From NCBI RefSeq assembly GCF_003675325.1, contig NZ_CP033073.1:5704001-5768000 (forward strand): a stretch of DNA of 64,000 nt. Direction: 5' to 3'. The translations under genes and the position numbers were made by a program. The notes below the pieces were generated by a model. The model searched no databases. It was given only the letters and a program-made list of their open reading frames with translations, and was not told the DNA's origin. This document shows positions 1 through 64,000 of the stretch, one piece after another. The first letter of the stretch is position 1. Each line of letters begins with the position of its first letter. The stretch is from Streptomyces dangxiongensis (GTDB taxonomy: Bacteria > Actinomycetota > Actinomycetes > Streptomycetales > Streptomycetaceae).

Positions 1-327
1 GGTCGTCCAGCCCCGGCCGACGTTGTCCAGCACGGCCGCCGCGGCACCCGGCTGGCCCTCCATCTGGCCGAAGGCGGCCCGCTCGGCACGACGGCCGAAC
101 ACGACGGCCGTCGCCAGCAGGGCGATCAGCAGCCCGAAGACACCCAGGTAGACCGGGTGGCCGATCAGGAAGCCGATCGCGAGGAAGACACCGAGCGTGC
201 CGATGCCGACGGCCGCGAGCACCAGGCCGATCGTCTTGTCGGCCTTGCGGGTCATCTTGTACGTGAGGGCGATCTGCTTCAGTCGCCCGGCATTCGCGGC
301 GTCCGCCGCGGTTTCCTTCCTCGCCAT
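1..327 (-). CDS. DUF4191 family integral membrane protein (C-terminus outside window)
   Basis: The reading frame opens at an ATG at 327 and runs leftward off the edge, giving 109 visible codons. The protein begins MARKETAADAAN, then a basic stretch and two hydrophobic segments at about residues 35-55 and 60-80, followed by an arginine/glutamate-rich cytoplasmic-looking part. Size, two early membrane spans and position beside lipA fit the actinobacterial DUF4191 family, whose function is not known. The family call rests on recall of the family and the neighbourhood. The gene is truncated by the window, not necessarily in the genome. Confidence 0.75.
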   Translation of the reverse strand, partial: MARKETAADAANAGRLKQIALTYKMTRKADKTIGLVLAAVGIGTLGVFLAIGFLIGHPVYLGVFGLLIALLATAVVFGRRAERAAFGQMEGQPGAAAAVLDNVGRGWTT

Positions 328-404
328 GCCACGAAGTCTACGTGCCCCCGGGAGCGCGGACGACGACAGTGTCCGGCGGGAGGGCGCCGGGACCGCGGCG
401 GGCG

Positions 405-602
405 TCAGGAGCGGGTGGCGGCCTGCTCCAGGAACCGCTGGGCCTCGACCCGGTCCTTGGCGCGGCGGCGGTCCTCCAGGACGGAGGTCCAGGCGTTGCG
501 GCGGGCGGTGCGCTGACCGCCGCTCATCAGCAGCGATTCGACGGCCTTCAGAGCGTCGGTGAAGGACGGGATCGCGGTGGCGTGTACCGGCGCGGCCTGC
601 AT
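405..602 (-). CDS. Small conserved hypothetical protein (65 aa)
   Basis: I chose the ATG at 602 (MQAAPVHATAIPSF) because a purine-rich GGGGGGA stretch lies just upstream. An in-frame start 18 codons earlier has no comparable site. The product is 65 residues, with a basic C-terminal half rich in Arg and Glu (ARRNAWTSVLEDRRRAKDR) that is probably helical. No catalytic motif or membrane segment is visible. A small protein of this kind sits between lipA and the DUF4191 gene in other Streptomyces as far as I recall. Function unknown. Confidence 0.65.
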   Translation of the reverse strand: MQAAPVHATAIPSFTDALKAVESLLMSGGQRTARRNAWTSVLEDRRRAKDRVEAQRFLEQAATRS

Positions 603-729
603 GGTCGGGGTCCCCCCTGGAAGCGGATGGTGTACGGGGCGTGATACCAGAGTCACTGTTCGGTGTTACCAGGGCGTGTCCGGCCGGTCAAACGGGCATG
701 AACCCGAATGCGTCGCCCCGTGAACGCCG

Positions 730-778
730 ACGCGGTCCTGACGTGTGTCCTCATCAGCGAGGACGGTCAGGACCGCGT
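730..778 (-). terminator. Nested inverted repeat downstream of lipA
   Basis: A perfect 13-bp stem (arms 730-742 and 766-778, ACGCGGTCCTGAC and its complement) encloses a second 6-bp stem (747-752 with 759-764). It lies 80 bp past the lipA stop on the transcribed strand. There is no T-tract, which is common for Streptomyces terminators. Confidence 0.7.
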
Positions 779-857
779 GGGTCCGGCCATTACCGGCCGG
801 TAAGTGCTTGTGCGTGACTTCACACAGCGGGTCTCGCAGGGCTTTCCGCCCGGCGTC

Positions 858-1823
858 TCAGACGGCCTGGGCCGCGATGTACGCGCCGCGCTTCTCCACG
901 GCCATCCGGTAGAGGCGGCCGGCGCGGTAGGACGACCGCACCAGCGGGCCGGACATCACCCCGGAGAAGCCGATCTGCTCGGCCTCCTCCTTCAGCTCCA
1001 CGAACTCGTGCGGCTTGACCCAGCGCTCCACCGGGTGGTGGCGGACGGAGGGACGCAGGTACTGGGTGATGGTGATCAGCTCGCAGCCCGCGTCGTGCAA
1101 CTGCCGCAGCGCCTCGCCGACCTCCTCACGGGTCTCGCCCATGCCGAGGATCAGGTTGGACTTGGTGACCAGGCCGAAGTCGCGGGCCTCGGTGATGACC
1201 TTCAGCGAGCGCTCGTAGCGGAAGCCGGGGCGGATGCGCTTGAAGATCCGGGGGACCGTCTCGACGTTGTGCGCGAAGACCTCGGGCCGCGCGGAGAAGA
1301 CCTCCGCGAGCTGCTCGGGGACCGCGTTGAAGTCCGGGGCGAGCAGCTCGACCTTGGTGCGGCCCTCCGCGCGGCCGGCGGTCTGCTCGTGGATCTGCCG
1401 CACGGTCTCGGCGTACAGCCAGGCGCCGCCGTCGTCGAGGTCGTCACGTGCCACGCCGGTGATGGTGGCGTAGTTCAGGTCCATGGTGACCACGGACTCG
1501 CCGACGCGGCGCGGCTCGTCCCGGTCCAGCGCCTCGGGCCTGCCGGTGTCGATCTGACAGAAGTCGCAGCGCCGGGTGCACTGGTCGCCGCCGATGAGGA
1601 AGGTCGCCTCGCGGTCCTCCCAGCACTCGTAGATGTTCGGGCAGCCGGCTTCCTGGCAGACCGTGTGCAGGCCCTCGCTCTTCACGAGGCCCTGCATCTT
1701 CGTGTACTCGGGGCCCATTTTCGCCCGGGTCTTGATCCACTCGGGCTTGCGCTCGATGGGGGTCTGGCTGTTGCGGACCTCCAGGCGCAGCATCTTGCGT
1801 CCGTCGGGTGCGACTGCGGACAC
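858..1823 (-). CDS. lipA: Lipoyl synthase
   Basis: LipA is a radical SAM enzyme that inserts two sulfur atoms into protein-bound octanoyl groups to make lipoyl cofactors. The 321-residue product carries both iron-sulfur cluster motifs of the family: the auxiliary cluster cysteines C56, C61 and C67 ([12 protein letters not shown]) and the radical SAM CxxxCxxC at C82, C86 and C89 (CTRRCDFC). The GTG start at 1823 is preceded by AGGGAG. lipB lies immediately upstream on the same strand with about 100 bp between them. The lipoyl-bearing E2 encoded at 14562-16424 is an obvious client. Confidence 0.97.
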
Positions 1824-1925
1824 GACCGGCTCCCTAGCGATTGATTCTTCGGCGTTCCCCAGGGTACGCCCGTTGATTTCATGGCCCGGCGCGGGCGCCG
1901 TCCAGCGGGGGGCGGCGGGCCGCTG

Positions 1926-2723
1926 CTACGCGGGCGTCCGCTCGATCACCCGCGGCCTGAGGTCCGCGTTCTCCAGGATGTCGCTCAGGTGCTTCTCGAC
2001 CACCGGCAGGACCTCCTCGACCGTGACGTCCCGGCCCAGCTCGGCCGTGAGCGAGGTGACGCCCGCGTCGCGGATGCCGCACGGGATGATCCGGTCGAAC
2101 CAGACGTTGTCCGGGTTCACGTTGAAGGAGAAGCCGTGCATCGTGACGCCCTTGGCGACCCGGATGCCGATCGCGGCGATCTTGCGATCCTCGCGCCGCT
2201 GGCCGGCGTTGGAGGGGGCGTACTCGGGGCCGTCGAGGCGGGGGTCGAACTCCTCGTCGGTCAGCCGCGGGTCGAAGTCGAGGGAGAGGCCGCCGGGGGC
2301 GGGGCGCCGCTCGACCGGGTCGCCGAGCACCCATACACCGCTGCGGCCCTCCACCCGGGTGGTCTCCAGGCCGAAGTCGGCGCAGGTGCGGATGAGGGCC
2401 TCCTCCAGGCGCCGCACGTGCGCGACGACGTCCACCGGGCGGGGCAGCTTCTGGATCGGGTACCCCACCAACTGGCCCGGTCCGTGCCAGGTGATCTTGC
2501 CGCCGCGGTCGACGTCGACGACCGGGGTGCCGTCCAGCGGGCGCTCGTTGTCCGCCGTGCGGCGGCCCGCCGTGTACACCGGGGGGTGTTCCAGGAGGAG
2601 CACGGTGTCCGGGACCTCGTCGGCGAACCGGGCCGCGTGCACCCGGCGCTGCTCGTCCCAGGCCTCCTGGTACTCGACGGCATCCGCACCGAACCCCATA
2701 CGGACGAACCGCAACTCACTCAC
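1926..2723 (-). CDS. lipB: Octanoyltransferase LipB
   Basis: LipB moves octanoate from acyl carrier protein to the lipoyl domains of 2-oxoacid dehydrogenases and of the glycine cleavage H protein, providing the substrate of LipA. Family features are visible: [11 protein letters not shown], the lysine region [19 protein letters not shown] and the catalytic-cysteine region [13 protein letters not shown] prefer the GTG at 2723 ([10 protein letters not shown], 265 aa) because GGGAGG lies about 9 nt upstream. A longer frame from an ATG at 2777 has no such site. The gene is divergent from the regulator that starts at 2967. Confidence 0.95.
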
Positions 2724-2966
2724 GGCAAGCGCCTCCCTCAGCGACCGGTGTGTCAGGCGCGTGGAGCGCGCGCCCACGCCACTGTACGTCCGACCGGCGT
2801 ACGTCAGCCCTGCGGGCGTTCCTCACACGATCGGATGAATGCCCAGCGAAATGTGCGATCTTCCGCTCACTCTCCGCTACATTCGCGCCGTTCGTGAGGC
2901 CATATGGGCTGCTCAAAGGCGCTCCGGGCACTTCACAGGCCCGGAAGGCAGGAGACCGCACCACAG

Positions 2967-4466
2967 ATGACGGACCGACCCGCGCAGCGCACCCCCAACC
3001 GCCAGCTCGCCGCGCTCATCGCAGAGGCGGGGTTCTCCAACGCGGGTCTGGCTCGTCGCGTCGACCAGCTAGGCCTGGAGCACGGGCTGGACCTCAGATA
3101 CGACAAGACCTCGGTCACCCGCTGGCTGCGCGGACAGCAGCCGCGCGGGACGACGCCCGCCCTCATCGCCGAGGTGTTCACCCGCCGGCTCGGGCGCCGG
3201 CTCACCGCCCAGGACCTCGGCCTGGACGCGTGCGCGCCGGTGTACGCCGGGCTGGAGTTCGCGGCCGGCCCGGAGGAGGCCGTCGACATCGTCAGCGGGC
3301 TGTGGCGCAAGGACTCCGGCAGCCACGCCGAGCTGCGCAAGATCGCCTTCACCCCGGCCGGGCTGGTCGTGCCCAGCCGCGACTGGCTGATCGGCAAGCC
3401 CGACGACCGGGTGGCCCGGGAGCCGGCACCCCGGGTGCCCGCCCAGGGCCGCCCCGGCGCCGCCCGGCCGCAGCCGCAGGTGCAGCCGGCGGCACCGGTG
3501 CCGACAGGGGGTGCCGGTGCCGACGCGGGTGCGCGGGACCGGTGAGCGCGGCCCCGGCCACCGGGTCACCGGCGGCGACATCTCGGCGCTCCGCTCGGTG
3601 GGCGAACTGTTCCGCACCCTCGACGACCGGTTCGGCGGCGGCCACGCCCGGCAGGCGCTGGTGCGCTATCTGGAGCACGAGTGCGAGCCGATGCTCCGCG
3701 GCAGCTACGACGAGCAGACCGGCCGCCGGCTGTTCGGCGCCGCCGCGGACCTCACCCGGCTCGCGGGCTGGACGTCGTACGACATCGCCGCGCACGGACT
3801 GGCCCAGCGGTACTTCGTGCAGTGCAGGCCCTGCGGCTCGCGCAGGCGGCCGGTGACCGGGCGTACGGCTCTTTCGTCCTGGTCACCATGAGCCGCCAGG
3901 CCGTCTACCTGAGCCACGGCAGGGAGGCCGTGCAGTTGGCGCGGGTGGCCCAGCAGGGCGTCGGCACGGGCGCCCCGCCGGTCGTCCAGGCGCTGCTGCA
4001 CGCCGCCGAGGCGCGGGCGCACGGCGTCCTGGGCGAGGTACGGGCGTGCACCGCGGCGCTCGTGCGGGCCGAACGCGCCCTGGACGCGGCGCGGACCGGG
4101 GACGACGTGCCGTACTGGGCCGCGTTCTTCGACGAGGCGCAGCTCGCCGACGAGTTCGGGCACTGCCATCGCGATCTCCAGCAGTTCCGGGCCGCCGCCC
4201 AGCACGCCGAGCGCTCGCTCCAGCTCCGCGCCCCCGTGTACGCCCGCAGCCGCCTGTTCTGCCGGGTCGTGCTCGCCACCGCCCGCCTCGCCCTCGGTGA
4301 ACTCGACCAGGCCTGCGCCCTCGCCGCGGAGGCCGCGGGCCAGGCGGCCGAGATGCGCTCCGCCCGCGCGGTCGAGTACGTGCGGGACTTCGAACGCCGC
4401 CTGGAGCCCTACCGGGACGCGCCCCCGGTCCGCACCTACCGGGAGAAGGTGGCGGCCCTGAGCTGA
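2967..4466 (+). pseudogene. NsdA-like HTH/TPR transcriptional regulator, broken by two frameshifts
   Basis: Three overlapping frames together encode one protein of about 500 residues. The first (from ATG 2967, with GGAG upstream) gives an HTH-like N-terminus with YDKTSVTRWLRG, and ends at a stop at 3543-3545. The middle part (RVTGGDISALRSVGELFR to GLAQRYFVQ) is read in the next frame. The rest (ALRLAQAAGDRAYGSFVLVTMSRQ to the stop at 4466) returns to the first frame. The second shift is explained exactly by a 5-bp tandem duplication, TGCAG TGCAG at 3818-3827. The first needs one extra base between about 3500 and 3545, perhaps in the G run at 3507-3511. The family resembles the Streptomyces NsdA/SCO4441-type regulators. 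Without the shifts it would be intact, so sequencing error cannot be excluded for the first site. Confidence 0.7.
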
Positions 4467-4485
4467 GCGTGCCCCCGGCCGGGTC

Positions 4486-5859
4486 TCACGCCGCCCGTGG
4501 CAGCGTCGGCGCCGGGTCGGCCCGGTGCAGGGAGGCCGTCATGCCCAGGTCGGAGAGGATCGCCGTCGCCGCCCGGCGGGCGGAGTGCAGCGCGCCCTGG
4601 ACGGTGCTGGAGTCCCGGTGGTCGCCGCAGACGTACAGTCCCGCCAGCAGCCGTACCGGCCGGCGCGGATCGTGCGGCGGGCGCATCACCGGGACCGCCT
4701 CCGGCGTGTGGTGCACGGCCAGCGTCTCCCAGCGGCGCGTCGAGGTGCCGTAGAGCCGGGAGAGGTGGATGCGGACCGCCGTGTCCACGCCCTCCGGCGG
4801 GGTGCCCAGCACGGTCGAGGAGATCAGCACCCGGCCGGCCGGCGCCCGGCTCGGGTCCACGTTGCTGAGCACCGCCGTGTGCGCCACCGGCCCGCCCCGG
4901 TCGGCGTCCAGCAGCAGCGAGGTCCCGGTCGAGAACGCCGCCGAGGGGTCCTCGGTGGTGTGGTGGACCACGGTCACCGGGTGGAAGTCCGGCACCCTGA
5001 GTCCCGGCAGCAGCTCCGCCGCGGCCCGCGCGTCGGTCGCCAGCAGCACCGCCCGGCACCGGATCTCCCCGTGCTCGGCGGTGGCCACGGAGGTCGTGGA
5101 CACCGAGGTGACCCGCACCCCGGTGCGCACGGTGCCCGCGGGCAGCGCCCGGGACAGCAGCTCGGGCAGTGTCTCCGCACCGCCCTCGGGCACGCACAGG
5201 CGCCCGCTCGCGAAGGCGTGCAGCGCCAGGTCGGCGCACCGGCTGGACGTGATCAGCTCCGGGTCGCACAGCAGCGCGGCGAGCAGCGGGCGCAGGAAGC
5301 CCTCGATGGTGCGCGCCGGTACCCCGCGCCGGGCGAGGGCCAGCGCGGCCGGCATCTCGGGACGGGCCAGGAGGCGTTCGACGGGCGTGGCCGCGATCCG
5401 GCCGAGCGCGGCGCCCAGCCGGGCCTGGTCCATCGCGCCGCCCACCGGCGCGCCGGCCCGGCCGGGCGGGGACACGGTGCCCCGGGGGGTGCCGGCTAGG
5501 GCGCGCACCGCGTGAAGTGCGCCTCGTGCGCCCCGCGCGCTCCCTCCGGGCGCCGGCGCGCCCGCGCGCTGGGTGCGGCCGTCGCGGTGCAGCAGGACGC
5601 CCGGCGCGAAGCGGCGCACGGCCAGGGCGCCCGGGCCCGGGGGCAGACGCAGTTCGGGGTAGGACGTGGACAGGAGCTGTCCGACGCGGTCGAGCCGGAA
5701 GCCGTCGACCTTCTCGGTCGACATACGGCCGCCGACGTACGGGGCGGCCTCCAGGACCGCGGTCGTCAGTCCTGCGCTGGTCAGCCGGTGAGCCGCCGAG
5801 AGGCCGGCGACTCCGGCCCCCACGACGACGACGTCCACCTGGTACGCGGGCTCAAGCAC
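4486..5859 (-). CDS. FAD-dependent oxidoreductase (amine oxidase / phytoene dehydrogenase-like)
   Basis: The N-terminus is a classic FAD-binding Rossmann motif, VDVVVVGAGVAGLSAAHRL, followed by the second conserved element AAPYVGGRMST. A C-terminal GLYVCGDHRDSSTVQGAL closes the FAD domain as in the flavin amine oxidase and phytoene desaturase families. I chose GTG 5859 because AGGAGG lies 6 nt upstream. That gives 457 aa and drops a 31-residue N-terminal extension. There is no signal peptide. The substrate cannot be read from sequence. The gene is convergent with the broken regulator and 20 bp from its end. Confidence 0.85.
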   Translation of the reverse strand: MLEPAYQVDVVVVGAGVAGLSAAHRLTSAGLTTAVLEAAPYVGGRMSTEKVDGFRLDRVGQLLSTSYPELRLPPGPGALAVRRFAPGVLLHRDGRTQRAGAPAPGGSARGARGALHAVRALAGTPRGTVSPPGRAGAPVGGAMDQARLGAALGRIAATPVERLLARPEMPAALALARRGVPARTIEGFLRPLLAALLCDPELITSSRCADLALHAFASGRLCVPEGGAETLPELLSRALPAGTVRTGVRVTSVSTTSVATAEHGEIRCRAVLLATDARAAAELLPGLRVPDFHPVTVVHHTTEDPSAAFSTGTSLLLDADRGGPVAHTAVLSNVDPSRAPAGRVLISSTVLGTPPEGVDTAVRIHLSRLYGTSTRRWETLAVHHTPEAVPVMRPPHDPRRPVRLLAGLYVCGDHRDSSTVQGALHSARRAATAILSDLGMTASLHRADPAPTLPRAA

Positions 5860-6039
5860 GAGGCCCTCCTGTGGTTGCGCGGCCGGTGGAGACGTGATGC
5901 CCCCAACTGGCGCCAGGGATACCGGAGTTCGCGTCGAGGTTAGGGGCCGCATTCGGTCAGAAGCAGTCGCGCATCAACAGAGCACGGTCGCATAGAGGTC
6001 GCATACGGTCACTTTCGTTCGCCGGTGTTGCCAGTCGGC

Positions 6040-6936
6040 TCACCCCGCCGCACGGATCGCCTCATCGATGCCCGGGAACGCGAACCGGAACCCCGACTCC
6101 AGCAACCGCCTGGGCACCACCCGCTGACTGCCCAGCACGTCCCCGGCCATCTCCCCGAGCGCCGCCCGCAGCGCCGGCGCGGGCACCGCGAACACCGCCG
6201 GACGGCGCAGCACCCGGGACATCGCCGCCGTGATCTCACGGTTCGTCAGCGGCTCGGGCGCCGTCAGGTTGAACGGCCCGGACAGGGTGTCGGTGTCCAC
6301 GAGATGCCGGATCGCGGCGACCTCGTCGTGCAGCGCGATGTACGACCAGTACTGCCGCCCGTCGCCCAGCCGTCCCCCGAGCCCCGCCCGGAACAGCGGG
6401 AACAGCCGTGCCCACGCCCCGCCGCCCCGGGCCACGACCAGCCCCGTGCGCAGGAACACCGTCCGCACCCCCGCCTCCCGCACGGGGGCCGCCGCCCGCT
6501 CCCACTCCACGCACAGCCCGGACAGGAAGCCGTCGCCCGGCGGGGCGTCCTCGTCCACCACCCGGTCGCCGGTCTCGCCGTAGAAGCCGATCGCGCTGCC
6601 GTTGACGAACACCCGCGGCGGCTCGGCCAGCGCGGTCACCGCCTCGGCGAGCGCGGCCGTGCCCCGCACCCGGCTGTCCCGCAGCAACCGCTTGTACTCC
6701 GGCGTCCAGCGCCGGTCGCCCACCCCGGCGCCCGCCAGGTTGACCACCACGTCACAGCCGGCCAGCCCGGCCGGGTCGACGTACTGCCGCCCGGGGTCCC
6801 AGCGGACCTCGTCCGCGCCCTGGGGCGCACGGCGCACCAGTCGTACCACTTCGTGCCCGTCCGCGGTCAGGGACCGCACCAGAGCGCTGCCGATGAGGCC
6901 GGACGCGCCGGCCACCGCGATGCGTGAACGTTCCAT
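6040..6936 (-). CDS. TIGR01777 family NAD-dependent epimerase/dehydratase-like protein
   Basis: The product has the short-chain-dehydrogenase fold of the TIGR01777 (YfcH/SulA-like) family: N-terminal nucleotide-binding motif VAGASGLIGSALVRSL, the central NLAGAGVGDRRWTPEYK and FVNGSAIGFYGETGD with the catalytic-type Tyr, and the family C-terminal domain ending RVVPRRLLESGFRFAFPGIDEAI. I start at ATG 6936 (MERSRIAV) rather than four codons earlier because of the family N-terminus. Length is 298 aa. Family members are often called cell-division inhibitors, but the biochemical role is unproven. It is divergent from the acetyltransferase at 7011. Confidence 0.88.
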   Translation of the reverse strand: MERSRIAVAGASGLIGSALVRSLTADGHEVVRLVRRAPQGADEVRWDPGRQYVDPAGLAGCDVVVNLAGAGVGDRRWTPEYKRLLRDSRVRGTAALAEAVTALAEPPRVFVNGSAIGFYGETGDRVVDEDAPPGDGFLSGLCVEWERAAAPVREAGVRTVFLRTGLVVARGGGAWARLFPLFRAGLGGRLGDGRQYWSYIALHDEVAAIRHLVDTDTLSGPFNLTAPEPLTNREITAAMSRVLRRPAVFAVPAPALRAALGEMAGDVLGSQRVVPRRLLESGFRFAFPGIDEAIRAAG

Positions 6937-7010
6937 GACCACCAGCATGACCGCACAGGCGCCGGGAAACCCGGTGGGCGCCCCGGACGGTCCGCCGTAG
7001 GGTGATCGTC

Positions 7011-7496
7011 ATGTCTGAGCCGTCCCTGCGTGCCGCCCGCCCCGACGACGACGCGGAACTGGCCCGCCTCGACCGGGCCGCCTGGTCCACCCTGCACGAG
7101 GTGGTGCCCGCGCCCGAGCCGCCCTACGCGCCGTTCTTCGAGCGGCACGACCCGCGGGACCACCTGGTCGCCGAGGCCGACGGCCGCCTCCTCGGCTACG
7201 TCCGCCTCGTCCGCCCGACCCCGCTCGCCTCCCACGCGCACGTCCTGGCGATCCAGGGCTTCGTCGTCGCCGGCGAGGCACGCGGACGGGGCGTCGGACG
7301 CGCCCTGATCCGGGCCGCCGTCACCGAGGCCCGCGGGCGCGGTGCCCGGCGCCTCACCCTGCGCGTGCTCGGGCACAACACCCCGGCACGCCGGCTCTAC
7401 GAGTCCGAGGGGTTCGTCGTCGAAGGCGTGCTGCCCGGGGAGTTCCACCTGGACGGCACGGACGTCGACGACGTCCTCATGGGCCGCCGGCTGTGA
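7011..7496 (+). CDS. GNAT family N-acetyltransferase
   Basis: The 161-residue protein shows the GNAT fold: the acetyl-CoA binding motif VAGEARGRGVGRALIRAAV in the middle (pyrophosphate loop RGRGVG) and the C-terminal NTPARRLYESEGFVVEGVLP, where the Tyr is the usual general acid. The substrate is not predictable. The ATG at 7011 has no Shine-Dalgarno sequence, but a TAGGGT hexamer lies at 6998-7003, just the spacing of a -10 box for a leaderless transcript, so I infer leaderless expression. The gene is convergent with the MarP-like protease, which ends 43 bp further on. Confidence 0.88.
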   Translation: MSEPSLRAARPDDDAELARLDRAAWSTLHEVVPAPEPPYAPFFERHDPRDHLVAEADGRLLGYVRLVRPTPLASHAHVLAIQGFVVAGEARGRGVGRALIRAAVTEARGRGARRLTLRVLGHNTPARRLYESEGFVVEGVLPGEFHLDGTDVDDVLMGRRL

Positions 7497-7539
7497 GCAC
7501 CGCGCACCCGGCGGGCCGGGCGGGGGCCACCGGCCGCCC

Positions 7540-8724
7540 TCAGGAGCCGACCAGCTCGCCCGTGTCCACCGGCGCCGTCGCCGTGGCCGCGCGCCGGGCG
7601 TCGGCCGCCACCTCGTCCGCCGTCAGCGCGTAGCCCGTCTCGGCGTCGGAGGTGGAGCGGGCGAAGACCACCCCGAACACCCGGCCGCCCGTCGTCAGCA
7701 GCGGGCCGCCGGAGTTGCCCGGCCGGACCGTGGACCGGATCGAGTACACCTCCCGGACGACCGTGCGGTCGTTGCGGATGTCCTGCCCGGTCGCCCGCAC
7801 CCGGTTCGCGACCGTCGCCGCCTGGAGGTCCAGGCCCCCGTCCTGCGGATAGCCGGCCACCACCGCCGAGTCCCCGCGCACGGCGCCCCCGCCGAACCGC
7901 AGCACCGGGGCGCGCAGCCCCGGCACGTACAGCACCGCCACGTCCCGGTCGGCGTCGAACAGCACCACCCGGGCCTCGTACGACGGCCCGACCCCGCCGA
8001 CCCGCACGCCCGGACGGTCGATGCCCGCCACCACGTGCGCGTTGGTCATCACCCGCTCCGGCGCGTACACGAACCCGCTGCCCTCCCGGCCCTCGTTGCC
8101 CGCGGTGCCCTCGATCTTCACCGAACTCCTGCGGGCCGCCTCCGCCGCCGCGGGCGTCACACTGTCACCGGAGGGCCGGGCCACCCGGGCCGTCGACTCG
8201 TTCTCGAACGGGTTGAACACCTGCGGGAAACCCGCCTCGGTCAGCGCGGACGTCGCCCGCGAGAACCACGACGGCGTCGTCTCGGGCATCGCCCGCTGCA
8301 CCGCGCCCAGCAACGCGGAGTCGCGTATCTGCGTCGTCAGCGTCCGCGCCGGGGCCGCGCCCAGCACGCTCGCCGCCACCCAGGCCACGATCAGCACCGC
8401 CACCGCGTTCGCCGCCGCGCCCCCGGCACCGTCCGCCACCCGCAGCGGCCCCCGGTCCAGCTCCCCACGCAGCCGCAGCGCCAGCCGGCCCGCCAGCTCG
8501 TGCCCCACCGCCGCCGGCACCAGCACCGTCAGCAGCGCGAGCACCGTCGCCGTCGTCGTGCCCCGCTCCACCTGGCCCGTCACCCACGGCAGCACCCACA
8601 CCCCGACGGCGGCGCCGCCCACGAACCCGGCCAGCGAGACACATCCGGCCACCAGCCCGCGCCGGTAGCCGGACACCGCGTACACGACGATCACCAGCGT
8701 GAGCAGCAGGTCGAGCAGGTCCAC
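7540..8724 (-). CDS. MarP-like membrane-anchored serine protease (CvpA domain + trypsin-like domain)
   Basis: The N-terminal 130 residues contain four hydrophobic segments (about 2-18, 24-48, 56-78 and 103-125) in the CvpA/colicin V production arrangement. The C-terminal half is a trypsin-like protease with H230 (TNAHVVAG), Asp in DADRDVAVL and S338 (RPGNSGGPL). Length 394 aa matches the mycobacterial acid-resistance protease MarP, which cleaves periplasmic targets and contributes to acid tolerance. I chose GTG 8724 (VDLLDLLLTLVIVV) with AAAGGCGG just upstream. A longer frame would add a low-complexity leader. Two cysteines near residue 28 and elsewhere are not obviously paired. Confidence 0.9.
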   Translation of the reverse strand: MDLLDLLLTLVIVVYAVSGYRRGLVAGCVSLAGFVGGAAVGVWVLPWVTGQVERGTTTATVLALLTVLVPAAVGHELAGRLALRLRGELDRGPLRVADGAGGAAANAVAVLIVAWVAASVLGAAPARTLTTQIRDSALLGAVQRAMPETTPSWFSRATSALTEAGFPQVFNPFENESTARVARPSGDSVTPAAAEAARRSSVKIEGTAGNEGREGSGFVYAPERVMTNAHVVAGIDRPGVRVGGVGPSYEARVVLFDADRDVAVLYVPGLRAPVLRFGGGAVRGDSAVVAGYPQDGGLDLQAATVANRVRATGQDIRNDRTVVREVYSIRSTVRPGNSGGPLLTTGGRVFGVVFARSTSDAETGYALTADEVAADARRAATATAPVDTGELVGS

Positions 8725-8880
8725 GGAGCCGCCTTTCTCTCGGACCCCTCCAAACGGCCGGGACGGGCCCGCCGGCCGGCCGCCCGTGCGTGAGCACACC
8801 CGGCAGCGAAACCGGCTCACGTACGTGTGTACCCCGGAAACGTCCCGGACCCGGGCGATGGTTCCACCGGGAAGGTCCCT

Positions 8881-8928
8881 CCCCCGCGTCCGCCCTCGTC
8901 CGGGCCCCCGCGTCCGCCCTCGTCCGGG
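8881..8928. repeat. Two tandem 24-bp direct repeats
   Basis: A 24-bp unit beginning CCCCCGCGTCCGCCCTCG is present twice without any gap (8881-8904 and 8905-8928), in the 275-bp stretch upstream of the MarP-like gene. No gene or other structure is evident in the remainder of that stretch (8725-8999). Confidence 0.85.
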
Positions 8929-8999
8929 CCGCCACGGCCCCGCCGCGTCACCCCCGTCGACGGGTCCACCGCCGCGCGGACGGGCGCCGACGTCGGACG

Positions 9000-9518
9000 T
9001 CAGTCCTTGAACCGCTCCCACAGGCGCGGGTACCGCTGCGCGAGCGCCCGCTCGTTCTCCAGGTCCACCGGTGTGCCCTCGGGCTCGGCGGGCGCCGGGG
9101 CGATGCCCAGATCGGGTGCGACGGTCCCGGTCAGCTGCTCGTACGCCTCGTCCGCCGCGTAGCCCAGCTCCTCGCCGTCGCCGTCGATCTCCTCGTCGAA
9201 CTCGCCCAGCAGCCCGGCCAGCGCGTCCGGATCGTGCAGCGCGCCCTCGAAGACCTCCCGGCCCTGGCCGATCAGCCAGCACCGGAAGAAGTCGAAGGCG
9301 TCGTCGCTGCACCCGTCCAGCAGCACCCAGGCCGCGCCCCACAGGTCCCACCGGTAGGCGCGGTTGTAGCGGGCCTCGAAGTGCCGGGCGAAGTCGAGGA
9401 CCAGCTCGGGGTCCAGCCGGAGCAACCGTTCCACGAGCAGGTCGGCCTGTTCCTCGGGGTCGCCCCCGGCGCCCTCGCGGGCGGCGTCGATCAGCTCCCA
9501 GAACTCCGTCTCGTCCAT
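9000..9518 (-). CDS. DUF4240 domain-containing protein
   Basis: The protein (172 aa from ATG 9518, MDETEFWELIDAARE) begins with the exact look of DUF4240 proteins: FWELI near the start, followed by acidic and leucine-rich helices (LLVERLLRLDPELVLDFARHFEARYNRAYRWDLWGAAWVL) and GCSDDAFDFFRCWLIGQGREVFEGAL. The family is widespread in Streptomyces and has no established biochemical function. There is no signal or membrane segment. A WYL regulator sits just upstream on the same strand with 56 bp between them, so the two may be co-transcribed. The tail LAQRYPRLWERFKD is typical of the family. Confidence 0.85.
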   Translation of the reverse strand: MDETEFWELIDAAREGAGGDPEEQADLLVERLLRLDPELVLDFARHFEARYNRAYRWDLWGAAWVLLDGCSDDAFDFFRCWLIGQGREVFEGALHDPDALAGLLGEFDEEIDGDGEELGYAADEAYEQLTGTVAPDLGIAPAPAEPEGTPVDLENERALAQRYPRLWERFKD

Positions 9519-9574
9519 CACGCCACCAGCATCGGGCCTCGGCCGGTGCGCCGCACGCGGAGTGCCGCGGATCG

Positions 9575-10561
9575 TTACCCGGCGTCCGGCCGCCCGTACA
9601 GCCTCGCGAGCCGGGCCGCGTCCGCCGCGCACCGCTCCCGCAGGCTCGCCGGGGCCAGCACCTCCGCCTCCGGCCCGAGCGCCGTTAGCTGGGCGTGCGC
9701 GACCTCCTCCGACTCCACGGGCAGCGTCACCGTCACCCACCCGTCGGCGTCCGGCGCTCCCACGCCCTCCAGCGCCCGGCGCGCGGAGAGCGGGTCGACG
9801 GCGTGCGGCAGCCCGCGCAGGCCCCGCGGGGACAGCCGTACGACGACCTCGGCGCGCAGGATGGACCGGGCGAAGCGCTCCGCCTGGTCCGCCCAGTGGG
9901 CGGGCAGGTCGAAGTCCGGGTCGCGGGCGAACCGCTCGTCGAGGGCGTCGACGGTGTCGAACCGGTCGACGCGGTACGTCCGCAGGGAACCACCGCCGGC
10001 CACCCGCGCGCACAGGTACCAGACGCCTGCCTTCAGCACGAGCCCGTACGGCTCCAGCCGCCGCTCCACGGCGCTCTCCCCGCGCCGGTGGACCACGTCG
10101 ATCCGCCGGTCGTCCCACACCGCTTCCGCGATCACGGGCAGCCGCTCGGGCGTCGCCGGCTCCCGGAACCAGGCCGGCGCGTCCAGATGGAACCGCTGGG
10201 CGGCACTGTCCGGGGCGTCCCGCAGCGAGGGCAGCAGCGCTGCCGCCACCTTCAGCCGGGCCGCCGAGGCGGTCTCCTCGAGCCCCATCTCCCGCAGCGC
10301 CCCCGGCACCCCGCTCAGGAACAACGCCTCCGCCTCGCCGCGCGCCAGCCCCGTCAGCCGCGTCCGGTACCCGCCGGCCAGCCGGTATCCGCCGGCCCGC
10401 CCGCGGTCGGCGTACACCGGCACCCCGGCCTCCGACAGCGCCTGCGCGTCCCGCGCCACGGTCCGCTCCGACACCTCCAGCTCCCGCGCGAGTTCGGCGG
10501 CGGTCATGACCGGCCGCGACTGGAGCAGGAGAACCATCCTGATGAGCCGGGCCGCACGCAT
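9575..10561 (-). CDS. HTH/WYL-domain transcriptional regulator (YafY-like)
   Basis: The first 60 residues form a winged HTH of the DeoR/HTH_11 type (IRMVLLLQSRPVMTAAELA, then ELEVSERTVARDAQALSEAG). They are followed by a WYL domain (about 140-220, with DRRIDVVHRRG and the signature region YGLVLKAGVWYLCARV) and a C-terminal WCX-like part. WYL proteins are ligand-sensing regulators, often acting near DNA damage or metabolism genes; the ligand here is unknown. I used ATG 10561 (MRAARLIRMV, 328 aa). The gene ends with a TAA stop, uncommon at this GC content. The likely targets are itself and the DUF4240 gene downstream. Confidence 0.88.
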   Translation of the reverse strand: MRAARLIRMVLLLQSRPVMTAAELARELEVSERTVARDAQALSEAGVPVYADRGRAGGYRLAGGYRTRLTGLARGEAEALFLSGVPGALREMGLEETASAARLKVAAALLPSLRDAPDSAAQRFHLDAPAWFREPATPERLPVIAEAVWDDRRIDVVHRRGESAVERRLEPYGLVLKAGVWYLCARVAGGGSLRTYRVDRFDTVDALDERFARDPDFDLPAHWADQAERFARSILRAEVVVRLSPRGLRGLPHAVDPLSARRALEGVGAPDADGWVTVTLPVESEEVAHAQLTALGPEAEVLAPASLRERCAADAARLARLYGRPDAG

Positions 10562-10722
10562 GGACTCATGATGCCGGAGCCCACCGACGGCGCGGCCGGG
10601 CACGGTCGGCCGCCGGCCACCGCCGCGCGGACCGAGCGCCGTCACGGCGGAGAACACGGACGCGGCGGACCGGGGACGCGAACAAGCGTCCCCGGTCCGC
10701 CGCGACCGCGGTACCCGGTGTC

Positions 10723-13425
10723 CTACAGCCCGTACTTCTCCCGGGCCTCCTTGACCGCGGTGGCCTTCACCTCGCCGCGCCGGGCGAGCTGGGCCAGGGC
10801 CGCGACGACGATCGACGGGGCGTCGATGCCGAAGTGGCGGCGGGCGGCCTCGCGGGTGTCCGACAGGCCGAAGCCGTCGGCGCCCAGCGACGAGTAGTCC
10901 TGCTCGACCCACTGCGCGATCTGGTCGGGAACCTGGCGCATGTAGTCGGACACGGCCAGCACCGGGCCCTCGGCGCCCTGGAGCGCCTGGCGGACGAACG
11001 GCACCCGCTCCTCGCCGCGCAGCAGTGCCGCGTCGGCCTCCAGCGCGTCCCGGCGCAGCTCCGTCCAGGACGTCGCCGACCACACGTCGGCGGCCACGCC
11101 CCAGTCGTCGGCGAGCAGCCGCTGCGCCTGAAGGGCCCAGTGGATCGCCGTACCGGAGCCGAGGAGCTGGACGCGCGGGGCGTCGGCGGGCACGGCGACG
11201 CCCGCGGACTCGGCCGTGTTGAAGCGGTACAGGCCCTTGACGATGCCCTCGTCGATGCCGAGGCCCTGCGGCTTGGCGGGCTGCGGCAGCGGCTCGTTGT
11301 AGACCGTCAGGTAGTAGAAGACGTCCTGGTCCTCGCCCGGCCTGGCCTCGCCGTACATCCGGCGCAGACCCTCACGCACGATCACCGCGATCTCGTAGGC
11401 GAACGCGGGGTCGTAGCTCAGGGCGGCCGGGTTGGTGGCCGCGATGACCGGGGAGTGCCCGTCGGCGTGCTGGAGGCCCTCGCCCGTCAGGGTCGTACGG
11501 CCGGCCGTCGCGCCGACGAGGAAGCCGCGGCCGAGCTGGTCGCCGAGCTGCCACATCTGGTCGGCGGTGCGCTGCCAGCCGAACATCGAGTAGAAGATGT
11601 AGAACGGGATCATCGTCTCGCCGTGCGTGGCGTACGCGGTCGACGCGGCGATGAAGTCGGCCATCGAACCGGCCTCGGTGATCCCCTCGTTGAGGATCTG
11701 GCCGTTCTCGGCCTCCTTGTAGTACATAAGCTGGTCGCGGTCGACCGGCTCGTACGTCTGGCCCTTGGGGGAGTAGATGCCCAGGGACGGGAACAGCGAC
11801 TCCATGCCGAAGGTGCGCGCCTCGTCGGGGACGATCGGCACCCAGCGCCGGCCCGTCTCCTTGTCGCGGACCAGGTCCTTGACCAGACGGACGAAGGCCA
11901 TCGTGGTGGCCACGTTCTGGGAGCCGGAGCCCTTGTCGAAGGAGGCGAAGGACTTCTCGGCGGGGGCGGGCAGCGGGGCCGGCGCGTGGACGCGGCGGGC
12001 GGGGGCCGGTCCGCCGAGGGCCGCGCGGCGCTCCTGGAGGTAGCGGACCTCGGGGGAGTCGGCGCCCGGGTGGCCGTAGGGGACCACGCCGTCGACGAAG
12101 TCGCTGTCCTTGATGGGCAGCTCCAGCAGGTCGCGCATCGCCTTGAACTCGTCCACCGAGAGCTTCTTCATCTGGTGGTTGGCGTTCTTCGACGCGAAGC
12201 CCTCGCCGAGGGTGTGGCCCTTGACCGTCTGGGCCAGGATCACGGTCGGCGCGCCCTTGTGCTCGACGGCGGCCTTGTACGCGGCGTACACCTTGCGGGA
12301 CTCGTGACCGCCGCGCGAGAGGTGGAAACACTCGAGGATCTTGTCGTCGCTCAGCAGCTTCGCCATCTCCGCCAGCGCCGGGTCGGCGCCGAAGAAGTCC
12401 TGGCGGATATAGGCGGCGTCGCGGGTCTGGTACGTCTGGACCTGCGCGTCCGGTACCTGGCGCAGCCGGCGTACCAGCGCGCCCGTGGTGTCCAGCTCGA
12501 ACAGCTCGTCCCAGGCGGAGCCCCACAGCGTCTTGACGACGTTCCAGCCGGCGCCGCGGAACTGGGCCTCCAGCTCCTGCACGATCTTGAAGTTGGCGCG
12601 GACGGGGCCGTCGAGGCGCTGGAGGTTGCAGTTGATGACGAAGGTGAGGTTGTCCAGCTCCTCACGGGCGGCGAGCGCGAGGGCCGCCGTCGACTCCGGC
12701 TCGTCCATCTCGCCGTCGCCGAGGAACGCCCACACGTGCGAGGCGGAGACGTCCTTGATGTTGCGGTTGGTCAGGTAGCGGTTGAAGCGCGCCTGGTAGA
12801 TCGCGGAGAGCGGGCCGAGGCCCATCGACACCGTCGGGAACTCCCACAGCCAGGGCAGCCGGCGCGGGTGCGGGTACGACGGCAGGCCGGTGCCGCCGGC
12901 CTCCTGGCGGAAGTTGTCCAGGTGGTGCTCGTCCAGGCGGCCGTCGAGGAAGGCGCGGGCGTAGATGCCGGGGGAGGCGTGGCCCTGGATGTAGAGCTGG
13001 TCGCCGGAACCGTCACCCTCCTTGCCCCTGAAGAAGTGGTTGAAGCCGGTCTCGTACAGCCAGGCCGCGGAGGCGAAGGTGGCGATGTGGCCGCCGACGC
13101 CGTGCTTCGCGCCGCGGGTCACCATGGCGGCCGCGTTCCAGCGGTTCCAGGCGGTGATCCGGGCCTCCATCTCCGGGTCGCCGGGCACGGACGGCTCGGC
13201 GGCGGTCGGGATGGTGTTGACGTAGTCGGTCTCGAGGAGCTTCGGCAGCGCGATGCCGCCCGCCTCGGCGCGCTCCAGCGTGCGGCGCATCAGGTACGCG
13301 GCGCGGTGCGGTCCCGCCTCCCGGGCGACGGCGTCCAGGGAGGCCTGCCATTCGGCGGTCTCCTCCGGGTCGCGGTCCGGGAGCTGGTCGAGCGCGCTCG
13401 GCTGGATGGCGTGGGGGTCGGTCAT
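10723..13425 (-). CDS. aceE: Pyruvate dehydrogenase E1 component, homodimeric type
   Basis: AceE decarboxylates pyruvate with thiamine diphosphate and acetylates the lipoyl groups of E2. The 900-residue product has the family hallmarks of the single-chain E1: the N-terminal ETADYVNTIP-type start (LLETDYVNTIP), the thiamine diphosphate motif GDGEMDEPES followed 30 residues later by INCNLQRLDGPVR, the GHTLGEGF region and the transketolase-like C-terminal half (FYIFYSMFGWQRTADQMWQ). ATG 13425 has a GAGGAAGG purine stretch upstream. E2 and lpdA lie on the same strand a few kb away, so the set forms the PDH complex. A likely regulatory region with dyads lies upstream at 13546-13637. Confidence 0.97.
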   Translation of the reverse strand: MTDPHAIQPSALDQLPDRDPEETAEWQASLDAVAREAGPHRAAYLMRRTLERAEAGGIALPKLLETDYVNTIPTAAEPSVPGDPEMEARITAWNRWNAAAMVTRGAKHGVGGHIATFASAAWLYETGFNHFFRGKEGDGSGDQLYIQGHASPGIYARAFLDGRLDEHHLDNFRQEAGGTGLPSYPHPRRLPWLWEFPTVSMGLGPLSAIYQARFNRYLTNRNIKDVSASHVWAFLGDGEMDEPESTAALALAAREELDNLTFVINCNLQRLDGPVRANFKIVQELEAQFRGAGWNVVKTLWGSAWDELFELDTTGALVRRLRQVPDAQVQTYQTRDAAYIRQDFFGADPALAEMAKLLSDDKILECFHLSRGGHESRKVYAAYKAAVEHKGAPTVILAQTVKGHTLGEGFASKNANHQMKKLSVDEFKAMRDLLELPIKDSDFVDGVVPYGHPGADSPEVRYLQERRAALGGPAPARRVHAPAPLPAPAEKSFASFDKGSGSQNVATTMAFVRLVKDLVRDKETGRRWVPIVPDEARTFGMESLFPSLGIYSPKGQTYEPVDRDQLMYYKEAENGQILNEGITEAGSMADFIAASTAYATHGETMIPFYIFYSMFGWQRTADQMWQLGDQLGRGFLVGATAGRTTLTGEGLQHADGHSPVIAATNPAALSYDPAFAYEIAVIVREGLRRMYGEARPGEDQDVFYYLTVYNEPLPQPAKPQGLGIDEGIVKGLYRFNTAESAGVAVPADAPRVQLLGSGTAIHWALQAQRLLADDWGVAADVWSATSWTELRRDALEADAALLRGEERVPFVRQALQGAEGPVLAVSDYMRQVPDQIAQWVEQDYSSLGADGFGLSDTREAARRHFGIDAPSIVVAALAQLARRGEVKATAVKEAREKYGL

Positions 13426-13545
13426 GTCGCCGCCTTCCTCAGTCGAAGGGGGTTCCCTCATCGGTAAGGGTTCGGGGTTGCCCTTGGTCTTTGGCAGGAC
13501 AGGGCAGCGGACTCCGGTAGAAGTCCGTCGGCGACTGTAACTCCC

Positions 13546-13562
13546 TGATCGATGATCGATCA
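13546..13562. promoter_or_regulatory. 17-bp perfect palindrome upstream of aceE
   Basis: TGATCGAT-G-ATCGATCA is a perfect inverted repeat with a single central base. It lies about 120 bp upstream of the aceE start codon, in a region more AT-rich than the surrounding sequence. It could be an operator. No specific regulator can be named from sequence. Confidence 0.45.
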
Positions 13563-13601
13563 AAGGGTTGAGCGCGAAAACCTCTTGATTTGAAGAAAGT
13601 C

Positions 13602-13636
13602 GGCACCCGGTGCCTTCGATACTGGCACCCGGTGAC
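13602..13636. promoter_or_regulatory. Paired dyads, candidate operators for the aceE promoter
   Basis: GGCACC-C-GGTGCC (13602-13614) is a perfect 13-bp dyad. GGCACC-C-GGTGAC (13624-13636) is the same sequence with one changed base. Their centres are 22 bp apart, about two helical turns, as expected for cooperative binding. They sit in the 120 bp between the GntR/FCD gene and the aceE leader, so that regulator is the obvious candidate ligand-responsive binder. This is inference from arrangement only. Confidence 0.5.
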
Positions 13637-13684
13637 GCGTTGAGAGAGTGTTTTCGCAGGTGAGCGGGGGAATGCTCGGGTGCG

Positions 13685-14308
13685 TCAGGCGCGCGGGGCG
13701 CAGCCCAGGACGTGCGCCTTCACCAGCTCCGCGATCCGCGGATCCCGGCGCTTGAACGCCTGCACCAGCTCCTCGTGCTCCTCCGCGTACGACTGCTGGA
13801 CCGTGCCCAGCCAGCGGATGGACAGCGCCGTGAACACCTCGATGCCCAGGCCCTCCCACGTGTGCAGCAGCACGGAGTTCCGCGCCGCGCGGACCAGCTC
13901 GCGGTGGAAGCCGACCGTGTGGCGCACCTGGGCGGTGCCGTCGGCCTCGCGGTCCGCCTCGTACAGGGCCAGCACGTGGGGCTCCAGCGCCGAGCAGTCC
14001 TCCGCGAGCCGCTCCACGGCCAGCTCCGCCGCGATGGCCTCCAGGCCCGCCCGGACCGGGTAGCTCTCCTCCAGGTCGGCCGCGGTCAGGTTGCGGACGC
14101 GGACGCCCTTGTTCGGGGCCGACTCGATCAGGCGCAGGGACTCCAGCTCGCGCAGGGCCTCCCGGACCGGGGTCTGGCTGACCTCCAGCTCGGTGGCGAT
14201 CCGGCGCTCCACGATCCGCTCACCCGGCTGCCAGCGCCCGCTGACGATCCCCTCCACGATGTGCTCGCGGATCTGTTCGCGCAGCGAGTGGACGACGGGC
14301 GCGGTCAT
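13685..14308 (-). CDS. GntR family transcriptional regulator, FadR/FCD subfamily
   Basis: The N-terminal 70 residues are a GntR winged helix (IVEGIVSGRWQPGERIVE, then ELEVSQTPVREALRELE). The C-terminal part is a helical FCD domain of the FadR type, with the conserved Asp/His metal-type positions suggested by LEESYPVRAGLEAIAAE and VRHTVGFHRELVRAA. Length is 207 aa, typical of the family. It is on the same strand as aceE and directly upstream of it, so it is a plausible pyruvate dehydrogenase regulator like PdhR, though the operator seen downstream is not the E. coli PdhR sequence. TTGTCTACA at 14334-14342 (minus strand) ahead of the gene may be an autoregulatory half-site. Confidence 0.88.
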   Translation of the reverse strand: MTAPVVHSLREQIREHIVEGIVSGRWQPGERIVERRIATELEVSQTPVREALRELESLRLIESAPNKGVRVRNLTAADLEESYPVRAGLEAIAAELAVERLAEDCSALEPHVLALYEADREADGTAQVRHTVGFHRELVRAARNSVLLHTWEGLGIEVFTALSIRWLGTVQQSYAEEHEELVQAFKRRDPRIAELVKAHVLGCAPRA

Positions 14309-14433
14309 GAGGGCTCCTTAGGGAGGGCTGACGTGTAGACAATACGGCGGGTTGGCTCCGTGGGCAGGGCGCTCGGGGGTGCTTCGGTGCAGGTGAGACG
14401 AGGCGCACACGGTGTGGGTGACGTCGCGCCTCC

Positions 14434-14491
14434 GACGCCGGTTCCCCCCGGACGCCGGTCCCCCCGGACGCCGGTCCCCCCGACGCCGGTG
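14434..14491. repeat. Four imperfect tandem repeats of about 16 bp
   Basis: Units beginning GACGCCGGT followed by a C-run occur at 14434, 14451, 14467 and 14482. They differ only in the number of Cs and in the last copy. They lie upstream of the GntR gene, next to the E2 terminator. Unit-length variation suggests slippage. Confidence 0.75.
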
Positions 14492-14503
14492 CCCTCAACG
14501 CAG

Positions 14504-14537
14504 GTGCCCCCGCCCGGAACGTCCCGGGCGGGGGCAC
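14504..14537 (-). terminator. 14-bp perfect hairpin downstream of the E2 gene
   Basis: Arms GTGCCCCCGCCCGG (14504-14517) and its complement (14524-14537) enclose a 6-nt loop, starting 24 bp past the E2 stop codon on the transcribed strand. Confidence 0.8.
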
Positions 14538-14561
14538 CAGCGTGTGGCAGCCGGTCGGCGG

Positions 14562-16424
14562 CTACAGGCCCAGCTCGACCTCGAACTCGCCCGCCTCCAG
14601 GATCGCCTTGACCGCCGTCAGGTAACGGGCCGCGTCGGCGCCGTCGACCAGGCGGTGGTCGTAGGAGAGGGTCAGGTAGGTCATGTCGCGGACGCCGATG
14701 ACCGTGCCCTCCTCGGTCTCGATGACGGCCGGACGCTTGACCGTGGCACCGATGCCGAGGATCGCGACCTGGCCCGGCGGCACGATGATCGTGTCGAACA
14801 GCGCGCCGCGCGAACCGGTGTTGGAGATGGTGAAGGTCGCGCCGGACAGCTCGTCCGGGGTGATCTTGTTGGCGCGGACCTTGCCCGCCAGCTCCGCCGT
14901 GGCCTTCGCGATGCCGGCGATGTTGAGGTCGCCCGCGTGCTTGATGACCGGGGTCATCAGGCCCTTCTCGGAGTCCACCGCGATACCGACGCTCTCGGTG
15001 TCGAAGTAGGTGATCGTGCCCTCGGCCTCGTTGATCCGGGCGTTGATGACCGGGTGGGCCTTCAGCGCCTGGGCCGCCGCCTTGACGAAGAACGGCATCG
15101 GGGAGAGCTTGACGCCCTCGCGTGCGGCGAAGGAGTCCTTGGCCTGGGCGCGCAGGCGCATCAGGCGGGTGACGTCGACCTCGACGACCGACGACAGTTG
15201 GGCCTGCTCGTGCAGCGCCTTGACCATGTTGTCGCCGATGACCTTGCGGATGCGGGGCATCTTGACGGTCTGGCCGCGCAGCGGGGAGGCCTCCAGGGCG
15301 GGGGCCTTCTTCGCGGCGGGCGCGGCGGGCGGGGCGGCGGCCGGAGCCGGGGCGGCCTTCGCGGCCTCGGCGGCGGCGATGACGTCCTGCTTGCGGATAC
15401 GGCCGCCGACGCCGGTGCCCTTGACGCCGGACAGGTCGACGCCGTTCTCCGCGGCCAGCTTGCGCACCAGCGGGGTCACGTACGCGCCCTCGTCGGTCGC
15501 CTGGGCGGCGGGCGCCGGGGCGGCCGGGGCGGGGGCGGGCGCCGGAGCGGACGGCACCGGGTCGGGCGCCGGGGCCGTGACCTGCTGCGGGGCCGGAGCC
15601 GTCGGCGCCTGCGGGGCGGCCGGGGCCGGAGCCGGAGCCGGCGCGGGGGCCGGAGCGGGCGCGGGGGCCGGAGCGGGCGCGGGGGCCTGGGCGGCCGGGG
15701 CGGCGGCGGGCTCCGCGGCCGGGGCGGCCGGAGCCGGAGCGGCGGCCGGAGCCGCGCCCGGCGCGCCGATGACGGCGAGCTTGGCGCCGACCTCGGCGGT
15801 CTCGTCCTCGTTCACCACGATCTCGAGCAGCACGCCGGAGGCGGGCGCCGGGATCTCGGTGTCGACCTTGTCCGTGGAGACCTCGAGCAGCGGCTCGTCG
15901 GCCTCGACCGAGTCACCCACCGACTTCAGCCAGCGGGTGACGGTGCCCTCGGTGACGGACTCACCGAGCGCGGGCAGGACCACGTCCGTGCCCTCGGCGG
16001 ACGAACCGCCGGAGGCGGCCTCGGCCGTCGGGGCCGGGGCGGGGGCGGCCTGCTCCGTGGACGGCGCGGCCTGGGCGGCCGGGACGGCCGCCTCGGCCTG
16101 CGCCGGCTCGGGCTCGGCGGCCGGGGCGGGCTCGGCGGCCGGGGCGGGCTCGGCGGCGGGGGCCGGGGCGGCGGCGGGCGCGCCCGTGCCGTCGTCGATC
16201 ACGGCCAGCTCGGCGCCGACCTCGACGGTCTCGTCCTCGGCGACCTTGATGGAGGCCAGCACACCGGCGGCGGGCGAGGGGATCTCGGTGTCGACCTTGT
16301 CGGTCGACACCTCGAGCAGCGGCTCGTCGGCCTCTACGCGCTCTCCCTCGGCCTTCAGCCAGCGGGTGACAGTGCCCTCGGTGACGCTCTCACCGAGCGC
16401 CGGAAGGGTTACGGAAACCGCCAT
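14562..16424 (-). CDS. sucB: Dihydrolipoyllysine acyltransferase (E2), two lipoyl domains
   Basis: E2 carries acyl groups from E1 to coenzyme A. The 620-residue protein has two lipoyl domains, with lipoylated lysines K43 and K186 in near-identical [10 protein letters not shown] contexts. Long Ala/Pro linkers follow, then a peripheral-subunit-binding domain ([19 protein letters not shown]) and a catalytic acyltransferase domain with H590 in [11 protein letters not shown]. It is annotated sucB by convention in Streptomyces. In actinobacteria this type of E2 serves pyruvate dehydrogenase and probably 2-oxoglutarate dehydrogenase, and its neighbours aceE and lpdA favour the former. The linkers are extreme low-complexity Ala/Pro sequence. 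lpdA is 61 bp upstream on the same strand, so they are probably co-transcribed. Confidence 0.95.
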
Positions 16425-16485
16425 GGTTTCGGTTGCTCCTAACGAATTGCGGAAGTCTGTGTCGTCGCGCCCGTTGACCGAAGGC

Positions 16486-17874
16486 TCAGTCGTGGGAGTG
16501 CAGCGGCTTGCCGGCCAGCGCCAGGTGGGCCTCGCCCATCGCCTCGTTCTGCGTCGGGTGGGCGTGGATGAGCTGGGCGACCTCGGCCGGCAGCGCCTCC
16601 CAGTTGTAGATCAACTGGGCCTCGCCCACCTGCTCGCCCATCCGGTCGCCGACCATGTGGACGCCGACCACGGCACCGTCCTTCACCTGGACGAGCTTGA
16701 TCTCGCCCGAGGTGTTCAGGATCTTGCTCTTGCCGTTGCCCGCCAGGTTGTACTTCAGAGCGACGACCTTGTCCGCGCCGTAGATCTCCTTGGCCTTGGC
16801 CTCGGTGATACCCACGGAGGCGACCTCGGGGTGGCAGTACGTCACCCGCGGCACGCCGTCGTAGTCGATCGGGACGGTCTTCAGACCGGCCAGACGCTCC
16901 GCCACCAGAATGCCCTCGGCGAAGCCGACGTGCGCGAGCTGGAGCGTCGGGACCAGGTCGCCGACGGCGGAGACGGTCGGAACGTTGGTGCGCATGTACT
17001 CGTCGACCAGCACGTAGCCGCGGTCCATGGCGACGCCCTGCTCCTCGTAGCCCAGGCCCTGGGAGACCGGGCCGCGGCCGACGGCGACGAGCAGGACCTC
17101 GGCCTCGAACTCCTTGCCGTCGGCGAGGGTCACCTTCACGCCGTCCTGGGTGTACTCGGCCTTCTCGAAGAAGGTGCCCAGGTTGAACTTGATGCCGCGC
17201 TTGCGGAACGCGCGCTCGAGCAGCTTGGAGGAGTTCTCGTCCTCGACCGGGACGAGGTGCTTCAGGCCCTCGATGACGGTGACGTCCGCGCCGAAGGACT
17301 TCCACGCCGAGGCGAACTCGACGCCGATGACGCCGCCGCCCAGGATGATCGCGGACTTCGGCACGCGGTCCAGGACGAGAGCGTGGTCGGAGGAGATGAT
17401 CCGGTCGCCGTCGATCTCCAGGCCCGGCAGCGACTTCGGCACGGAGCCGGTCGCCAGCAGGACGTGGCGGCCCTGGACCCGCTGACCGTTGACGTCGACG
17501 GAGGTGGGGGAGGACAGCCGGCCCTCGCCCTCGATGTACGTCACCTTGCGGGACGCGATCAGACCCTGGAGGCCCTTGTACAGACCGGCGACGACACCGT
17601 CCTTGTACTTGTGGACGGCCGGGACGTCGATGCCCTCGAAGGTGGCCTTGACACCGAACTGCTCGCTCTCGCGGGCCTGGTCGGCGATCTCACCGGCGTG
17701 CAGCAGGGCCTTGGTGGGGATGCAACCCCGGTGCAGGCAGGTGCCGCCGACCTTGTCCTTCTCGATCAGGGCGACGTCCAGACCCAGCTGCGCCCCGCGC
17801 AGGGCCGCGGCGTAACCACCGCTACCACCGCCGAGGATCACTAGGTCGAAAACGGTGCTGGCGTCGTTCGCCAC
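16486..17874 (-). CDS. lpdA: Dihydrolipoyl dehydrogenase (E3)
   Basis: This flavoprotein reoxidises dihydrolipoyl groups of E2 with NAD+. The 462-residue sequence has the FAD-binding motif [14 protein letters not shown], the redox disulfide C46/C51 in [15 protein letters not shown], an NAD-binding [16 protein letters not shown] and the C-terminal [14 protein letters not shown] that supplies the catalytic His-Glu pair. GTG 17874 is preferred because GGAGG lies 7 nt upstream; a much longer frame without a ribosome-binding site extends into low-complexity sequence. It stands at the head of the lpdA-E2 pair. Confidence 0.96.
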
Positions 17875-18052
17875 GTCACGTCCTCCATGCATGTGTGCCG
17901 CGCGCCGGGCACCCTGTCCATTCGGGAGGTGACCGGCCGGTCGGCTGGTGTCCGGCCGCTTGATGCTTCGGCCCTTCGGTGGGGGCCCTGTCCTGCCGGG
18001 CTCCATCTTTGCACTTGTTCGAGGCGGACGAGACGCCGGGCCGGGGTGTGAC

Positions 18053-18128
18053 GCACCCCACGTCCCCCGGGAGACGTGGGGCACGGAGAAGGGGCGCGGG
18101 GAACCGTGGAGACGGCTCCCCGCGCCCC
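18053..18128 (-). terminator. Two consecutive hairpins downstream of pepA
   Basis: One hairpin pairs GGGGCGCGGGGA at 18091-18102 with its exact complement at 18117-18128, 45 bp past the pepA stop. A second, with 9-bp arms (18055-18063 and 18073-18081), follows it. Together they would end pepA transcription. The first contains a 19-bp stretch that recurs at 22098-22116. Confidence 0.7.
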
Positions 18129-18172
18129 GGGGTCCACCGCCCGGCGGATCGCGCCGGGCGGTCAGGGGGACG

Positions 18173-19708
18173 TCAGCCGAGGTCGCCCGCGGCCGTCAGC
18201 TCCGCCAGTCGCACCAGCGTCCGCACGGCCGTACCCGTGCCGCCCTTGGGCGTGTAGCCGAACGGGCCGCCCTCGTTGAACGCGGGGCCGGCGATGTCCA
18301 GGTGCGCCCAGGCGATGCCCTCGCCCACGAACTCGCGCAGGAACAGGCCGGCGACCAGCCCGCCGCCCCAGCGCTCGCCCATGTTCGCGATGTCCGCCAC
18401 GGGCGACTCCATGCCCTTGCGCAGGTGCTCCGGCAGCGGCATCGGCCAGGCCGGCTCGCCGACCTCCTCGGCCGCCTCGTGCACGGAGGAGCGGAACGCC
18501 TCGTCGTTGGCCATGACCCCGAACGTCCGGCTGCCCAGCGCCAGCATCATCGCGCCGGTCAGGGTGGCGACGTCCACGATCGCGTCCGGGTTCTCCTGCG
18601 AGGCCGCCCACAGCGCGTCGGCGAGGACGAGGCGGCCCTCGGCGTCGGTGTTGAGGACCTCGACGGTCTTGCCGCTGTACATGCGCAGCACGTCGCCCGG
18701 ACGGACGGCGGAACCCGAGGGCATGTTCTCGGCCAGCGCCAGCCAGCCGGTGACGTTGACCGCGAGGCCCAGGCGGGCCGCGGCGACGACCGCGGCGAAC
18801 ACCGCGGCCGCACCCGCCATGTCGCACTTCATCGTCTCGTTGTGGCCGGCCGGCTTCAGCGAGATGCCGCCGGAGTCGTAGGTGATGCCCTTGCCGACGA
18901 AGGCCAGGTGCTTCTCCGCCTCGGGGTGCGTGTACGACAGCTTGACCAGGCGCGGGGGTGCCTCCGAGCCGCCGCCGACGCCGAGGATGCCGCCGTAGCC
19001 GCCCTTGACGAGGGCCTTGTCGTCGAGCACCTGCACCTTGATGCCGTGCTCCTTGGCCGCGGCCTGCGCGATGCCGGCGAAGTCGGCGGGGGTGAGGTCG
19101 TTCGGCGGCATGTTGACCAGGTCGCGGGCCCGGTTCAGCTCCTCGCAGATCGCGACCGCGCGGGCGACCGCGCCCTTGTGGGCGGCGTCGCGCGGCTTGC
19201 CGCCGAGCAGCGTGGCCTCGGCGAGCGGGGCCTTGCCGTTCCTGGCCTTCGGGTCGTCGGCGCCACCCTTGTAGGTGTCGAAGGAGTACGCGCCGAGCAG
19301 CACGCCCTCGCCGATGGCCTCGATGGCGCCGAGGCTGTCGACGGGCAGCGCGAACGCGGCCTTCCTCGACCCGGCGAGCGCGCGGGCGGCCACGCCGGCG
19401 GCCCTGCGCAGCGCCTCGGCGTCGTAACCGGCCTCGGCGTCCTCGCCGTCGGGTCCGGTGCCCAGGCCCACCGCCACCACGAGCGGGGCCCGGAAGCCGG
19501 CCGGGGAGGGCAGCTTCGTCAGCTCGCCCTCGGCACCCGAGGCGCCGAGGGTCTCCAGGAGGCCGGCCAGCTTGCCGTCGTACGCCTCGTTCACGGTCTC
19601 GGCGCCCGGCGCGAGGACGGGCCCCTGGGCGCCCTTGGCGACACCGATCACGATCGCGTCGGCCCGCAGGCCGGGCGCCGCGGCGGTGCTGAGAGTCAGA
19701 GCAGTCAC
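18173..19708 (-). CDS. pepA: Leucyl aminopeptidase (M17)
   Basis: This cytosolic dinuclear metallopeptidase removes N-terminal residues from peptides. The M17 signature NTDAEGRLVLADAL is intact, as are the metal-ligand regions FVGKGITYDSGGISLKP and ETMKCDMAGAAAV. The N-terminal Rossmann-like domain is degenerate as usual. I chose GTG 19708 (VTALTLSTAAAPGL, 511 aa); the ribosome-binding site is weak. The gene shares direction with the PDH genes but is separated from lpdA by two hairpins, so it is probably its own unit. Confidence 0.95.
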   Translation of the reverse strand: MTALTLSTAAAPGLRADAIVIGVAKGAQGPVLAPGAETVNEAYDGKLAGLLETLGASGAEGELTKLPSPAGFRAPLVVAVGLGTGPDGEDAEAGYDAEALRRAAGVAARALAGSRKAAFALPVDSLGAIEAIGEGVLLGAYSFDTYKGGADDPKARNGKAPLAEATLLGGKPRDAAHKGAVARAVAICEELNRARDLVNMPPNDLTPADFAGIAQAAAKEHGIKVQVLDDKALVKGGYGGILGVGGGSEAPPRLVKLSYTHPEAEKHLAFVGKGITYDSGGISLKPAGHNETMKCDMAGAAAVFAAVVAAARLGLAVNVTGWLALAENMPSGSAVRPGDVLRMYSGKTVEVLNTDAEGRLVLADALWAASQENPDAIVDVATLTGAMMLALGSRTFGVMANDEAFRSSVHEAAEEVGEPAWPMPLPEHLRKGMESPVADIANMGERWGGGLVAGLFLREFVGEGIAWAHLDIAGPAFNEGGPFGYTPKGGTGTAVRTLVRLAELTAAGDLG

Positions 19709-20049
19709 GGTGGTGAGATCTCGCTTCCGATGTGAAGTTGCTGTGGCCGATAAGGGGTGGGTCGACCGGGCCCGAGAGCCGACCCTAGGTCCAGGCGTGG
19801 AGGCAGGTGGCACCGGGGCCTTCACCCTGTCGGCGAACACCCGGGACGAGCCTACGCGCGTACCCGCGATCGCTCATTCCTTCGGACGTTCACCCGCACG
19901 TGGCGCGATGGCCACTTCTCGCCCCGCGCGCACGTGACCTGAGCCACACTCGACGGGTTCCGACGGGGTGACGACCCACCGGTTCGCAAGATTGCCACTG
20001 ATCCGCCCCGCGCTCACCGCGGCGGATCCTCTGGGGGGAGGAACCTGTC
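19709..20049. other. Divergent intergenic region with a hairpin before the ribosome-binding site
   Basis: No gene is evident. The only clear structure is an 8-bp inverted repeat, GATCCGCC at 20000-20007 with GGCGGATC at 20021-20028. It ends a few bases before the very strong GGGGGGAGG ribosome-binding site (20033-20041) of the deacetylase-like gene. It could affect translation initiation or be chance at this GC content. Confidence 0.4.
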
Positions 20050-22086
20050 ATGACCCACCGCGCGCACCGCTGGAGAGCGGCCGGCGTCACCGTCACGGCC
20101 GCGGGACTGCTCACGCTGGGGCTCGCCGCACCCGGCGCCTCGGCGGCGGCCGAGCCACGCGTCGACCTCCGGGTGCTGGTCGTCGACGACGGCGCGGGCC
20201 CGGCCGGCGCGATCACCGCCCAGCTCAGGAGCGAGGGCGTCCCGTACACCGTCCTCGACCTCGGCGACTCCGGGCGCCCCACGATCACCGCCGCCTTCCT
20301 GAGCGACACCGTCGGCGGCCGGCCCCGGGCCAGGTTCCAGGGCGTGGTCCTGCCGAACGAGGCCCCGTTCGGCGCGGACTCCGCCGAGCGATCGGCCCTG
20401 GAGGCGTACGAGAAGACGTACGGCATCCCGCAGGTCGACGCCTACACCTGGGCCCACCCCGAGGTCGGGCTCGACTACGCCGACCACGACGGTTACGTCG
20501 GCCCGCTGGACGGCCGCAGCGCCACCGTCACCCCGGCCGGCCGGACTGGCCCCTTCGGCTATCTGCGGGGCTCCTTCTCCTTCGAGGACAACGCGCCCTC
20601 GGTGGACGAGAGTTACGGCTTCGTCGCCCAGCCCCGCACCGGCTTCACCAGCTACGTCGACGCCCCCGTGCCCGGCGGCCCCGGCACCGGCACCCTGCTC
20701 GGCGAGTACGCGCACGACGGCCGCCGCGAGCTGGTCGTCACCTTCGCCTACAACCAGTACCAGCAGCAGTTCCGGGTGCTGGCCCGCGGCATGGTCGAGT
20801 GGCTCACCCAGGGCGTCCACCTCGGACAGGCCCGCGACTACTTCGCCGTCCACGTCGACGACGTCCTCGCGCCGGACGCCCGCTGGGACACCGAGCGCAA
20901 CTGCACGCCCGGCGACATCGACTGCACGGGCGGCGGCGAGGACGCCGGGACACCGATCCGCATGACGGCGGCCGACGCGCAGTACGCGGCGCAGTGGGAG
21001 CAGAGCCACGGCTTCACCCTGGACCTGGCGTTCAACGCGGGCGCCGGCGAGGAGTGGCGGACCGGGAACGGCGGCAAGGACCCGCTGGCCGACCAGTTGC
21101 TGAAGGACAAGGCCGCCTACCGCTGGGTGAACCACACCTACACCCACCTCTTCCTCGGCTGCGTCCAGGACACCTCGGCCGTGCCGTGGAGCTGCGCGAA
21201 GAACGCCGACGGTTCCACCAGATGGGTGAGCCGCTCCGACATCTCCGGCGAGATCTCCGACAACGCCGACTGGGCGCTCCTGCACGGCCTGTCCGTCGAC
21301 CGCAGCGAGCTGGTCACGGGTGAGCACTCCGGGCTGAAGACCCTGCCGCAGCAGCCGGAGGACAATCCCCACCTCGGGCCCGCGCTGGCCGCCGACGGGG
21401 TGAGGTGGATCGCCTCCGACAACTCCCGCGAGTCCGGGCAGCGGGCCGTGGGCAGCGGCGCGCTCACCGTGCCCCGCTACCCGATGAACGTGTACTACAA
21501 CGCCGGCACCAGGGCCGAGATGGCCGACGAGTACAACTGGATCTACACCGCCAAGGCCGACGGCGGCAGCGGCCTCTGCACGGACAACCCGGCCTCCACC
21601 TGCCTGTCCGAGCCGCTGGACACCGCCACCGGATTCACCGACCGCATCGTGCCGGCCGAGGCGCACACCGACCTCGGGCACGTCCTGAGCAACGACCCCC
21701 GGCCGCACTACGCCCACCAGTCCAACCTGGCCGAGGACCGCGTCCTCTACCCGGTGCTGGACCGGGTCCTCGCCGACCACCAGGCACTGTTCGCCGACAA
21801 CACCCCCGTCGTGAACCTCCGCCAGAGCGCGATCGGCGCCGAACTCCAGAACCGGGCCAGATGGCAGACCGCCCTCGACGCGGGCAAGGTCACCGCCTAC
21901 CGCGTCGGGAACACCGTGACGGTCACCGCCCCGTCGGGGACGAGGATCCCGGTGACGGCACCGGAGGGCACCAAGCAGCAGTTCCTGCTCTCCTCCGCCG
22001 CCTTCGGCACGCCGTACGCGGGCAAGCGCTCGGCGTGGGGGACACCGGGTGCCCTCCAGACGGCGCTCACGCTGAGACTGCCGTAG
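20050..22086 (+). CDS. Secreted Agd3-like polysaccharide deacetylase (CE18-type)
   Basis: A signal peptide (about 1-33, RR region then GLLTLGLAAPGASA) precedes a 645-residue extracellular protein. Motifs of a NodB-like deacetylase are present: the Asp/His element H268-V-D270-D271 (FAVHVDDVLAPDARW) and H362/H366 in NHTYTHLFLG. Together they resemble Agd3, the extracellular N-acetylgalactosamine deacetylase of Aspergillus and its bacterial relatives. The N-terminal part (VDLRVLVVDDGAGPAGAIT) fits the family's CBM-like/flavodoxin-like region. The substrate is unknown. Neighbours do not include exopolysaccharide synthase genes, so it may act on the cell's own wall polymers or on foreign glycans. 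The family call is from recall and the motifs. Confidence 0.65.
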   Translation: MTHRAHRWRAAGVTVTAAGLLTLGLAAPGASAAAEPRVDLRVLVVDDGAGPAGAITAQLRSEGVPYTVLDLGDSGRPTITAAFLSDTVGGRPRARFQGVVLPNEAPFGADSAERSALEAYEKTYGIPQVDAYTWAHPEVGLDYADHDGYVGPLDGRSATVTPAGRTGPFGYLRGSFSFEDNAPSVDESYGFVAQPRTGFTSYVDAPVPGGPGTGTLLGEYAHDGRRELVVTFAYNQYQQQFRVLARGMVEWLTQGVHLGQARDYFAVHVDDVLAPDARWDTERNCTPGDIDCTGGGEDAGTPIRMTAADAQYAAQWEQSHGFTLDLAFNAGAGEEWRTGNGGKDPLADQLLKDKAAYRWVNHTYTHLFLGCVQDTSAVPWSCAKNADGSTRWVSRSDISGEISDNADWALLHGLSVDRSELVTGEHSGLKTLPQQPEDNPHLGPALAADGVRWIASDNSRESGQRAVGSGALTVPRYPMNVYYNAGTRAEMADEYNWIYTAKADGGSGLCTDNPASTCLSEPLDTATGFTDRIVPAEAHTDLGHVLSNDPRPHYAHQSNLAEDRVLYPVLDRVLADHQALFADNTPVVNLRQSAIGAELQNRARWQTALDAGKVTAYRVGNTVTVTAPSGTRIPVTAPEGTKQQFLLSSAAFGTPYAGKRSAWGTPGALQTALTLRLP

Positions 22087-22097
22087 GGCGGCACCCG

Positions 22098-22116
22098 AAG
22101 GGGCGCGGGGAACCGT
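22098..22116. repeat. Second copy of a 19-bp dispersed sequence
   Basis: AAGGGGCGCGGGGAACCGT is identical at 18089-18107 and 22098-22116, both in short 3' regions. Very similar sequences recur between genes in many Streptomyces, to my knowledge without a defined function. Here the copy lies between the convergent ends of the deacetylase gene and cobS. Confidence 0.7.
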
Positions 22117-22146
22117 CCGCACGCCGTCGTACGCCCCGGGCGGCGG

Positions 22147-22932
22147 CTAACGGCCGAGGCACAGCACGACGAGCGCGGCCGTCGCGGCCGTCTCCGCGAG
22201 CGCGCCGAACACGTCCCCGGTGACCCCGCCGAACCGGCGGACGCAGCGGCGCAGCAGTGGTTCGGCGACGGCGACGGCGGCGGCCACGGCGAGGGCGGTG
22301 CGCACGCCGTCGTACCCGCCGAGGCAGGCCCCCGCCGCGCCGGCCGCACCCACCACCCCGGCCGCCACGCCCAGCGCCGCGCCCCTGGGCACCACCGAGG
22401 CCACCGCCGCCCCCAGCCCCTCCGGGCGGGCGGCCGGCACCCCGGCGCGCGCGGCCAGGGTGAGCGCGAGACGGGCGCTGGCCGCCGCGACGACGGCGGC
22501 CAGCGCGCCCCGCGCCCAGGAGCCGGCATAGAGCTGGGCCAGCGCGGCCACCTGCGCCATCAGCACCAGGACCAGGGTGAGCACCCCGAACGGCCCGATG
22601 TCCGACTGCTTCATGATCCGGAGCGCGTCCTCGGCGGACTTGCCGCTGCCCAGCCCGTCGGCGGTGTCGGCGAGCCCGTCGAGGTGCAGCCCACGGGTCA
22701 GCGCGGCGGGTACGGCGACCGAGGCGACGGCGGCGAGCAGCGGTCCCGCGCCGAGCAGGAGCAGCAGCAGGCCGAGCCCGGCCGCGCAGCCGCCGACGAC
22801 GAGACCGGCCACCGGGGCGCACAGCATGCCCCCGCGGGCGGCCTCCCGGTCCCACCGGCGCACCCGGACGGGCAGCACGGTGAGGGTGCCGAAGGCGAAG
22901 CGGAGACCGTCGAGAGGCAAGGACGTGAGCAC
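22147..22932 (-). CDS. cobS: Adenosylcobinamide-GDP ribazoletransferase
   Basis: CobS joins adenosylcobinamide-GDP to alpha-ribazole in the last steps of cobalamin assembly, at the membrane. The 261-residue polytopic protein has the conserved early acidic motif HLDGLADTADGLGSGKSAEDALRIMKQSDIGPFG, split here by naming only its first half, HLDGLADTADGLG, and MKQSDIGPFG. Several hydrophobic helices make up the rest. The GTG start (VLTSLPLDGLRFAFGTL) suits the family. cobT and cobU lie a few kb away on the same strand but with other genes between, so the cob genes are scattered rather than one tight operon. Confidence 0.93.
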   Translation of the reverse strand: MLTSLPLDGLRFAFGTLTVLPVRVRRWDREAARGGMLCAPVAGLVVGGCAAGLGLLLLLLGAGPLLAAVASVAVPAALTRGLHLDGLADTADGLGSGKSAEDALRIMKQSDIGPFGVLTLVLVLMAQVAALAQLYAGSWARGALAAVVAAASARLALTLAARAGVPAARPEGLGAAVASVVPRGAALGVAAGVVGAAGAAGACLGGYDGVRTALAVAAAVAVAEPLLRRCVRRFGGVTGDVFGALAETAATAALVVLCLGR

Positions 22933-23028
22933 CGGCGCAGGTTACCCGGCGCCCGCGGGGCCGCCTCCAGCCCCCGGGCGCACCGAGTCGCACGGAGACG
23001 ATGGGGTATATCCGGGTAATGTTCGCCT

Positions 23029-23793
23029 ATGGGGCACTGGTGGGTGCGGAACATCGTAGAGCCGGGCAAGCTGCCCCTGCTGCTCGCCCTCGCCGCCTTC
23101 GTGCTGACGTTCGTCGTCACCCGCGTCATCACCCGTCTGATCCGGGCCGGCAAGGGCCCGTTCGGCAACGTCAAGGCGGGCGGCCTGCACATCCACCACG
23201 TCGTCCCCGGGGTCGTCCTCACCGTCGTCGGCGGCTTCGGCGCGGTGGCCAGCGACCGGCACGGCGCCGGCGGGGCCGTCGCGGCCGTCGTGTTCGGGAT
23301 CGGCGCGGGCCTGGTCCTGGACGAGTTCGCGCTGATCCTGCACCTGGACGACGTCTACTGGACCGAGGACGGCCGCAAGAGCGTCGAGGTGGTCGTGCTC
23401 ACCGCCGCCCTCGTCGGCCTGCTGCTGGCCGGCTTCTCACCGTTCGGCGTCAACGACCTGACCCAGCAGGAACTGGCGGACCGCGGCAGTGCCATCGCCA
23501 CCCTCGCCGGGAACTTCCTCTTCTCGCTCATCGCCCTGGGCAAGGGCAAGACCCGCACCGCGGTCCTCGGCACGATCGTGCCGCTGGTGGCGCTCGTCGG
23601 CGCCGTCCGGCTGGCCCGCCCCGGCTCCGCGTGGGCCCGCCGCTTCTACGGCGGCCGTCCTCGCGCCCGCGCCAGGGCGGCCCTGCGCGCCTACCGCCAC
23701 GACCGCCGCTGGGCCCGGCCGCGCCGCGCCGTTCAGGACTGGATCGGCGGCAAGCCCGACCCCCGGCCGGCGCGCCTGCCCGGCCGCCGGTGA
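23029..23793 (+). CDS. Conserved integral membrane protein with LHIHH motif
   Basis: The protein is 254 aa with about five hydrophobic segments (for example LLLALAAFVLTFVVTRVI, VVPGVVLTVVGGFGAVAS, AAVVFGIGAGLVLDEFAL and VVLTAALVGLLLAGF). A conserved-looking GGLHIHHVVPG and LDEFALILHLDDVYW supply several His/Asp/Glu residues near a membrane face, which could bind metal. The C-terminus is strongly basic and cytoplasmic. I do not recognise a characterised family. The last 61 bp overlap the end of the convergent gene at 23733. Confidence 0.75.
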   Translation: MGHWWVRNIVEPGKLPLLLALAAFVLTFVVTRVITRLIRAGKGPFGNVKAGGLHIHHVVPGVVLTVVGGFGAVASDRHGAGGAVAAVVFGIGAGLVLDEFALILHLDDVYWTEDGRKSVEVVVLTAALVGLLLAGFSPFGVNDLTQQELADRGSAIATLAGNFLFSLIALGKGKTRTAVLGTIVPLVALVGAVRLARPGSAWARRFYGGRPRARARAALRAYRHDRRWARPRRAVQDWIGGKPDPRPARLPGRR

Positions 23794-24467
23794 CGCGGGG
23801 CCCCGCGCGACACGCGGCCGTGCCGGTGCCGCACCGCCACCAGCAGGCACAGCAGCCCCACGGCCATCAGCGCGGCCAGGTGCTCCTTGCCGGCCAGGTT
23901 CTCCTTCACCAGCACCTCGACGACCATCGCCAGGGTCACCGCGCCCGCCGTGCCGTAGGCGCCGTACCGCCAGCTCACGAACACCGCCAGCCCCACGACG
24001 GCCGCCGACGGGCCGGTGTCCACCACCTGCGCGTCGGTCCACGGCAGCCCGAACGGGGCGTGCGCGCCGAGCGTGATGCCGACGCGCGCGTACAGCGTGC
24101 CGGCGAGCGTGGCGACGTACGCGACGACCAGCGTCCGCCACCAGCCCAGGCACAGCTCGGCGACCCCGAACACCAGCAGGAGCTGCGCCAGCGCCCCCCA
24201 CACCGGCAGGTCCAGCGCCGGCACGAACAGCGACAGGGGAGTGCGCAGCAGGGCCAGCCACAGCGGGTCCTCGGCCCGTACCGCACCCAGGACCTGCACC
24301 ACCCGGTACCCCCACGGCTGGTTCTGCACGTACTGGAGCAACGCCGTCAGGCACACCGCCCCGACGGTCATCGGCAGTGCCGCCGGGCCCCGCTCCCGCA
24401 GGGACGCGCGCACGGTGCCGTACAGCGGCCCCCACTCGGCGCGGGCCCAGCGGGCGAGCGTATCCAT
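23733..24467 (-). CDS. Rhomboid-like integral membrane protein
   Basis: From ATG 24467 (MDTLARWARAEWG) the 244-residue product has six or so hydrophobic segments. TGPSAAVVGLA (GPS in a membrane helix) and a later KEHLAALMAVGLL resemble the Ser and His helices of rhomboid-fold proteins, so I call it rhomboid-like. The canonical GxSG is not perfect and catalysis is uncertain. It starts 10 bp after the stop of the DUF2156 gene, so the two are probably co-translated. Its basic C-terminal tail is encoded by sequence that also encodes, on the other strand, the end of the gene at 23029. Confidence 0.7.
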   Translation of the reverse strand: MDTLARWARAEWGPLYGTVRASLRERGPAALPMTVGAVCLTALLQYVQNQPWGYRVVQVLGAVRAEDPLWLALLRTPLSLFVPALDLPVWGALAQLLLVFGVAELCLGWWRTLVVAYVATLAGTLYARVGITLGAHAPFGLPWTDAQVVDTGPSAAVVGLAVFVSWRYGAYGTAGAVTLAMVVEVLVKENLAGKEHLAALMAVGLLCLLVAVRHRHGRVSRGAPRHRRPGRRAGRGSGLPPIQS

Positions 24468-24477
24468 CAGACGTTCC

Positions 24478-26274
24478 TCACCGGTGCGTGTCCAGGTGCC
24501 TGCGGTGCAGCCACTTCGGCAGTCCCGGCGCCTCCAGGAAGCCCTCCGCGCGGGCCGAGGCGAGGCCGATGCGCGGCAGGTCCGCGCTCTTCTCGAAGAG
24601 CAGGAACCGCGGCTCCCAGATGGGCCGGTACTTGGCGTTGGCGCGGTACAGCGACTCGATCTGCCACCAGCGGGAGAAGAAGCTGAGCAGCGACCGCCAC
24701 AGCCTGAGCACCGGCCCGGCGCCCAGGCGCGCGCCACGTTCGAAGACCGACCTGAACATGGCGAAGTTGAGTGAGACCTGCGTGATCCCGATCTCGCGGG
24801 CCCGCCGCAGCAGCTCGATGACCATGAACTCCATCAGCCCGTTGTCGGAGTCCCGGTCCCGCCGCATGAGGTCCAGCGAAAGCCCGTGCGGCCCCCACGG
24901 CACGAAGGAGAGCAGCGCCCGCAGCCGGCCCTGCGCGTCCGTGCACTCCAGCATCACGCACCGGCCGTCCTCCGGATCCGCGAGCCGGCCCAGCGCCATG
25001 CTGAAGCCGCGCTCGGTCGCGCCGTCCCGCCAGTCGTCGGCGCGCTCCACGAGGCAGGCCATCTCGTCCGCCGGGATGTCCTCGTGCCGCCGGATGCGCA
25101 CCCGGTACCCGGCCCGCCGCACCCGGTTGTACGCCTGCCGGACGGTGCGCATCGCCCGGCCCTCCAGGGTGAACTCGTCGACCTCCACGATCGCCTCGTC
25201 GCCCAGCTCCAGGGCGTCCAGGCCGTGCCGCGCGTAGACGGTGCCGGCCTCTTCGCCGGCCCCCATCACCGCCGGGATCCACCCGTGCGTCCGCGCCTGG
25301 GCCAGCCACGGCACGATCGCCCCGGGCCAGGCCTCCGGATCCCCGATCGGGTCCCCGGACGCCAGGCTCACCCCGCCGACCACCCGGTAGGCGACGGCGG
25401 CCTTCCCGGTCGGCGACCACACCACGCTCTTCTCCCGGCGCAGCGCGAAGTAGCCGAGCGAGTCCCGGTCACCGTGCCGCTCCAGCAGGGCCCGCAGCCG
25501 CTTCTCGTCGTCCTCGGTGAGCGGGTCGACGGCCCGCCGGGAACGGAAGGCGGCGTAGAACACGGCGAGGACCAGGACCGTACTGAGCACGTTGACGGTG
25601 ACATTGGCCCAGTTGGGCGGGTCGATGCCCGGGAAGCGGGACTCCTGCGCGGCCACCGACACCAGGCGCAGGGTGCCGTAGTGCCAGCGCTCCGGGAACG
25701 TCGAACGGGCCGCGTCCGGCGCCTGGTTGGTGACCGTCACCAGCAGCCCGGCCAGCAGGCTCGCGGCGAGCCCCCCGACGACGGCCACCGTGGCCGCGAG
25801 CCGGGGGTTGGCGCGGTCGCCCTTGGCGTAGAACTCCCGGCGGCCGGCGAGCAGCGCGCCCACGAAGGCGGCCGTCAGCGCGAGGGAGACCCAGTTCTGC
25901 GGGTACCGCCGGATGTCCGGGAACGCCATGGCGAACGCGAACAGGGCCAGGAAGAGGCCGCTCACCACCAGGTTCAGGATCCACGCGGCCCGCTTCCTGC
26001 GCCGCATGGTGATCGCCAGGAAGGCGGTGAACACACCGGAGGCGAAGCCGGCCGTCAGCAGGTAGGGCGTGAAGAAGTCGTCCTGGTTGTGCCGGCGCAC
26101 GTCCTGGCCGAGCGAGACCCACACCCCGCTGAGGAAGTTGATGAACGCGACCGTCCGCAGGTACCAGACGGCGAAGGCGGCGGCCCTCCGGGAGGCCCCG
26201 GCGGACCACCGCGCCCGTCCGTCCGACCGTTCCGCCTCGGCGCGCTGCTCCACGGCAATTCGGGCATCTCCCAT
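24478..26274 (-). CDS. DUF2156 / MprF-LysX-like phosphatidylglycerol lysyltransferase-type membrane protein
   Basis: The first 250 residues contain about six membrane helices (FAVWYLRTVAFINFLSGVW and AAWILNLVVSGLFLALFAF are clear). Residues about 265-570 form the cytosolic DUF2156 domain with FALRREKSVVWSP, GDPIGDPEAW, EAGTVYARHG and the C-terminal ESLYRANAKYRPIWEPRF, as in MprF/LysX enzymes that transfer amino acids from aminoacyl-tRNA to phosphatidylglycerol. There is no lysyl-tRNA synthetase domain, so it is not a full mycobacterial LysX. Likely role: membrane lipid modification and resistance to cationic peptides. The start used is an ATG at 26274. Confidence 0.85.
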   Translation of the reverse strand: MGDARIAVEQRAEAERSDGRARWSAGASRRAAAFAVWYLRTVAFINFLSGVWVSLGQDVRRHNQDDFFTPYLLTAGFASGVFTAFLAITMRRRKRAAWILNLVVSGLFLALFAFAMAFPDIRRYPQNWVSLALTAAFVGALLAGRREFYAKGDRANPRLAATVAVVGGLAASLLAGLLVTVTNQAPDAARSTFPERWHYGTLRLVSVAAQESRFPGIDPPNWANVTVNVLSTVLVLAVFYAAFRSRRAVDPLTEDDEKRLRALLERHGDRDSLGYFALRREKSVVWSPTGKAAVAYRVVGGVSLASGDPIGDPEAWPGAIVPWLAQARTHGWIPAVMGAGEEAGTVYARHGLDALELGDEAIVEVDEFTLEGRAMRTVRQAYNRVRRAGYRVRIRRHEDIPADEMACLVERADDWRDGATERGFSMALGRLADPEDGRCVMLECTDAQGRLRALLSFVPWGPHGLSLDLMRRDRDSDNGLMEFMVIELLRRAREIGITQVSLNFAMFRSVFERGARLGAGPVLRLWRSLLSFFSRWWQIESLYRANAKYRPIWEPRFLLFEKSADLPRIGLASARAEGFLEAPGLPKWLHRRHLDTHR

Positions 26275-26407
26275 AGGGCAGGATCATATGGCGCGACCCC
26301 GGCGAACCAGACCCATTCCACCCGGCCGCCACCATCCACCCGACTTTCCCCCACAACACCACCCCATCGGGAGACGGGCGACGGGCCGGGGCGGAGCGGG
26401 GAGGCGG

Positions 26408-27523
26408 CTACTCCGGTCGTGCGAGGGGGGTGGCCTCGGACTCCGGGTGGACCGGGGTGGCCTCGGGGTCCGGCTGTTCGGGAAGTTCGGGAAGTTCGGC
26501 GGCCAGGGCGGCGGCGCTGCGGACCAACGGCAGGGCCAGCAGTGCGCCCACGCCCTCGCCGACCTTCACACCCTGCTCCAGCAGCGGTTCCAGGGCCATC
26601 CGGTCCAGCGCCTTGGCCTGCCCGGGCTCCCCGCTGTCGTGGCCGGCCAGCCACCAGTCCGGCGCCCGGAACGCCACCCGCTGCGCGACCAGCGCGCACG
26701 CCGCGGCCACGACGCCGTCCAGGATCACCGGCAGCTTGCGCACCGCGCACTGCAACAGGAACCCGGTCATCGCCGCGAGGTCCGCCCCGCCCACGGCGGC
26801 CAGCAGTTGCGTCTGGTCGCCGAGGACCGGCCGCGCCCGCCGCAGCGCGTCCCGGATCGCCGCGCACTTGCGCATCCACGCCAGATCGTCGATCGCGAGG
26901 CCGCCCCGCCCGGTCACCACGGACGCGTCGGTGCCGCACAGCGCGGCGACGAGCACCGCCGCCGCCGTCGTCCCGCCCACGCTGACGTCACCGAGCACCA
27001 CGAGATCGGTTCCCGAGTCGGCCTCCTCGTCGGCGATCGCGACCCCCGCGCGCAGGGCCGCCTCGGTCTCGTCCAGGGTGAGCGCGTCCTCGACGTCGAT
27101 ACGGCCGCTGCCCCGCCGCACCCGGTGCCGTACCACGTCCTCGGGCAGGGTCCGCGGATCGCAGTCGAGGGCCATGTCCACGACCCGTACGGGCACCTGG
27201 AGCCGGCGGGCGAGCACGGCGACCGGGCTCGCACCCTCCAGCACCTCGCGCACCAGCCGCTCCGCGCCGCCCGCGGGCCGCGCCGAGACGCCCAGCCCGG
27301 CGATGCCGTGGTCGCCGGCGAAGAGCACCACCCGCGGCCGTTCGACCTGCCGTACCGGTACGGCACCCTGCGCGGCGGCCAGCCACTCGCCCAGCTCGTC
27401 CAGGCGGCCCAGTGCCCCGGGCGGCACGGTCTGACGCTCCCGACGGGCCTCGGCGTCACGGCGCACGCCCCCGTCCGGGCGCTCGATCAGATCGGTGAAG
27501 TCGTCCAGATTAAGCCTGCTCAT
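26408..27523 (-). CDS. cobT: Nicotinate-nucleotide--dimethylbenzimidazole phosphoribosyltransferase
   Basis: CobT activates 5,6-dimethylbenzimidazole for the lower ligand of cobalamin. Diagnostic sequence includes FAGDHGIAGLGVS, the phosphate/ribose loop region VLGDVSVGGTTAAAVL and the C-terminal GVKVGEGVGALLALPLVRSA, where the Glu is the proposed catalytic base. I chose ATG 27523 (MSRLNLDDF, 371 aa). The N-terminal RRERQTVPPGALGRL (with the conserved Lys position as Gln/Arg) and the acidic tail PEATPVHPESEATPLARPE are mild oddities. It is divergent from the methyltransferase at 27657. Confidence 0.92.
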   Translation of the reverse strand: MSRLNLDDFTDLIERPDGGVRRDAEARRERQTVPPGALGRLDELGEWLAAAQGAVPVRQVERPRVVLFAGDHGIAGLGVSARPAGGAERLVREVLEGASPVAVLARRLQVPVRVVDMALDCDPRTLPEDVVRHRVRRGSGRIDVEDALTLDETEAALRAGVAIADEEADSGTDLVVLGDVSVGGTTAAAVLVAALCGTDASVVTGRGGLAIDDLAWMRKCAAIRDALRRARPVLGDQTQLLAAVGGADLAAMTGFLLQCAVRKLPVILDGVVAAACALVAQRVAFRAPDWWLAGHDSGEPGQAKALDRMALEPLLEQGVKVGEGVGALLALPLVRSAAALAAELPELPEQPDPEATPVHPESEATPLARPE

Positions 27524-27656
27524 TCGCCGAACAGTACAGCCGGCCGACGAACACCGAGGCGCCACAGGGCCACCACACACCCACGACGTCATTGCACCTC
27601 ACGGCGGTATCCCATACGTTCCGGTTTGCAGCGGAATGTCGCACAGGGAGCCGCCC

Positions 27657-28640
27657 ATGCCGACCTCGCCTCTCGTCCCCCGGACCACCACCCCCACCGA
27701 CCCCTTCCAGGAGCCGCGCCGCGAGGACTGCCCCTGGTGCGGCTCCCGGCGCCTGCGGACCCGGCTGCGGGCCCCCGACCCGCTGCGGCACCGGCCGGGC
27801 GCGTTCGCCCTGGACGGGTGCCGTGACTGCGGCCACGCCTTCCAGAACCCCCGGCTCAGCGCGGAGGGACTCGCCTTCTTCCACCGCGACTTCTACGAGC
27901 GGCAGCTTGAGCGGCTCACCGAACGCGTCGTCCCCGCCCACGTGGCCCGCCGCCGGCACCGCGCCACCGCCTGGCGCCTGTCGGCACTGCGCGAACCGGA
28001 GAGCTGGCTGGACGTCGGCACGGGCCACGCCCGCTTCCCCGAGGCGGCGAAGGAGTTCTTCCCGTACACCAGCTTCGACGGGCTCGACCCGACGGTCCGC
28101 GTGGAACAGGCGCTGCTGGAGGGCCGCGTGGAGGAGGCGCACCGCGGCTACCTCACCACCCCCGGGACGGCGGCCCGGCTGCGCGCCCGCTACGACGTCG
28201 TCAGCATGTTCCACCACCTGGCGCACACCCCCGACCCGCGCGCCGAACTCCGCGCCGCGCTCACGGTGCTGCGCCCCGGCGGTCACCTGGTCGTCGAACT
28301 CCCCGACCCGCGCTGTCTCTTCGCCACGCTCCTCGGCAGGTGGTGGCTGCCCCACGGCCAGCCCCGCCACCTGCACCTGCTCCCGCTCGCCAACCTCCGC
28401 ACGGAACTGCGGGCCCAGGGCTGCACGGTGCTCGTCACCGACCGCACGACCCCGCACCAGCCGTACGACCTGTCGGCGGCCGTCGTCCTGGCGCTGGCCC
28501 ACGTCAACCCGCTGCTGAGAGGCATGGCCGAACCCGTGCCCGCGCTGGCCGGGGCGGTGGACCGCACGCTGGCGCCCCTGCTGCGCCGTACACCGTTCGC
28601 CAACGCGTACCGGATCGTCGCGCGCAAGGACACGCGGTGA
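27657..28640 (+). CDS. Class I SAM-dependent methyltransferase with N-terminal zinc ribbon
   Basis: The N-terminus has two CxxC pairs (CPWCGSRRL and CRDCGHAFQNPRL) forming a zinc ribbon, followed by a class I methyltransferase core: motif I WLDVGTGHARFPEAA, an acidic DGLDPT and VVSMFHHLAHTPDP, then LRPGGHLVVELPDP. This layout matches small-molecule or sugar C-methyltransferase-like proteins; the substrate is not known. I chose ATG 27657 because AGGGAG lies 6 nt upstream (27645-27650). Length is 327 aa. It is convergent with cobU, 12 bp away. Confidence 0.85.
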   Translation: MPTSPLVPRTTTPTDPFQEPRREDCPWCGSRRLRTRLRAPDPLRHRPGAFALDGCRDCGHAFQNPRLSAEGLAFFHRDFYERQLERLTERVVPAHVARRRHRATAWRLSALREPESWLDVGTGHARFPEAAKEFFPYTSFDGLDPTVRVEQALLEGRVEEAHRGYLTTPGTAARLRARYDVVSMFHHLAHTPDPRAELRAALTVLRPGGHLVVELPDPRCLFATLLGRWWLPHGQPRHLHLLPLANLRTELRAQGCTVLVTDRTTPHQPYDLSAAVVLALAHVNPLLRGMAEPVPALAGAVDRTLAPLLRRTPFANAYRIVARKDTR

Positions 28641-28652
28641 GCCGGACGCCGC

Positions 28653-29865
28653 TCAGCCCCTGAGAACCAGCGCCTGCCCGGCCACGACCAGCACCACCTG
28701 CTCGCACTCCGCCCCGAACGCCGCGTTCAGCCGCCCGAGTTCGTCCCGGTAGCGCCGGCCCGACGCCGTCGCCGGTACGATCCCCGACCCCACCTCGTTG
28801 GACACCGCCACCACGGTCCGCCGCGTCGCGCGCACCGCGGACATCAGCTCCCGCACCCGTCCCCGCAACGCCTCCCGCGCCCCGCCCGCCCACTCCGAGT
28901 CGTCCCACGCCCCGACGGCGTCCATCACGTCGGTCAGCCACAGCGACAGACAGTCGATCAGCAACGGCGGCCCCTCCCCGGCCAGCAACGGCACCAGGTC
29001 CGTCGTCTCCGCCGTACGCCACGACCCGGGCCGCCGCTCCCGGTGCGTGGCCACCCGCTCCGCCCACTCGGTGTCCCCGCCCCGGGTGCCGCCGGTCGCC
29101 ACGTACAGCACGCCCGGGAACGACTCCAGGCGCCGCTCCGCCTCCACCGACTTCCCCGAACGGGCCCCGCCCAGCACCAGCGTCCGGCGCGGCACGTCCG
29201 GCAGGTCCGGCACGTTCTGGTACACCCCGGCCGTCAGCGTCGTACCGTCCGTGACCGCCCGCGCCCCGGCCGCCGCGAGCCGGCGCCGCAGCTCCGCGCC
29301 CGGCGGCACGTCGTGGTCGAGGTGGACGGCGAGCACGTCCGTCGCCGGACCGGCCGAACCGGCCGCGCGAGAGCCGGGCGAGCGCGTCGGGCCGGCCCAC
29401 GACGTCCGCCAGGATCAGGTCGTACGACTCCGCCGCCGCCCCCTCCAGGCCGGCCGGTGCCCCGCCCGGCGGCAGATACAGCAGCCGCTGCCCGTCCGGC
29501 CCGGTCACCGCGTACCCGGTGCCGCCCGCGTCCATCGCCACCGCCCGCACCCGATGCCCCGTCAGCAGCGCCAGCTCCCGGCCGTCCGGGACCCGGCCGG
29601 GCTGCGGCAGCCCGGCCGGCACCTCCACCGCCGGGCCGTCGTGCGGATGCGACAGCAGCGCCTGCCGCACCCCGCCCAGCGAGTGCCCGGCGCGGGCCGC
29701 CGCGAACGCCACGCCCGGCGTGAGGTCGAGCAGCAGCGTCCCGTCCACGAGCACGGCGGTCGCGGCCCGTGCGTCCGGCCCGAGCGCGGTCGCGCAGGCG
29801 GCGCAGGAACAGTCGGGGCGAGGCAGTCCCGCGGGGGCACCGGTACCGAGCAGAGTGATTTCCAC
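28653..29865 (-). pseudogene. cobU: Adenosylcobinamide kinase/guanylyltransferase with N-terminal metallo-beta-lactamase-like domain, frameshifted
   Basis: Two adjacent frames read as one gene. The first, from GTG 29865 (VEITLLGTGAPAGLPRPDC), encodes an MBL-fold-like N-terminus with CSCAACA as in PhnP-type proteins. It reaches YDLILADVVGRPDALARL, where the frame is lost. The second, shifted by one base, resumes at TDVLAVHLDHDVPPGAELRR and contains the kinase: P-loop LVLGGARSGKSVEAERRL, YVATGGTRGGDTEW, IDCLSLWLTDV and VAVSNEVGSGIVPATA. The shift is a single inserted base near 29370 (minus strand CTCTCGCG where CTCCGCG restores the frame). A GTG at 29336 could allow the kinase part to be made alone. 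Whether this is real or a sequencing error needs reads. The MBL-like part lacks the usual HxHxDH (LSHPHDGPAV instead). Confidence 0.8.
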
Positions 29866-29944
29866 GCACCGATTTTCGCCTGTCCCCGCAGGTCTTGCGC
29901 TTCCGGCTAGGCTGCCAGCAGGTGTTGGATCGAAGGAGGACCAC

Positions 29945-30154
29945 ATGACGGCATGGACGTGGCGGTTCGAGACGGCCGACGGGACGGAGGTCCAGCCGGC
30001 CGTGCAGCCGGAGGACTTCACCACGCAGGGGGATGCCGAGTCCTGGATCGGCGAGCACTGGAAGAGCCTGAAAGAGGGCGGGGCCGACCAGGTGCGGCTG
30101 TTCGAGGAGACCAGCGAGATCTACGGGCCGATGAGCCTGCACGCCGACGCGTGA
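29945..30154 (+). CDS. Small conserved actinobacterial protein (69 aa)
   Basis: ATG 29945 has GGAGG 7 nt upstream. The product begins MTAWTWRFETADGTEV and is acidic, with no membrane segment or cysteines. WIGEHWKSLKEGGADQVRLFEE is a conserved-looking helical part. I recognise it as a widely conserved Streptomyces hypothetical protein with no assigned function. It is followed by a bidirectional hairpin and is divergent from cobU. Confidence 0.75.
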   Translation: MTAWTWRFETADGTEVQPAVQPEDFTTQGDAESWIGEHWKSLKEGGADQVRLFEETSEIYGPMSLHADA

Positions 30155-30165
30155 TCCGGCCGGCG

Positions 30166-30191
30166 GTGAGGAGGGCCGCCTCCCTCCTCAC
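30166..30191. terminator. Bidirectional 10-bp hairpin between convergent genes
   Basis: GTGAGGAGGG (30166-30175) and its exact complement (30182-30191) enclose a 6-nt loop. The right arm includes the stop codon of the protease gene on the minus strand. Confidence 0.75.
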
Positions 30192-31264
30192 TGCTCGCCC
30201 AGCGTGACCTGAGCCGTCCGCTCCGTGCCGTCCCGCTGGTACGTCACCGTGGTCCGCTGCCCCGGCCGGCCCGCCGCCAGCGCCTCCGAGAGCGAGGTGA
30301 TGGAGGTGACGGGCTGGTCACCGAGCCGGGTGATGACGTCGCCCTGACGCAGGCCCGCCCGGGCGGCCGGGCCGCCGCCGCGCACACTGACCACCGCCGC
30401 CCCGGCCGGCTGGTAGTGGTCGTCCACCACCGTCCGCGCGGTGATGCCGAGGGCGGCCCGCCCGGAGTCGACGACCTTGCCCTTCTCGATGATCTGGTCG
30501 GCGACCGTGCGCACCATGGACGCGGGAATCGCGAACCCGATGCCCGGCGCCGCCCCGCCCCCGAGATCCGGATCGGTCGCGGCCAGCGTCGGAATGCCGA
30601 CGACCCGCCCGTTCAGGCCGACCAGGGCGCCGCCGCTGTTGCCGGGGTTGATGGCGGCCGACGTCTGCACCATGTTCGCGATGGTCGCGCCCGTACCGCC
30701 GCCGGTGCTGCCCTCGCTGACGGTCCGTCCGGTCGCCGAGACGATTCCCTGGGTGACGCTCGACGACAGCCCGAGCGGCGAGCCCATGGCCAGCACGATC
30801 TGGCCGACCTGGACCTTCTCGGAGTCCCCGAACACCGCCGGCCGCAGCCCGCCCGGCGGCCGGTCCAGCCTGATCACCGCGAGGTCCTGCTCGGGATAGG
30901 AGTACACCAGCCTGGCGGTGAGCGGCTCCTGGTTGTGGGCGGTGGTCACCTGGAAGGTCTTCTCCGAGCCGACCACGTGCGCGTTGGTGACGATGTGCCC
31001 CTCGCCGTCGTACACCACCCCGGAGCCCAGGTCGTTGCTCGCCTGGATCTGCACGACCGACGGCAGGACCTCACCGATGACCTTCAGGTACTGGCCCTCC
31101 AGATCGGCCACGGACGCCGGCACCGCCGCCCGGGTGGCCGCCGCGGTGTCCGCCCCGGTCCGGGCGGCGGGACCGGAGCAGCCGGCGGCCAGGGCCGCGA
31201 AGCACGCCAGCACGGCGGTCACCCGGGCGGCCGTCCGCGGGGCAGGGGCAGGGGAAGCGTTCAT
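30188..31264 (-). CDS. HtrA/DegP-like trypsin-PDZ serine protease lipoprotein
   Basis: The 358-residue protein has a lipoprotein signal peptide with the lipobox LAAGC (lipidated Cys about residue 29). The protease domain has catalytic H96 (TNAHVVG), Asp in YPEQDLAVI and S210 (NPGNSGGALVG). A C-terminal PDZ domain follows (AGLRQGDVITRLGDQPV). HtrA-type enzymes degrade misfolded exported proteins. Here it would sit anchored on the outer face of the membrane. The gene is monocistronic as far as I can see. Envelope-stress genes pspA and the two-component system lie 2 kb away. Confidence 0.93.
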   Translation of the reverse strand: MNASPAPAPRTAARVTAVLACFAALAAGCSGPAARTGADTAAATRAAVPASVADLEGQYLKVIGEVLPSVVQIQASNDLGSGVVYDGEGHIVTNAHVVGSEKTFQVTTAHNQEPLTARLVYSYPEQDLAVIRLDRPPGGLRPAVFGDSEKVQVGQIVLAMGSPLGLSSSVTQGIVSATGRTVSEGSTGGGTGATIANMVQTSAAINPGNSGGALVGLNGRVVGIPTLAATDPDLGGGAAPGIGFAIPASMVRTVADQIIEKGKVVDSGRAALGITARTVVDDHYQPAGAAVVSVRGGGPAARAGLRQGDVITRLGDQPVTSITSLSEALAAGRPGQRTTVTYQRDGTERTAQVTLGEQ

Positions 31265-31320
31265 GTCCCGAGTCTCACCGCGCGGTGATCACCCGGCCCG
31301 CGCTGTTCCCCCGAACGGGC

Positions 31321-32145
31321 TCAGCCGCGTACGCCGCACAGGTGCAGCAGTGCCGCCACCGAGCGGTAGGGGTCCGTGCGGCCCGCCCGCTCCTCGGCCG
31401 CGAGCAGCGCCCGGAGGTCCTCCGGGACGACCGCGCCGTCCGCCACCGCGTCCGTGAAGACCCGCACGCCGTACCAGGCGTGCAGCGGGGCCGCGATGCC
31501 GTCGAGCGTGGCGGTGAGGGTCGCCAGCCGGTCGGCCCGGACGTCCGGACCGAACCGGACGGGGGCCCCTGTGTCCCAGTCCGTCCGGGCACGGGGGAGG
31601 TGGGCGGTGGTGTCGAAGGCGGCCAGCGCGCCCGCCCAGTCCCCGCACAGACCAGCCCGCATGGCGAGCGCGTCGCCGTTGCGGACCAGCAGGGAGAGCA
31701 GACCGCCCGGGGCCAGCATCCGGGCCAGGCCCGCCACCAGCGGGTCCGGCTCCGTCACGTACATCAGCACGCCGTGGCACAGCACCACGTCGAAGCTGCC
31801 CGGCAGGAAGTGCACGCCGGTGTCCCGGCCGTCGCTCTGCACCAGCCGGACCCGCTCCCGGATGCCCTCCGGTTCCCGGCCGAGCGTCTCCTGGGCGGCG
31901 CCGAGCAGCGCCGCGTCCTGCTCGACCCCGGTCACCTGGTGGCCGAGCCGGGCCAGCCGCAGCGCCTGCGCGCCCCGGCCCATGCCCACGTCGAGCACCC
32001 GCAGCCGCCGCCCGACCGGGAACCGCCCGGCTATCTGCTCATCCAGTTGCCGGGACACCAGCTCCTGCCGTACGACCTCACGCAGCCCGCCGGACCCGGC
32101 CGGGCCGGCCTGCGCCCCATCCCCGGTGAAAGCCTCTGCGCTCAG
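31321..32145 (-). CDS. SAM-dependent methyltransferase, probable CTG start coupled to DUF3043 gene
   Basis: Class I methyltransferase with motif I VLDVGMGRGAQALRLARLG, acidic GVEQDAALLG and the core FDVVLCHGVLMYVTEPD. The gene has no ATG or GTG start after the preceding stop until GTG 32058, which would remove the N-terminal helix. Instead a CTG at 32145 overlaps the TGA of the upstream DUF3043 gene (CTGA), with GGAGAG 6 nt before it. Read from there the protein is 274 aa (LSAEAFTGDGAQAG). I therefore infer a CTG start with translational coupling. A longer frame from 32331 would run through the DUF3043 gene. The substrate is unknown. Confidence 0.8.
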   Translation of the reverse strand: MSAEAFTGDGAQAGPAGSGGLREVVRQELVSRQLDEQIAGRFPVGRRLRVLDVGMGRGAQALRLARLGHQVTGVEQDAALLGAAQETLGREPEGIRERVRLVQSDGRDTGVHFLPGSFDVVLCHGVLMYVTEPDPLVAGLARMLAPGGLLSLLVRNGDALAMRAGLCGDWAGALAAFDTTAHLPRARTDWDTGAPVRFGPDVRADRLATLTATLDGIAAPLHAWYGVRVFTDAVADGAVVPEDLRALLAAEERAGRTDPYRSVAALLHLCGVRG

Positions 32146-32741
32146 GGCCGCTCTCCGCGCTTGACCTGCGGCTTCGGCATCCGGAGCCGACGCATCTGAA
32201 GGGACCGCATCAGGGCGTAGGCGACCGCGCCGCGCGTGTTCCCGTCCGGGAAGCGCTCCTTGAGCCGCTTCTTCAGCCGCAAACCGCTGACGGCCGCGTC
32301 CAGCACGATCAGCACGATCACGATCAGCCACAACAGCAGCGCGACGCTCTGGATCGCGGGCACCCGGACCACGCTCAGCACGAGGATCACGACGGCGAGC
32401 GGCAGGAAGAACTCGGCCACGTTGAACCGCGAGTCCACCCAGTCCCGGGCGAACTTGCGGACCGGGCCCTTGTCCCGGGCCGGCAGATAGCGCTCGTCCC
32501 CGCCGGCCAGCGCCCGGCGCTGCCGCTCCAGGGCCTGGCGCCGCTCCTCGCGCTGCCGCTTGGCGGCCTCCTTGCGGTTCGTCGGGGTACTGGCCACGCT
32601 GCGGCGCTGGGACTGGGCCTCACTGCGCTTGGGCGTGGGCCGACCCTTGGGGGCCTGCGGGTCACGGGGCTGCTTGGAGAGGGTCACCTGCGCCTTGTCG
32701 GCGGTCGGGGCCTTCTCTTCCTTGGCACGGCTACGGAACAC
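32142..32741 (-). CDS. DUF3043 domain-containing membrane protein
   Basis: The 199-residue product (from GTG 32741, VFRSRAKEEKAP) has a long basic N-terminal region with Lys/Arg-rich segments (EAAKRQREERRQALERQRR). One hydrophobic stretch follows, EFFLPLAVVILVLSVV, and a second, VALLLWLIVIVLIVLDAAV. The typical DUF3043 C-terminus comes last, DGNTRGAVAYALMRSLQMRRLRMP. Function is unknown, but the family is universal in actinobacteria. The methyltransferase at 31321 starts on top of its stop codon. No clear ribosome-binding site precedes the chosen GTG. Confidence 0.85.
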   Translation of the reverse strand: MFRSRAKEEKAPTADKAQVTLSKQPRDPQAPKGRPTPKRSEAQSQRRSVASTPTNRKEAAKRQREERRQALERQRRALAGGDERYLPARDKGPVRKFARDWVDSRFNVAEFFLPLAVVILVLSVVRVPAIQSVALLLWLIVIVLIVLDAAVSGLRLKKRLKERFPDGNTRGAVAYALMRSLQMRRLRMPKPQVKRGERP

Positions 32742-33017
32742 AAAACCCAAGGGTAAGGGCTGCACCGGCATGGTCCCCCGCCCGGCGGGGAACGATCCGG
32801 CAACACCGGACGTCCTCAAGGGGACAGAGAGGACACGCGAGCGGGCGCTCCGGTGCGATCACCTACTCCTCACGCCGGAGCGGTGCGGACCGCAGTCGTC
32901 CTCGGGGATGAGCGCATCACTCCCCGAACAGTGCGGTAATGGAGGCAGGGCCCGTACTGTGGGTCCTGTCGCAGGATCGGTGAGCCGGAGTCCGTCAGAA
33001 GGGGGCGCGCGAAGCCC

Positions 33018-33809
33018 ATGAGCGGTGTCATGAAGCGTATGGGGATGATCTTCCGCGCGAAGGCGAACAAGGCCCTTGACCGGGCCGAGGACCCGCGCGA
33101 GACCCTCGATTACTCCTACCAGAAGCAGCTCGAGCTGCTCCAGAAGGTGCGGCGCGGTGTCGCCGACGTGGCGACCAGCCGCAAGCGCCTGGAGCTCCAG
33201 CTCAACCAGCTCCAGCAGCAGTCCTCGAAGCTGGAGGACCAGGGCCGCAAGGCGCTCGCGCTCGGCCGTGAGGACCTGGCCCGCGAGGCGCTGTCCCGGC
33301 GCGCCGCCCTCCAGCAGCAGGTCACGGACCTGGAGACGCAGCACACCACCCTCCAGGGCGAGGAGGAGAAGCTCACCCTCGCGGCCCAGCGCCTCCAGGC
33401 CAAGGTGGACGCCTTCCGCACGAAGAAGGAGACCATCAAGGCCACCTACACCGCCGCCCAGGCCCAGACCCGGATCGGCGAGGCCTTCTCCGGCATCTCC
33501 GAGGAGATGGGCGACGTCGGCCTGGCCATCCAGCGCGCCGAGGACAAGACCGCCCAGCTCCAGGCCCGGGCCGGCGCCATCGACGAACTGCTCGCCTCCG
33601 GCGCCCTGGACGACCCCTCCGGCATGCAGAAGGACGACCTCCAGGCCGAGCTGGACCGGCTCTCCGGTGGTACGGATGTAGAGCTGGAACTTCAGCGCAT
33701 GAAGGCGGAGCTGGCCGGCGGCTCCCCGCAGCAGGCCATCGAGGGCGGCACCGGCCAGGGACAGACCCAGCAGCAGCCACAGGACACCCCGCGCTTCGAC
33801 AAGCAGTAG
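33018..33809 (+). CDS. pspA: Phage shock protein A family protein
   Basis: PspA binds damaged inner membranes and keeps the proton motive force. The 263-residue protein starts with the amphipathic helix MSGVMKRMGMIFRAKANKALDRAEDP, cited here by its first residues MSGVMKRMGMIFRAK, followed by long heptad-rich coiled coil to about residue 190. A Gly/Gln-rich tail (GQGQTQQQPQDTP) ends it. Downstream come the PspAA protein and a NarL-type two-component system, as in other Streptomyces, so the unit is an envelope-stress module. Confidence 0.94.
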   Translation: MSGVMKRMGMIFRAKANKALDRAEDPRETLDYSYQKQLELLQKVRRGVADVATSRKRLELQLNQLQQQSSKLEDQGRKALALGREDLAREALSRRAALQQQVTDLETQHTTLQGEEEKLTLAAQRLQAKVDAFRTKKETIKATYTAAQAQTRIGEAFSGISEEMGDVGLAIQRAEDKTAQLQARAGAIDELLASGALDDPSGMQKDDLQAELDRLSGGTDVELELQRMKAELAGGSPQQAIEGGTGQGQTQQQPQDTPRFDKQ

Positions 33810-33841
33810 CCCGGCGCCGGGTCCGAGCCGAGGAGGCCGAC

Positions 33842-34120
33842 GTGATCGTACGGATCATGGGGGAGGGCCAGGTCGAGCTGGACGACGTCCACCTCACCGA
33901 GCTGAACAGGCTGGACGACGAACTGCTCGCCGAGATGGAGAGCGGCGACGGCGACGGCTTCCGCCGCACGCTGAACGCTCTCCTGGACGCCGTCCGCCGG
34001 CTCGGCACCCCGCTGCCGGACGAGGCACTGGAACCCTCGGAACTGATCCTGCCGTCGCCGGACGCGACGCTGGAGGAGGTCCGGGAACTGCTCAGCGACG
34101 ACGGCCTGATCCCTAGCTGA
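33842..34120 (+). CDS. pspAA: PspA-associated protein PspAA
   Basis: The 92-residue acidic protein starts MIVRIMGEGQVELDD and has LNALLDAVRRLGTPLPDE and a C-terminal LEEVRELLSDDGLIPS. This is the PspA-associated protein family found after pspA in actinobacteria. It starts 32 bp after pspA with GAGG upstream, so it is in the same transcript. It probably modulates PspA. Its N-terminal strand MIVRIMGEGQ is the family signature. Confidence 0.85.
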   Translation: MIVRIMGEGQVELDDVHLTELNRLDDELLAEMESGDGDGFRRTLNALLDAVRRLGTPLPDEALEPSELILPSPDATLEEVRELLSDDGLIPS

Positions 34121-34150
34121 CCCCGGCCGGGCGGCGTTCGGCGGTGTGGC

Positions 34151-34178
34151 TGACCGGTACGGGGCCGGGCCGTACTGT
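34151..34178 (+). promoter_or_regulatory. Candidate promoter for the histidine kinase, leaderless start
   Basis: TGACCG (34151-34156), 16 bp, TACTGT (34173-34178) lies so close to GTG 34186 that the transcript would start at or next to the start codon. No ribosome-binding site is visible upstream of the GTG. Confidence 0.4.
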
Positions 34179-34185
34179 TCACCCC

Positions 34186-35403
34186 GTGAGCACTCTCGAA
34201 CGCGCCCGGTGCAGCCTCAGGGCCCACCCCCTGGCGCTGGACGCGGCGCTCGCCGCGGGCGTGCTGGTCTGCATGGTCGCCGGTTCCTTCGTGGTGCCCC
34301 GGCGGGAGAACGCCGTGACCTGGGGCGTACGCGTCCCGGACCCCCTCAGCCTCCTGCTGATGCTGGTCGGCGCCGCCGCGCTCGCCCTGCGCCGCCGCAA
34401 CCCCAAGGCGGTCCTCGCCCTCACCGGCACCGTCTCCGTGGTCGAGTGCGTCACCGGCGACCCGCGCGCCCCGGTAGCGATGTCCGCCGTCGTCGCCCTC
34501 TACACCGTCGCCTCGACCACGGACCGCGCCAACGCCTGGCGCCTCGGCCTGCTCACCATGACCGTGCTGACGGCCGCCGCCGTGTTCGCCGGCCCGCTGC
34601 CCTGGTACGCCCAGGAGAACCTCGGCGTCCTGGCCTGGACCGGTATCGGCGCCACCGCCGGGGACGCCGTACGCAGCCGCCGCGCGGTCGTCCAGGCCAT
34701 GCGGGACCGCGCCGAACGCGCCGAACGCACCCGCGAGGAGGAGGCCCGCCGCCGGGTCGCCGAGGAACGGCTGCGCATCGCCCGCGACCTGCACGACGTC
34801 GTCGCCCACCACATCGCCCTGGTGAACGTGCAGGCCGGTGTCGCCGCACACGTCATGGACAAGCGGCCCGACCAGGCCAAGGAGGCCCTCGCCCACGTCC
34901 GCGAGGCCGGCCGCAGCGCGCTGAACGAACTGCGCGCCACCGTCGGCCTGCTCCGCCAGTGCGGGGATCCGGAGGCCCCCACGGAGCCCGCCCCGGGCCT
35001 GGACCGTCTGGAGGACCTCCTCACCACCTTCCGCAGCGCCGGCCTCCCGGTGCGGGCGGCCGGCGCCGACGGGGCCGGCGGCCTGCCCGCCGCCGTCGAC
35101 CTGGCCGCCTACCGCATCGTGCAGGAGGCGCTGACCAATGTGCAGAAGCACGCGGGTCCCGGGGCCGGTGCCGAGGTGAGCGTCGTCCGCGCCGGCCCGG
35201 ACGTGGAGGTCACCGTCCTCGACGACGGGTTGGGAAGACCCGGCGCGCCGGAGGCCGGCGGCGGGCACGGGCTGCTCGGCATGCGCGAGCGGGTCACCGC
35301 CCTCGGCGGCACCCTGACCACCGGCCCCCGCCCCGGCGGCGGCTTCCGCGTCCATGCGATCCTGCCGGTCCAGACGGTGACGGCCCAGGGGGAGCCCGCA
35401 TGA
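34186..35403 (+). CDS. NarL/DesK-type sensor histidine kinase
   Basis: The N-terminal 160 residues include four to five membrane helices (LDAALAAGVLVCMVAGSFV, LSLLLMLVGAAALAL, VAMSAVVALYTVA and MTVLTAAAVFAG). A HisKA_3 dimerisation domain follows with H203 in RIARDLHDVVAHH, then a HATPase domain (VQEALTNVQKHAGP and HGLLGMRERVTALGG). The 405-residue protein is in one operon with the response regulator, whose ATG overlaps its stop (ATGA). With PspA upstream this pair probably senses envelope stress, similar to LiaS/LiaR. Start chosen as GTG 34186, possibly leaderless. Confidence 0.92.
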   Translation: MSTLERARCSLRAHPLALDAALAAGVLVCMVAGSFVVPRRENAVTWGVRVPDPLSLLLMLVGAAALALRRRNPKAVLALTGTVSVVECVTGDPRAPVAMSAVVALYTVASTTDRANAWRLGLLTMTVLTAAAVFAGPLPWYAQENLGVLAWTGIGATAGDAVRSRRAVVQAMRDRAERAERTREEEARRRVAEERLRIARDLHDVVAHHIALVNVQAGVAAHVMDKRPDQAKEALAHVREAGRSALNELRATVGLLRQCGDPEAPTEPAPGLDRLEDLLTTFRSAGLPVRAAGADGAGGLPAAVDLAAYRIVQEALTNVQKHAGPGAGAEVSVVRAGPDVEVTVLDDGLGRPGAPEAGGGHGLLGMRERVTALGGTLTTGPRPGGGFRVHAILPVQTVTAQGEPA

Positions 35404-36080
35404 CGATCCGTGTCCTGCTCGCCGACGACCAGGCGCTGCTGCGCAGCGCGTTCCGGGTGCTGGTCGACTCCGAGCCCGACATGGAGGTGGTGGGGGAGGC
35501 CGCCGACGGGGCGGAGGCGGTCCGGCTGGCCCGGGAGCACGGCCCCGACGTCGTCCTCATGGATATCCGGATGCCCGGCACCGACGGCCTCGCCGCCACC
35601 CGGCTGATCAGCGCCGACCCCTCCCTCGGGCAGGTCCGGGTGGTCATCCTGACCACCTTCGAAGTGGACGACCACGTCGTCCGGGCGCTGCGCGCCGGCG
35701 CCTCCGGCTTCCTCGGCAAGGGCAGCGAGCCCGAGGAGCTGCTCAACGCCATCCGCGTCGCGGCCGGCGGCGAGGCACTGCTGTCCCCGGCCGCCACCAA
35801 GGGCCTGATCGCCCGCTTCCTCGCCCGGGGCGACGACGGCGACGGCCCGGATCCGGCCCGCTCCGAGCGGCTCGGCGCGCTCACCGGCAGGGAACGGGAG
35901 GTCCTCGGCCTGGTCGCCGGCGGCCACTCCAACGACGAGATCGCCGAGCGCCTCGCGGTCAGCCCGCTGACGGTGAAGACGCACGTCAACCGGGCCATGG
36001 CCAAGCTGGGCGCGCGCGACCGGGCCCAGCTCGTCGTGATCGCGTACGAGTCGGGGCTGGTCCGTCCCCGGATGGAGTGA
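35400..36080 (+). CDS. NarL/FixJ family response regulator
   Basis: A receiver domain with acidic pocket D9/D10, phosphorylation site D55 (VVLMDIRMPG) and conserved Lys in FLGKGSEPEELL precedes a LuxR-type DNA-binding HTH (LTGREREVLGLVAGGHSNDEIAE, here shown as LTGREREVLGLVAGG, and SPLTVKTHVNRAMAKLGARD). Length is 226 aa. The start overlaps the kinase stop by ATGA, so the pair is translationally coupled. The target genes are unknown but pspA lies directly upstream. Confidence 0.95.
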   Translation: MTIRVLLADDQALLRSAFRVLVDSEPDMEVVGEAADGAEAVRLAREHGPDVVLMDIRMPGTDGLAATRLISADPSLGQVRVVILTTFEVDDHVVRALRAGASGFLGKGSEPEELLNAIRVAAGGEALLSPAATKGLIARFLARGDDGDGPDPARSERLGALTGREREVLGLVAGGHSNDEIAERLAVSPLTVKTHVNRAMAKLGARDRAQLVVIAYESGLVRPRME

Positions 36081-36199
36081 TCTCCACCCGGGTGTACTGC
36101 GCGCGGAGCAGGGGCGCTCACCTGTGCGTCCCGTCGCTGCTTCGGCCGCGTGGCGAAGCACTTCTGCCGCTCACAGAGGAGAGACCCTCACCCAGGTCC

Positions 36200-36740
36200 T
36201 GGCTGTCCCGGTCCAGCCTCGCGCAACGGGCCCTCGTCGGGTTCGTCGCGCTCGTCGCGCTCGCCTTGGGATGATCGCGATCCCCCAGATCACGCCGCAT
36301 CGAGCTGGTCGGTGAGGGCCCGCTGGTCCTTGTCGGAGGTGACGGCGAGGACCACGGTCGGCAGGTCGTCCGTTGATCCGGAGACGACCTGCGGGTCGAC
36401 GTCGGCGGGGAGCCGGTTGCGGGCCCGGTCCACGGCCTGCTGGACGTCGGAGACGATCCGCTTGGTGTCGTTGCCGTAGTCGAACGACGCCATGATCACG
36501 GCGTTGCCCTCGCTCGCGGTGGAGGTGACACCGGTGACGCCGTCGACGGCCTGGAGGTTGTCCTCGATCGGCTCGACGGCCTGCTCCACGACATCGGGCG
36601 AGGCGCCCTGGCAGGGGGCGGTCACCGACACCATGGGCAGTTCGGCGCTGGGCAGCAGCAACGCGATGCTGGAGCTGCGCGAGGAGCGTCGGGCGCGGAA
36701 GCGGGCGGCGGAGCGGACGCCGGAACCGGCCGGGGTGTGA
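36200..36740 (+). pseudogene. Remnant of an RND efflux pump gene with an inverted internal segment
   Basis: On the plus strand 36200-36271 reads SWLSRSSLAQRALVGF, VALVALALG, the start of an RND pump, and then needs one missing base to continue MIAIPQI. It stops making sense at about 36290. The following block, about 36293-36665, is the next part of the same pump but on the minus strand. It reads LLLPSAELPMVSVTAP, then QGASPDVVEQAVEPIEDNLQ, STASEGNAVIMASFDYG, LPADVDPQVVSGSTDDLP and finally TDQLD. The plus-strand frame 36666-36740 (MLELREERRARKRAAERTPE) may be the old C-terminus. No start codon remains (AGG where ATG/GTG is expected) and about 850 residues are missing. This is a deletion plus an inversion of residues roughly 35-155. 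Confidence 0.75.
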
Positions 36741-36793
36741 CGGCACGCGCACCCGGCACGCGACGGCATGAGAGCCGGGGGGTGACGGCACGA

Positions 36794-36830
36794 GAAAGGG
36801 CCGGGCCTCTCAGGGAGATCCGGCCCTTTC
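36794..36830 (-). terminator. 11-bp hairpin downstream of nadA
   Basis: GAAAGGGCCGG (36794-36804) pairs with its exact complement at 36820-36830, 40 bp past the nadA stop on the transcribed strand, with a 15-nt loop. Confidence 0.75.
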
Positions 36831-36867
36831 GCGCGCGCGGCGGCGGTACGGGCTACGGCACCGCCGG

Positions 36868-38052
36868 CTACGGCAGTGCCAGCATCCGCTCCAGCGCCAG
36901 CTTCGCGAACGCCTCCGTCTCCTTGTCGACCTCGATCCGGTTGACCAGGTTGCCCTCGGCCAGGGACTCCAGGGTCCAGACCAGGTGGGGCAGGTCGATG
37001 CGGTTCATGGTCGAGCAGAAGCAGACCGTCCTGTCGAGGAAGACGATCTCCTTGCCCTCGGGGGCGAAACGGTTCGCCAGGCGGCGCACCAGGTTCAACT
37101 CGGTGCCGATGGCCCACTTGGAGCCGGCCGGGGCCGCCTCCAGCGCCTTGATGATGTACTCGGTCGAGCCGACCTGGTCCGCCGCGGCGACGACCTCGTG
37201 CCGGCACTCGGGGTGGACCAGGACGTTCACGCCCGGGATGCGCGCGCGGACGTCGTTCACCGAGTCCAGGCCGAAGCGGCCGTGGACCGAGCAGTGGCCG
37301 CGCCACAGGATCATCTTCGCGGCGCGCAGCTCCTCCGCCGTCAGGCCGCCGTTCGGCTTGTGCGGGTTGTAGAGCACGCAGTCGTCCAGGGACATCCCCA
37401 TGTCACGGACGGCCGTGTTGCGGCCCAGGTGCTGGTCGGGCAGGAAGAGCACCTTCTCCCCCTGCTCGAACGCCCAGTCGAGGGCGCGCCGGGCGTTGGA
37501 CGACGTGCAGATGGTGCCGCCGTGCCTGCCCGTGAACGCCTTGATGTCGGCGGAGGAGTTCATGTACGAGACGGGGACCACCTGGTCGGCCACCCCGGCC
37601 TCGGTCAGCACGTCCCAGCACTCCGCGACCTGCTCGGCCGTCGCCATGTCGGCCATGGAGCAGCCGGCGGCGAGGTCGGGGAGGACGACCTTCTGGTCGT
37701 CGGAGGTCAGGATGTCCGCCGACTCGGCCATGAAGTGCACACCGCAGAAGACGATGTACTCGGCCTCGGGGCGCGCGGCGGCGTCCCGGGCGAGCTTGAA
37801 GGAGTCGCCCGTGACGTCGGCGAACTGGATCACCTCGTCGCGCTGGTAGTGGTGGCCGAGCACGAAGACCTTGTCGCCGAGCTTCTCCTTGGCCGCGCGG
37901 GCACGCTCGACCAGGTCGGGGTCGGACGGCGAGGGCAGGTCACCGGGGCACTCGACGCCCCGCTCGCTCTTCGGGTCGGCCTCACGGCCGAGCAGCAGCA
38001 GGGCGAGCGGAGTCGGCTGCACGTCGAGTTCCGGGGTCTGGGCGGTGGTCAC
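36868..38052 (-). CDS. nadA: Quinolinate synthase
   Basis: NadA condenses iminoaspartate with dihydroxyacetone phosphate to quinolinate for NAD synthesis. It has a 4Fe-4S cluster bound by three cysteines, seen in IVFCGVHFMAES, VLVHPECRHEV and VCFCSTMNRID. The N-terminal VLGHHYQRDEV and the middle YMNSSADIKAF and ICTSSNARRALDWAF are family signatures. Length is 394 aa from a GTG with AAGGG upstream. No nadB or nadC lies next to it in this window. Confidence 0.95.
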   Translation of the reverse strand: MTTAQTPELDVQPTPLALLLLGREADPKSERGVECPGDLPSPSDPDLVERARAAKEKLGDKVFVLGHHYQRDEVIQFADVTGDSFKLARDAAARPEAEYIVFCGVHFMAESADILTSDDQKVVLPDLAAGCSMADMATAEQVAECWDVLTEAGVADQVVPVSYMNSSADIKAFTGRHGGTICTSSNARRALDWAFEQGEKVLFLPDQHLGRNTAVRDMGMSLDDCVLYNPHKPNGGLTAEELRAAKMILWRGHCSVHGRFGLDSVNDVRARIPGVNVLVHPECRHEVVAAADQVGSTEYIIKALEAAPAGSKWAIGTELNLVRRLANRFAPEGKEIVFLDRTVCFCSTMNRIDLPHLVWTLESLAEGNLVNRIEVDKETEAFAKLALERMLALP

Positions 38053-38105
38053 GACACGCGACCCTTTCTGCTTTTCGTCTAATTGACGCTATCTATCATA
38101 GCCGG

Positions 38106-38149
38106 TTCACGTCACTTTGACGACGGCCATACCGTCCATGTGACGTGAA
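38106..38149. promoter_or_regulatory. 10-bp inverted repeat between divergent nadA and erpA
   Basis: TTCACGTCAC (38106-38115) and its exact complement (38140-38149) are 24 bp apart within the 295-bp region between nadA and erpA, about 55 bp upstream of the nadA start. It might be a control site for NAD genes or a small hairpin. Nothing else recognisable occupies this region. Confidence 0.4.
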
Positions 38150-38347
38150 TCCCCTCGGGGGCCCGCTCCGGTCCCTCCCCGCCCGCCGAAGTCCCCTTCC
38201 GGGCCGCTGCCGCCCCCATGGGCATGTGCGAGCATGAAGAAGGAACAAAGAACGCGACCACGTGACTGCCCGGCCCGGAATGAATCCGCGGAAGCGCTGG
38301 TTGCACTCGTCGGCAAGCAGTCTCCGTACAACCCGGGAGAGATGTAG

Positions 38348-38704
38348 ATGTCCGTATCGGACGAGACCACCACCGTCACCGACGGCATCATCCTGACCGA
38401 CGCCGCCGCGGCCAAGGTGAAGGCCCTGCTCGACCAGGAAGGCCGTGACGACCTCGCGCTGCGCGTCGCCGTCCAGCCCGGCGGCTGCTCCGGCCTGCGC
38501 TACCAGCTCTTCTTCGACGAGCGCTCGCTCGACGGCGACGTGGAGAAGGACTTCGACGGGGTCAAGGTCGTCACCGACCGCATGAGCGCTCCGTACCTGG
38601 GCGGCGCGACCGTCGACTTCGTGGACACCATCGAGAAGCAGGGCTTCACGATCGACAACCCGAACGCGACCGGCTCCTGCGCCTGCGGCGACTCCTTCAG
38701 CTGA
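38348..38704 (+). CDS. erpA: Iron-sulfur cluster insertion protein ErpA (HesB/IscA family)
   Basis: The 118-residue A-type carrier has the three conserved cysteines: one in QPGGCSGLRYQL and two in the C-terminal CxC of GSCACGDSF. It would deliver Fe-S clusters to apo-enzymes such as the nadA and lipA products here. The ATG is preceded by GGGAG. A strong hairpin follows the stop. Confidence 0.95.
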   Translation: MSVSDETTTVTDGIILTDAAAAKVKALLDQEGRDDLALRVAVQPGGCSGLRYQLFFDERSLDGDVEKDFDGVKVVTDRMSAPYLGGATVDFVDTIEKQGFTIDNPNATGSCACGDSFS

Positions 38705-38744
38705 TGCCGTGGCCGTCCGGCGGCGTGACCGCCGGCGGTGTGAC

Positions 38745-38781
38745 GAAGGCGGCGGCCCCCGGACAGGGGGCCGCCGCCTTC
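38745..38781. terminator. 16-bp perfect hairpin between convergent genes
   Basis: Arms GAAGGCGGCGGCCCCC (38745-38760) and its exact complement (38766-38781) enclose a 5-nt loop. It ends erpA and, on the other strand, the membrane protein gene. Confidence 0.85.
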
Positions 38782-38797
38782 GTGCGTGCGCGACCGG

Positions 38798-40480
38798 TCA
38801 GCGCGGTCGCGCCGACGCGTCCGGCCGCAGCGAGCCCGCCTCCGCCCTCGCGACCTTCCCGCCGTCGGTGCCGACCACCGTCCGTCCGTCCAGGGGTGCG
38901 CGGAGCCGCACGGTCTTCACGTACTGCCTGGCGATCAGCACGCACACCCGGTCCGGCCAGGGCGTCTCGGTGACCTTCACCGTCACCCGGTCGCCGCTCT
39001 CCCGCGCCGACGTCCGGTAGTCGGCGCACACCCCGCCGGAGAAGCTCAGGTTCAGCGTCCGCCCGTCGGCCGTGTAGGCGTCCACCCGCACGCTCCGGCT
39101 CTTCCCGGACGTACCGGACGTCCGCGGCGCCGAGGGCGTGACGGACGCCGGGGACGGGGACGCCGACGCCAGATACGCCGGGTCGACCGCCGGGTACGTC
39201 ACCGTGAACGCGCCCCCCGCCGTGGACCCCCGCGCCCGGAACAGCCAGGACGGCACCAGCGTCTGCCGGCCCCCGACGGAGTGCGCGGCCAGCCCGAACA
39301 CCGCCTTCTCCACGGTGACCGTGTCCCGGGCCGCCCCGGGTGCGGACGCCTCGGGGGCCTGACCGCACGGCTGTTCCAGCCGGTCCTTCAGCGGCACCGG
39401 GGTGGCACACCCGCCGATCCCCATCCGGTGGCCGCCCTTCGCCGCCGGCCCGTTCATCAGCTCCAGCGTCCGGCGCGCGCCCAGCACGGGGTACGTGTCA
39501 CCCTTCACCGGCGCGGCCAGCAGCCCGTGCCCGCCGACCAGCTCGCCCCGCCGGCCGACGGCCAGGCCGGTCGTCCAGCCGTACGTGGGCAGGCCGCCGA
39601 CGACCGGGTCGGCGTTGACCACGCGCTGGTCACCCATGACCTCGCTCGCGTCGGTCTTCGCGTCGTCCAGCCCCGCCGCCTTCAGGACCGGCGCCGCCGC
39701 CTTCTCGGCGCCGGCCACGCTCACCGGGGCGCCTGCCGGGGCAGCCGGGTCGTGCGTGCAGACGGTCACCTTCCGGCAGTTGTCGGTGCCGGGTGCCGAC
39801 CGGGTGAAGGTCCAGCTCCCGGGCGCGTCCCGGCTCACCTCCAGGACCGGACCGGAACCGTCCTGCCCGCCGATCCGCCAGAAGCGCCCCTCGGCCACCG
39901 GGGTGCCGCCGACGCCGAGCGCCTTCGCCAGCCGGACCACCCGGTCCCGGCCGATCCCGGCCCCCGGCTCGTACACCGGCGCGGAACCGGGCCCGTCCGG
40001 CAGCTCACCCCGCGCCACGTACCGGACGCCGTACGGGTCCGGCTCGCCGGGCGCGACACCGCCCGTGCCGTCGGTGGCCCAGCCGTCCAGGGCGAGCGGC
40101 GGGGGTGCGGTGCCCCCGCCGGACGTGGCCGGGCCGCCCGTACGGCCGCCGCCGTCGCTCGCGGCGACGTACGCGCCGCCGCCCCCGGCCAGCAGCACGG
40201 CCGCGGCGGCTACGGACACCACGACGGCGGCCGGCCGCCGCCGCCCCGTCGCCTCGGGGGTCCCGGAGGTCTCGCGATCGGTCTCGCGATCCGCGGAGAT
40301 GTCCGGCACCTCCGCAGAGGGCCGGGAGGGCGTGTCCGCAGGGGGTCGGGAGGGCGTCTCCGCAGGGGTCCGGGAACTGCTCTCGTCGGGCCCGGACGCC
40401 CCGGAGGGCTTCACCGGCCCTTCCCCGGATGCCCGGGGAACCTCCGCGTTCCCAGGGTTCTCAGGCCGCTCGGTGTTCAC
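38798..40480 (-). CDS. Single-pass membrane protein with large extracellular domain
   Basis: From GTG 40480 (with GAGGAG 7 nt upstream) the 560-residue protein has an acidic Pro/Ser-rich cytoplasmic tail (two repeats of TPSRP). A single membrane helix follows at about 84-106, then an extracellular part rich in Gly, Pro and Ser with several Cys residues. I recognise no enzyme signature. Such proteins are conserved near adoK in Streptomyces, as I recall. Two short direct repeats lie just upstream. Confidence 0.75.
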   Translation of the reverse strand: MNTERPENPGNAEVPRASGEGPVKPSGASGPDESSSRTPAETPSRPPADTPSRPSAEVPDISADRETDRETSGTPEATGRRRPAAVVVSVAAAAVLLAGGGGAYVAASDGGGRTGGPATSGGGTAPPPLALDGWATDGTGGVAPGEPDPYGVRYVARGELPDGPGSAPVYEPGAGIGRDRVVRLAKALGVGGTPVAEGRFWRIGGQDGSGPVLEVSRDAPGSWTFTRSAPGTDNCRKVTVCTHDPAAPAGAPVSVAGAEKAAAPVLKAAGLDDAKTDASEVMGDQRVVNADPVVGGLPTYGWTTGLAVGRRGELVGGHGLLAAPVKGDTYPVLGARRTLELMNGPAAKGGHRMGIGGCATPVPLKDRLEQPCGQAPEASAPGAARDTVTVEKAVFGLAAHSVGGRQTLVPSWLFRARGSTAGGAFTVTYPAVDPAYLASASPSPASVTPSAPRTSGTSGKSRSVRVDAYTADGRTLNLSFSGGVCADYRTSARESGDRVTVKVTETPWPDRVCVLIARQYVKTVRLRAPLDGRTVVGTDGGKVARAEAGSLRPDASARPR

Positions 40481-40549
40481 CGCATCGCTCCTCGCTGGGT
40501 CGTGTCCCGGTCCCCGGCACGGGGGACGCCGATGGGACGCGAGAGGGGA

Positions 40550-40599
40550 GCGCACGGTTCCCCGGAGCGAGGGAAGGCGGCGCACGGTTCCCCGGAGCG
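40550..40599. repeat. 20-bp direct repeat
   Basis: GCGCACGGTTCCCCGGAGCG occurs at 40550-40569 and 40580-40599, 30 bp apart, upstream of the membrane protein gene. Confidence 0.85.
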
Positions 40600-40653
40600 C
40601 GTCCCGGGGAACCCGTCCCGCGGGTCACGCCCCTGCGGGCCGCGTCCCGCGGA

Positions 40654-40863
40654 TCAGTCGCCGTAGTCCGACATCGCGTCCAGCAGCCGGGCGGACCGCG
40701 CGGGCACCGACACGCCGTGGATGCGGGACGGCGGCACGGGCCGGGGGTCGGCGTGCTCGGGGGCCGCCCAGTGCGGGGCCATCCGGGCGCAGTCGCCACG
40801 CAGGGCGGCCAGGTCGCCGTCGGTGTCGGCCGGGGCGGAGGAAGTGACCTTCGGGTTCGTCAT
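40654..40863 (-). CDS. Small conserved hypothetical protein (69 aa)
   Basis: The reading frame starts at ATG 40863 (MTNPKVTSSAPADTDGD). It has no signal, membrane or metal motif; HWAAPEHADPRPVPPSRIHG is a proline-rich centre. It ends about 170 bp before the membrane protein gene on the same strand, and is divergent from adoK. The function is unknown. Confidence 0.6.
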   Translation of the reverse strand: MTNPKVTSSAPADTDGDLAALRGDCARMAPHWAAPEHADPRPVPPSRIHGVSVPARSARLLDAMSDYGD

Positions 40864-40993
40864 GTCCGCACCGTAAGCACGGCATGAGCCGCGAAGAAAG
40901 GTCTACTATCGGGTAGTTTCGTCAGCTACAGCGGCGGCCCCCGAGCGGGTAGCGTGAACTGTCAACTCAGCCTCCCGCAGGAGAATTCGCGTC

Positions 40994-41968
40994 GTGCGCA
41001 TCGCAGTCACCGGCTCCATCGCCACTGACCACCTCATGACCTTCCCCGGCCGCTTCGCGGACCAGTTCGTCGCGGACCAGCTGCACACGGTTTCCCTCTC
41101 CTTCCTTGTCGACAACCTCGACGTACGCCGGGGCGGCGTGGGCGCCAACATCGCCTTCGGCATGGGCCAGCTCGGCACCCGGCCCATCCTGGTCGGAGCC
41201 GCCGGCTTCGACTTCGACGAATACCGCGCCTGGCTCGACCGGCACGGCGTGGACACCGAATCCGTCCGCATCTCCGAGACCCTGCACACCGCCCGCTTCG
41301 TGTGCACCACGGACGCCGACCACAACCAGATCGGCTCGTTCTACACCGGTGCGATGAGCGAGGCCCGCCTCATCGAACTCAAGACCGTCGCGGACCGGGT
41401 GAACGGCCTGGACCTGGTCCTCATCGGCGCCGACGACCCCGAGGGGATGCTCCGCCACACCGAGGAGTGCCGTTCCCGGGGCATCCCGTTCGCCGCCGAC
41501 TTCTCCCAGCAGATCGCCCGCATGGGGGGCGAGGAGATCCGGATCCTGCTGGACGGCGCCACCTACCTCTTCTCCAACGAGTACGAGAAGGGCCTCATCG
41601 AGTCCAAGACCGGCTGGACCGGCGACGAGATCCTGGCCAAGGTCGGCCACCGCGTCACCACGCTCGGCTCACGCGGCGTGCGCATCGAGCGGGTCGGCGA
41701 GGACCCGATCGAGGTCGGCTGCCCGGACGAGGAGCGCAAGGCCGACCCCACGGGTGTCGGCGACGCCTTCCGCGCGGGCTTCCTCTCCGGGCTGGCCTGG
41801 GGGGTCTCCCTGGAGCGGGCGGCGCAGGTCGGCTGCATGCTGGCGACCCTCGTCATCGAGACGGTCGGCACGCAGGAGTACCGGCTGCGTCGGGCGTCCT
41901 TCATGGAGCGGTTCACCAAGGCGTACGGGGAGTCGGCCGCCGAAGAGGTGCAGGGCCACCTGCGCTGA
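40994..41968 (+). CDS. adoK: Adenosine kinase (PfkB family)
   Basis: The 324-residue protein matches the mycobacterial PfkB-type adenosine kinase, which I recall at the same length and in a similar neighbourhood beside the cytochrome genes. It phosphorylates adenosine to AMP. PfkB hallmarks are RRGGVGANIAFGMGQLG near residue 50 and the C-terminal signature ADPTGVGDAFRAGFLSG with catalytic Asp. TGSIATDHLMTFPG near the N-terminus is typical. It starts with an ATG-like codon at 40994 following a GGAG, and is divergent from the small gene at 40654. Confidence 0.85.
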   Translation: MRIAVTGSIATDHLMTFPGRFADQFVADQLHTVSLSFLVDNLDVRRGGVGANIAFGMGQLGTRPILVGAAGFDFDEYRAWLDRHGVDTESVRISETLHTARFVCTTDADHNQIGSFYTGAMSEARLIELKTVADRVNGLDLVLIGADDPEGMLRHTEECRSRGIPFAADFSQQIARMGGEEIRILLDGATYLFSNEYEKGLIESKTGWTGDEILAKVGHRVTTLGSRGVRIERVGEDPIEVGCPDEERKADPTGVGDAFRAGFLSGLAWGVSLERAAQVGCMLATLVIETVGTQEYRLRRASFMERFTKAYGESAAEEVQGHLR

Positions 41969-42210
41969 GACCCGGCCCCGGCCCGGGGCGCGTGGGGGAC
42001 TTCACCGACGGCTCCCCACGCGCCTCCCGGAACCGCGCCTCCCGGATGGGCGTCACCCGCATTCGTGCCTCCGGGAACCGGGGCTCCCGTATCCGTGGCC
42101 CCCGTATCCGTGCCAGATCAGCGCTCCCGTGAACCGTGCGGATGCGCGCTCCCGGATCCGCCCGGCCGCCCTCCCGGAACCGCCGGGAACCGCTCCCCGG
42201 ACCATCTCCC
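41969..42210. other. Intergenic stretch with degenerate short repeats
   Basis: No gene is evident between the convergent adoK and desulfurase genes. The sequence is dominated by imperfect repeats of a CTCCCGGAACCG-like word, on which I place no function. Confidence 0.5.
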
Positions 42211-43593
42211 TCAGTTCACCCGGCGGACCACGTACGCCGTGCCCCGTTCCGCCGGTTCCTCACCGGCGTACTCCTGCCCGCGCATCTCGCACCACGCCGG
42301 GATGTCCAGCCGGGCCGCCTCGTCGTCGGACAGCACCCGCACGGTGCCGCCCACCGGCACGTCCCCGATCACCCTGGCCAGCTCGATGACCGGCACGGGG
42401 CACCGTCTGCCGAGCGCGTCGACGAGGAGTTCCGCCGCCCGGACGGCCGTCGCCGGCGCCGGTGCCGGCGCACCCAGCTTCTCCCGTACCCCGGCCACCG
42501 CTCCCGGCAGCACCTGGAAAAAGCGCTCCACGTCGGCCTCGGCGGTGCCCGGCGCCAGGGACACCCGGACATTTCCCTCGCTCAGCACTCCCATCGCCTT
42601 CAGCACATGGCTGGGGGTCAGCGTGCTGCTCGTGCAGGAGGAGCCGGAGGAGACCGAGAAGCCCGCCCGGTCCAGCTCGTGCAGCAGCGCCTCACCGTCG
42701 ACGTAGAGGCAGGAGAAGGTGACGATCCCGGGGAGCCGGTGCCGGGGGTCGCCGACCACCTCCACGTCCGGCACCAGCGCCGGCACCCGCGCCCGGATCC
42801 GCTCCGTCAGCTCCCTCAGCCGTACGGCCTCCTGGGCCGCCTCGGCCCGTACCGCGCGCAGCGAGGCCACGGCCGCCACGATCGCCGGGAGGTTCTCGAA
42901 GCCGGGCGCCCGGCCCGACTCCCGCTCGTCCACCGGCCCCTGGGCGGCGAACCGCACGCCCTTGCGCACGACGAGCAGCCCGGCCCCCGCCGGCCCGCCC
43001 CACTTGTGCGCGCTGGCCGCCAGCAGCGACCAGTCGCCCGCGACCGGCCCCCAGCCCAGCGACTGTGCCGCGTCCACCAGCAGGGGCACCCCGGCCGCCC
43101 GGCACGCCTCGGCCACCTCGGCCACCGGTTGTACGGTGCCCACCTCGTGGTTGGCCGACTGGAGGCAGGCCAGCGCGGTGTCCGGGCGGAGCGCGGCGGC
43201 GAAGGCGGACGGGTCGACGGCTCCCGTCCGGCCGACGCCCACCCGGGTGACCGTGCCCCCGTCCGCCTCGAACACGTCAGCCGAATGGAGTACGCAGGAG
43301 TGTTCGACCGCGGACACGATCAGGTGGCGTCCGACCCGGCGCCGTCCGGCCAGCGCCCCCGCCGTCCCGCTGTGCACGGCCCGGGTGCCGGACGCGGTGA
43401 ACACGACCTCGTCCGCCCGGCACCCCACGGCCTCGGCAGCCGCCTCCCGCGCGGCGTCCAGCAGCATCCGCGCCCTGCGTCCCTCCCGGTGGAGCCGGGC
43501 GGGGTCGGCCCAGCCGTCGTCCAGCGAGGCCAACAGGGCCTGGCGGGCGACGGGGTGGAGCGGGGCGGCGGAAGCGGCGTCGAAGTAGGACAC
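42211..43593 (-). CDS. Cysteine desulfurase fused to C-terminal TusA-like sulfurtransferase domain
   Basis: The first 385 residues are a PLP enzyme of the NifS/IscS class: K197 in SAHKWGGPAGAG binds PLP, C320 in SSGSSCTSS is the persulfide cysteine. The remaining 75 residues are a TusA-like domain with the CPxP motif (C398 in RRCPVPVIELARVIG). Such a fusion would pass sulfur from the desulfurase to the TusA cysteine in one polypeptide, for thiocofactors or tRNA thiolation. GTG 43593 (VSYFDAASAAPLHP) is chosen; no good ribosome-binding site precedes it, so translation may be leaderless. The gene is divergent from the cta operon. Confidence 0.85.
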   Translation of the reverse strand: MSYFDAASAAPLHPVARQALLASLDDGWADPARLHREGRRARMLLDAAREAAAEAVGCRADEVVFTASGTRAVHSGTAGALAGRRRVGRHLIVSAVEHSCVLHSADVFEADGGTVTRVGVGRTGAVDPSAFAAALRPDTALACLQSANHEVGTVQPVAEVAEACRAAGVPLLVDAAQSLGWGPVAGDWSLLAASAHKWGGPAGAGLLVVRKGVRFAAQGPVDERESGRAPGFENLPAIVAAVASLRAVRAEAAQEAVRLRELTERIRARVPALVPDVEVVGDPRHRLPGIVTFSCLYVDGEALLHELDRAGFSVSSGSSCTSSTLTPSHVLKAMGVLSEGNVRVSLAPGTAEADVERFFQVLPGAVAGVREKLGAPAPAPATAVRAAELLVDALGRRCPVPVIELARVIGDVPVGGTVRVLSDDEAARLDIPAWCEMRGQEYAGEEPAERGTAYVVRRVN

Positions 43594-43919
43594 ACAGCCA
43601 CGGTAGAACGTGGTCCGCGGCGGCCTGCCGCAGGGGCACGCGGCCAGGCCCGAACGAGGGCCCGCCGTACGGCGCGAGCAGCCATTACGTGTGAGCGGCG
43701 GTGCCCCAAACCGCGACAACCCCGAGCTATCAGGCGCCCGATCCCACCCCGTCGGAGTGACAGGCGGCGCGTATGCCCCCCTCCCCGCGAGCCCCCCAAG
43801 GGCGTCGGCTAGGGTTTGGTCCGCATAAACATCCAAACCCCTGCCCGACGCAGGGCGGCGACCGACCAGCGAGAAGGCCGCAGCCGACCGCGCGGGCGAG
43901 ACTCTCGGGAAGGCGCTAC
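43594..43919. promoter_or_regulatory. Divergent cta promoter region
   Basis: No gene is seen between the desulfurase and ctaC. The clearest structure is an 8-bp inverted repeat GGGTTTGG (43812-43819) with CCAAACCC (43833-43840), overlapping a TAGGGT that could be a -10 box (43810-43815). It could be an operator at the ctaC promoter. Confidence 0.45.
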
Positions 43920-44879
43920 GTGAGTCCCAACGGCTCCGACCGCTCGCCGCGGCGCCCGATGCGGCGGAAGCTGCTGCAGGCACTGACCGCGGGCCTGGTC
44001 CTGGCGACCGCAACCGGTTGCACATACAAGGACTTCCCCCGCCTTGGCATGCCCACCCCGACCACGGAAGAGGCTCCGCGGATCCTCTCCCTGTGGCAGG
44101 GCTCCTGGGCCGCCGCGCTCGCCGTCGGCGTGCTGGTGTGGGGCCTGATCCTGTGGAGTGCTTTCTTCCACCGGCGCAGCCGCACGAAGATCGAAGTACC
44201 TCCGCAGACGCGGTACAACATGCCGATCGAGGCCCTCTACACAGTGGTCCCGATCATCATCATCTCGGTGCTCTTCTACTTCACGGCCCGGGACGAGTCC
44301 AAGCTCCTCGACATGTCGAAGAAGCCCGACGTCACGGTCAACGTGGTCGGCTACCAGTGGAGCTGGGGCTTCAACTACATCGCGGACGTCCCCGGTTCCA
44401 CCGGTGACGCGCGGACCGACGCCAACCTGGCCGGTGTCCCGGACCGGTACAAGAAGTACTTCCCGGCGAACGCCGGCGGTGTCTACGACGCCGGTACGCC
44501 CGGTACGCGGAACCCGCAGAACGGCAACCCCGGCCCGACGCTGTGGCTGCCCAAGGGCAAGACGGTCCGCTTCGTCCTGACCTCGCGTGACGTCATCCAC
44601 TCGTTCTGGGTGCTGCCGTTCCTGATGAAGCAGGACGTCATTCCGGGCCACCCCAACGCCTTCCAGGTGACTCCCAACAAGGAGGGCACCTTCCGGGGCA
44701 AGTGCGCCGAGCTGTGCGGCGTGGACCACTCCCGCATGCTGTTCAACGTGAAGGTCGTCTCGCCGGAGCGTTACGAGCAGCACCTCAAGGACCTCGTCAA
44801 GAAGGGGCAGACCGGTTACATTCCCGCGGGCATCGAGCAGACGACCCACGAGAAGAACCGGGAGTCGAACATCCTGTGA
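43920..44879 (+). CDS. ctaC: Cytochrome c oxidase subunit II (aa3 type)
   Basis: CtaC accepts electrons from cytochrome c and passes them through CuA to CtaD. The sequence from GTG 43920 (GGGAAGG upstream) has an N-terminal lipobox ending ATATGC34. Two membrane helices follow ([19 protein letters not shown] and [16 protein letters not shown]). The CuA site is [12 protein letters not shown] with C262, C266, H270 and M273. ctaD begins on its stop codon (GTGA), indicating coupled translation. Confidence 0.97.
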
Positions 44880-46612
44880 GCATCCTCAACGAATCCCAGG
44901 GTGCCGCGGCAGCAGGGTCCCACTATGAGGACGAGCTGCCGGTCCGGCGCCAGCGCCGCGGCGAAGTCGTCGTCAAGTGGCTCACGACCACCGATCACAA
45001 GACGATCGGCACGCTGTATCTGGCGACGTCGTTCGCGTTTTTCCTGATCGGTGGCGTGATGGCGCTGCTGATGCGCGCCGAGCTGGCCCGGCCGGGCCTG
45101 CAGTTCATGTCGAACGAGCAGTTCAACCAGGCGTTCACGATGCACGGCACCGTGATGCTGCTGATGTTCGCCACCCCGCTGTTCGCCGGTTTCGCGAACT
45201 GGATCATGCCGCTCCAGATCGGCGCGCCCGACGTGGCGTTCCCGCGGCTGAACATGTTCGCCTACTGGCTGTACCTGTTCGGCTCGCTCGTCGCGGTCGC
45301 CGGTTTCCTCACCCCGCAGGGTGCGGCCGACTTCGGCTGGTTCGCCTACTCCCCGCTGTCGAACGCGGTGCGTTCGCCGGGCCTGGGCGCCGACATGTGG
45401 ATCATGGGTCTGGCCTTCTCCGGCTTCGGCACCATCCTCGGTTCGGTCAACTTCATCACCACGATCATCTGCATGCGCGCGCCGGGCATGACCATGTTCC
45501 GCATGCCGATCTTCGTGTGGAACGTGCTGCTGACCGGTGTCCTGGTCCTGCTGGCCTTCCCGGTGCTGGCCGCCGCCCTGTTCGCCCTGGAGGCGGACCG
45601 CAAGTTCGGTGCCCACGTCTTCGACGCCGCGAACGGCGGAGCGCTGCTGTGGCAACACCTCTTCTGGTTCTTCGGCCATCCAGAGGTGTACATCATCGCG
45701 CTACCGTTCTTCGGGATCATCTCCGAAGTGATCCCGGTGTTCAGCCGCAAGCCGATGTTCGGCTACATGGGGCTGATCGCCGCGACCATCGCGATCGCCG
45801 GCCTGTCCGTGACCGTGTGGGCCCACCACATGTACGTCACCGGCGGTGTGCTGCTGCCGTTCTTCTCCTTCATGACCTTCCTGATCGCCGTCCCGACCGG
45901 TGTGAAGTTCTTCAACTGGATCGGCACGATGTGGAAGGGCTCGCTGTCCTTCGAGACGCCGATGCTCTGGGCCACCGGCTTCCTGATCACCTTCACGTTC
46001 GGTGGTCTGACCGGTGTCATCCTGGCCTCGCCGCCGATGGACTTCCACGTCTCCGACTCGTACTTCGTGGTGGCGCACTTCCACTACGTCGTGTTCGGCA
46101 CGGTCGTCTTCGCCATGTTCTCCGGCTTCCACTTCTGGTGGCCGAAGTGGACCGGCAAGATGCTGGACGAGCGCCTCGGCAAGATCACTTTCTGGACGCT
46201 GTTCATCGGCTTCCACGGCACCTTCCTGGTCCAGCACTGGCTGGGCGCCGAGGGCATGCCGCGCCGGTACGCCGACTATCTGGCGGCCGACGGGTTCACC
46301 GCCCTGAACACGGTCTCGACGATCAGCTCGTTCCTGCTGGGCCTGTCGATCCTGCCGTTCCTCTACAACGTGTGGAAGACGGCCAAGTACGGCAAGCCGG
46401 TCGGCGTGGACGACCCGTGGGGCTACGGCCGCTCGCTGGAGTGGGCGACCTCCTGCCCGCCGCCGCGGCACAACTTCGTCACCCTGCCGCGGATCCGCAG
46501 CGAATCCCCGGCGTTCGACCTGCACCACCCCGAGATCGCCGCCCTCGAGCAGCTTGAGCACGCCGGCCACGGCACCAGCGCTGTCACGGGCAGCAAGGAG
46601 GCCGGCAAGTGA
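44876..46612 (+). CDS. ctaD: Cytochrome c oxidase subunit I
   Basis: CtaD holds heme a and the heme a3-CuB centre that reduces oxygen and pumps protons. The 578-residue protein has twelve membrane helices and all key residues: the low-spin heme His in [13 protein letters not shown], the CuB His-Tyr pair in GHPEVYI, the vicinal His in WAHHMYV and the heme ligands in [11 protein letters not shown]. The GTG start overlaps the ctaC stop by GTGA, and the ctaF start overlaps the ctaD stop in the same way, so translation is coupled along the operon. Confidence 0.98.
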
Positions 46613-47007
46613 AGATCCAGGGCTGGCTGTTCATCTGGCTGAGCGCCTTCATCCTGATCATGGCCGTCGTGTACGGCGTGTGGTCGAAGGAGCCCGCCGG
46701 TACCACCGCGCTCTTCCTGGCCTTCGGCCTGACCGTCATGATCGGCTTCTATCTGGGCTTCACCGCCCGGAGGGTCGACGCGGGCGCCCAGGACGACAAG
46801 GAGGCCGACGTCGCGGACGACGCGGGAGAGCTGGGCTTCTTCAGCCCGCATAGCTGGCAGCCGCTCATGCTGGGTGTCGGCGGCGCGTTCGCCTTCCTCG
46901 GTGTCGCGGTCGGCTGGTGGCTGCTCTACTTCGCCGCCCCGATCATCATGATCGGCCTGTTCGGCTGGGTGTTCGAGTACTACCACGGTGAGAACCGCAC
47001 CCAGTAG
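46609..47007 (+). CDS. ctaF: Cytochrome c oxidase subunit IV (actinobacterial CtaF)
   Basis: The 132-residue protein with four membrane helices ([55 protein letters not shown] and [14 protein letters not shown]) is the actinobacterial subunit IV. The start GTG overlaps the ctaD stop (GTGA). It is needed for assembly of the aa3 oxidase in actinobacteria. A strong hairpin follows. Confidence 0.93.
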
Positions 47008-47022
47008 CACGTACCGAACGCA

Positions 47023-47064
47023 CCGGGAGCCCGGATCCTCCGCAAGGGGGGTCCGGGCTCCCGG
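47023..47064 (+). terminator. 13-bp hairpin after ctaF
   Basis: CCGGGAGCCCGGA (47023-47035) and its exact complement (47052-47064) enclose a 16-nt loop, starting 16 bp past the ctaF stop. Confidence 0.8.
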
Positions 47065-47164
47065 CGTTTCCTTGGCCGGGCGTGTCAGTCCTTTGCCGGA
47101 GTGTCGTTCGCTCGTACGGATTACCTGCCGTGCCGGTAAGGTCTCCACCTCATAGCGTGATCAT

Positions 47165-48427
47165 ATGAATCACACTCCGCGGACCCGCACCGTCGTCAGC
47201 TGCACCCTGCTGGTGACCGCCCTGGGCGCGGGCGTCACCGCCTGCGGTTCGGACGGCAACCCCCTGTCGGCCAAGCCGTACGACGCAGCGGGCCTGATCT
47301 CCTTCAACGGCCCCACCGGTGCAGAGAAGCGGGCCGATCCGGACAAGCCCCTGGAGGTCACCGCCAACGGTGACGAGGGGCGCATCACCGACGTCACCGC
47401 CCAGGACTCCACCGGGCGCTACGTCGCGGGCGAACTCGCCGCCGACGGCAGCCGCTGGCACAGCACCTCCCCCCTGGCCGCCAACGCCCACTACACGGTC
47501 ACGGTCAGCACCGAGGACGAGGACGGCGCACCCGGCCGCAAGGTCCTCACGTTCGACACCAGCAAGCCCACCAGCAAGAAGCGCCTGACCGTCACGTTCG
47601 GGCCGCAGGCGGGCACCTACGGCGTCGGGCAGCCCATCACGGCCCAGCTCGACCACGAGATCAAGGACAAGGGGCAGCGCGCCGTCGTGGAACGCGCCCT
47701 GAGGGTGGAGTCCACACCGGCCGTACAGGGCGCCTGGTACTGGGTGAACGCCAAGGAACTCCATTACCGCCCCAAGGAGTACTGGCCCACCCACGCCACC
47801 GTCCGGGTGCACAGCAACCTGGACGGCATCCGGATCGACGACCGGCTGTGGGGCGGCGCCGCCAAGCCGCTGAAGATCACCACGGGCGACCGGATCGAGG
47901 CCGTCACGGACGCCTCGTCGCACCAGATGACGGTCTACAAGAACGGTGCGGAGATCAACCAGATCCCCGTCACCACCGGCAAAACCGGCTACGAGACCCG
48001 CAACGGCGTCAAGGTCGTCCTCGGCAAGCAGTACTTCGTACGCATGCGCAGCACCACGGTCGGCATCGCCGAGGGCAGCTCCGACTCCTACGATCTGCCG
48101 GTCTACTACGCCACCCGGGTGACCTGGTCCGGCGAGTACGTCCATGCCGCCCCCTGGTCGGTGGGCTCCCAGGGCTACGCCAACGTCAGCCACGGCTGCA
48201 CCGGGATGAACACGTCCAACGCCGAATGGTTCTTCGACACCGTCCGCGAGGGCGACATCGTGCGGGTCGTCAACTCCGACGGCGACGCGATGGAGCCCTT
48301 CGGCAACGGCTTCGGCGACTGGAACGTCGACTGGGCGAAGTGGCGCCAGGGCAGCGCCCTCTTCAACGGCACACCGGACGGCCCGGCGCCGGGGGACGCG
48401 CTGCGTCTCCAGCCGACGGCCGTGTGA
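47165..48427 (+). CDS. L,D-transpeptidase (YkuD) lipoprotein
   Basis: A lipoprotein signal peptide (lipobox LGAGVTAC) precedes an Ig-like region and a C-terminal YkuD catalytic domain with HGCxxM (SHGCTGM, catalytic Cys345) and the upstream HAAPWSVGSQGYANV. LDTs make 3-3 cross-links in peptidoglycan. Length is 420 aa. It lies between ctaF and ctaE, in the middle of the respiratory genes, but has no obvious link to respiration. Confidence 0.93.
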   Translation: MNHTPRTRTVVSCTLLVTALGAGVTACGSDGNPLSAKPYDAAGLISFNGPTGAEKRADPDKPLEVTANGDEGRITDVTAQDSTGRYVAGELAADGSRWHSTSPLAANAHYTVTVSTEDEDGAPGRKVLTFDTSKPTSKKRLTVTFGPQAGTYGVGQPITAQLDHEIKDKGQRAVVERALRVESTPAVQGAWYWVNAKELHYRPKEYWPTHATVRVHSNLDGIRIDDRLWGGAAKPLKITTGDRIEAVTDASSHQMTVYKNGAEINQIPVTTGKTGYETRNGVKVVLGKQYFVRMRSTTVGIAEGSSDSYDLPVYYATRVTWSGEYVHAAPWSVGSQGYANVSHGCTGMNTSNAEWFFDTVREGDIVRVVNSDGDAMEPFGNGFGDWNVDWAKWRQGSALFNGTPDGPAPGDALRLQPTAV

Positions 48428-48437
48428 GCGTCCCCCG

Positions 48438-48525
48438 GGGGCGCGGGGCCGTACCGGCGTGCGGACCGTCCGTGCGGGCGCGAGGAGCGCCCACGGAGCC
48501 GTACAGGCGCACGGCCCGGCGCCCC
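48438..48525. terminator. Large compound hairpin between convergent genes
   Basis: A 15-bp stem with one mismatch (48438-48452 with 48511-48525) encloses a second stem, GGGCGC at 48476-48481 with GCGCCC at 48487-48492, between the L,D-transpeptidase gene and the receiver-like gene. Confidence 0.6.
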
Positions 48526-48531
48526 GGGCCC

Positions 48532-48933
48532 CTAGGCGCTCAGGAGCCTCTTGCGGCGCAGGAGGGAGGCCAGCGAGGAGGCGAACTCCACCGGGTCCAC
48601 CGGCAGCGTCACAGCGGCGTCGGCGCGGCTCCAGGTGGCCAGCCAGGCGTCCTGGGGGCGGCCCATCAGCAGGAGCACCGGCGGGCAGTCGAACACCTCG
48701 TCCTTGATCTGCCGGCACATCCCCATGCCCCCCAGCGGCACGGCCTCGCCGTCGAGCACGCAGACGTCGATGCCGCCCTTGTCCAGCTCGCGCAGCGCCC
48801 CCTCGGGAGTCGCGCACTCCACGAACTCCAGCGGGGGGACGTCCGGGGCCGGCCTGCGCCCGGCTGCCAGCCGTACTTGCTCGCGGGTGTTGGAGTCGTC
48901 GCTGTAGACCAGCACCGTGGCGGTCGGCTGCAT
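48532..48933 (-). CDS. Degenerate response-regulator receiver-like protein
   Basis: The 133-residue protein has the receiver fold: VLVYSDDSNTREQVR with the acidic pair, phospho-acceptor position D61 in DVCVLDGEAVPLGG, and a final helix VEFASSLASLLRRK. But the conserved Lys before the last loop is replaced by Leu (VTLPVDP where VTKPVDP is usual), so phosphorylation signalling may be lost. It has no output domain. It sits alone, opposite the ctaE gene. A protein-protein interaction role near the oxidase genes is possible but unproven. Confidence 0.8.
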   Translation of the reverse strand: MQPTATVLVYSDDSNTREQVRLAAGRRPAPDVPPLEFVECATPEGALRELDKGGIDVCVLDGEAVPLGGMGMCRQIKDEVFDCPPVLLLMGRPQDAWLATWSRADAAVTLPVDPVEFASSLASLLRRKRLLSA

Positions 48934-49087
48934 TGTTCCTCCGGGACGTCAGCGTCGTACGGACAGGACGGACAGGGCCGTTCGGGCGGATGCTACTCCC
49001 ATGAACACCACGTCAGCACCGGTTCGGCGGGTGGCAACACTCCGAACGGCACCCCCCGGAGTGAGGGCGGGATAAGCGACCGACATA

Positions 49088-49708
49088 ATGTCGGTCGTGG
49101 CGACAGCAACGACAGTAGAAACCGGGCACGCGCACCCGTCGGTCAACCGGCCGAACCTCACCAGCGTCGGAACCATCATCTGGCTGAGTTCCGAGCTGAT
49201 GTTCTTCGCGGCCCTCTTCGCGATGTACTTCACCCTCCGGTCGGTGACCGGACCGGCCCATTGGAAGGAGATGGCGCACGCGCTCAACGTGCCCTTCTCC
49301 GCGACGAACACCACGATCCTGGTGCTCTCCTCCCTCACCTGCCAGCTCGGTGTCTTCGCTGCCGAACGCGGCGACGTGAAGAAGCTCCGTGGCTGGTTCA
49401 CTCTCACCTTCATCATGGGTGCGATCTTCATCGGCGGTCAGATCTACGAGTACACGGAGCTGGTGAAGAAGGACGGCATCTCGCTCTCCTCCGACCCGTA
49501 CGGCTCGGTGTTCTACCTGACCACCGGCTTCCACGGCCTGCACGTGACGGGCGGTCTCATCGCCTTCCTGCTGGTCCTCGGCCGCACCTACGCGGCCAAG
49601 AGGTTCACGCACGAGCAGGCGACCGCCGCCATCGTCGTGTCCTACTACTGGCACTTCGTCGATGTCGTCTGGATCGGCCTCTTCGCCACGATCTACCTGA
49701 TCAAGTAG
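49088..49708 (+). CDS. ctaE: Cytochrome c oxidase subunit III
   Basis: The 206-residue CtaE has five hydrophobic helices, beginning [19 protein letters not shown], with conserved [15 protein letters not shown] and a final [19 protein letters not shown]. It completes the aa3 oxidase core with CtaC and CtaD. It begins the second operon, ahead of qcrC (61 bp gap). The start at 49088 has GGGCGGGAT upstream, only weakly like a ribosome-binding site. Confidence 0.96.
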
Positions 49709-49769
49709 CGGCGACCGCTCCCGCATTCCAGAAGCACCGACGCAGAAGATCCTGACACCGGGGTAATCC

Positions 49770-50582
49770 GTGAAAAAGCTCTCCGCACGACGACGCCATC
49801 CGCTGGCGGCGGTCGTCGTCCTACTCCTCGCGCTGGCGGCCACTGGGGGGCTGTACGCCGCGTTCGCGCCCGCGGGCAAGGCGCAGGCCGATGACACCTC
49901 CCAGTCCCTCACCATCAAGGAGGGCAAGAAGCTCTACGAGGTCGGCTGCGCCAGTTGCCACGGCACCGGTGGCCAGGGCTCCTCCGACGGCCCCAGCCTG
50001 GTCGGCGTGGGTGCGGCCGCGGTCGACTTCCAGGTGGGCACCGGCCGCATGCCGGCCTCCACCTCGCAGATGGCCCAGCTTCCGCGCAAGAAGGTCAGCT
50101 ACACGCAGACCGAGATCGACCAGCTCGCCGCGTACGTCGCGTCGCTGGGCGCCGGCCCGAACGTGCCGACCAAGGACCAGTACGGCCCGGCCGGCGCGGA
50201 CATCGCCAAGGGCGGCGAACTGTTCCGGACCAACTGCGCGCAGTGCCACAACTTCACCGGCAAGGGCGGTGCCCTCACCAAGGGCAAGTACGCGCCGAGC
50301 CTGGAGGGTGTCGCTCCGAAGCACATCTACGAGGCCATGCAGACCGGCCCGCAGAACATGCCGTCCTTCCCCGACACCACGATGTCGGAGAAGAACAAGA
50401 AGGACATCATCGCGTACCTGAACGCGGTCGACGGCGATGAGACGGAGAACCCGGGTGGTCTGGAGCTGGGCGGCGTCGGGCCGGTCAGCGAGGGTCTCTT
50501 CGGCTGGATCTTCGGTCTCGGCGGACTGATCGCCGTCGCCGTGTGGGTTGCCGCCCGGACCGCAAAGGCCAAGAAGTCATGA
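49770..50582 (+). CDS. qcrC: Ubiquinol-cytochrome c reductase cytochrome c subunit (diheme, QcrC)
   Basis: Actinobacteria have a membrane-bound diheme cytochrome cc in complex III. The 270-residue protein has an N-terminal signal anchor and two CxxCH heme motifs: C60-C63-H64 (CASCHG) and C156-C159-H160 (CAQCHN). A C-terminal helix (FGWIFGLGGLIAVAVWVAART) anchors it. Its last codons overlap qcrA by ATGA, so they are translationally coupled. Confidence 0.97.
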   Translation: MKKLSARRRHPLAAVVVLLLALAATGGLYAAFAPAGKAQADDTSQSLTIKEGKKLYEVGCASCHGTGGQGSSDGPSLVGVGAAAVDFQVGTGRMPASTSQMAQLPRKKVSYTQTEIDQLAAYVASLGAGPNVPTKDQYGPAGADIAKGGELFRTNCAQCHNFTGKGGALTKGKYAPSLEGVAPKHIYEAMQTGPQNMPSFPDTTMSEKNKKDIIAYLNAVDGDETENPGGLELGGVGPVSEGLFGWIFGLGGLIAVAVWVAARTAKAKKS

Positions 50583-51637
50583 GTAGCCAAGACATTCCAG
50601 AAGAGAACCTGCCCGCCGGGCGGGACCACGCGCACGGCGCGGTAGACGTCGCGGACCACGAGAACCCGTTCGCGAACCCCGGACTGCCGCCGCACGAGCA
50701 CCGGATCCAGGACATCGACGAGCGGGCCGCCAAGCGGTCCGAGCGCGTGGTCGCCCTGCTGTTCACGGTGTCGATGCTGGCGACGATCGGCTTCATCGCC
50801 GCCTACCTGGCGATCCCGAACGACAAGTCGATCTTCGTCTTCCCGCTCGGGCACATCAGCGCGATGAACTTCGCGCTGGGGCTGACCCTGGGCATCGCCC
50901 TGTTCTGCATCGGCGCGGGCGCGGTCCACTGGGCCCGCACCCTCATGTCCGACGTGGAGGTCGCCGACGACCGTCACCCGATCGAGGCCTCCCCCGAGGT
51001 CCGCGCGAAGGTCCACGACGACTTCCGCCTGGGTGCCAAGGAATCGGCGCTCGGCCGGCGCAAGCTGATCCGCAACACCATGTTCGGCGCGCTGGCCCTG
51101 GTGCCGCTCTCCGGCGTGATGCTGCTCGGCGGTCTGGGCCCGGCCCCCGGGACCAAGCTCCGCCACACCCTGTGGGCCAAGAACAAGCGCCTGGTCAACA
51201 TGAACACGAACCAGCCGCTGCGTCCCGAGGACATCGCCGTCGGCTCGCTCACCTTCGCCAAGCCCGACGGCCTGGAGGAGCGCGCCGAGGACTTCCAGGA
51301 CCAGATGGCCAAGGCGGCCCTGATGATCGTCCGGCTCCAGCCGGGCAACATCAAGGACAAGCGCGAACTCGACTGGTCGCACGAGGGCATCGTCGCGTTC
51401 TCGAAGATCTGCACCCACGTGGGCTGCCCGATCTCGCTGTACGAGCAGCAGACGCACCACGTGCTGTGCCCGTGCCACCAGTCCACCTTCGACCTCTCCG
51501 ACGGCGCCCGAGTCATCTTCGGCCCCGCCGGCCACCCCCTGCCGCAGCTGCGCATCGGTGTGGACAGTGAGGGTTACCTCCAGGCGCTCGGCGACTTCGA
51601 GGAGCCCGTCGGTCCTGCTTTCTGGGAGCGCGGATGA
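50579..51637 (+). CDS. qcrA: Ubiquinol-cytochrome c reductase Rieske iron-sulfur subunit
   Basis: QcrA contains the Rieske 2Fe-2S cluster bound by C278-T-H280 (CTHVGC, with C283) and C297-P-C299-H300 (CPCH). Membrane helices at about 60-80, 90-110 and 160-180 give the actinobacterial three-helix anchor. Length is 352 aa. The start overlaps the qcrC stop and its stop overlaps the qcrB start (both ATGA). Confidence 0.97.
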   Translation: MSSQDIPEENLPAGRDHAHGAVDVADHENPFANPGLPPHEHRIQDIDERAAKRSERVVALLFTVSMLATIGFIAAYLAIPNDKSIFVFPLGHISAMNFALGLTLGIALFCIGAGAVHWARTLMSDVEVADDRHPIEASPEVRAKVHDDFRLGAKESALGRRKLIRNTMFGALALVPLSGVMLLGGLGPAPGTKLRHTLWAKNKRLVNMNTNQPLRPEDIAVGSLTFAKPDGLEERAEDFQDQMAKAALMIVRLQPGNIKDKRELDWSHEGIVAFSKICTHVGCPISLYEQQTHHVLCPCHQSTFDLSDGARVIFGPAGHPLPQLRIGVDSEGYLQALGDFEEPVGPAFWERG

Positions 51638-53271
51638 GTACTGCATCGAACGACGAGACCCGCTCCCGCGGGCGGGCACCGGCCGGCGAGCGGATCGCCG
51701 ACTGGGCCGACGGCCGGCTGGGGATCTACTCCCTGGCCAAGGCCAACATGCGCAAGATCTTCCCGGACCACTGGTCCTTCATGCTCGGCGAGATCTGCAT
51801 GTACAGCTTCATCATCATCATCCTGACGGGTGTCTATCTGACGCTGTTCTTCCACCCGTCGATGAACGAGGTCGAGTACCACGGCAGCTACATCCCGCTC
51901 CAGGGACAGCTGATGTCCGAGGCGTTCAACTCGACCATGCACATCTCGTTCGACGTGCGCGGTGGCCTGCTCATCCGGCAGATCCACCACTGGGCGGCGG
52001 TCGTCTTCCTCGCCGGCATGTTCGTGCACATGATGCGCGTGTTCTTCACCGGCGCGTTCCGCAAGCCACGTGAGATCAACTGGCTGTTCGGCTTCCTGCT
52101 GTTCGTCCTCGGCATGTTCACCGGCTTCACCGGCTACTCCCTGCCGGACGACCTGCTCTCGGGCACCGGTGTCCGCTTCACCCAGGGCGCGATCCTGTCC
52201 GTGCCGATCGTCGGCACGTACATCTCGATGTTCCTGTTCGGCGGCGAGTTCCCCGGCCACGACTTCGTGGCCCGGTTCTACTCGATCCACATCCTGCTGC
52301 TGCCGGGCATCATGCTCGGCCTGATGGTGGCGCACCTGATCCTGGTCTTCTACCACAAGCACACGCAGTTCGCGGGCCCCGGCCGGAACAACAAGAACGT
52401 CGTCGGCATGCCGCTGCTGCCGGTGTACATGGCCAAGGCCGGCGGGTTCTTCTTCCTGGTGTTCGGCTTCATCGCCCTCATCGCCGGTATCGCGTCCATC
52501 AACCCGATCTGGGCGATGGGCCCCTACCGTCCGGACCAGGTCTCCACGGGCGCCCAGCCCGACTGGTACATGGGCTTCGCCGAGGGTCTCGTCCGCGCCA
52601 TGCCGGGCTGGGAGATCAACTTCTGGGGCCACACCCTGGTCCTGGGCGTGTTCGTCCCGCTGGCCCTGTTCGGGCTGTTCCTCGCGGTGATCGCGCTGTA
52701 CCCGTTCATCGAGTCCTGGATCACCGGCGACAAGCGCGAGCACCACATCCTGGACCGGCCGCGCAACGCCCCGACCCGCACCGCCTTCGGTGCCGCGTGG
52801 GTCGCCGGCTACGTGATCATGCTGATCGGTGGCGGCAACGACATCATCGCCACGCACTTCCACCTGTCGATCAACGCGGTGACCTGGTTCGTCCGGATCG
52901 CGTTCTTCGCCGGGCCGGTCCTGACGTTCATCGTCACCCGGCGGATCTGCCTGGGCCTCCAGCGTCGCGACCGCGACAAGGTGCTGCACGGCCGCGAGAC
53001 CGGCATCATCAAGCGGCTGCCGCACGGTGAGTTCATCGAGGTGCACGAGCCGCTCAGCCAGGAGCAGCTTCACACGCTCACCGCGCACGAGCAGTACCGG
53101 CCGGCCGAGATCGGTCCGACGACCGACGAGAACGGCGTCGAGCGCAAGGTGGGCGCCTCCGAGAAGCTGCGGGTCAAGCTCTCCAACGCCTACTACGGCG
53201 AGGACAGCCAGATCCCGAAGCCGACCGTCGAGGAGTTCAAGGAGATCACGAGCGGCCACGGCCACCACTGA
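51634..53271 (+). CDS. qcrB: Ubiquinol-cytochrome c reductase cytochrome b subunit
   Basis: Cytochrome b holds the two b hemes and the quinol sites. The 545-residue protein has the characteristic HHWAAVVFLAGMFVHMMRVF and MVAHLILVFYHKHTQF heme-ligating helices, and PEWYMGF-like YMGFAEGLVRAMPGWE. In actinobacteria this subunit forms a supercomplex with the aa3 oxidase. A long C-terminal tail ends ITSGHGHH. A strong hairpin follows. Confidence 0.97.
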   Translation: MSTASNDETRSRGRAPAGERIADWADGRLGIYSLAKANMRKIFPDHWSFMLGEICMYSFIIIILTGVYLTLFFHPSMNEVEYHGSYIPLQGQLMSEAFNSTMHISFDVRGGLLIRQIHHWAAVVFLAGMFVHMMRVFFTGAFRKPREINWLFGFLLFVLGMFTGFTGYSLPDDLLSGTGVRFTQGAILSVPIVGTYISMFLFGGEFPGHDFVARFYSIHILLLPGIMLGLMVAHLILVFYHKHTQFAGPGRNNKNVVGMPLLPVYMAKAGGFFFLVFGFIALIAGIASINPIWAMGPYRPDQVSTGAQPDWYMGFAEGLVRAMPGWEINFWGHTLVLGVFVPLALFGLFLAVIALYPFIESWITGDKREHHILDRPRNAPTRTAFGAAWVAGYVIMLIGGGNDIIATHFHLSINAVTWFVRIAFFAGPVLTFIVTRRICLGLQRRDRDKVLHGRETGIIKRLPHGEFIEVHEPLSQEQLHTLTAHEQYRPAEIGPTTDENGVERKVGASEKLRVKLSNAYYGEDSQIPKPTVEEFKEITSGHGHH

Positions 53272-53294
53272 TCCCCGCGTCGCCACACCACGCA

Positions 53295-53329
53295 GAAGGG
53301 CCCCGTCCGTGTCGCGGACGGGGCCCTTC
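53295..53329 (+). terminator. 15-bp perfect hairpin after qcrB
   Basis: GAAGGGCCCCGTCCG (53295-53309) and its exact complement (53315-53329) enclose a 5-nt loop, 24 bp past the qcrB stop. Confidence 0.85.
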
Positions 53330-53392
53330 GCGGTGCCCGCGGCTGGATAGGGTGGGGTACGACGGAGCAGGACTGCGTACGAGGAGCGGCTG

Positions 53393-54457
<1,065 letters not shown>

Positions 54458-54531
54458 CCGCACCGCACGTCGTCCCGCGATCCGGACACGGGTTGCGGGG
54501 CGACGATCAGTTCGCGTACGTTCTTCCACCA

Positions 54532-54648
54532 GGTCATGAGTGACAGTCATGAGGCCCCGGCCGACTGTCCGGCAACCCTCCGTCCGTGGCGGGGTGCCCC
54601 GGGTGAAGACCAGGCCGTGGACAGCAAGGTCCACGGCAAGCGCGGATC
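54532..54648 (+). ncRNA. SAM-IV riboswitch aptamer
   Basis: The RNA begins GGTCATGAGTG, has GCCCCGGCC, the conserved core CCGGCAACCCTCCGTCC with GGCGGGGTGCCCCGGGTGA, and closes with the complementary AGACC. Then comes the downstream stem (ACCAGGCCGTGGA with TCCACGG) and the pseudoknot segment GGCAAGCGCGG. This matches the known SAM-IV class of actinobacteria nearly element for element. It senses S-adenosylmethionine and usually represses sulfur-metabolism genes. It lies in the leader of the desulfurase-like gene at 54826. Confidence 0.95.
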
Positions 54649-54690
54649 CCTCGCACACTTACCGCAAGTGTGGGACCAGGGATCCTGGTC
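54644..54690 (+). promoter_or_regulatory. Alternative hairpins, likely expression platform of the SAM-IV riboswitch
   Basis: A long hairpin pairs GGATCCCT (54644-54651) with AGGGATCC (54678-54685) and CACACTT (54654-54660) with AAGTGTG (54666-54672). A competing hairpin pairs GACCAGG (54674-54680) with CCTGGTC (54684-54690). Both use bases 54678-54685 and cannot form together. The long one's 5' arm overlaps the aptamer 3' end. A ligand-dependent switch is inferred. Confidence 0.55.
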
Positions 54691-54705
54691 GTCGAGGAGC
54701 CTCCC

Positions 54706-54726
54706 GTGAGCAAGCGAATGCGCTAG
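54706..54726 (+). CDS. Possible six-codon leader peptide (VSKRMR)
   Basis: GTG AGC AAG CGA ATG CGC TAG follows a perfect GAGGAG (54694-54699) with 6 nt spacing, between the riboswitch and the gene. It is too short to judge by coding statistics. A ribosome could initiate here and influence downstream translation. It may also be chance. Confidence 0.35.
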   Translation: MSKRMR

Positions 54727-54825
54727 GGCCGCAGAGCCCCGCCTCCGCATCCCCCTTCACCCCACCGGCGCCAGAGCACGCCCGCTCGCCCGGCGGATTC
54801 CACCTGCCTTCACGGGAGTTCAGCC

Positions 54826-56187
54826 ATGTCCGTCTCCACCGCTGCCGCCGACCGGTCCCTCTGCGCCCCGCTGCCCGTGCTGGGCCGGGATGTCACCGTC
54901 CCGCTCGTCACGGGCGGTGAGGTCGCCTACGCCGCTCTCGACTACGCGGCCAGCGCCCCCGCCCTCCAGCGCGTCTGGGACGACGTCGCGGCCTACGCCC
55001 CGTACTACGGCAGCGTGCACCGCGGCGCCGGCTACCTCTCCCAGCTCTCCACCGACCTGTTCGAGAACGCCCGCGGGACCGTCGCCGGGTTCCTCGGCTG
55101 CCGCCCGGACGACCAGGTCGTCTTCACCCGCTCGACCACCGACTCGCTCAACCTCCTGGCGCGCGCGCTGCCCGCCGGCTGCCAGGTCTTCGTCTTCGAG
55201 ACCGAGCACCACGCCTCCCTGCTGCCCTGGCAGGACGCCCGGGTCACCTACCTCGACGCCCCGCGCACCCCGCAGCAGGCCGTCCGGACCCTGGAGCGGG
55301 CCCTCGCCGAGCGCGACCCCCACGGCCCGGCCCTGGTCTGTGTCACCGGCGCCTCCAACGTCACCGGTGAGCTGTGGCCGGTGCGCGAGCTGGCCGCCGC
55401 CGCGCACGCCCACGGCGCCCGCATCGTCCTGGACGCCGCCCAGCTAGCCCCCCACCACCCGGTGGACCTCGGGGACCTGGACGTCGACTGGGTCGCCTTC
55501 TCCGGCCACAAGCTGTACGCCCCGTTCGGCTCCGGCGTCCTGGCCGGCCGCGCCGACTGGCTCCGGGCGGCCGAGCCGTACCTCGCGGGCGGCGGCGCCA
55601 GCCGCAAGGTCACCCGGCGGCAGGACGGCGGGGTGGACGTGGAGTGGCACGACAGCGCCGCCCGCCACGAGGCCGGCTCCCCGAACGTGATCGGCGCCTA
55701 CTCCATCGCCGCCGCCTGCAAGGCCCTCACCGAGGCCGGCTGGGACACCCTCGTCGCCCGTGAGGAGCACCTGATCCGCACGGTCCGCGAAGGCCTCGCC
55801 GAGGTCCCGGAGGTCAGGATCCTCTCCCTCTTCGGCGACGACGCGCCGCGCGTGGGTGTCCTCTCCTTCGTCGTCGAGGGCTGGAACAGCTCGCACTTCG
55901 CCGCCGCCCTCTCCGCCGAGTACGGCATCGGCGTCCGCGACGGCCTCTTCTGCGCCCACCCCCTGGTCCGCACCCTGCTGGGCACCGACCCGCAGACCCA
56001 GGGGGAGTGCGGCGCCCCGGAGACGGCCCCGGGCGAGAAGTCCCTGAACGCCGTCCGGGTCAGCTTCGGCGCCGGCACCCCCGACGAGCACGTCGAGCGC
56101 TTCGTGACCGCCGTACGGGAACTGGTGCGCGACGGCGCCCGGTGGCAGTACCGCACGGAGGACGGCCGCTGCGTCCCGGCGGTCTGA
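54826..56187 (+). CDS. Class V aminotransferase / SufS-type cysteine desulfurase-like protein
   Basis: A PLP fold-type I enzyme of the aminotransferase V family. K229 in SGHKLYAPFGSG is the Schiff-base lysine; H204-like His in FETEHHASLLPW and the SufS-type C376 in GVRDGLFCAHPL are present, so it may be an active desulfurase or cysteine lyase. Length is 453 aa. The SAM-IV riboswitch in its leader places it in sulfur metabolism. Its exact substrate (cysteine, selenocysteine or a sulfoxide) cannot be told from sequence. Confidence 0.85.
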   Translation: MSVSTAAADRSLCAPLPVLGRDVTVPLVTGGEVAYAALDYAASAPALQRVWDDVAAYAPYYGSVHRGAGYLSQLSTDLFENARGTVAGFLGCRPDDQVVFTRSTTDSLNLLARALPAGCQVFVFETEHHASLLPWQDARVTYLDAPRTPQQAVRTLERALAERDPHGPALVCVTGASNVTGELWPVRELAAAAHAHGARIVLDAAQLAPHHPVDLGDLDVDWVAFSGHKLYAPFGSGVLAGRADWLRAAEPYLAGGGASRKVTRRQDGGVDVEWHDSAARHEAGSPNVIGAYSIAAACKALTEAGWDTLVAREEHLIRTVREGLAEVPEVRILSLFGDDAPRVGVLSFVVEGWNSSHFAAALSAEYGIGVRDGLFCAHPLVRTLLGTDPQTQGECGAPETAPGEKSLNAVRVSFGAGTPDEHVERFVTAVRELVRDGARWQYRTEDGRCVPAV

Positions 56188-56196
56188 GGACGGCCG

Positions 56197-56222
56197 GCCC
56201 GCCGCCCGCCGGGGTGGCGGGC
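56197..56222. terminator. 7-bp GC hairpin between convergent genes
   Basis: GCCCGCC (56197-56203) and GGCGGGC (56216-56222) form a hairpin between the desulfurase-like gene and the Lrp gene, just past both stop codons. Confidence 0.55.
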
Positions 56223-56225
56223 TCC

Positions 56226-56507
56226 CTAGTTGTCGAGGCCGATCGCGAACGCGGCCTCCAGGTCGTGCTGCGAGTAGGTGCGGAACGCGACGTGCGTGTC
56301 GGTGGCCTCCACGCCGGGGATCTTGCTGATCCGGCCGGGGATGATCTCGGCGAGGTCCTCGTGCTGCCCGACCCGGACCATGGCGATCAGGTCGTAGGTG
56401 CCGGTGACCGAGAAGACCTCGCTGACGCTCTCCAGCGCGGCGATGCGCTCCGCGATCTCGGGGATCCGGTCCACGCTGGTCTTGATCAGAACGATCGCGG
56501 TGATCAC
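56226..56507 (-). CDS. Stand-alone Lrp/AsnC ligand-binding (RAM) domain protein
   Basis: The 93-residue protein consists only of the RAM domain of the Lrp/AsnC family: MITAIVLIKTSVDRIPEIAE, VSEVFSVTGTYDLIAMVRVG and PGVEATDTHVAFRTYSQ. There is no HTH, so it cannot bind DNA by itself. It may bind amino acids and act through partner proteins. Its start GTG overlaps the stop of the rhomboid gene (GTGA), so they are one translational unit. Confidence 0.9.
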   Translation of the reverse strand: MITAIVLIKTSVDRIPEIAERIAALESVSEVFSVTGTYDLIAMVRVGQHEDLAEIIPGRISKIPGVEATDTHVAFRTYSQHDLEAAFAIGLDN

Positions 56508-57298
56508 GGCTGTGTCTCTCCCTCGGTGACCGGAGCTGGTGCGGCCTTCACTCTAGTCGCCCGGCCGTCCCCCACCACCGCCCCGCCGGGACCGCCCGCG
56601 CGGCTGCGCCCGCGTCCGTAGCGCAGCCACGCGTAGCAGAACCCCAGGCCGAACCCGACCATGTGCGCGAGGTAGGCCACTCCGGGCCCGTCGGAGGCCC
56701 GGCCCGCCGCGAACCACTGGAGCGCCGCCCAGAACGGCAGCACCACCCAGGCGGGGAAGCGCAGCGGCAGGAAGAACAGGAAGGGCAGAAGACTGGTCAC
56801 GCGGGCGCGGGGGAACAGGTAGAGGAAGGCTCCGAGGACCGCCGAGATCGCCCCGGAGGCGCCGACCAGCGACTGCTCGGAGGTGGCGTTGGCGGCCGCG
56901 TAGCCCAGCAGGGCGAGGTACCCGCAGCCGACGTAGAACAGGGTGAACGCCACCCGTCCCATGCGTTCCTCGGTCATCGCCCCGAAGACGAAGAGGAACA
57001 GCATGTTGCCGAGCAGGTGGACCCAGCCGCCGTGCACGAACAGCGCGGTCGCCGGGGTGAGCGCCTCGCGGGCCGGTCTGCCGAACAGGTCGGCCGGGAC
57101 CACGCCCCAGCGCCGGAAGTACGTCCGCTGCGCGGCGAGCAGCGCGTCCCCGGCGCGGTACCCGGGGGTGAGCCCGGACGCGGGGCCGAGGACGAAGATC
57201 AGGCAGCACAGGACGATGAGCCCGTACGTGATCGGTGCCGGGATGCCCCGGACCGCCCTGAGAGTCCTGCCGGCCGCCGTGCTCCAGGTGCTGATCAT
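56504..57298 (-). CDS. Rhomboid family intramembrane serine protease
   Basis: From ATG 57298 the 264-residue polytopic protein carries the rhomboid catalytic dyad: Ser in GASGAISAVLGAFLYLFP and His in YLAHMVGFGLGFCYAW. VHLLGNMLFLFVFGAMTEE is the conserved HxxxN-type helix (HLLGN). It cleaves membrane proteins within helices; substrates are unknown. Upstream codons VV lie in frame before the ATG. It is translationally coupled to the RAM-domain gene. Confidence 0.93.
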   Translation of the reverse strand: MISTWSTAAGRTLRAVRGIPAPITYGLIVLCCLIFVLGPASGLTPGYRAGDALLAAQRTYFRRWGVVPADLFGRPAREALTPATALFVHGGWVHLLGNMLFLFVFGAMTEERMGRVAFTLFYVGCGYLALLGYAAANATSEQSLVGASGAISAVLGAFLYLFPRARVTSLLPFLFFLPLRFPAWVVLPFWAALQWFAAGRASDGPGVAYLAHMVGFGLGFCYAWLRYGRGRSRAGGPGGAVVGDGRATRVKAAPAPVTEGETQP

Positions 57299-57451
57299 GA
57301 CTACAGAGCATGACGTAACGGGACGCAAGCTGACAGACCGCCTCGCCGCCGTGGACGGGCGGGCGGCGAAGACCCCGCAGGCCGTAGGGTTACGAGCCAT
57401 ACGCGCCGGGGAACGGCGCGGACCGACACGAGAAGGAAGCGGACAGTCACG

Positions 57452-57691
57452 ATGACGGTTCCCCTGCCGACGGCCACGACACGATGGCGCTGCACCCTGT
57501 GCGGCAACCTCACCCGCTTCGACGTGACCCGCTCGTCCAAGGTCGTCGAGTACGTCCATCTCGACCTGGCCGGTGAGCCGACGGTGGAGGAGCGCGAGGT
57601 GGTCAGTGAGACCATCGAGTCGGTGCGCTGCCGCTGGTGCAACGCGGTGGACCAGGTGGAACTCGTGGACAGGCCGGGCACCGGCTCCTGA
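57452..57691 (+). CDS. Small zinc-ribbon protein (79 aa)
   Basis: Two CxxC pairs (CTLCGN near residue 14 and CRWCNA near residue 60) form a zinc ribbon. The rest is beta-rich (VVEYVHLDLAGEPTVEEREV). It is conserved in actinobacteria, with unknown function. It is followed by the terminator at 57681 and then the NYN gene. Confidence 0.8.
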   Translation: MTVPLPTATTRWRCTLCGNLTRFDVTRSSKVVEYVHLDLAGEPTVEEREVVSETIESVRCRWCNAVDQVELVDRPGTGS

Positions 57692-57718
57692 GCGGAGCGG
57701 TCCCGGGAGCGGCTTTTT
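57681..57718 (+). terminator. Hairpin plus T-run after the zinc-ribbon gene
   Basis: CCGGCTCC (57681-57688) pairs with GGAGC-GG (57706-57712) with one bulge, followed by TTTTT at 57714-57718. This is one of the few canonical rho-independent forms in the window; its left arm starts within the end of the gene. Confidence 0.55.
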
Positions 57719-57737
57719 CGGTATTGGGGTGTGACGG

Positions 57738-59081
57738 ATGGTGGAGACCGCGGGCGGGGGGCCGGACGACGGCACCGCCGAGGTGCTTGACCGTCCGCTG
57801 CCCGACGGCGTGCGCCGGCGGGTGGTGCAGATCGTCTCGGACGGCTTCGGCGGGCTGACCGTGGCCGAACTTCCCGCCCAGTTGCGGCAGTACGCCCGGT
57901 TCGCCCCGAACCGCCGGGCCAAGTTCGCCGGCAACGCGATGGCGGCGGCGCTGGAGACCGATCCGCTGTTCCGGCAGCGGATCGGCGAAAAGTTCAGAGA
58001 GGCGCAGCCGGAACTCGCCGGCGCCCTCGGCTCCGGCTCGCCGCCCCCGGCCGCGGACCCGCTCGACGTGGCGGCCGCGGCCTACGTACTGCGCCCGGCG
58101 GGCTGGGTGAAACTCGTCACCGCGGCCGGCGAGGAGGCCCAGCGCGCGGACGCCGAGCGGGCCGACGAGGAGAGCCGCGCCGAGCTGGACCGGCTGCGCG
58201 CGGAGCTGGCACAGGCCCGCGACCACATCCGCGCCGAGACCGAACGGCTGCGCGCGGAGCTGGAGTCGGCGAAGAAGGAGGGCGAGTCGCTGCACCGCAA
58301 GCTGCGGGCCGCGCTCAGCGACGTCAGGCGGGGCGAGGCCGCCCTGCGCAAGGCGCACGGCGAGATCGACGCCGCGCGCGCCGAGGCGCACGCGCGGGTG
58401 TCGGCCGCGGACAGCGAGTCGCGGCGGCTCAAGGCCCGTCTGAGCGAGGCCGAGGCCGCGCTGGAGGCCACCCGGCGGGCGGCCCGGGAGGGCCGCAGTG
58501 TGGAGGACATGCGGGTACGGCTGCTGCTCGACACCCTGCTGGAGGCGACCCAGGGCCTGCGGCGTGAACTCGCCCTCCCCCCGGTGTCCGTGCGGCCGGC
58601 CGAGACGGTCGACGCGGTGGAGCCGGGCCGGATGACCCCGAAGGACATCGCGGCACGCGCCCTGTCCGAGCATGACCCGGCCATCCTCGACCAGCTCCTC
58701 GCACTGCCGCAGGCGCATCTGGTCGTCGACGGCTACAACGTGACCAAGACCGGCTATCCGCAGATGCCGCTGGAGAAGCAGCGGCTCAGACTGCTGGGCC
58801 AGCTCTCCGCGCTCGCCGCGCAGACCGGGGCGGAGGTGACGTGCGTCTTCGACGGCGCCGAACTGGCCGCGCCGGTGCTGCTCGCGCCGCCGCGCGGGGT
58901 GCGCGTGCTGTTCTCCAAGCCGGGGGTCACGGCCGACGAGCTGATCCGCCAACTGGTGCGTGCGGAGCCGCCGGGGCGTCCGGTCATCGTCGCCTCCACC
59001 GACCGCGAGGTGGCCGACGGGGTCGCCAGGGCGGGTGCCCGTCCCGTGGCTTCTGCGGTGCTTCTGAAGCGACTGTCCTGA
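57738..59081 (+). CDS. NYN (YacP-like) domain protein with coiled coil
   Basis: The 447-residue protein has an N-terminal DNA/RNA-binding-like helical region. A strongly charged coiled coil follows at about residues 130-240 (RADAERADEESRAELDRLRA and neighbours). At the C-terminus lies a NYN domain with acidic residues: HLVVDGYNVTKTG, VTCVFDGAEL and VASTDREVADG. NYN/YacP proteins are PIN-like ribonucleases. It may be an RNA-processing nuclease. Conserved in actinobacteria. Confidence 0.88.
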   Translation: MVETAGGGPDDGTAEVLDRPLPDGVRRRVVQIVSDGFGGLTVAELPAQLRQYARFAPNRRAKFAGNAMAAALETDPLFRQRIGEKFREAQPELAGALGSGSPPPAADPLDVAAAAYVLRPAGWVKLVTAAGEEAQRADAERADEESRAELDRLRAELAQARDHIRAETERLRAELESAKKEGESLHRKLRAALSDVRRGEAALRKAHGEIDAARAEAHARVSAADSESRRLKARLSEAEAALEATRRAAREGRSVEDMRVRLLLDTLLEATQGLRRELALPPVSVRPAETVDAVEPGRMTPKDIAARALSEHDPAILDQLLALPQAHLVVDGYNVTKTGYPQMPLEKQRLRLLGQLSALAAQTGAEVTCVFDGAELAAPVLLAPPRGVRVLFSKPGVTADELIRQLVRAEPPGRPVIVASTDREVADGVARAGARPVASAVLLKRLS

Positions 59082-59209
59082 AGGTCCAACGGGCGTCATA
59101 CATGCCCGGATTGGGCGTAACGTCACGCAACGTAGCGTCAATCGGCTCTCACTGCAGGTGAGTTATGTGCAAAGAATGCATGGCGTGACAGGGTTTTTTG
59201 CTTGAGGAT

Positions 59210-59239
59210 TTGAACTGATCACAACTGTGTCACTAGGGT
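59210..59239 (+). promoter_or_regulatory. Sigma-70 type promoter for the first NlpC/P60 gene
   Basis: TTGAAC (59210-59215), 18-bp spacer, TAGGGT (59234-59239). This is close to the vegetative Streptomyces consensus. The surrounding 59150-59240 stretch is markedly AT-richer than the rest of the window, with a T6 run at 59195. A TGATCAC word occurs at 59216 and again near 59262. Confidence 0.6.
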
Positions 59240-59292
59240 CTGGGCTCGAACCTCCGAACGGGTGATCACTCACAAGAAGGAGTTCGTCCTCC

Positions 59293-60330
59293 GTGGCGTC
59301 CCACCGTCGACCCAAGCAGCCCAGTCGCACCCGTGTGACCGTGCTGACCACCGCAGCCGCCGCTGCCGTCGCGCTCAGCGCGAACGCCGCCAACGCCGCC
59401 CCCAGCGAGAAGCTGAGCAAGGACGAGGTGAAGGCCAAGGTCGACAAGCTCTACGAGCAGGCGGAGCAGGCGACCGAGAAGTACAACGGCGCCAAGGAGA
59501 AGCAGCAGAAGCTGCAGAAGGACATCTCCACCATCCAGGACGACGTCGCCCGCGGCCAGGAGGAGCTGAACAAGCTCCGCGACGGCCTGGGTTCGCTGGC
59601 CACCGCCCAGTACCGCTCCGGCGGCATCGACGCCTCCGTCCAGCTCTTCCTGTCCTCCAATCCGGACGACTACCTCGACAAGGCCTCCACGCTCGACCAG
59701 TTGAGCAGTCAGCAGGTCGACGCGCTGAGGAAGATCCAGGACAAACAGCGCGAACTCGCCCAGGAGCGGGCGGAGGCCACCGAGAAGCTCAAGGACCTCG
59801 CCGCCACCCGCACCGAACTGGGCAACAAGAAGCAGGAGGTCCAGGGGAAGCTCGCCGCCGCGCAGAAGCTCCTGAACACCCTGACCGCCAAGGAGAAGGC
59901 GCAGCTCGCGCAGGAGCAGCAGCGCGCCAACCGCTCCTCCACCGAGCGCGTGGACCTCGGCGACGACGCCCCGCCCGCCTCCGGACGCGCGTCGGCGGCC
60001 TTCTCCGCCGCCCAGAGCCAGATCGGCAAGCCGTACGTCTACGGCGCCACCGGCCCCTCCTCCTTCGACTGCTCGGGCCTGACCTCCTGGGCCTACGCCC
60101 AGGCCGGCGTGTCCATCCCGCGCACCTCCGAGGCGCAGGCGAACATCGGCACCCGGATCGGCTCGGTCGGTGACCTGAAGGTCGGCGATCTGGTCTTCTT
60201 CTACGGCGACCTGCACCACGTGGGCCTGTACGCCGGCAACGGCCAGGTGCTGCACGCCCCGCACACCGGTGCCGTGGTCCGCTACGAGGCCATCGGCAAC
60301 ATGCCGTTCCAGTTCGGCGTCCGGGTCTGA
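59293..60330 (+). CDS. Secreted NlpC/P60 peptidoglycan hydrolase
   Basis: A signal peptide (about 1-36) precedes a coiled-coil region with long Gln/Lys/Glu heptads (AEQATEKYNGAKEKQQKLQK). At the C-terminus is an NlpC/P60 domain with Cys260 in SSFDCSGLTSWAY, His in DLHHVGLYAGNGQVLHA and the third polar residue near HAPHTG. It cleaves D-gamma-Glu-meso-DAP bonds. GTG 59293 has AAGGAG about 10 nt upstream. The next gene is a paralogue. Confidence 0.95.
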   Translation: MASHRRPKQPSRTRVTVLTTAAAAAVALSANAANAAPSEKLSKDEVKAKVDKLYEQAEQATEKYNGAKEKQQKLQKDISTIQDDVARGQEELNKLRDGLGSLATAQYRSGGIDASVQLFLSSNPDDYLDKASTLDQLSSQQVDALRKIQDKQRELAQERAEATEKLKDLAATRTELGNKKQEVQGKLAAAQKLLNTLTAKEKAQLAQEQQRANRSSTERVDLGDDAPPASGRASAAFSAAQSQIGKPYVYGATGPSSFDCSGLTSWAYAQAGVSIPRTSEAQANIGTRIGSVGDLKVGDLVFFYGDLHHVGLYAGNGQVLHAPHTGAVVRYEAIGNMPFQFGVRV

Positions 60331-60573
60331 CCCCGTACGACACGGATACGGGAGGCGCCCGAACGGGCGAATCCCGGTGACCGGAGCTGACGTCACGCCC
60401 CGCCCATGACCTGCGTCAGTGGCGGGGGGTCAATCCGCGTTGACTCCGCGGTCTTTGGCCGCGACCCCTCCGCACGGCTACTGTCTGCCGCGTTTCCCCG
60501 GCGCCGGGGCCTCCCCGTCCCCGGCGCCGGGGCGACGCGTCCTGCAAGGCCAGCGGAAGGAACACGGCTTCTC

Positions 60574-61584
60574 GTGGGCTCTCATCGTCGCCTCGCCCCG
60601 TCCGGATTCGACCGGGGCTCCGTCGCCCTGTGCGTGGTGTCGGCCGCGGCGGCCGCGCTCGGCGCCGTACCGGCGCACGCGGCGCCGGACGCCGACACCC
60701 GCGCCGAGGTGGACCGTCTGTACGAGGCCGCCGAGAAGGCGACCCAGGCCTACGACCGGGCCGACGAGCGGGCCGGGGTGCTGCGCCGGGAGGTCCGTGC
60801 CGCGCAGGACCACATCGCCCGGCAGCAGCAGCGCATCAACACCCTGCGGGAGCGGCTCGGTTCGCTGGCCGGCGCCCAGTACCGCGCCGGCGGCATCGAC
60901 CCGGCCGTCGCCCTGCTCTTCTCCGACGACCCCGACGACTACCTCGACAAGGCCTCCACCCTCGACCGCATCGGCAGCCGGCAGGCGGGCCAGCTCCGGC
61001 AGTTGCAGGCCGCGCTGCGCGACCTGGCCCAGGAACGCGCGGAGGCCACCGGCAAGCTCGCCGAACTGGAACGCAGCCGCAGGGCGGTGGCCGCCCACAA
61101 GCGGACCGTGGAACAGAAGCTCGCCCGGGCCCGGCGGCTGATCAACGCCCTGCCCGCCGCCGCGCGCGCCGCCTACGACCGGGCCTCCCGGGGCAGCCGC
61201 GCCGGCCTGCCCGACCCGATCGGCGCCGTCGCCGCCGACGGCCGCGCCGCCGCGGCCCTGGCCGCCGCCCGCTCCGCCCTCGGCCGCCCCTACGTGTGGG
61301 GCGCCAACGGCCCCACCGGCTTCGACTGTTCGGGCCTGATGCAGTGGTCGTACGCGCACGCGGGCATCCATCTGCCGCGCACCTCGCAGGGGCAGCGCTT
61401 CGCCGGCCGGCAGGTCCCGCTCTCCCAGGCCCGCCCCGGCGACCTGGTCGTGTACCGCTCCGACGCCAGCCACGTGGCGATGTACGTCGGCAACGGCCAG
61501 GTCATCCACGCGCCCTACCCGGGTGCCCCGGTGCGCTACGACCCGGTCGGCATGATGCCCGTCTCCTCGGTCACCAGACCCTGA
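60574..61584 (+). CDS. Second NlpC/P60 cell-wall hydrolase, paralogue of the preceding gene
   Basis: From GTG 60574 (VGSHRRLAPSGFDRG, 336 aa) it has a signal peptide, a shorter coiled-coil region (AEVDRLYEAAEKATQAYDRA) and the NlpC/P60 domain with Cys252 in TGFDCSGLMQWSYAHAG and His in DASHVAMYVGNGQVIHA. It is clearly paralogous to the protein at 59293 across its full length (matching GSLA(T/G)AQYR(S/A)GGID and DPDDYLDKASTLD). It ends 26 bp before the next gene and may share its transcript. Confidence 0.93.
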   Translation: MGSHRRLAPSGFDRGSVALCVVSAAAAALGAVPAHAAPDADTRAEVDRLYEAAEKATQAYDRADERAGVLRREVRAAQDHIARQQQRINTLRERLGSLAGAQYRAGGIDPAVALLFSDDPDDYLDKASTLDRIGSRQAGQLRQLQAALRDLAQERAEATGKLAELERSRRAVAAHKRTVEQKLARARRLINALPAAARAAYDRASRGSRAGLPDPIGAVAADGRAAAALAAARSALGRPYVWGANGPTGFDCSGLMQWSYAHAGIHLPRTSQGQRFAGRQVPLSQARPGDLVVYRSDASHVAMYVGNGQVIHAPYPGAPVRYDPVGMMPVSSVTRP

Positions 61585-61610
61585 CCGCCCGCGCGCCGTA
61601 CGATCGGGAA

Positions 61611-62813
61611 GTGGCTGGTCGCAGGCGGGCGTGGGGTGTCGGAGCGTGGGGGCTCGCGCTGCTGCTGCCCCTCGCCGGGTGCGGCGGCGGACCGGTGTCC
61701 GACCCGGCCCGGGCCGAGGTGCAGCAGGTGCTCGACCGGCGCGCGGCGGCCCTGCTCGGCCACGACGAGACGGCGTACGGCGCGACGGGCGCCCGCACCG
61801 AGTACGCCCGGCTGCGCGCCCTCCCGCTGGCCTCCTGGAGCTACCGGGTCACCGGCCTGCACCGCACCGGCGCCGGCGCCACCGCCGACGCGGACCTGCG
61901 CTACCGCGTCGCCGGTTACGACCGGGCCCCCGTCGCGGCCCGCCGTACCCTCACCCTCGGCCGCACCGCCGGCGGCCGCTGGCACGTCACCGCCGACAGG
62001 CCCGCCGGGAGGGCCGGACAGCAGCTCTGGGACCAGGGCACGGTGACCGCGGTGCGGGGCGCGCACAGCCTGGTGCTCGGCGCCGGCGGGTCCGCCGCCG
62101 GTCTGCGGACGTACGCCCGGCTGGCCGACCGCGCGGTCCCGGCCGTCTCCGGGGCCTGGGGCACCGGCTGGAGCCGCCGGGTCGTCGTGCTGGTCCCGCG
62201 GTCCCTGGCGGGGATGGCGGCCCTGCTCGGCTCGCCGGCCGCCACCTACCGGGGCATCGCCGCCGTCACCACGGGCGAGGTGAGCGCGACCCCGGCCGGG
62301 TCCGCCGGTGCGGCCCCCGCCGACCGGGTGGTGGTCAACCCGGAGGCGTACGCCGTGCTCGGTGACCTGGGCAAGCAGGTCGTGCTCACCCACGAGACCA
62401 CCCATGTCGCCACCCGGGCGCAGACCACCGCCGCCACCCCGCTGTGGCTCTCCGAGGGCTACGCCGACTGGATCGGCTACCTGGACACCGGGCGCACCCC
62501 GGCCGAGGCCGCCCCGGAACTCGCCCGGGCCGTGGGGAGGGGCGAGCCGCCCGAGGCCCTCCCCGCCGACCGGGACTTCGGCTTCACCAGCGATCCGACC
62601 GACCTGGCGCGAGCCTACGAGGGAGGCTGGCTGGCCTGCCGCATGATCGCCGGGCAGTGGGGCACGGCCCGGCTCGACGCCTTCTACCGGGCCGTAGGCG
62701 GCCACGGGAAACGGGCGGGCGCGGTCGAGGGGGCGCTGCGGGAGGTCCTCCACACGACACCGCGGGAGTTCACCGCGCGCTGGCGGCAGTACGTCACGGC
62801 ACAGCTCGGCTGA
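61611..62813 (+). CDS. Lipoprotein with gluzincin-like HExxH motif
   Basis: The GTG start at 61611 leads into a lipoprotein signal (lipobox LLPLAGC). The mature protein has a beta-rich N-terminal half and a C-terminal helical part with H261-E262-T-T-H265 (LTHETTHVATRAQ) followed by E282 in WLSEGYADWIG, 17 residues on. This spacing is compatible with a zinc gluzincin. The protein is 400 aa. Function is unknown; cleaving a cell-surface or wall-associated protein is plausible given the hydrolase neighbours. Confidence 0.8.
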   Translation: MAGRRRAWGVGAWGLALLLPLAGCGGGPVSDPARAEVQQVLDRRAAALLGHDETAYGATGARTEYARLRALPLASWSYRVTGLHRTGAGATADADLRYRVAGYDRAPVAARRTLTLGRTAGGRWHVTADRPAGRAGQQLWDQGTVTAVRGAHSLVLGAGGSAAGLRTYARLADRAVPAVSGAWGTGWSRRVVVLVPRSLAGMAALLGSPAATYRGIAAVTTGEVSATPAGSAGAAPADRVVVNPEAYAVLGDLGKQVVLTHETTHVATRAQTTAATPLWLSEGYADWIGYLDTGRTPAEAAPELARAVGRGEPPEALPADRDFGFTSDPTDLARAYEGGWLACRMIAGQWGTARLDAFYRAVGGHGKRAGAVEGALREVLHTTPREFTARWRQYVTAQLG

Positions 62814-62904
62814 GCCGGTCCACGGCCTCCCGCGACCACTGCCGCTCGGCCGCCCACTCACCCCCGCGACCCGCGACACGCCCTCCCGGACGGCGGGCCG
62901 GGTG

Positions 62905-64000
62905 TCAGGAGGAGACCGGGGTCTCCTTCGGCCGGGTGGCCGGGGGTGGGAACGGGGCGGTGGCCGCGGACGGTGGGGCGGTCGAGGACCACAGGCGGCG
63001 GGCCGCCGTCAGGCCGGCCGCGAGCAGCAGGCCGTCGCGCACCGCCAGCAGCGCGACGCCGTACCAGTCGCTGGCCACCACGTGCGAGAAGCCGAGCGGG
63101 AACTCCAGGACCGTCACGAACGACGCGAGGACGACCAGCAGCGCGGGCGCCGTCATGCGGCTGGCCCGGTGCGACAGGCACACGGCGGCCAGACCGACCA
63201 GCCACACCAGGTACTGCGGGCTGATCACCCGGCGGCTGGTCACCGTGAACAGCAGCACCGCCGTCAGGGCCGCCTCGGCGAGGACGTGCGCGGGGAGGCG
63301 GCCCGCGCGCAGCCGCCACAGCAGCAGCCAGCCGAACGCGGCCACGGTCAGCCCCAGCGCGGCCGTGCTGACCCGGTCCACGTACGGGCCGAGGAACTCG
63401 ATCGAGCCGTAGTTCAGCAGCACCTGCCCCTGCCAGCCGAAGTGCCGGGCCACGTGGAAGACCAGCGCGCCCAGCGACTCCACCTCGGTGCCCCGCTCCC
63501 GCTGGAAGGCCAGGAAGGCGAACGCGCCCGGCACGGACACCGCGAACAGCGCCGCGAGGCCCGCCGCGGTGACCGCCGCCGTCCGCCAGGCCCGCCGCAC
63601 GGCCCCGGCCAGCAGCAGCACCGGCCACACCTTCAGCAGCGCGCCGAACGCGGCCAGCGCGCCCAGCGCCCGCGGGTGCCGCGTCCCGGCGAGCAGCGCC
63701 GCCACGGCCACCGCGGTCACCATCACGTCGTAGCGGGCGTACACCGTGGGGCCGAGCAGCGGCACGCCCGCCACCCACACCCAGGCCCCCCGGGGCGACC
63801 GGCCGGGGCGCCCGCCCGCGACGAGCAGCGCGGCCAGCACGGCGGCGTCGGCGAGGCACGCCAGCAGGAAGAAGGCGTGCGCGTAGGACAGGAACGGCAG
63901 GACGGCGGGGGAGAGGACGGCGAGGGCGGCGGCGGGCGGGTACTGCCAGGTCACGTCGTCCAGCGGAAACGTTCCGTGGCGCAGCACCTCGTACCAGCCG
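62905..64000 (-). CDS. GT87 family (DUF2029) polytopic glycosyltransferase, partial (start beyond right edge)
   Basis: About 365 residues are visible, beginning out of the window. Many membrane helices (LFAVSVPGAFAFLAFQ, ALGLTVAAFGWLLLW, LAEAALTAVLLFTVTS) alternate with short loops. The visible start region PLDDVTWQYPPAAALAVL matches the family element before helix 3, and YARYDVMVTAVAVAAL and LKVWPVLLL follow. GT87 enzymes add mannose from polyprenol phosphate in actinobacterial glycolipids and glycoproteins. The stop TGA is at 62905. Confidence 0.85.
   Translation of the reverse strand, partial: GWYEVLRHGTFPLDDVTWQYPPAAALAVLSPAVLPFLSYAHAFFLLACLADAAVLAALLVAGGRPGRSPRGAWVWVAGVPLLGPTVYARYDVMVTAVAVAALLAGTRHPRALGALAAFGALLKVWPVLLLAGAVRRAWRTAAVTAAGLAALFAVSVPGAFAFLAFQRERGTEVESLGALVFHVARHFGWQGQVLLNYGSIEFLGPYVDRVSTAALGLTVAAFGWLLLWRLRAGRLPAHVLAEAALTAVLLFTVTSRRVISPQYLVWLVGLAAVCLSHRASRMTAPALLVVLASFVTVLEFPLGFSHVVASDWYGVALLAVRDGLLLAAGLTAARRLWSSTAPPSAATAPFPPPATRPKETPVSS

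What the first reader, a model, noticed from the sequence alone, without database searches (positions are those of the whole stretch)
54532..54826. SAM-IV riboswitch in the leader of a cysteine-desulfurase-like gene
The aptamer matches SAM-IV at every conserved position I can compare, but the controlled gene is a class V aminotransferase/SufS-like enzyme, not a methionine-synthesis gene. This suggests the cell adjusts sulfur mobilisation from cysteine (or a related compound) to SAM level. The desulfurase contains the lysine and a cysteine (C376) at the right places.
Basis: partly seen in the sequence, partly recalled or inferred. Interest (0 to 1): 0.72.

Follow-up and report, generated by a model that had tools for sequence, protein, structure and literature searches.

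The report
SAM riboswitch with hexapeptide leader ORF
A real SAM-sensing RNA switch sits before a cysteine-desulfurase-like gene in a Streptomyces-type genome; that pairing is already in print, but the switch seems to act first on a tiny six-codon open reading frame, which probably passes the signal on to the gene.

Summary
The aptamer is real: Rfam SAM-IV, 117.4 bits against a gathering score of 38, whole model, 54532-54648. It is this gene's conserved partner: 64 of 70 orthologues in 197 class genomes have a SAM-IV upstream. The pair is already in print for S. lividans and S. clavuligerus.

metY is the next SAM-IV target (37 of 150 listed sites). All 70 desulfurase genomes have metM or metY, but so do 119 of the other 127. 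The own genome has a SAM-I switch before a metM-metO-like pair. I infer that the enzyme supplies cysteine sulfur for homocysteine.

Its core is in 134 of 159 distinct Streptomycetaceae leaders, with GTG, ATG or TTG starts only. Where the core is absent, the desulfurase itself usually starts at that site (20 of 25). So the switch's direct output is probably this uORF, which then gates a C-rich, Rho-like spacer. Nothing here measures expression, SAM binding or translation.

The parts
54532..54648 (+). SAM-IV riboswitch aptamer
   Evidence: Rfam RF00634, 117.4 bits, full model; same hit in the whole-genome search
54608..54614 (+). P1 3' strand GACCAGG, possible partner of 54684-54690 (anti-P1 element)
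   Evidence: Read from sequence; 106 of 108 leaders have GACCAGG here, and the swap test gives no covariation support (500 of 500 swaps as good)
54644..54685 (+). Expression-platform hairpin (stem A): GGATCCCT (54644-54651) with AGGGATCC (54678-54685)
   Evidence: 98.0% of 399 cells paired, 2 of 8 pairs with changes on both sides, 0 of 500 shuffles reach the percentage paired; swap test 17 of 500
54649..54697 (+). Possible alternative helix (stem C): CCTCG (54649-54653) with CGAGG (54693-54697), which would hide the uORF's Shine-Dalgarno; excludes part of stem A
   Evidence: 88.3% of 247 cells paired but 0 pairs with a compensated change, and a slid control scores higher on covariation; swap test 18 of 500. 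Inferred, weak
54694..54699 (+). Shine-Dalgarno GAGGAG of the mini-ORF
   Evidence: Read from sequence and the leader alignments
54706..54726 (+). Mini-ORF (uORF) GTG AGC AAG CGA ATG CGC TAG, MSKRMR
   Evidence: Pattern with at most 1 mismatch in 35 of 101 family genomes, one per genome, reversed-pattern control 0; core in 134 of 159 distinct leaders
54726..54739 (+). Small hairpin GGGC...GCCC that begins at the uORF stop codon
   Evidence: 47 distinct sequences; native arms pair better than swapped arms, 0 of 300 swaps as good
54740..54807 (+). C-rich, G-poor spacer, candidate Rho-loading region
   Evidence: C/G above 1.5 in 112 of 131 spacers against 6.9% of 2556 background windows; control intergenic regions 0 of 80 and 1 of 55. 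Function inferred
54826..56187 (+). Cysteine-desulfurase-like class V PLP enzyme, 453 aa; K229 and C376 conserved

Best explanation
This is a SAM-IV OFF switch for a cysteine desulfurase that supplies cysteine sulfur for homocysteine, hence methionine and SAM. When SAM is plentiful, SAM binds the aptamer, and the Shine-Dalgarno and start codon just downstream of the aptamer are kept from ribosomes. In most other actinomycete families seen here that start codon belongs to the desulfurase itself. In most Streptomycetaceae, this window included, it belongs to a six-codon uORF (MSKRMR), and the enzyme starts about 100 nt further on. Without uORF translation, the bare C-rich spacer probably lets Rho stop transcription before the gene. 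When SAM is low the uORF is translated and transcription reaches the gene. Shown here by computation: aptamer, conserved pairing with the gene, conserved uORF, one platform hairpin, C-rich spacer. Inferred: SAM binding, direction of control, Rho, the uORF's effect, and the enzyme's role.
For: Aptamer 117.4 bits. SAM-IV within 700 nt upstream, same strand, in 64 of 70 orthologues. No neighbour gene shared widely: besides the enzyme itself no protein cluster is in more than 10 of 61 loci, so the riboswitch-gene pair is the conserved unit. Catalytic Cys and PLP Lys conserved in 60 of 61 rows. Other main SAM-IV target is metY, 37 of 150 listed sites; 70 of 70 desulfurase genomes have metM or metY. 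Own genome: SAM-I (80.7 bits) directly before a ThrC-like protein (TIGR00260 270.4 bits) and a ThiS-family protein (PF02597), the arrangement that passages of PMC12172450 ascribe to the S. albulus metM-metO genes of Hasebe et al.. PMC3293853 puts SCO2146 (cysteine desulfurase) and SCO4293 (threonine synthase) in one five-gene expression class; that these are the orthologues of this gene and of metM is recalled, not tested. uORF; bimodal gene-start distance; loss of uORF plus spacer in S. flaveus L221 puts the enzyme's ATG at the uORF's place. Premature transcripts of the S. clavuligerus homologue, with one of the most extreme CDS/premature ratios: passages of PMC8269248.
Against: The anti-Shine-Dalgarno helix has no compensated pairs and the anti-P1 pairing none, so how SAM closes the start site is not shown. 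A six-codon ORF cannot by itself cover the roughly 100-nt spacer, so protection from Rho needs a stalled ribosome or some other step. No Rho data were seen. metM or metY is also present in 119 of 127 genomes without the desulfurase, so that co-occurrence is weak. 12 of 70 desulfurase genomes lack metM, so a dedicated MetO donor cannot be the only role. 6 of 70 orthologues have no listed SAM-IV.
Confidence: 0.55

Rival explanations
1. Ordinary SAM-IV attenuator. The riboswitch controls the gene by transcription attenuation alone; the conserved 21 nt are an RNA element, not a translated ORF.
For: Premature transcription unit at the S. clavuligerus homologue (passages of PMC8269248). The nucleotides AAGCGAATG are far more conserved than a hexapeptide needs: CGA and ATG are fixed by the search pattern, and codon 3 is AAG in 121 of 134.
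Against: Among 133 leaders whose start could be read, first codons are GTG 109, ATG 15, TTG 9, CTG 0, although the search fixed only the later codons; codon 6 varies mainly at its third base (CGA 84, CGC 27, CGT 18 of 133). The site is the enzyme's own start in 20 of 25 leaders without the core.
Confidence: 0.2
2. Termination-reinitiation: ribosomes that finish the uORF move on and start the enzyme, as reported for the M. tuberculosis ppe2 B12 riboswitch.
For: Precedent in PMC11260477 (abstract and passages): PPE2 expression needs translation of its riboswitch-controlled uORF, mainly by reinitiation.
Against: There stop and start overlap; here the gap between uORF stop and gene start is 44-237 nt, median 101 (133 leaders), and the gene has its own Shine-Dalgarno (54814-54818).
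Confidence: 0.1
3. The enzyme serves Fe-S cluster or thiamine sulfur supply, and SAM control reflects demand of those pathways.
For: SufS is its closest NCBIfam family (249.9 bits); Table 3 of PMC8079986 labels the S. lividans gene 'Cysteine desulfurase (Thiamine metabolism)'.
Against: It is below the sufS cut-off of 475.1 bits; the same genome has a nearer SufS-type paralogue candidate at C2:6013061, 33% identical (its identity as SufS was not tested); SAM-IV shared with metY.
Confidence: 0.15

Closest known systems
SAM-IV riboswitch (Rfam RF00634)
   Same: Full-length match, 117.4 bits against a cut-off of 38; actinobacterial; before a sulfur-metabolism gene
   Different: Nothing in the aptamer. 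In Streptomycetaceae the expression platform leads to a mini-ORF rather than straight to the gene
S. lividans SLIV_26975 and S. clavuligerus CRV15_21540 leaders (PMC8079986, PMC8269248; passages read)
   Same: SAM-IV before a cysteine desulfurase / class V PLP enzyme; premature transcripts in S. clavuligerus
   Different: The passages read do not mention a uORF; SLIV_26975 occurs twice in PMC8079986, both for the riboswitch
M. tuberculosis B12 riboswitches with uORFs at metE and ppe2 (PMC11260477; abstract and passages)
   Same: Riboswitch whose output includes a short translated uORF that alters the downstream gene
   Different: Other ligand and aptamer; ppe2 uORF overlaps its gene, here 44-237 nt lie between; here six codons and conserved across a family
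Actinobacterial amino-acid leader peptides (Cys, Trp, Leu, Ile; PMC1262725, PMC8079986; passages)
   Same: Short leader ORF with a codon for the related amino acid (here Met) near the stop, and no conserved intrinsic terminator; Rho proposed for the Cys leaders in PMC1262725
   Different: A single internal Met codon, not a run; placed behind a riboswitch

Membership tests
SAM-IV riboswitch | Covariance-model score above gathering over the whole model | tested here: met
   117.4 bits against 38, model 1-116
SAM-IV riboswitch | Binds SAM | not testable with these tools
   Needs in-line probing or calorimetry
SAM-IV riboswitch | Conserved placement before the same gene | tested here: met
   64 of 70 orthologues
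Group II (SufS/CsdA-type) cysteine desulfurase fold | Class V PLP domain with catalytic Lys | tested here: met
   PF00266 254.8 bits; K229 in 60 of 61 rows
Group II (SufS/CsdA-type) cysteine desulfurase fold | Catalytic Cys in the ...CA.PL loop | tested here: met
   C376 in 60 of 61 rows; aligned with 4w91 and SufS chains
SufS proper (NCBIfam TIGR01979) | Curated score cut-off 475.1 bits | tested here: not met
   249.9 bits
Cysteine desulfurase | Desulfurase activity on L-cysteine | not testable with these tools
   No assay; the name is by homology
Translated uORF / leader peptide | Shine-Dalgarno and only legal start codons across relatives | tested here: met
   GTG 109, ATG 15, TTG 9, CTG 0 in 133 leaders
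Translated uORF / leader peptide | Ribosome occupancy | not testable with these tools
   No ribosome profiling at hand
Rho-dependent attenuator | C-rich, G-poor RNA between leader and gene | tested here: met
   112 of 131 spacers with C/G above 1.5; controls 6.9% of 2556 windows, 0 of 80, 1 of 55
Rho-dependent attenuator | Termination depends on Rho | not testable with these tools
   Needs bicyclomycin or in vitro transcription

The most novel reading that the evidence does not exclude
A two-input gate on one leader: the SAM-IV aptamer decides whether the hexapeptide uORF is translated, and the internal AUG codon near its stop senses charged methionyl-tRNA, so that a ribosome stalled there for lack of methionine opens the small hairpin at the stop codon and keeps Rho off the C-rich spacer. 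The four far-start leaders without the core carry other mini-ORFs, read by eye as MQMMR (L280) and MMA (L296, L298, L299), which also hold internal Met codons. Against it: for the 134 core leaders the Met codon is part of the search pattern and so is no independent evidence, and one Met codon is a weak sensor.
Probability: 0.2. Interest if true: 0.75.

Novelty: new variant of a known kind. Interest (0 to 1): 0.5.

Why it matters
The desulfurase-like gene is the largest single target among the SAM-IV sites sampled (64 of 150 listed), yet its role is unsettled. If it feeds sulfur to homocysteine it would be the missing sulfur donor of the O-phosphohomoserine route of Streptomyces (MetM/MetO), a route that also feeds the SAM used for antibiotic methylation. 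A riboswitch whose direct output is a conserved six-codon ORF gives a compact, testable system for how uORF translation passes a metabolite signal on to transcription.

Tried and rejected
Rejected: chance match. Rejected as the only role: a dedicated sulfur donor for MetM/MetO, because 12 of 70 desulfurase genomes lack metM. Considered and not used: co-occurrence with metM or metY as strong evidence, since 119 of 127 genomes without the desulfurase also have one. Not supported: anti-P1 pairing by covariation and anti-Shine-Dalgarno helix by compensated changes. A conserved operon partner was sought and not found. AlphaFold model of the enzyme: mean pLDDT 55 from a shallow alignment of 19 near relatives, so not used and no fold search was run.

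Rows left out or uncertain: neighbourhoods of 15 kb or to the contig end were fetched for 60 of 69 orthologues outside the window genome; 9 same-genus ones were seen only as short loci. In the leader set, 4 of 171 loci without a desulfurase match downstream were dropped (L263, L265, L275, L277), and 184 leaders were reduced to 159 distinct ones. One of the 134 core leaders, L163, was matched by the script in the wrong place; the printed sequence shows the uORF. L294 got no start from the script; by eye its gene starts directly. The lists of SAM-IV matches were cut, so counts of sites are of the 150 listed. Distances run to the start of the protein match, not to a start codon. Gene starts were picked by a Shine-Dalgarno rule. 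The 24 other SAM-IV loci scanned for Cys leaders were my choice, not a random draw.

Papers: seen as passages only: PMC8269248, PMC8079986, PMC2864571, PMC3293853, PMC12172450, PMC3766115, PMC1262725, PMC2965389, PMC6742748, PMC8914203, PMC11678152. Abstract, outline and passages: PMC11260477. Not held, so not read: the SAM-IV paper of Weinberg et al. 2008 and Hasebe et al. 2024; what I say of the latter is recalled or taken from passages of PMC12172450. No supplementary files were read. Eight paper searches showed no description of this uORF; the word MSKRMR gave 0 papers. Subscription papers are mostly not in that library.

Full report
1. The observation. Rfam's SAM-IV model matches 54532-54648 (+) from first to last position with 117.4 bits, cut-off 38, and it is the only match in the window at that threshold. 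The whole genome holds one further SAM-IV, 98.8 bits, before an ABC permease, and one SAM-I.

2. The gene. The 453-aa product is a class V PLP enzyme, nearest to SufS in NCBIfam but at about half the required score. It aligns with solved SufS proteins through the catalytic loop. In 61 aligned orthologues the PLP lysine K229 and the loop cysteine C376 are each kept in 60; the odd Cys row reads out of frame. So the desulfurase reading is reasonable but is by homology only. No neighbouring gene is shared widely: the largest other protein cluster is in 10 of 61 loci, all of one family.

3. How general the pair is. In 197 genomes of the class, 70 have an orthologue at E up to 1e-60 and 114 have a SAM-IV. 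In 64 of the 70 a SAM-IV lies within 700 nt upstream on the same strand, among them 16 of 16 of the same genus. The six without are 41-50% identical to the window protein. Of 150 listed SAM-IV sites (the list was cut), 64 are at this gene, 37 at metY (TIGR01326 over its cut-off) and 49 elsewhere; 7 genomes have both. Four metY proteins were checked and pass the metY equivalog cut-off.

4. Sense of the control. metY makes homocysteine with sulfide. In the own genome a SAM-I switch precedes a ThrC-like protein and a 91-aa ThiS-family protein ending in GG. Passages of PMC12172450 say that Hasebe et al. found a homocysteine synthase MetM and a neighbouring sulfur carrier MetO in S. albulus, with a SAM riboswitch before metM. 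metM-like proteins are in 137 of 197 genomes. Of 70 desulfurase genomes, 34 have metM only, 12 metY only, 24 both, none neither; of the 127 others 8 have neither. The difference is small, so I give it little weight. In the same-genus sample all 16 have metM and 6 of 16 metY over its cut-off. PMC3293853 places a cysteine desulfurase SCO2146 and a threonine synthase SCO4293 in one class of five genes; I recall, but did not test, that these are the orthologues. I infer a desulfurase that passes cysteine sulfur to homocysteine by whichever route is present.

5. The uORF. Between aptamer and gene lies GAGGAG-6 nt-GTG AGC AAG CGA ATG CGC TAG. The 21-mer, with at most one mismatch, is in 35 of 101 family genomes, once in each, with 0 for the reversed pattern. 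Leaders of the family and of 80 named loci gave 159 distinct sequences; 134 have the core. The first codon, which the search did not fix, is GTG 109, ATG 15 or TTG 9 in the 133 read by the script. Codon 6 is CGA, CGC or CGT in 129 of 133, and the stop is TAG in 132 of 133. It starts 13-65 nt after the aptamer. The gene starts 44-237 nt after its stop, median 101.

6. What replaces it. Of 25 leaders without the core, 20 have the enzyme's own start 20-54 nt after the aptamer, four have it 235-338 nt away and one was not settled by the script. The four far ones carry, by eye, other mini-ORFs, MQMMR and MMA. S. flaveus (L221) lacks uORF and spacer, and its enzyme starts right behind the same Shine-Dalgarno. 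In the other families the printed leaders show the enzyme starting close to the aptamer. So the site the switch controls is a start codon that is the gene's own in some and the uORF's in others.

7. The platform. In 50 diverse leaders a hairpin just behind the aptamer (GGAYCCCT with AGGGRTCC) is paired in 98.0% of cells, with two pairs changed on both sides and 0 of 500 shuffles as high in percentage paired. A helix that would hide the Shine-Dalgarno is paired in 88.3% but has no compensated change, and a slid control does better on covariation. Swap tests give 17 and 18 of 500 for the two. Pairing of the P1 3' strand with CCTGGTC has no such support. A small hairpin at the uORF stop does covary: 0 of 300 swaps as good, 47 distinct sequences.

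8. The spacer. C/G exceeds 1.5 in 112 of 131 spacers, in 6.9% of 2556 windows of the 64 kb, in 0 of 80 stretches before trpD and 1 of 55 before the downstream gene. This fits Rho loading, which is an inference. Premature transcripts of the S. clavuligerus homologue are in print.

9. Known and new. The pair itself is known. Riboswitch plus uORF is known from B12 switches of M. tuberculosis. I found no description of this uORF in eight searches of open papers. I file the finding as a new variant of a known kind: a SAM-IV switch whose first output is a conserved six-codon ORF. The step from uORF to gene is the weak part of the model.

Noticed in passing
L002, L275, L277, L308, L309, L311, L316, L319, L321, L322: Other SAM-IV sites are followed by an ORF ending in a Cys-leader-like peptide (type RRHxDL...C): 7 of 20 loci flagged, plus L275 and L277 and L002 read by eye, 10 of 24 looked at. 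This suggests a SAM switch in tandem with a cysteine leader before transporters and the like. The family of Cys leaders is recalled.
   Followed up: partly
G224:C1:1096541-1096906, G214:C2:180862-181262, G198:C104:70479-70827, G246:C1:3091128-3091472: Head-to-head pairs of SAM-IV riboswitches on opposite strands, about 125-180 nt apart, in several genomes of genus g92.
   Followed up: no
G000:C2:4361078-4361234 (L035, L065): SAM-I riboswitch directly before a metM-metO-like pair, followed by what look like cold-shock and GroEL genes.
   Followed up: partly
L280 (G210:C1:4836269-4837433): A genome of genus g104 has three SAM-IV sites; one leads to the desulfurase through a mini-ORF MQMMR, another to a Cys-leader-like ORF (L277).
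   Followed up: no
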